From: Candidatus Thorarchaeota archaeon
GTDB lineage: Archaea > Asgardarchaeota > Thorarchaeia > Thorarchaeales > Thorarchaeaceae
Direction of reading: 5' to 3'
Length of the DNA stretch: 15,384 bases
Assembly: GCA_016841005.1 (NCBI GenBank)
Contig: JAEORG010000097.1
Location: 1 to 15,384, forward strand
The position numbers and the translations under genes are program-made. Position 1 is the first letter of the stretch. Each line of letters begins with the position of its first letter. Shown here piece by piece: positions 1 through 15,384 of the stretch. The notes beneath the pieces are model-generated. The model had not been told where the DNA came from. It ran no database searches and was given only the letters and a program-made list of their open reading frames with translations.

Positions 1-819
1 ATACTCGAAGTTGCGCTCCGGGACACTCCTCCAATGGCAGTTCCAGAAACCCTAGAAAATCTTGTTGATGAAGAAGCCTCAATCTTCCAAGATGCTGCAA
101 CTGCCCGTTCCGATGGTCGTGCATTTCTTCTTGAAGAGACCACTCTTGTAAAACCAGAATCCTCCGCAGAACCAGATTTGGACATCTCAGAATTAGGGAG
201 TGTCTTCAAAATCTTGGGACAGGTCAACATGCTCTACATAATCGCAGCAACTGAGGAAGGATTAGTACTCATCGACCAGCATGCAGCTCATGAGCGAATC
301 CTGTATGAGCAGTTACGTAACCAAGTGAATAATGGTGATGTCGTTGTGCAAGAGCTCCTTGAACCAATCGTGCTAAAACTAGGCGTAGGAGAGGCAGATA
401 AGATACTTGCCCTTGACGAAACCCTTGAAAAAATCGGGTTCACCGTAGGGAGCTTTGGAGGAAGCGAGGTTCTTGTATCAACAATTCCAGAGATACTAGG
501 TAAGCGGGTTTCCGAGGATGAACTCATAGCCCTTGTGGACAGGATTCTGGTCATTGGAAAGAAAGATGCTATGGACCAGTTCATGGATGAACTTGTAAAA
601 GTCACAGCCTGCCATTCTGCAATCCGTTCTGGTCAGAAGATTGGGCATGAAGAGGCGAAGCGATTGATTGCTAATCTCTTTGAAACGGATGGGAAATATC
701 ACTGTGCGCATGGAAGACCTTCTATTATCAAGATACCAAAGAGTGAACTTGATGAGAGGTTCGGTCGTACAGGTGCAGAGGCGTTAGCAAGGTTTAAAGC
801 TAGACACAGATTGAACTAG
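1..819 (+). CDS. mutL: DNA mismatch repair protein MutL, C-terminal part (5' truncated by window edge)
   Basis: The frame is open from base 1 to a TAG at 817-819, so only the C-terminal 272 residues are here; the ATPase N-terminus lies upstream of the window. MutL couples mismatch recognition by MutS to strand processing. The first ~45 residues are a variable linker, followed by the C-terminal dimerisation/nuclease domain beginning at 'GSVFKILGQVN'. The metal-binding endonuclease motif DQHA-x2-E-x4-E is intact (DQHAAHERILYE, bases 274-309). The other nuclease-site motifs are present too: the ACHSAI stretch (ACR-like, near 607-625), CAHGRP (703-720) and the terminal FGR (760s). This therefore looks like a nicking MutL (as in Bacillus or eukaryotic PMS2), not the E. 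coli type that needs MutH. MutL is uncommon in archaea. Family assignment is firm; nuclease activity is inferred from the motifs. Confidence 0.96.
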   Translation: MLEVALRDTPPMAVPETLENLVDEEASIFQDAATARSDGRAFLLEETTLVKPESSAEPDLDISELGSVFKILGQVNMLYIIAATEEGLVLIDQHAAHERILYEQLRNQVNNGDVVVQELLEPIVLKLGVGEADKILALDETLEKIGFTVGSFGGSEVLVSTIPEILGKRVSEDELIALVDRILVIGKKDAMDQFMDELVKVTACHSAIRSGQKIGHEEAKRLIANLFETDGKYHCAHGRPSIIKIPKSELDERFGRTGAEALARFKARHRLN

Positions 820-878
820 GATCATGTTGTAGCAATTGTGATTGTGTTATACATCAAGAAGAAAGCACAGCAAATAGT

Positions 879-897
879 GGAGTGCTTTGTGCACTCC
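879..897. terminator. Stem-loop between convergent mutL and surface-protein genes
   Basis: GGAGTGC (879-885) pairs with GCACTCC (891-897) around a 5-nt loop, followed on the plus strand by a T-rich stretch (898-935). It lies in the 114-bp gap between two convergent genes and could end either transcript. Archaeal termination relies mostly on T-tracts, so the role of the hairpin is uncertain. Confidence 0.4.
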
Positions 898-933
898 CTT
901 TACTGATATTGATTTATACCAAAATACTATTTT

Positions 934-2184
934 TCATGGCTCAAATGAATATGAGGTTGTTCTCCTCTTCAGTGCAACCGCAGCTCCCAGCAAGACAACC
1001 CCACCAACACCGCCACCGACTAATACCATGGTACTAGTAGCCATTGTAACATCTACTAATACGGAATCTGTTGCAGAGAACCCTCTTACATCATACACGA
1101 CAATATTGTAGTTGTAAGAACCCATCGTGAGTCCATCGATGTTATAGGAGATTTGTCCACCATCCCATTCTCCCTCTTGAACTAAGACATCATTTTGATA
1201 GATCTCATAATTCACTGGATTGAAGTCTTCAGGTGTCCAAATAATTGAGTGCCCCTCGGTTCCTTCTTGATACACGATATCTTCCGGAGCATCAATGACG
1301 GGACCTGTAGTGTCAATTATCTCCACCAAAACTATATCGAAAGTGCAATTTCCACCAGCGTCATAGAACGATACATTAAATCTGTGAACACCAAGCTCAA
1401 GAGTATCAAGTTGAATAGTCAGATTATAATTCCCACCATCCCACGTCCCATTGAGGTAGCTAACATCGTCTAGGGAGATCATATAGTATGAAGAGCTGTT
1501 ATCATAGAGACTCCAAGTAAGCGTATTACCTGTAGACCCGGACTCAATTACAAGGTCATCCGGATAGGTAGTTGTTGGAGGAGTATTATCTCGTACAATC
1601 CGCACATGGCCATAGAGACTCCCCTCCGAGTCATATCCAGTCAGGTCCCATAATGATAGGACACCATCTGATTTGAAGTAATGACTTCGCACGATATATT
1701 GGAATCCTTCCATCTGAAATGTAAAATTATATCCGAAATGAAAGGCATCATTCACTTCAATCGTTGGACTAATTCCGATAACACCTTCACCAAATAGTGT
1801 TGAAGTTTTATTTTCAATCATGAGTGCTAGATGAGTCCAATTACCAATTGGAACTATCGGGCTCCAGACCCAGTAATTCATCAGAGCTTCAACGAAGTCT
1901 AATTCACCATCTCCTGGAATCGTGAGATTGTAAGAAGTTGGGACATAGGGTATATCTTCCCAATACTCTATAGGATCTGTAATTTCAACCCCTGTTGTAT
2001 TAATATCCGCATAGAAAAGGAATTCAAATGCATCACCCTCGGCTTCCTGTCCAACATGGAAGAAGTATCTATTCGAATCAGAATAACTCCATTCAAATCC
2101 TTGACTTGTTTGAGCTTGAACTTGTAATGGTATGGAATGTAGCATTAATCCTAGTATCAGTATCATCAGGGTGGCACGTTTCAG
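934..2184 (-). CDS. Surface-exposed protein with two Ig-like repeats and C-terminal membrane anchor; probable CTG start
   Basis: From the CTG at 2184 this is 416 residues. Residues 1-24 form a signal peptide: a Lys-Arg n-region, a hydrophobic core, and cleavage likely after Val-Gln-Ala. An unassigned, probably beta-rich domain spans about 25-198. Two related Ig-like repeats follow (about 200-290 and 291-380), each with D-(N/T)-T-x-P, an acidic-Gly segment (ESGSTG / QEGTEG), a W-x-x-x-D/E stretch, G-x-W-D-G-G, and Y-D-x-x-G. A Gly/Val-rich helix (about 385-405) plus a KRR stop-transfer ends the protein. About ten Asn-x-Ser/Thr sequons suggest an N-glycosylated cell-envelope protein. The first ATG is at 2166 but starts inside the signal peptide, lacks the positive n-region and sits 26 nt from the AGGAGG; an in-frame TAG lies just upstream of the CTG. 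Partner and ligand are unknown. An adhesin or sensor role would be a guess. Confidence 0.8.
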   Translation of the reverse strand: MKRATLMILILGLMLHSIPLQVQAQTSQGFEWSYSDSNRYFFHVGQEAEGDAFEFLFYADINTTGVEITDPIEYWEDIPYVPTSYNLTIPGDGELDFVEALMNYWVWSPIVPIGNWTHLALMIENKTSTLFGEGVIGISPTIEVNDAFHFGYNFTFQMEGFQYIVRSHYFKSDGVLSLWDLTGYDSEGSLYGHVRIVRDNTPPTTTYPDDLVIESGSTGNTLTWSLYDNSSSYYMISLDDVSYLNGTWDGGNYNLTIQLDTLELGVHRFNVSFYDAGGNCTFDIVLVEIIDTTGPVIDAPEDIVYQEGTEGHSIIWTPEDFNPVNYEIYQNDVLVQEGEWDGGQISYNIDGLTMGSYNYNIVVYDVRGFSATDSVLVDVTMATSTMVLVGGGVGGVVLLGAAVALKRRTTSYSFEP

Positions 2185-2192
2185 AGTCTATT

Positions 2193-2198
2193 CCTCCT
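2193..2198 (-). promoter_or_regulatory. Shine-Dalgarno AGGAGG that selects the CTG start
   Basis: AGGAGG on the minus strand lies 8 nt before CTG (2184-2182) and 26 nt before the first ATG (2166). An in-frame TAG sits between the SD and the CTG, so no upstream start is possible, and no ATG, GTG or TTG lies at normal spacing in frame. Confidence 0.7.
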
Positions 2199-2218
2199 AA
2201 AAATGAAAACTATTGATG

Positions 2219-2228
2219 ATAATTTAAG
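2219..2228 (-). promoter_or_regulatory. TATA box of the surface-protein gene
   Basis: CTTAAATTAT on the minus strand is centred near 2224. Transcription would start about 25 bp on, near 2199, immediately before the AGGAGG. The resulting leader is about 15 nt, consistent with translation starting at the CTG at 2184. Confidence 0.5.
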
Positions 2229-2377
2229 GAATATGTGATTGTAGTCAAAAAAAATTAACAATGAGAAGAGGAGAATGTAACAACACACTCGGGGTCAGTA
2301 ATGTAAACTGGCGTTGTTGCGTACACTTATTACGAAATGAATTTTGAGCTCGACATCACTTGGATCGTGTTGACTAT

Positions 2378-2585
2378 GCAGATTAGACTACATCTGCTCG
2401 TAGCAGCATGAGTGACTTCTATATCATTCGTGTCTGTTCACGGGCATCAGACACACTGACATCTATTGAATGAACTGTGAGTATCAGTTCTATTCTCGGT
2501 AGATGCAGCTTTGAGAGAGCTCGAAGCTCCTATTGTCTACCACATCCGCAACTAGGAAGCCGAGTCTGTGTGGTCACCGGAGGTG
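2378..2585 (+). ncRNA. Candidate structured RNA: five consecutive hairpins
   Basis: Successive inverted repeats read on the plus strand. (a) GCAGAT/ATCTGC, 2378-2397, mutually exclusive with CTGCT/AGCAG, 2394-2406. (b) GTGTCTG/CAGACAC, 2430-2454. (c) GAACTG/CAGTTC, 2472-2490. (d) A nested pair, GGTAGA/TCTACC (2498-2541) enclosing AGCTT/AAGCT (2507-2528). (e) CACC-gga-GGTG, 2575-2585. The density and the nested stem suggest a folded RNA, but strand, ends and promoter are not established and short hairpins occur by chance. No family is recognised. Confidence 0.25.
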
Positions 2586-2804
2586 TTAACGATACTACAT
2601 ACAAACAATCGAGCAAGAAATGAGAAAGTAGCATCAGGCGGTGTTCGTATTAATGGGCGTAAGAAAGATACTCCTCCGAGGATTTCAATACACGTTCATA
2701 GGACACCAAGGTCTGATTACGAAATTCGTTGCATGAGATCCTCTGAAGGAATGCCCCTCAAAGGACTTGTGTATCGAAGGGATGGAGCTACTCATTTTGC
2801 TTAA
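2568..2804 (+). CDS. Doubtful small basic ORF, 78 codons, GTG start
   Basis: An open frame from GTG at 2568 to TAA encodes a basic peptide rich in Arg and Gly, with no recognisable domain, signal peptide or membrane helix. A weak purine stretch (AGGAAG, 2554-2559) lies 8 nt before the GTG. The frame overlaps the end of the hairpin run, and a stem-loop follows 14 bp after the stop, which would fit either a small gene with a terminator or the 3' half of a non-coding RNA. Amino-acid composition is not persuasive, and I consider it more likely non-coding. Confidence 0.18.
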   Translation: MWSPEVLTILHTNNRARNEKVASGGVRINGRKKDTPPRISIHVHRTPRSDYEIRCMRSSEGMPLKGLVYRRDGATHFA

Positions 2805-2818
2805 TTGAGTAGAGAAAA

Positions 2819-2835
2819 GGTCGCAAAATGCGACC
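2819..2835 (+). terminator. Perfect 7-bp stem-loop, GGTCGCA / TGCGACC
   Basis: GGTCGCA (2819-2825) and TGCGACC (2829-2835) enclose an AAA loop. T-rich runs follow at 2851-2860. It lies after the doubtful 78-codon frame and about 45 bp before the TATA box of the next operon, so it fits a terminator of whatever is transcribed from 2300-2800 better than a leader structure of the operon. Confidence 0.4.
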
Positions 2836-2880
2836 ACCATCCACACCGAATTTTGGTTTTACAAAACTGCTTATTAGCGA

Positions 2881-2888
2881 GATATATC
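2881..2888 (+). promoter_or_regulatory. TATA box, probable leaderless promoter of the 2908 operon
   Basis: GATATATC is centred about 24 bp before the ATG at 2908, the usual archaeal TATA-to-start distance. No Shine-Dalgarno precedes the ATG, so transcription probably begins at or beside the A of the start codon. Confidence 0.5.
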
Positions 2889-2907
2889 CACAAATCTGTG
2901 ATTTATC

Positions 2908-3819
2908 ATGTTACTTCAAATGCTTCTAACCACTGTGATCATTGGAATATTGCTTGCAGTCATTACATCACTCTTCTGGAACATCGCTCCAGTTATTCAG
3001 AAGGAAGCCTTAGCAACCATGGAGAAAATAGAAGCAGGAGAAGCAACGAAACATACTAGTGCATTATTCAAGAACAAAAAGTGGGTTACAGGATTCGCTA
3101 TGTCAGTACTTGGAGGTCTGACCTATTTACTTGCTACTCAGATGGCGGGAATTGTTGTTGTTCAGCCATTGATGAACGTAGGTTTGATTGCGTTGGTAAT
3201 ATTATCGTCTAGAAGATTAGGTGAAGAGATAGATGCACAAGCAATCATTGGTATCATACTTCTAATTCTAACACCAGTCTTCATTGCATTTGGTGGAGTA
3301 ACTGAACCTGTTATGTTCATGGACTTCTTTTACATCACTATATTCTGTGCTGCATTGATTATAGGAATCGCGATTATGATACCTGCATCAAGAAGGATCC
3401 CAATCCTTTGGGCACCGATTACATCATTTCTCCAAGCACTCGCTTCAATCTTTACCCAGTGGTTTACACTAGCTCTATTTGGCGGAGCGGACCTCATTCA
3501 AGGATTCATCAATGGAATTATTCCTCTCGTTCTAATGGGAGTTTTTACATTTGCAGCTGGCGTTTATGCAGTGTCAATTGGGCTTCAGAAAAATCCAGCA
3601 GCTCGATTTAATGCAATCGTAGGAACTGTAAGTATGTTTGCTGTGATATTCGGAGGTACTCTGATTTACTCACAGGTGATGACTAACATCCTCTTCTATG
3701 GTATCGGCCTTACCTTCGGGGTTATCGGTGTAATACTCTTAAGTAAATATCAAGAGATGGTAGAAGAAGCTGAGGCGGAAGAAAGTGAAACTGAAGTTCA
3801 AGCAGACGAATCCGGATAG
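2908..3819 (+). CDS. EamA/NIPA-like (drug/metabolite transporter superfamily) membrane protein
   Basis: A 303-residue polytopic protein with about nine or ten hydrophobic segments starting at residue 5. The first helix carries a W-N-x-x-P-V-I-Q-K-E-A-L segment, and the next pair (about 60-130) reads GGLTYLLATQMAGIVVVQPLMNVGLIALVILSSR (split here: GGLTYLLATQMA, then GIVVVQPLMNVG), a pattern seen in NIPA-type Mg2+ transporter-like and EamA families. The tail (about 282-303) is a soluble acidic stretch of Glu, Asp and Ala. Substrate is not determinable; a metal ion or small metabolite is possible. A TGA is in frame just upstream of the ATG; a second ATG four codons in is the only close alternative. 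It is the first gene of a tight operon, and its acidic tail is encoded by DNA that also carries the RBS and start of the next gene. Confidence 0.75.
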   Translation: MLLQMLLTTVIIGILLAVITSLFWNIAPVIQKEALATMEKIEAGEATKHTSALFKNKKWVTGFAMSVLGGLTYLLATQMAGIVVVQPLMNVGLIALVILSSRRLGEEIDAQAIIGIILLILTPVFIAFGGVTEPVMFMDFFYITIFCAALIIGIAIMIPASRRIPILWAPITSFLQALASIFTQWFTLALFGGADLIQGFINGIIPLVLMGVFTFAAGVYAVSIGLQKNPAARFNAIVGTVSMFAVIFGGTLIYSQVMTNILFYGIGLTFGVIGVILLSKYQEMVEEAEAEESETEVQADESG

Positions 3820-4348
3820 TGCTCTAGAAAGTTTGACTGGATTGCTTGAATCCATTCTCTTAGTGAAAACAGCACAATATGAGATCGAATCAGACATAAA
3901 TCTCGACAGTAATTTCTTTCAGGATGAAAAGAACTATAGAACGTTCTTCAAGATCTTCTCAGAGTACGCAAATCCATTATGGTCTGAAATGTGGGACTTC
4001 TCAAAAGTCCCTATCAAAAAACCCTCCAAGAGGATAGAAGGCCTTATTTCTATTGTAAGAAGTGGTGGTGCCTATTCAGATGGCCAGTCATTGTCAGAAG
4101 CTCAACAAGTAGAAGAAGAGTTCAGATTCCGTTTCAAAGGTATTTCGCCAGAACTCGTAATCTTGAGTGTTGTTAGTTATGAGTTCGAGAATGATAAAAC
4201 AAGATCGTTTTCTATGGACATGAAGGATCTACGAGCTCTAAAGAAAATATCACCATGGTTTCTACAGGTCGCATGGGATAATTTGATTTTCATTTTGAAT
4301 CCTGAATGTCATACACTGTATGTCATTGCTGTAACAGATGAGGATTAG
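3785..4348 (+). CDS. Unrecognised 187-residue soluble protein, overlapping the transporter gene
   Basis: I do not recognise this family. The GTG at 3785 lies 9 nt after a GAGG (3772-3775) and 35 bp inside the preceding gene, so translation is probably coupled to it. No signal peptide or membrane helix is visible. The protein is mixed alpha/beta: an N-terminal amphipathic segment with 'LTGLLESILLVKT', a central stretch rich in aromatic residues (WSEMWDF), an SGGAYSDGQ loop, and a C-terminal part with alternating hydrophobics (ELVILSVVSYEF, NLIFILNPE, TLYVIAVTDED) suggesting a beta-sheet. An initiation site further in (TTG codons near residues 17-21) cannot be excluded. Its position implies a role tied to the transporter or the following small protein, but no function can be assigned. 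Confidence 0.7.
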   Translation: MKLKFKQTNPDSALESLTGLLESILLVKTAQYEIESDINLDSNFFQDEKNYRTFFKIFSEYANPLWSEMWDFSKVPIKKPSKRIEGLISIVRSGGAYSDGQSLSEAQQVEEEFRFRFKGISPELVILSVVSYEFENDKTRSFSMDMKDLRALKKISPWFLQVAWDNLIFILNPECHTLYVIAVTDED

Positions 4349-4359
4349 GTTGGAATCAT

Positions 4360-4629
4360 ATGGCGGTCTATCCAACATCTCCTGAAGAATGGCATTCATG
4401 GATTGACGTGCATCTTGGGATTTCAAGACAAAAAGGGTTGGACTTGTTCAAAGATTCATCGTTTCCAATGGAGAGGTTAATTGCAATTTGGGAGATGGAG
4501 TTCACTGAAACGAAAGGATATTCTCCAGCATTTATTCCTGCGTTAGTTCGAAATGTTAAAGGATTGCTCAATTGGGTCTATTATGATGGACCAGAACCAA
4601 ACTGGAGAGAATCAGATTCAAGCCAGTGA
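4360..4629 (+). CDS. Unrecognised small acidic protein, 89 residues
   Basis: Third gene of the 2908-4629 operon, 11 bp after the previous stop, with a weak AGGTTGG-like ribosome site before the ATG. It is rich in Trp (five) and other aromatics and looks helical: 'SPEEWHSWIDVHLGISRQKGLDLF', split as SPEEWHSWIDVH then LGISRQKGLDLF, followed by MERLIAIWEMEFTE and FIPALVRNVKGLLNWVYY. There is no signal peptide or membrane span. A compact helical bundle, perhaps an adaptor for the preceding protein, is conceivable but not shown. It ends 15 bp from the 3' end of the GTPase gene on the other strand, so the two transcripts probably overlap. Confidence 0.65.
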   Translation: MAVYPTSPEEWHSWIDVHLGISRQKGLDLFKDSSFPMERLIAIWEMEFTETKGYSPAFIPALVRNVKGLLNWVYYDGPEPNWRESDSSQ

Positions 4630-4644
4630 AGTATTTCTTGAAAA

Positions 4645-5226
4645 TCAACTTGTTACACGAAAGATTGAGCTATTAGCGGAAGATGAGGGAACCTCAAGTG
4701 CCCGAGCTTCATAGACAACAGTCCCAAGCATCTTGAACATGTTTTGTACATTATCACCAGTCTTGACAGACATGACTATACTCTCTGCACCAATCTCTTC
4801 TCCAAATGCTTGAAGCTCGTCGAGGCTAACTGCATGATCAGGCAAATCAAATTTGTTTGCTGCAAGAACCATCGGAACACTCTTTCCTATCCCATCTTCA
4901 GCCTCTTTAATCCACTTGGGAAGCGCTTCAAAAGATTCTCGATTTGTGATATCAAACATTAAGACAATTCCTCTTGCAGCACGATAGAACATTGGTCTAA
5001 CGAACTTGAACTTGTCTTGACCGCCTAGGTCCCATACAATCACCTTAACATCAGTAGGACCTTCTGGACTATCAATCTGTATTAGCTGAGTTGAGTGTTG
5101 CACACCCACAGTCACTTGGTACTCTTCGCTAAAGATACCTTGAGAGAATCGGCGCACTGCGCTGCTCTTTCCCACTCCGCCGTCACCTATCACGCATACT
5201 TTGTAGATAAATGACAGACTACTCAT
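4645..5226 (-). CDS. Ras/Rab-like small GTPase
   Basis: A 193-residue single-domain GTPase with all five G motifs: P-loop GDGGVGKS (14-21), switch-I Thr39 in VTVG, WDLGGQ (65-70) with the catalytic Gln, NKFD (124-127) for guanine specificity, and SVK (153-155) in place of SAK. The layout matches eukaryotic Rab/Ras more than the bacterial MglA type. Asgard genomes carry many such GTPases. The C-terminus is Ser-rich and has no Cys, so there is no prenylation box; the N-terminus has no obvious lipidation signal, suggesting a cytosolic or adaptor-recruited switch. The ATG at 5226 is chosen because GGAGAGG (5233-5239) ends directly at the earlier ATG (5232) and is correctly spaced, 6 nt, only for 5226. 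It has its own promoter with a striking palindrome. Effector and GAP/GEF partners are unknown. Confidence 0.93.
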   Translation of the reverse strand: MSSLSFIYKVCVIGDGGVGKSSAVRRFSQGIFSEEYQVTVGVQHSTQLIQIDSPEGPTDVKVIVWDLGGQDKFKFVRPMFYRAARGIVLMFDITNRESFEALPKWIKEAEDGIGKSVPMVLAANKFDLPDHAVSLDELQAFGEEIGAESIVMSVKTGDNVQNMFKMLGTVVYEARALEVPSSSANSSIFRVTS

Positions 5227-5232
5227 GTGCAT

Positions 5233-5239
5233 CCTCTCC
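5233..5239 (-). promoter_or_regulatory. Shine-Dalgarno GGAGAGG of the GTPase gene
   Basis: It abuts the ATG at 5232 and lies 6 nt before the ATG at 5226. This decides for the second ATG as start and removes two residues (Met-His) from the longest reading. Confidence 0.55.
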
Positions 5240-5255
5240 GGGCATTTTCGAATAG

Positions 5256-5281
5256 GATATCATATACTTAAATATGATATC
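5256..5281 (-). promoter_or_regulatory. GTPase promoter: TATA box inside a perfect 10+10 bp palindrome
   Basis: GATATCATAT (5256-5265) and ATATGATATC (5272-5281) are exact inverted repeats separated by 6 bp. The minus-strand TATA element TTTAAGTATA (5272-5263) sits at its centre. Transcription would start about 25 bp on, near 5242, leaving a short leader with the GGAGAGG site. A symmetric site over the TATA box is the usual position for a dimeric repressor that blocks TBP/TFB. Confidence 0.6.
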
Positions 5282-5415
5282 GTAATATATCCTTTAATCA
5301 AAAATGAGTAAGCACGAACTACCATCTATAGAATCGTCTCATATTATTGTGCATTGTCAATAAATTACACTAGTAATAATCAGTGGGATGATCTGTCACA
5401 TCAATGATGAAAATA

Positions 5416-5952
5416 TCAAACACCAATATATCCACGTGCAGCCCTTGCAATTCCATTTAGACCAGTGATGAAAGCAATGAAAGATATTGCCAGGAGAAAC
5501 TCAGTCGCCGGAAAGATTACTAGCATAATAGCAATAACAATAGAAATTGAACCAACCAAGTATTGAAGAATTCTGAGATTTTTCCCAACATCATCTTCTA
5601 AAATTCCTATCATTATTCGAGCCACTCCGAGAATAAGCAATGCCAAAGATACCAATTGAATCTGCTGTACTTCAATCATGGTAGGAGAAAACACAACAAT
5701 GAAGGATATGATTGCTACAGAAATTCCCGAAACAAGATTGACTATTCTCCTGTAAAGCCCCTTTCCTTTTAGTACCGTGGCTCGAGAAATTCTTGCCACA
5801 CCAATACCCATTAGTGAAGTGCTTATTGCAAAAACAAGAATGAATCTAGCAAGCTCATGACCAACGATGATTAATACCGCTGTTAGAATCGTTGTCACAC
5901 CAACAACAATATCGAGTATTCTTATTCCTCTCGGAATTTCTTGTTCTCCCAT
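5416..5952 (-). CDS. HdeD/DUF308-like six-helix membrane protein
   Basis: A protein of 178 residues with six hydrophobic segments in three hairpins (about 12-32, 33-52, 68-90, 93-113, 125-147, 148-167) joined by short basic loops. Small Gly/Ala-rich helices and 'GLNGIARA' near the end match the HdeD/DUF308 pattern, a family of small integral membrane proteins linked to acid stress in Escherichia coli but without a known biochemical activity in archaea. The frame extends to a TTG at 5976, but that codon lies in the TATA/palindrome region. The ATG at 5952 is about 25 bp from an AT-rich TATA-like element and would give a leaderless mRNA. It lies 70 bp downstream of the ArsR-type gene on the same strand and appears to have its own promoter. 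Family assignment is by hydropathy pattern and motif memory. Confidence 0.75.
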   Translation of the reverse strand: MGEQEIPRGIRILDIVVGVTTILTAVLIIVGHELARFILVFAISTSLMGIGVARISRATVLKGKGLYRRIVNLVSGISVAIISFIVVFSPTMIEVQQIQLVSLALLILGVARIMIGILEDDVGKNLRILQYLVGSISIVIAIMLVIFPATEFLLAISFIAFITGLNGIARAARGYIGV

Positions 5953-5965
5953 ATGAGAATAATCT

Positions 5966-5982
5966 GAAATATACAATATTTC
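5966..5982 (-). promoter_or_regulatory. 7+7 bp palindrome at the HdeD-like promoter
   Basis: GAAATAT (5966-5972) and ATATTTC (5976-5982) are exact inverted repeats with a 3-bp spacer. The site overlaps the AT-rich element from which a leaderless transcript starting at 5952 would arise. Its GAAATAT core recurs inside the palindrome at 6645-6658 upstream of the neighbouring regulator. Confidence 0.45.
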
Positions 5983-6022
5983 CTTTTTGATTTACAGAAT
6001 GGGGGAGTCATAAAAACTCCAT

Positions 6023-6559
6023 TCAACCAACCGGTGTCATTCCACCAAAGGCTATGTAGGAGATTTCAGTATCAGCCGCTTCTCTCGATTTCTTACCACA
6101 TCTAGCCTTCACGCGTTTCTGGAATATTTGATACTCCTCCATCCAGATATTTGCATCTTCCTCGTTCATGAAATTGAATGTAAATGTAACTGTACCTTTC
6201 TTCCTAGATGCATCAATTCGTTCTAACATTAAGTTCGAGATGACTTGAAGATGGGCTACTGAAGACTCTAGAAACGCCTTCCTTTTCATCCCATCTGGAT
6301 CCTGTAAACAATCGATTATCAGTTCCTCTGAAAAGTCAGGGTTGATACTGTAAAATTTCATATTTCGTTTATACTTCTCTGATCCAACTCTAACACGGAG
6401 AACGTTCTCATTTACAAAACGAGTGAGATGATGAGATAGGGTACTCCTACTTACGTGCACTACATTTCTCAGGTCTTCTGCAGTAGCTTCTTTTTTTAAT
6501 AGCACCTCAATATAGATACGTGCTCGTACAGGATCTGAAAGAAGTTCAGGCAGTGTCAT
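6023..6559 (-). CDS. ArsR-type winged-helix transcriptional regulator
   Basis: A 178-residue protein with an N-terminal winged helix-turn-helix: 'LLSDPVRARIYIEVLL' (helix 1), EATAEDLRNVV, recognition helix SRSTLSHHLTRFVNE (about 37-51), then a basic beta-wing VRVGSEKYKRNMKFYSI (about 56-72). This is the ArsR/HTH_20 pattern. The C-terminal ~100 residues are helical with a beta-rich part (GTVTFTFNF) and probably dimerise or bind ligand. No CxC or CxxC metal site is visible, so it need not sense metals. The longest reading begins at 6679, but that extension runs through the shared promoter and into the divergent gene; the ATG at 6559 begins exactly at the conserved domain. It is divergent from a serine hydrolase gene, with an operator-like repeat between them, suggesting that it regulates that gene and perhaps itself. 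Confidence 0.88.
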   Translation of the reverse strand: MTLPELLSDPVRARIYIEVLLKKEATAEDLRNVVHVSRSTLSHHLTRFVNENVLRVRVGSEKYKRNMKFYSINPDFSEELIIDCLQDPDGMKRKAFLESSVAHLQVISNLMLERIDASRKKGTVTFTFNFMNEEDANIWMEEYQIFQKRVKARCGKKSREAADTEISYIAFGGMTPVG

Positions 6560-6607
6560 TGTAAAGCCACTTCTAGTGATTTTTTCACATCTGCTTTGGG
6601 AAGAGAC

Positions 6608-6658
6608 CTTATAAGTTCGACGTATTAGATATGTTTCGATTATATCGAAATATTTCGA
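6608..6658. promoter_or_regulatory. Divergent promoter with symmetric TATA box and three TTTCGA half-sites
   Basis: CTTATAAG (6608-6615) is self-complementary and could serve both directions. Downstream on the plus side are TTTCGA (6634-6639), its complement TCGAAA (6645-6650) and TTTCGA again (6653-6658). These form two overlapping palindromes: TTTCGAT-tat-ATCGAAA (6634-6650) and the perfect 14-mer TCGAAATATTTCGA (6645-6658). For the hydrolase gene the operator covers the expected transcription start (near 6636) and leader. For the regulator gene it lies upstream of the TATA box. Confidence 0.6.
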
Positions 6659-6668
6659 GATGATAATA

Positions 6669-7733
6669 ATGAATAACATGAAAGTGGTTGAGATTCAAAA
6701 TGTCATTGACGAAATGGCGGATCAAGATTTGTTTTCTGGAACAGTCCTAATTGCAAGAGGAGAAGAAGTTCTATTTGAGAAAGCATACGGATACGCTGAC
6801 AAGAGATTCAATGTGCCAAATACAATAGACACGATCTTTAACATTGGATCGCTGAATAAACGTTTCACTAGAATTGCTATTCTTCAACTTCTACAGCAAG
6901 GGTTACTGAGCCTAGATGATCTCGTTGGAAAACACCTTCCTGACTTCAAGGAAGAAATAGCATCAAAGGTCACAATTAGACACTTGCTGACATTTACCTC
7001 TGGATTGGGAGATTACTTTAATGATAAATTCAATAGAAGTATTGGGAATCTAAGAACTCTGGATAATTTCGTTGATTTGTTTATTGATGATCCACTCCAA
7101 TTTGAACCAGGAGAAAGACGATTATACAGTAATGCAGGCTATGTTGTGTTAGGTAAAATCATTGAAGCAATCAGCGGCATGGATTACTATGATTATATCA
7201 GGAAAAATATCTACGAACCTGCGGGAATGATACATTCGGACCATTATGAATTGGACAGACCAATTCCCAATTTAGCAACTGGATATACAAAAGAAATGCC
7301 TTGTTGTTCTGAGCCCAATGATGATTTCCCTGAAGACTCGAGAAGAAATAACTACTATATGATTGGGACGAAAGGAAGTTCCGCAGGGGGAGGGCATTCA
7401 ACAGTAAGAGATCTTCTCAGATTTGACCAAGCAATTGTAGGGGAGAAGTTACTTGATTCTGAACATTCAAAGATGGCAATATTACCACTAGGCGCGGATC
7501 TAGAATCAACACCAAAATCAATATTCCTAGCAGGAGGCGCATCCGGTCTGTGTGCACTTTATCTCAAGTTCTTTGAAGCAGGGTATACCATATTCATACT
7601 CTCAAATTATGATCCAGAAGATGTAGAACCTCTTGCCGGGATTGTACGGGATATAATAGTAGGAAATTCCGGATGTGGAGTGACCAGTAGTGTGACGAAT
7701 GAGAAGAAAGAAACAGATAATTGTTCTTGCTGA
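6669..7733 (+). CDS. Serine beta-lactamase-fold hydrolase (class C beta-lactamase / esterase family)
   Basis: A 354-residue protein of the beta-lactamase/DD-peptidase/esterase superfamily (Pfam PF00144 type). Catalytic SxxK is Ser61-Leu-Asn-Lys64 in GSLNKRFT; YxN is Tyr153-Ser-Asn155 in YSNAGY; 'LLTFTSGLGDYF' and the GGGHST segment (about 240-245) are the usual later landmarks. The KTG-equivalent is replaced by a Gly-Gly-Ala-Ser-Gly segment (about 288-292), typical of the esterase/peptidase branch. There is no signal peptide, so it acts in the cytoplasm; archaea lack murein, so an esterase or D-amino-acid amidase role is likelier than beta-lactam resistance. The tail ends NCSC. The ATG at 6669 is preferred because GAGATGAT (6657-6664) lies 4 nt before it; the ATG at 6660 overlaps that site. 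It is probably controlled by the divergent ArsR-type protein. Confidence 0.9.
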   Translation: MNNMKVVEIQNVIDEMADQDLFSGTVLIARGEEVLFEKAYGYADKRFNVPNTIDTIFNIGSLNKRFTRIAILQLLQQGLLSLDDLVGKHLPDFKEEIASKVTIRHLLTFTSGLGDYFNDKFNRSIGNLRTLDNFVDLFIDDPLQFEPGERRLYSNAGYVVLGKIIEAISGMDYYDYIRKNIYEPAGMIHSDHYELDRPIPNLATGYTKEMPCCSEPNDDFPEDSRRNNYYMIGTKGSSAGGGHSTVRDLLRFDQAIVGEKLLDSEHSKMAILPLGADLESTPKSIFLAGGASGLCALYLKFFEAGYTIFILSNYDPEDVEPLAGIVRDIIVGNSGCGVTSSVTNEKKETDNCSC

Positions 7734-7743
7734 AATTTTAATT

Positions 7744-8160
7744 CTAAATCAAAATCAATTCAACGAATTTATCCCCAGAGTAATCAATAACTCGTTTATC
7801 ACTGATTACTCCTTTCCAAGTTACCTGCACCCGCTTCTTTGATTTTATGTACGAAATCTCAGTCCAAGTTTCATCAGTCTGAGGAACACCATAATGATGC
7901 CAGCCAAAAATAGCTTTGGAAGCGTCAGTCACAATGAGTTGATTCTGTTTCCCGATTTTGATTTTTTCAGGTCGCGATACAGTCAGTGTTTCTGTGGATG
8001 CGAATTTCATGGAAAACTGATCATATCCAAAATCAAGCTCCCTAACTGTTTGCGGCATTTCTCCTATAGTGCCACCAAATACCTGACCAGCTAGAATGAC
8101 ACTCACTGATGAGCCTAGATGTTTCATGAACCAGTTTTCCAATTTATCGCGGTCTTGCAT
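7744..8160 (-). CDS. Unrecognised 138-residue protein, second gene of the TrmB-like operon
   Basis: No family is recognised. The ATG lies 15 bp after the stop of the large coiled-coil gene, with AGAGG in the gap serving as ribosome site, so the two are probably co-transcribed. The N-terminus is a short helix (DKLENWFMKHLG), followed by a beta-rich body with many alternating hydrophobics (VSVILAGQVFGG, LTVSRPEKIKIG, RVQVTWKGVIS) and a WHHYGVPQTDETWTE loop holding two His and two Trp residues. There is no signal peptide or membrane span. A small beta-barrel or ligand-binding fold would fit. The gene ends 10 bp from the 3' end of the hydrolase gene; the T-rich short gap could end transcription on both strands. 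Confidence 0.7.
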   Translation of the reverse strand: MQDRDKLENWFMKHLGSSVSVILAGQVFGGTIGEMPQTVRELDFGYDQFSMKFASTETLTVSRPEKIKIGKQNQLIVTDASKAIFGWHHYGVPQTDETWTEISYIKSKKRVQVTWKGVISDKRVIDYSGDKFVELILI

Positions 8161-8175
8161 AATATCACATTTCCT

Positions 8176-11100
8176 CTAGAGATCTTCTGGTTTCAGAAGC
8201 TTTGTCTTAGCCTGAAATATAGGACCAACAATGCTCATAACGAATTTGACGAATCCAGCATCTTCTGACACAACACCTATGACATCACTATCAATCGATG
8301 CTGCAGGCGCCATAAGGACTTCCTCGCTATCGCGAACACATGCAAAGACATCCTTCTCACTTCTAATTCTAACACGAATATTGCCCTTTCCAACGAGTGG
8401 CTTAACATTCGGACCCAATGCACCACTTTCAGTGACGACTAACTCAACTCCGACAACTGTCTTGAGTTCGGTTAAGGTTTCTGTTGGAACATCACCAACT
8501 TCAGGTACAATAAGGGTCACTTTGGACTTTGCCCGAGTCAACATGTCCTTGATATGAGCATTTACCGCGTCTCTCGTAACAACATTCCATGTCTTCTTTG
8601 CGCCTGGAAAGTCTGCAGCTTTGACTCGATCCCAGACTTGTGATAACCGTTCAGCAATATCACTAGTATCAACCTCATCATCTGAAGGAGTTGCAAATGC
8701 CTGCTCCAGAGTCTTTTCAGTTAAGCCTATCATTGGGCTCTCTTCTAGCTTCTCGATTGTTTTATTCAAGGTAGTATTCAAAGAATCTAGCTGATTATTG
8801 AGTTGTTCGTAGCTTTCACCAATGTCCTGCTTTACTTTGGATGATACTCCTTCCAGTTCAGCTCCTGAAACCTCTAGATGATTTGTTAGAAGTTCTCGAG
8901 TCTTTGTTCTTAGATCAGCACCAGCTGTTGATAACGACTCCCTCAATCCTTCATTGACCTCATCAATTTTTGATGCCATGTCCGACATAGCGTTGTCTAT
9001 TTGCTGACTTCCTGTACTCATCTTTACCTCAAAACCAGAGGCAAATGATTTCACACCATCTTGAACCTTACTTGAAAATTCATCCTTATGAGTAGAAATC
9101 AATGAGGAAAGAGAGGACATGGATTCCAACGTTCCATCCTTAACTTGATCTACTACTGAAGTAAAGGAAGTTGTTGACTCACTAAGCACAGTTTTTGCAT
9201 CCTGAGATGCGGTACTTAACGCATCGTTAACAGAGGATTTTGATGATTCGACCTGTGATGAAATTCTATCAGATGCCCCTCTCATTGATCCCCGAATCTC
9301 ATTGGTTGTTATGGTAGCTTGTTCTTCGGCACTTTTTTTACCTTCAGTTGCAATAGCGGAAATCCTTGTTGAGAGAGATTCTGCTGTCTGCTGAATCTTG
9401 CTGGATGTTGCTTGAACTAGATTATCATTCGATTCAGAGAAACTCTCAGAAGCAGCGGTCGCAGACTGCTTGAATTCAGTGGTAGTATGCATTACAGAAT
9501 CCTTCGATGTCTGTATCGTGGTTTGGAGTTCAGCATTAAATTCGTCAAGTACAGCCTTGGCTCCCGCGGAAACCTGAGTGATAGCATCGGATGTGGCTTG
9601 ATTTAAGTCACTCAATTTTGATTCAAGTTCCTGATTTGCCTGCTCTGCAGAAGATTCCATTGCAGATAGCATTCCATTGTAACTAGTATCAATTTTTGTT
9701 GAAAGGTCATCAAGAGCCTGAGAAATGGACTCCATCTGAGTAGTAACGACAGTCTGAATATCCGTGAGCATCTGCTGTAGGCTGTTCCTAAGGTTCTCCT
9801 TTCGTGAGCTTATAATTGAACGAGTGTCTTGAGTTACTTCGGAAGAATACTGCTTGAGCGAGTCGTGTTGCCTTTGAACTGAAGTACTTGCAGCGTTTTT
9901 CATAGACTTCATTGTAGTATCCATGAATGATTTCGAACGTGTTTCGAGATCATCCACTTTTGAAGAAACGGATTGAAGTGTTGAATCAGCTGATGATAAT
10001 AACTGCGTATGTGATTCATCCAATTTTGTTTCCAAATCTTGAGCTGCGGCATCCTGACGAGTTCTCATCGTAGAATATGCCTGATCAACTTTCACACCAT
10101 GCTCCTGTATGTAACCCTCTTCCTCAGCTGATTTCTCTTTAATGGCTGCATTGATATCCTGTTCTAATGATGAATATTGATTCTCAAGGTTTGTTTTGAC
10201 CGTGTTTATGATCTCTGTTACTTTACCTTCTCCTTGAGATATTGCACTTGTTATTTCATCCGCAGTTGTACTTAATGAGGATACAACAGATTGATTGATA
10301 CTATTTAGAGAGGACGTGGCTTTAGATTCAACCTCGCTAATCTTTGTTAGTATAGATTCCTTCTCCTGATCAAGTTGCATTTCAACCGAATCAGACTGCT
10401 GTTGTATTCTCGCTCTGGTAGAGGTATCCAATGTTGCTAGAGAAGAGGTCAAATCATTCTGGAAGGTATTCGCAAGTTCAGCAGCATCTGTCCTTGCAGA
10501 ATCAAAGGACTGCTTCATCCTGATTCCTGACTCGGTAGTTATCTGATGGAGGCCAGTTTTTGCTGAGTCGAGGATACTAGTGTTGGAACTTTTCCAGTTG
10601 CTGAATAAATCAGAAGATTCACTGTCGTATTTCTGTTGAGCTGCCTCTCTAAGTGTTGACCAAGTGCCTTCCTTTGAAGTGACTCTTTCGAGTGATGAAC
10701 TCTTAGCACTTACAACATTGTTCTTCAAAGAAGAAACTGAATCTACGTTTTGCTTCGTCATCTCGATTATGGCATCTCTAACGGTAGTTGAAGCCTCTCG
10801 TATCTGCTCTTTGAGTTCATCACGCATAGTCTGTATTCTGTGAGAAACCTGTTGGACTTCTTCTGCAAGCCCATCAAATGGTGGAACTGCTTGGAACCTC
10901 GGAATAAGCCCAGGAAGTTCGACTATCATCTTCCGCTCTTTGAGCCTCTCGATTTGTTCCTCTATTTGTCCTAGAGACTTTCCTTTGCTCAGTAATGCTA
11001 AATCTCCTAGAGTTGCATTTCCGTATGCAATCACCAAGGAATAGATCTCAAGTTCAGACACACTGACTCCAAGAAGATCGTTGGATTTTTTAGGTGGTCG

Positions 11101-11205
11101 TCTGAAATCGTCTTCAGATGTTTCAATTTCTTCTGCTGAGGTCTCTTCTTCGTCCTCAGTAGAATCTTCTTCAATTTCATCATTATATTCTTCAGGCAAT
11201 CTCAT
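8176..11205 (-). CDS. Giant TrmB-like protein: winged helix, ~700-residue Ser/Thr-rich coiled coil, TrmB-like C-terminal domain
   Basis: From the ATG at 11205 this is 1009 residues. Residues ~1-40 are very acidic. Residues 43-112 form a TrmB-type winged helix (LLGVSVSELEIYSLVIAYG, then GQIEEQIERLKERKMIV and the typical RFQAVPPFDGL end). About 114-824 is an uninterrupted helical region packed with Ser, Thr, Gln, Glu, Asp, Lys and Ala and almost no Pro or Gly. Residues ~869-999 (TWNVVTRDAVNAHIKDMLTRA, shown as TWNVVTRDAVNAHI then KDMLTRAKSKVTLIVP) resemble the sensor domain that follows the coil in TrmB regulators. Normal TrmB proteins are about 260-350 residues with one short dimerising coil. 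There is no membrane helix. The reading frame continues to 11403, but its last part is antisense to the GNAT gene; the ATG at 11205 has GAGGAG before it, and GTG at 11289 is an alternative. Domain calls are fairly sure; function (regulator, chromosome- or cytoskeleton-related scaffold) is unknown. Confidence 0.85.
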   Translation of the reverse strand: MRLPEEYNDEIEEDSTEDEEETSAEEIETSEDDFRRPPKKSNDLLGVSVSELEIYSLVIAYGNATLGDLALLSKGKSLGQIEEQIERLKERKMIVELPGLIPRFQAVPPFDGLAEEVQQVSHRIQTMRDELKEQIREASTTVRDAIIEMTKQNVDSVSSLKNNVVSAKSSSLERVTSKEGTWSTLREAAQQKYDSESSDLFSNWKSSNTSILDSAKTGLHQITTESGIRMKQSFDSARTDAAELANTFQNDLTSSLATLDTSTRARIQQQSDSVEMQLDQEKESILTKISEVESKATSSLNSINQSVVSSLSTTADEITSAISQGEGKVTEIINTVKTNLENQYSSLEQDINAAIKEKSAEEEGYIQEHGVKVDQAYSTMRTRQDAAAQDLETKLDESHTQLLSSADSTLQSVSSKVDDLETRSKSFMDTTMKSMKNAASTSVQRQHDSLKQYSSEVTQDTRSIISSRKENLRNSLQQMLTDIQTVVTTQMESISQALDDLSTKIDTSYNGMLSAMESSAEQANQELESKLSDLNQATSDAITQVSAGAKAVLDEFNAELQTTIQTSKDSVMHTTTEFKQSATAASESFSESNDNLVQATSSKIQQTAESLSTRISAIATEGKKSAEEQATITTNEIRGSMRGASDRISSQVESSKSSVNDALSTASQDAKTVLSESTTSFTSVVDQVKDGTLESMSSLSSLISTHKDEFSSKVQDGVKSFASGFEVKMSTGSQQIDNAMSDMASKIDEVNEGLRESLSTAGADLRTKTRELLTNHLEVSGAELEGVSSKVKQDIGESYEQLNNQLDSLNTTLNKTIEKLEESPMIGLTEKTLEQAFATPSDDEVDTSDIAERLSQVWDRVKAADFPGAKKTWNVVTRDAVNAHIKDMLTRAKSKVTLIVPEVGDVPTETLTELKTVVGVELVVTESGALGPNVKPLVGKGNIRVRIRSEKDVFACVRDSEEVLMAPAASIDSDVIGVVSEDAGFVKFVMSIVGPIFQAKTKLLKPEDL

Positions 11206-11294
11206 GAACTCCTCATGCGGTATTCTACAGAATACATCTTTCCTTCTTAATGCTTTGACGATTGAATCGAATTTGGTGTTGCCCAGCACAATGA

Positions 11295-11304
11295 GATTAT
11301 ATGC
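11295..11304 (-). promoter_or_regulatory. Possible TATA element for the giant TrmB-like gene
   Basis: GCATATAATC on the minus strand would start transcription near 11275 and give a leader of about 70 nt to the ATG at 11205. It lies within the open upstream extension of the same frame, so it is meaningful only if that extension is not translated. Confidence 0.25.
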
Positions 11305-11320
11305 TAGAGTTATCCTACTT

Positions 11321-11325
11321 GGAGG
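11321..11325 (+). promoter_or_regulatory. Shine-Dalgarno GGAGG that decides the GNAT start
   Basis: GGAGG lies 5 nt before the GTG at 11331 and 14 nt before the ATG at 11340; the ATG at 11301 is upstream of it. GTG at 11331 is therefore preferred. Confidence 0.6.
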
Positions 11326-11330
11326 AAACG

Positions 11331-12110
11331 GTGCATACAATGGTTGTAGAAATTCCCCTAGATATGCGTGAAGAACTACTCCCTCTGTTTGACAGCCATC
11401 CATACCTTCATGCGTTATCCGAGGCGTTGCTTAAGGAAAAGCTTGGCCAAGCTTTCTCAGATGATCTAGAGAGTCCGCATGTAGCGCTTCTACTTTACAG
11501 GGGGCTCGTTTTCATTGCAGGTGATGCAAGCCATATCTCTGTTGATGAGCTTGTTAGAAAGATACCTGAAAAATGGTTTATCATTCCACCTCCAGGAGCT
11601 TGGGAAGATCTGCTAAAGAAAACTTGGGGAGATAGTCTGAGATCGTTACAAAGAACAAAATTCTCGTCAGAGAACTTGGATGCCAAAAAAATGATGGAGA
11701 TACAATCCAACCTGCCGAACGGAATGAAAATTGAGCAAGTTTCAATCGATTCAATCAATGAAATTTCTCAACAAGCTAAGCAGGTGATATCACTAATATT
11801 TCCGTCCCTACAAGTATTCATGGAGAGGAACTTTGGCTTCCTGATTAGGGAGGATGAAAAAATCGTTTCCCTTGCATTAGCTGCTTCACCTCTATACTCT
11901 AACGAATTTGAGATTCACATTGAAACACATCCAGACTATCAAAAGCGTGGATTAGCAATGATCTCAGCAGCGAAATTAATCCAGTATAGTCTAGAGCATG
12001 GGTTGACCCCCCATTGGGATGCTGAAAATCATCCGTCTGCAAAACTCGCTACTAAACTTGGTTTTACTGAACCTGAAGTATACAATGGATACTATTGGAT
12101 ACAGGAATAG
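11331..12110 (+). CDS. GNAT-family N-acetyltransferase
   Basis: A 259-residue protein with an unassigned N-terminal half (about 1-130) and a C-terminal GNAT acetyltransferase domain. The acetyl-CoA pyrophosphate loop is visible in HPDYQKRGLAMISAAKLI (about 200-217), with Q-K-R-G-L-A fitting Q/R-x-x-G-x-G/A. The WDAENHPSAKLATKLGF segment (about 229-245) is the usual Trp/Asn-x-x-S-x-x-L-A-x-K-L-G-F end of the domain. The two-part arrangement resembles the GNAT_acetyltran family related to zwittermicin-resistance proteins. The acceptor substrate is unknown. The start is GTG 11331, chosen for the GGAGG 5 nt upstream. It is divergent from the giant TrmB-like gene, and the longest reading of that gene would overlap this 5' end. 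It is followed at 81 bp by the hydrolase-membrane fusion, which has its own likely promoter. Confidence 0.85.
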   Translation: MHTMVVEIPLDMREELLPLFDSHPYLHALSEALLKEKLGQAFSDDLESPHVALLLYRGLVFIAGDASHISVDELVRKIPEKWFIIPPPGAWEDLLKKTWGDSLRSLQRTKFSSENLDAKKMMEIQSNLPNGMKIEQVSIDSINEISQQAKQVISLIFPSLQVFMERNFGFLIREDEKIVSLALAASPLYSNEFEIHIETHPDYQKRGLAMISAAKLIQYSLEHGLTPHWDAENHPSAKLATKLGFTEPEVYNGYYWIQE

Positions 12111-12125
12111 TATTTTGCAGGACTA

Positions 12126-12148
12126 CAGACTACTTATTACATAGTCTG
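12126..12148 (+). promoter_or_regulatory. Inverted repeat CAGACTA / TAGTCTG upstream of the hydrolase-membrane gene
   Basis: CAGACTA (12126-12132) and TAGTCTG (12142-12148) flank a 9-bp AT-rich spacer, CTTATTACA, which could be a weak TATA element; transcription would then start near 12162, ahead of the GGGAGG at 12177-12182. It could be an operator around the promoter, or a stem-loop terminator of the GNAT gene 16 bp upstream. Confidence 0.35.
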
Positions 12149-12191
12149 CAACCATTCAACATTTGTAAGAATCTATGGGAGGATTCAGCAT

Positions 12192-14018
12192 ATGAGTTTT
12201 CTAAGAAAACTAGGTAGAAAGAAGCAGCTCGTTCTGTTCTGTTTAATTCTAATTGGAACCTCAGCTGTGGCCGCAGATCTGATTCAGACAGATTTCGGTG
12301 CAATAGATGTCGAATATATCAGAATAATCGAGGAGAATGGGTTAGCAGTGACTGGGAAATTGTATCACCCACTCTCAGCAACTGCTGATAACCCTGCACC
12401 CGCAGTACTCCTACTTCATGGTATGAACAACGACAAAGATACCGAAGGACCTACTGCACTCGAGCTCGCGAAGAGAGGAATTGTTGCACTTACTATCGAT
12501 GAAATCAGTCATGGGGACTCAGATAGACTTGTAGATGTATTGGGTTATTTCTTGGGTACTTCACAATCAACTCTTGGAGCTAATGCATCGTATCAATGGT
12601 TGAAAGGACTTGCCTTTGTTGATGGTACCCGATTAGGTTTAATCGGGCACTCAATGGGTGCTGGCACAGCCTCAGCTGTAGCTCAACTGAATCCTGATCA
12701 TCGCGCAATAGTAATTCAAGCGGATGGACCATATAATCTCACAACTCATAGTTACATGAACAACTATCTGGCAGTGTGGTCATTCTACGAAGAATTGTTC
12801 ACAACCCAACCTCGTGATGAGTTCCTGCGAGATAGTTTAGATATGATTGCATATAATGAAGGACTCTCAGATGCTTCTGCAGCCCAAGCTGATCATACTT
12901 ATGGAACCTTTTCTGATGGGTCAGCCCATAGATATGCACAATGCCCCTGTACACATCCAGGGGCAACATGGAATTCCAAGGGTGTAAGTGAAGCAACATC
13001 CTGGATGCTTCAAGCTCTGATGGGGCTGGGTGAATCAGCTGCACAAGCATTGTCTGCAGAATCAACTCAGACATACATGATCCGAGAAGGTGCAACTCTT
13101 TTTGCCCTCATCGTATCAGTACTTTCATTGATACCTTTATCAAGTATCCTCTTAGAGATTCCATACTTCAGTGAGATTGCCAGACCACTCCCACAGAAGA
13201 TACCAACTGAAGGGAAGCGCTGGTGGATATTTGCACTACTAAATGCGTTCATAGGTGGTATCACATTCCTATGCCTACCGAACTTGGGATTACTCGGTGG
13301 AGCATTTCTTGGTTCAATATTACCAATATTCCTTCTTGTAACTGGAAACGGTTTATTGGTCTGGTTCCTAGTTAATGCATTAATTGCATACATCTTCTAC
13401 AGATACTGGTTTAAGAAAGAATCTGCGAATGAAGAAGGGATAACATACGAAGATGTTGGGCGTTTCAAGACCTTCAGAGACCCTGAGAGTAGTGATGTCA
13501 TCTTTAGAACAATCGTATTATCAATAGTTTTGTTCTCATACTTATACATACTTGTAGCAGCATCACAGGAGTTCCTTGGAATTGAGTTTAGGTACATGTG
13601 GCCGGTTCTAAAGGAATTTACACCTGATAAATTTGGACAATTTCTGGTTAACATCGTTCCAGTGTTTCCATTCTTTCTGATTAACGGTGGAGTCTTTGCA
13701 TATGGCATGATTAGACAACCCGAGTCAGATTCACAACTGAAGACCCTACTCATTTGGTGGATCAAGATTGTCATTGCTATGGAGAGTGTCCTACTTATTC
13801 TGATCCTCGTGAACTATTTACCAATGTTCATGTTAGGAACAGGTCCAGTTCTAAACATGGGACTCTATGGTATCTTCTTGATGGCATATTTACCCATCTT
13901 CGCAGGCGTATTCTTCCTCATGACTGCATTCTATCAACAGACGGGCAGAATATATCTAGGATCAATCTTTAGCACACTTCTTGTTGTATGGATAATGACA
14001 GCTGGAATGTTGATTTGA
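12192..14018 (+). CDS. Alpha/beta hydrolase domain fused to a polytopic membrane domain
   Basis: A 608-residue protein. Residues 12-28 are a signal anchor or signal peptide (positive n-region RKLGRKK). Residues ~40-285 form an alpha/beta-hydrolase: oxyanion-loop LLLHGMNN (73-80), HGDSD loop (107-111), nucleophile elbow GHSMG (152-156, Ser154), and a late His255 in CPCTHPGATWN as the likely catalytic His; the acid residue is not certain. From ~299 to the end come about eight to ten transmembrane helices broken by one cytoplasmic or extracellular loop (about 408-435, KKESANEEG onward). With the N-terminal segment in the membrane, the hydrolase probably faces outside, acting on lipids, peptides or envelope esters; this is inference. 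GGGAGG lies 9 nt before the ATG. A strong terminator follows the stop. Spacing and its own promoter suggest a single-gene unit. Confidence 0.85.
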   Translation: MSFLRKLGRKKQLVLFCLILIGTSAVAADLIQTDFGAIDVEYIRIIEENGLAVTGKLYHPLSATADNPAPAVLLLHGMNNDKDTEGPTALELAKRGIVALTIDEISHGDSDRLVDVLGYFLGTSQSTLGANASYQWLKGLAFVDGTRLGLIGHSMGAGTASAVAQLNPDHRAIVIQADGPYNLTTHSYMNNYLAVWSFYEELFTTQPRDEFLRDSLDMIAYNEGLSDASAAQADHTYGTFSDGSAHRYAQCPCTHPGATWNSKGVSEATSWMLQALMGLGESAAQALSAESTQTYMIREGATLFALIVSVLSLIPLSSILLEIPYFSEIARPLPQKIPTEGKRWWIFALLNAFIGGITFLCLPNLGLLGGAFLGSILPIFLLVTGNGLLVWFLVNALIAYIFYRYWFKKESANEEGITYEDVGRFKTFRDPESSDVIFRTIVLSIVLFSYLYILVAASQEFLGIEFRYMWPVLKEFTPDKFGQFLVNIVPVFPFFLINGGVFAYGMIRQPESDSQLKTLLIWWIKIVIAMESVLLILILVNYLPMFMLGTGPVLNMGLYGIFLMAYLPIFAGVFFLMTAFYQQTGRIYLGSIFSTLLVVWIMTAGMLI

Positions 14019-14031
14019 AAACGAAATAATC

Positions 14032-14059
14032 GGAAGGATTCTGAATCCTTCCCATTTTT
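14032..14059 (+). terminator. Strong hairpin with T-run after the hydrolase-membrane gene
   Basis: GGAAGGATTC (14032-14041) and GAATCCTTCC (14043-14052) are perfect inverted repeats around a single T, so the RNA stem is at least nine base pairs with a three-base loop. Five Ts follow at 14055-14059. It starts 14 bp after the stop and resembles an intrinsic terminator. Confidence 0.75.
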
Positions 14060-14124
14060 CCAAAAGATTCATCTCAAAGGTCAACTATGAAGTGTGCTTA
14101 GTGAGTCATTAGTGGGGATGAGAG

Positions 14125-15384
14125 TTGGAACCTTTAGGCACTATAACAATGTTCTATCCATATGTAGACGATGAAACAAGAGAGATTCTTGATTCAACTA
14201 TGAAAGAGTCAAGTAACTTCAATGATTTTGTCGGACGGTATTGTGATATTGTTGTTCAACAGGATACTCCCATATTGACAGGATATCTGGCAACACATTT
14301 TGCTCTGACGCTGGAAGAAATGCAATTTGGTGTGAAATTAGTTGAGGCTAACAAAATCTCCCCTATGGCAGCACCACTTCTTATGTTGTTCGAATCGGTT
14401 TACCAACAAAAATACAGTTGGGAAGAAATTACAGCAGCATTAAAGGTTGCACTATCTGAGGCTCCAAATGACTGGTTTGTTTGTCATATTTATCTTACTT
14501 GGAGTGTCTATGTTGTGTATCTTCCAATTTTTCCTCCCAGCAAATTCAATCTTCATCCATATGACTCAGTAATTGAGAGCATTGAAGAGAAAGATGAGTT
14601 TGAATATTTCCGTAGTTATCTGCTCTTGATAGATGCGTTCAAACTTGTTAATGAATACAAGATGGCACAGGCTTCAACACTTGGTGAAGAGGCACTTGAA
14701 AGTGCGAAGAAATATGATGACCAACTGCTAATGGCTTCTATTTCCTTATTCATCGGTCAGCAACTAAAACATTCAGATGTAAAGAGAGCAATTGATTATG
14801 TCCTTCTAGCAAGAGAGCTAAGTGAGAAGCATGGTTTTGAAGAAGGAGTAAGTCTTGTTCAGCATACATTGAGCCACATTCATGGAATAAGAGGAGAATA
14901 TGACGCTGCCGTGGAACACCAAAAAAACTACCGTGAGATGCTATTATCAAGAAGAGACAGAGTGGGTTTTGTTGATGCTTTAATTGCGTTATATTACAAC
15001 ATGTCCGGAAATGGGGAGTCAGCATATGATTATGTTAAAGATTTTGATTTCCCTAATGCTCCTGCGAGGTTTTCTGCACATTTTCAAACACAAATAGTCT
15101 GGTCATTATATAATCTTCAAAGAAATAATGAAGCGAGAGTTGAACTCCAGAAACTACATCAACTCGCAATTGAGAGTGGAGAGGACATGTTCCTTATGCG
15201 ATACGAATTCCTTGAAGCTTTACTTGATAAAGCAGAAGGAAATTTAGAGAACGCAAGAAGGTCTCTTGAGAAAATATACGGTTACTATGAAAAGGATCCA
15301 GTACCAGCTTTCCAGAACCAGTGTCTACTACATCTAGTGGATATAGAAATATCAAATCTCTCAATCGAATCTCTAAGTAGTAAC
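14125..15384 (+). CDS. TPR-like helical repeat protein (3' truncated by window edge)
   Basis: Open to the end of the window: 420 codons from TTG at 14125, or 412 from ATG at 14149. An in-frame TGA at 14119 bounds the 5' end. The TTG is preferred because a purine-rich GGGGATGA (14114-14121) precedes it and its first residues (MEPLGTITMFYPYVDDETRE) read as ordinary protein; the ATG has no ribosome site. The product is almost entirely alpha-helical with paired helices of about 34-40 residues, e.g. 'MAQASTLGEEALESAKKYDD', 'AIDYVLLARELSEKHGFEEG', 'GEYDAAVEHQKNYREMLLSR' and 'EGNLENARRSLEKIYGYYEK', each with the small/large residue spacing of tetratricopeptide repeats. There is no signal peptide or membrane helix. 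It is likely a protein-interaction scaffold or part of a TPR-containing regulator; partner unknown, and the missing C-terminus may carry another domain. Confidence 0.75.
   Translation, partial: MEPLGTITMFYPYVDDETREILDSTMKESSNFNDFVGRYCDIVVQQDTPILTGYLATHFALTLEEMQFGVKLVEANKISPMAAPLLMLFESVYQQKYSWEEITAALKVALSEAPNDWFVCHIYLTWSVYVVYLPIFPPSKFNLHPYDSVIESIEEKDEFEYFRSYLLLIDAFKLVNEYKMAQASTLGEEALESAKKYDDQLLMASISLFIGQQLKHSDVKRAIDYVLLARELSEKHGFEEGVSLVQHTLSHIHGIRGEYDAAVEHQKNYREMLLSRRDRVGFVDALIALYYNMSGNGESAYDYVKDFDFPNAPARFSAHFQTQIVWSLYNLQRNNEARVELQKLHQLAIESGEDMFLMRYEFLEALLDKAEGNLENARRSLEKIYGYYEKDPVPAFQNQCLLHLVDIEISNLSIESLSSN

Follow-up and report, generated by a model that had tools for sequence, protein, structure and literature searches.

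A TrmB-type protein with a predicted hendecad rod of about 105 nm in Thorarchaeota, and its relatives in an Asgard phylum

The gene and its two TrmB-type ends

The window, a stretch of 15,384 nucleotides of Candidatus Thorarchaeota DNA, carries on its minus strand an open frame (8176-11205) that encodes a three-part protein of 1009 amino acids, with the following features:

8176..11205, minus strand: whole gene, encoding an acidic tail, a TrmB-type winged helix, a hendecad rod and a PLD-like C-terminal domain
11071..11205, minus strand: tail at the N-terminus, residues 1-45, acidic (net charge -14) and modelled by AF2 with low confidence
10870..11070, minus strand: TrmB-type winged helix, residues 46-112, recognition-helix Tyr replaced, assigned at the level of the family
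8740..10860, minus strand: unbroken hendecad coil, residues 116-822, about 105 nm if straight
8656..8739, minus strand: linker, residues 823-850, holding a conserved ESPMxGLTE motif and, at 824, the first Pro beyond the coil
8179..8655, minus strand: C-terminal PLD-like domain, residues 851-1009, TrmBL2/TrmB-like, without the HKD motif

An alternative, longer reading of the gene starts at 11403. We prefer the start at 11205 because the close homologue P0002 begins at the matching place and a GAGGAG stands ahead of the ATG, and disfavour the other because the longer frame would run into the divergent GNAT gene at 11301 and beyond. Modelled by AF2 as a monomer from a 24-sequence alignment, the whole protein has a mean pLDDT of 69.2 and a pTM of 0.27, with residues 974-1009 below 50. 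The model consists of the low-confidence tail, a winged helix at 49-106, helices at 110-480 and 486-822 separated by a break at 481-485, and a C-terminal alpha/beta domain, which reached a pLDDT of 84.3 when modelled alone (19 Asgard sequences). Conservation is higher in the winged helix and in the C-terminal domain than in the coil between them.

The initial annotation had recognized the two ends of a TrmB regulator by eye, and the profile searches agree at both ends. PF01978 is found in 22 of 24 homologues at E ≤0.1, a profile of 18 sequences matches TrmBL2 and TrmB in the PDB with E values from 4e-11 to 2e-8, and several long ORFs exceed the PF01978 cut-off (for example 46 bits in a 1301-aa frame of genome G184); with the window protein by itself, no PF01978 match was obtained at 0.1. 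At the other end, the PF11495 match of the window protein spans positions 3-114 of 233 and the protein ends soon after, so that the PLD-like effector domain is present and the C-terminal sugar-binding subdomain is absent. TrmBL2 is the top Foldseek match of this domain. Because the C-terminal profile gave no significant match among PDB sequences (best E 0.5), the relation at this end rests on PF11495 and the fold. An enzymatic reading of the domain as an HKD nuclease or phospholipase was rejected, since the HxKxxxxD catalytic motif occurs in 0/19 and 0/24 of the sequences examined; the domain may have a regulatory role. PF28217 and PF27984, which are annotated on homologues, did not appear in our Pfam scans.

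The winged helix departs from its ordinary relatives in its recognition helix and its charge. The recognition-helix Tyr is present in 14/14 ordinary Asgard TrmBs and in 0/18 coil proteins, and an R or K precedes the Tyr position in 12/14 against 5/18, the ordinary set being the 14 of 30 PF01978 loci with frames of about 250-320 aa, whose selection by PF01978 score favours the canonical motif. The V-P-x-x-R/K-I/V-Y pattern of the ordinary proteins is missing from the coil members. The mean net charge of the winged helix is +2.3 in the ordinary proteins and -1.8 in the coil proteins (p = 0.0075); for the recognition helix by itself the difference in charge is not significant (p = 0.088). In the window protein the recognition helix has a net charge of +1 or +2, depending on where its limits are drawn, inside an acidic domain, and the segment ahead of the winged helix carries -11 to -21 in 18 of 24 members of group A, the group to which the window protein belongs. 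Basic recognition helices persist in the loci L049, L050 and L054, and paralogues may accordingly differ in whether they bind DNA. Together, the differences in Tyr, R/K and charge do not bear out the earlier description of the protein as DNA-tethered: tethering to DNA by the winged helix is putative and cannot be assumed.

A predicted hendecad rod and its length

A continuous helix of some 700 residues and roughly 100 nm had been proposed for the link, and the analysis confirms it in prediction. The AF2 helices of the coil region comprise 371 + 337 residues, and residues 116-822 contain no Pro and 21 Gly, 16 of them off the core. Specifically, the Fourier power of hydrophobicity over residues 116-838 at a period of 11/3 is 86.5 for the single sequence and 144.2 for the alignment mean, where shuffled sequences reach at most 11.2 and 11.7 respectively. 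The same test at 7/2 gives only 0.5 and 0.8, i.e., no heptad signal. The register holds throughout: between residue 106 and about 820, windows of 55 residues keep their phase within about 50 degrees. The coil thus shows the 11-residue repeat with an a/d/e/h core that defines a hendecad, with V/I/L at a, A/S at d, L/I at e and L/M/F at h, and mostly S/T/Q/E/D/K elsewhere. This narrow core fits a coiled coil, unlike the broad face of a lipid-binding helix. At a helix rise of 0.1485 nm per residue, 707 residues correspond to about 105 nm, and the coil is predicted to form a straight hendecad rod of that length and a period of 11/3.

The segment is 27% S+T and carries a net charge of -41 over residues 116-838. 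Its net-charge signal tracks the 11/3 period, and no clear long-range charge repeat was found; of the other periods, only 3.54 in the single sequence rises above the 95% level of the shuffles (9.3, the level being 8.8).

To compare lengths we measured from an N-terminal anchor Pro to a C-terminal anchor Thr. The distance is 763 residues in all 11 of the closest relatives (P0001-P0010 and L047_03, where P0001 is the window protein and P0002-P0010 share 82-86% identity with it at the C-terminus). Among 19 further homologues with both anchors, taken from the C-terminal search described below (P0017 gave no measurement), it is 875-877 in 13, and 767, 825, 829, 848, 855 and 874 in the remaining six. 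Of the 24 group A sequences in the alignment, 12 differ from one another in length by two residues at most, with a median coil identity of 21% (16-96%, 66 pairs) and a C-terminal identity of 66%. In a second set of paralogues, Thor group B, the distance is 1090-1091 in 5/5 at a coil identity of 25-36%. Length is therefore fixed within clades while the coil sequence drifts, and there is no universal length across clades: hendecad members overall span 531-1553 residues between anchors, and neighbours in the tree can differ as much as L052 (1090) and L053 (1507).

Two members outside Thor group B, L051 in genome G078 (1091) and L052 in genome G086 (1090; Helarchaeota, through P0033), have nearly the same length as that group at a coil identity of only 10-18% to it and to each other. 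Conservation of 1090-1091 across Asgard lineages is suggestive only and may be due to chance. The reading is weakened because the two were set beside Thor group B after their lengths were known, because other members linked to the partner gene described below have lengths of 810, 875, 1023 and 1507, and because L052 groups with L053. Steps in length that keep the helical phase were not significantly favoured among the 25 distinct lengths (p = 0.12).

As a control we used SMC of the same genomes as the rods, in which the distance from Walker A to the stop is 1164 aa in 12 of 13 genomes, with a median arm identity of 48-49%. The idea that length constancy is unique to the rods is thereby rejected, though the SMC arms are more alike, and the length of group A persists at lower sequence identity than that of the SMC arms. 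Since SMC is equally constant, fixed length alone is no proof of a ruler.

Relatives, paralogues and neighbouring genes

With the C-terminal 160 aa as a query we found 29 proteins at 61-86% identity; those with a named source are from Thorarchaeota or Lokiarchaeota, the others carry a family-type name only, and the three genome-contig loci among them are Thorarchaeota. We then used 227 genomes of the phylum of genome G001, which is taken as the Asgard phylum because G001 contains a Thorarchaeota locus. The full-length profile has matches in 213 of these genomes and the C-terminal profile in 223, the latter being a tally of the domain and not of the rod. Among the 150 C-terminal matches listed, 142 lie in open frames of at least 594 aa from at least 127 genomes (hand count), and 8 in shorter frames. 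Two protein searches for relatives outside Asgard archaea gave a single protein each, in one case a record of 100% identity and in the other the query, and we do not claim that the family is confined to Asgard archaea. On viral contigs, 33 stretches matched a pattern and 0 were confirmed.

The three-part architecture recurs: 36 ORFs among the fetched loci have both ends, some of them near-copies, and in 35, whose coils have 367-1497 residues, the best period departs from 11/3 by no more than 0.02. The sole exception, L094_04 (649 aa), has both ends and a middle without a hendecad, and may be an intermediate or shortened form. Group A and Thor group B have high power at 11/3 itself. Elsewhere (e.g., L053 and L092) the best period frequently lies a little away from this value (for L053 the power is 107 at 3.660 against 8 at 11/3), so the register drifts there. 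Two members of 1800 aa, L049:7458-12845 and L050:6914-12337, have about 1550 residues between anchors (about 220 nm if extended); their coils contain 13-14 Pro and give a weaker signal at 11/3.

In a tree of both ends from 35 proteins, group A including the window protein forms one clade of 12 (support 100/99); a separate clade holds the Thor group B paralogues. The two groups occur side by side in genomes G184, G195 and G216, and G218 has group A plus a 1308-aa frame with an N-terminal match. In G085, frames of 1734, 1054, 1048, 919, 724 and 634 aa, among others, exceed the PF01978 cut-off; those of 1734, 1048 and 919 aa also bear the C-terminal domain.

A search of 20 loci found no conserved direct neighbour of the window rod gene; the genes that adjoin it did not recur beside relatives. 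For three genes further off, the hydrolase window_13, the GTPase window_06 and window_01, one or two of the 20 loci contain a homologue. By eye, the frame at 12192-14018 of the window consists of an alpha/beta hydrolase domain and, after it, a long hydrophobic stretch; in L038 and L039 its homologues are separated from the rod gene by several genes. The frame at 4645-5232 is a Ras-type small GTPase (PF00071, E 5e-39), a class typical of Asgard genomes, and the frame at 1-819, with an open 5' end, presumably represents the C-terminal part of a MutL-like protein, judging by its motifs.

Among the paralogues, a Cys-rich gene of about 290 aa precedes the rod ORF on the same strand in 11 of 36 cases, none of them in group A. 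Examples are:

L051:6030-6914: Cys-rich gene
L052:12010-12870: Cys-rich gene

Its Cys residues C40, C43, C50, C56 and C79 (L051_06 numbering) are invariant in five sequences. Pfam gave no match for three members, and NCBIfam none near cut-off for the one member searched. The gene adjoins a rod gene in 11 of 19 loci and lies apart from it in 8, and 9 of the 11 adjacent cases come from loci picked for the rod gene; in loci picked for the Cys-rich gene, the rod gene stands beside it in 2/10. It occurs in 156 of the 227 genomes. The initial annotation had not remarked on the hendecad nature of the coil, on its spread through the phylum, on the constancy of length within clades or on the paralogues that have a partner gene upstream.

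What the rod may do

The closest known likeness is TrmBL2, a chromatin protein of Thermococcales. According to its published description (PMC4877046), TrmBL2 has a winged helix, a long amphipathic helix through which it dimerises and a PLD-like domain without the sugar-binding subdomain. It differs in having about 260 aa and a short linking helix and in coating DNA, whereas the rod protein has a link of about 707 residues and has lost the recognition signature. Sugar-responsive TrmB (PF01978 + PF11495) shares a homologous winged helix and the first part of the effector domain; the rod protein lacks its sugar-binding subdomain and its recognition-helix Tyr, and is about three times longer than the 342-aa TrmB (3qph). 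The arms of SMC are likewise long coils of strictly fixed length, but their best period, 3.48-3.56 in SMCs from four genomes of this phylum, is close to that of a heptad, and they belong to a protein with an ATPase head and a hinge. Since the Pfam matches of the window protein include no SMC or hinge family, the likeness to SMC is one of shape only. The filament, the SMC-like bridge and the mechanosensor put forward in the initial annotation are hypothetical roles. ZorA, a membrane protein of a defence system whose tail is a hendecad coil, gave weak matches to the coil of the rod and has no TrmB domains. A published survey reportedly covers hendecad coils. The search of the literature, made on titles and the openings of abstracts and with most subscription papers outside it, returned no description of long-coil TrmB proteins from Asgard archaea, in line with the initial view that no such system had been described.

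Given the computed domain identities, the hendecad helix, the wide Asgard spread, the constancy of length within clades and the loss of the TrmB recognition signature, we put at about even odds (0.5) that the protein, descended from a TrmBL2-like one, is a rigid, fixed-length spacer or tether that joins a partner of the winged helix to a partner of the C-terminal domain. The short dimerising helix between winged helix and PLD-like domain in a TrmBL2-like ancestor would have expanded into a hendecad coiled coil. We infer a parallel homodimer as the most likely arrangement, in which about 105 nm would separate two winged helices at one end from a PLD-like dimer at the opposite end. The winged helix would hold DNA, through non-canonical contacts, or a protein, and the C-terminal domain would dock its partner at a set distance from that target. 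Such a tether would have a role in the architecture of the cell or chromosome and not as a promoter switch.

The main rival, which is possible if on balance unlikely, is a cytoskeletal or scaffold rod that does not bind DNA, with the winged helix as a protein-binding or capping head and with lateral or end-to-end assembly. The missing Tyr (0/18) and the acidity of the winged helix and tail fit this explanation, and exact lengths within clades combined with a drifting sequence resemble filament-forming rods such as intermediate filaments. However, the coil has no clear long-range charge repeat, and the recognition helices of L049, L050 and L054 are still basic. We consider it less likely, and indeed doubtful, that the protein is a DNA-binding regulator or a TrmBL2-like nucleoid coat whose coil relays a signal or mechanical state of the PLD-like domain. 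Both TrmB-type domains are conserved and the 1301-aa frame of G184, like other long ORFs, exceeds the PF01978 cut-off, but the recognition signature is lost, the PF11495 match stops short of the sugar-binding part, and 700-1500 residues would not be needed for signalling.

Two further explanations concern the coil itself. All 24 members match PF01442 (best E 1.5e-35), and an 11-residue periodicity is common to apolipoproteins, which might suggest an amphipathic helix of the apolipoprotein or perilipin kind lying on membrane or lipid. This explanation is improbable: the window protein scores 81.7 bits against a PF01442 cut-off of 90 bits, its hydrophobic face comprises a, e and h plus a small d only, the mean hydrophobic moment is 0.33 at the net charge of -41, and when the HeliQuest formula and thresholds are applied to 690 windows, the strict lipid-binding discriminant admits only 1 and the lax one 51. 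We give next to no weight to a mostly disordered Ser/Thr-rich linker, an outcome against which the original reading of the coil was also to be checked. The S+T content would suit it, but the single-phase 11/3 power is many times that of the shuffles, the predicted helix runs through nearly the whole segment and Pro is absent.

Returning to the fixed-length spacer, a broader version of it is tentative and rather unlikely: rods of about 55-220 nm throughout the phylum that hold or measure the distance from the chromosome, or another winged-helix partner, to a structure of the cell, as an undescribed cytoskeleton- or kinetochore-like layer. A regulator seems to have been turned into an architectural protein, and the fixed-length hendecad rod is directly testable in vitro. 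If the interpretation is true, very long rods with TrmB-type ends would offer a candidate for a structural element among the archaea that stand nearest to eukaryotes.
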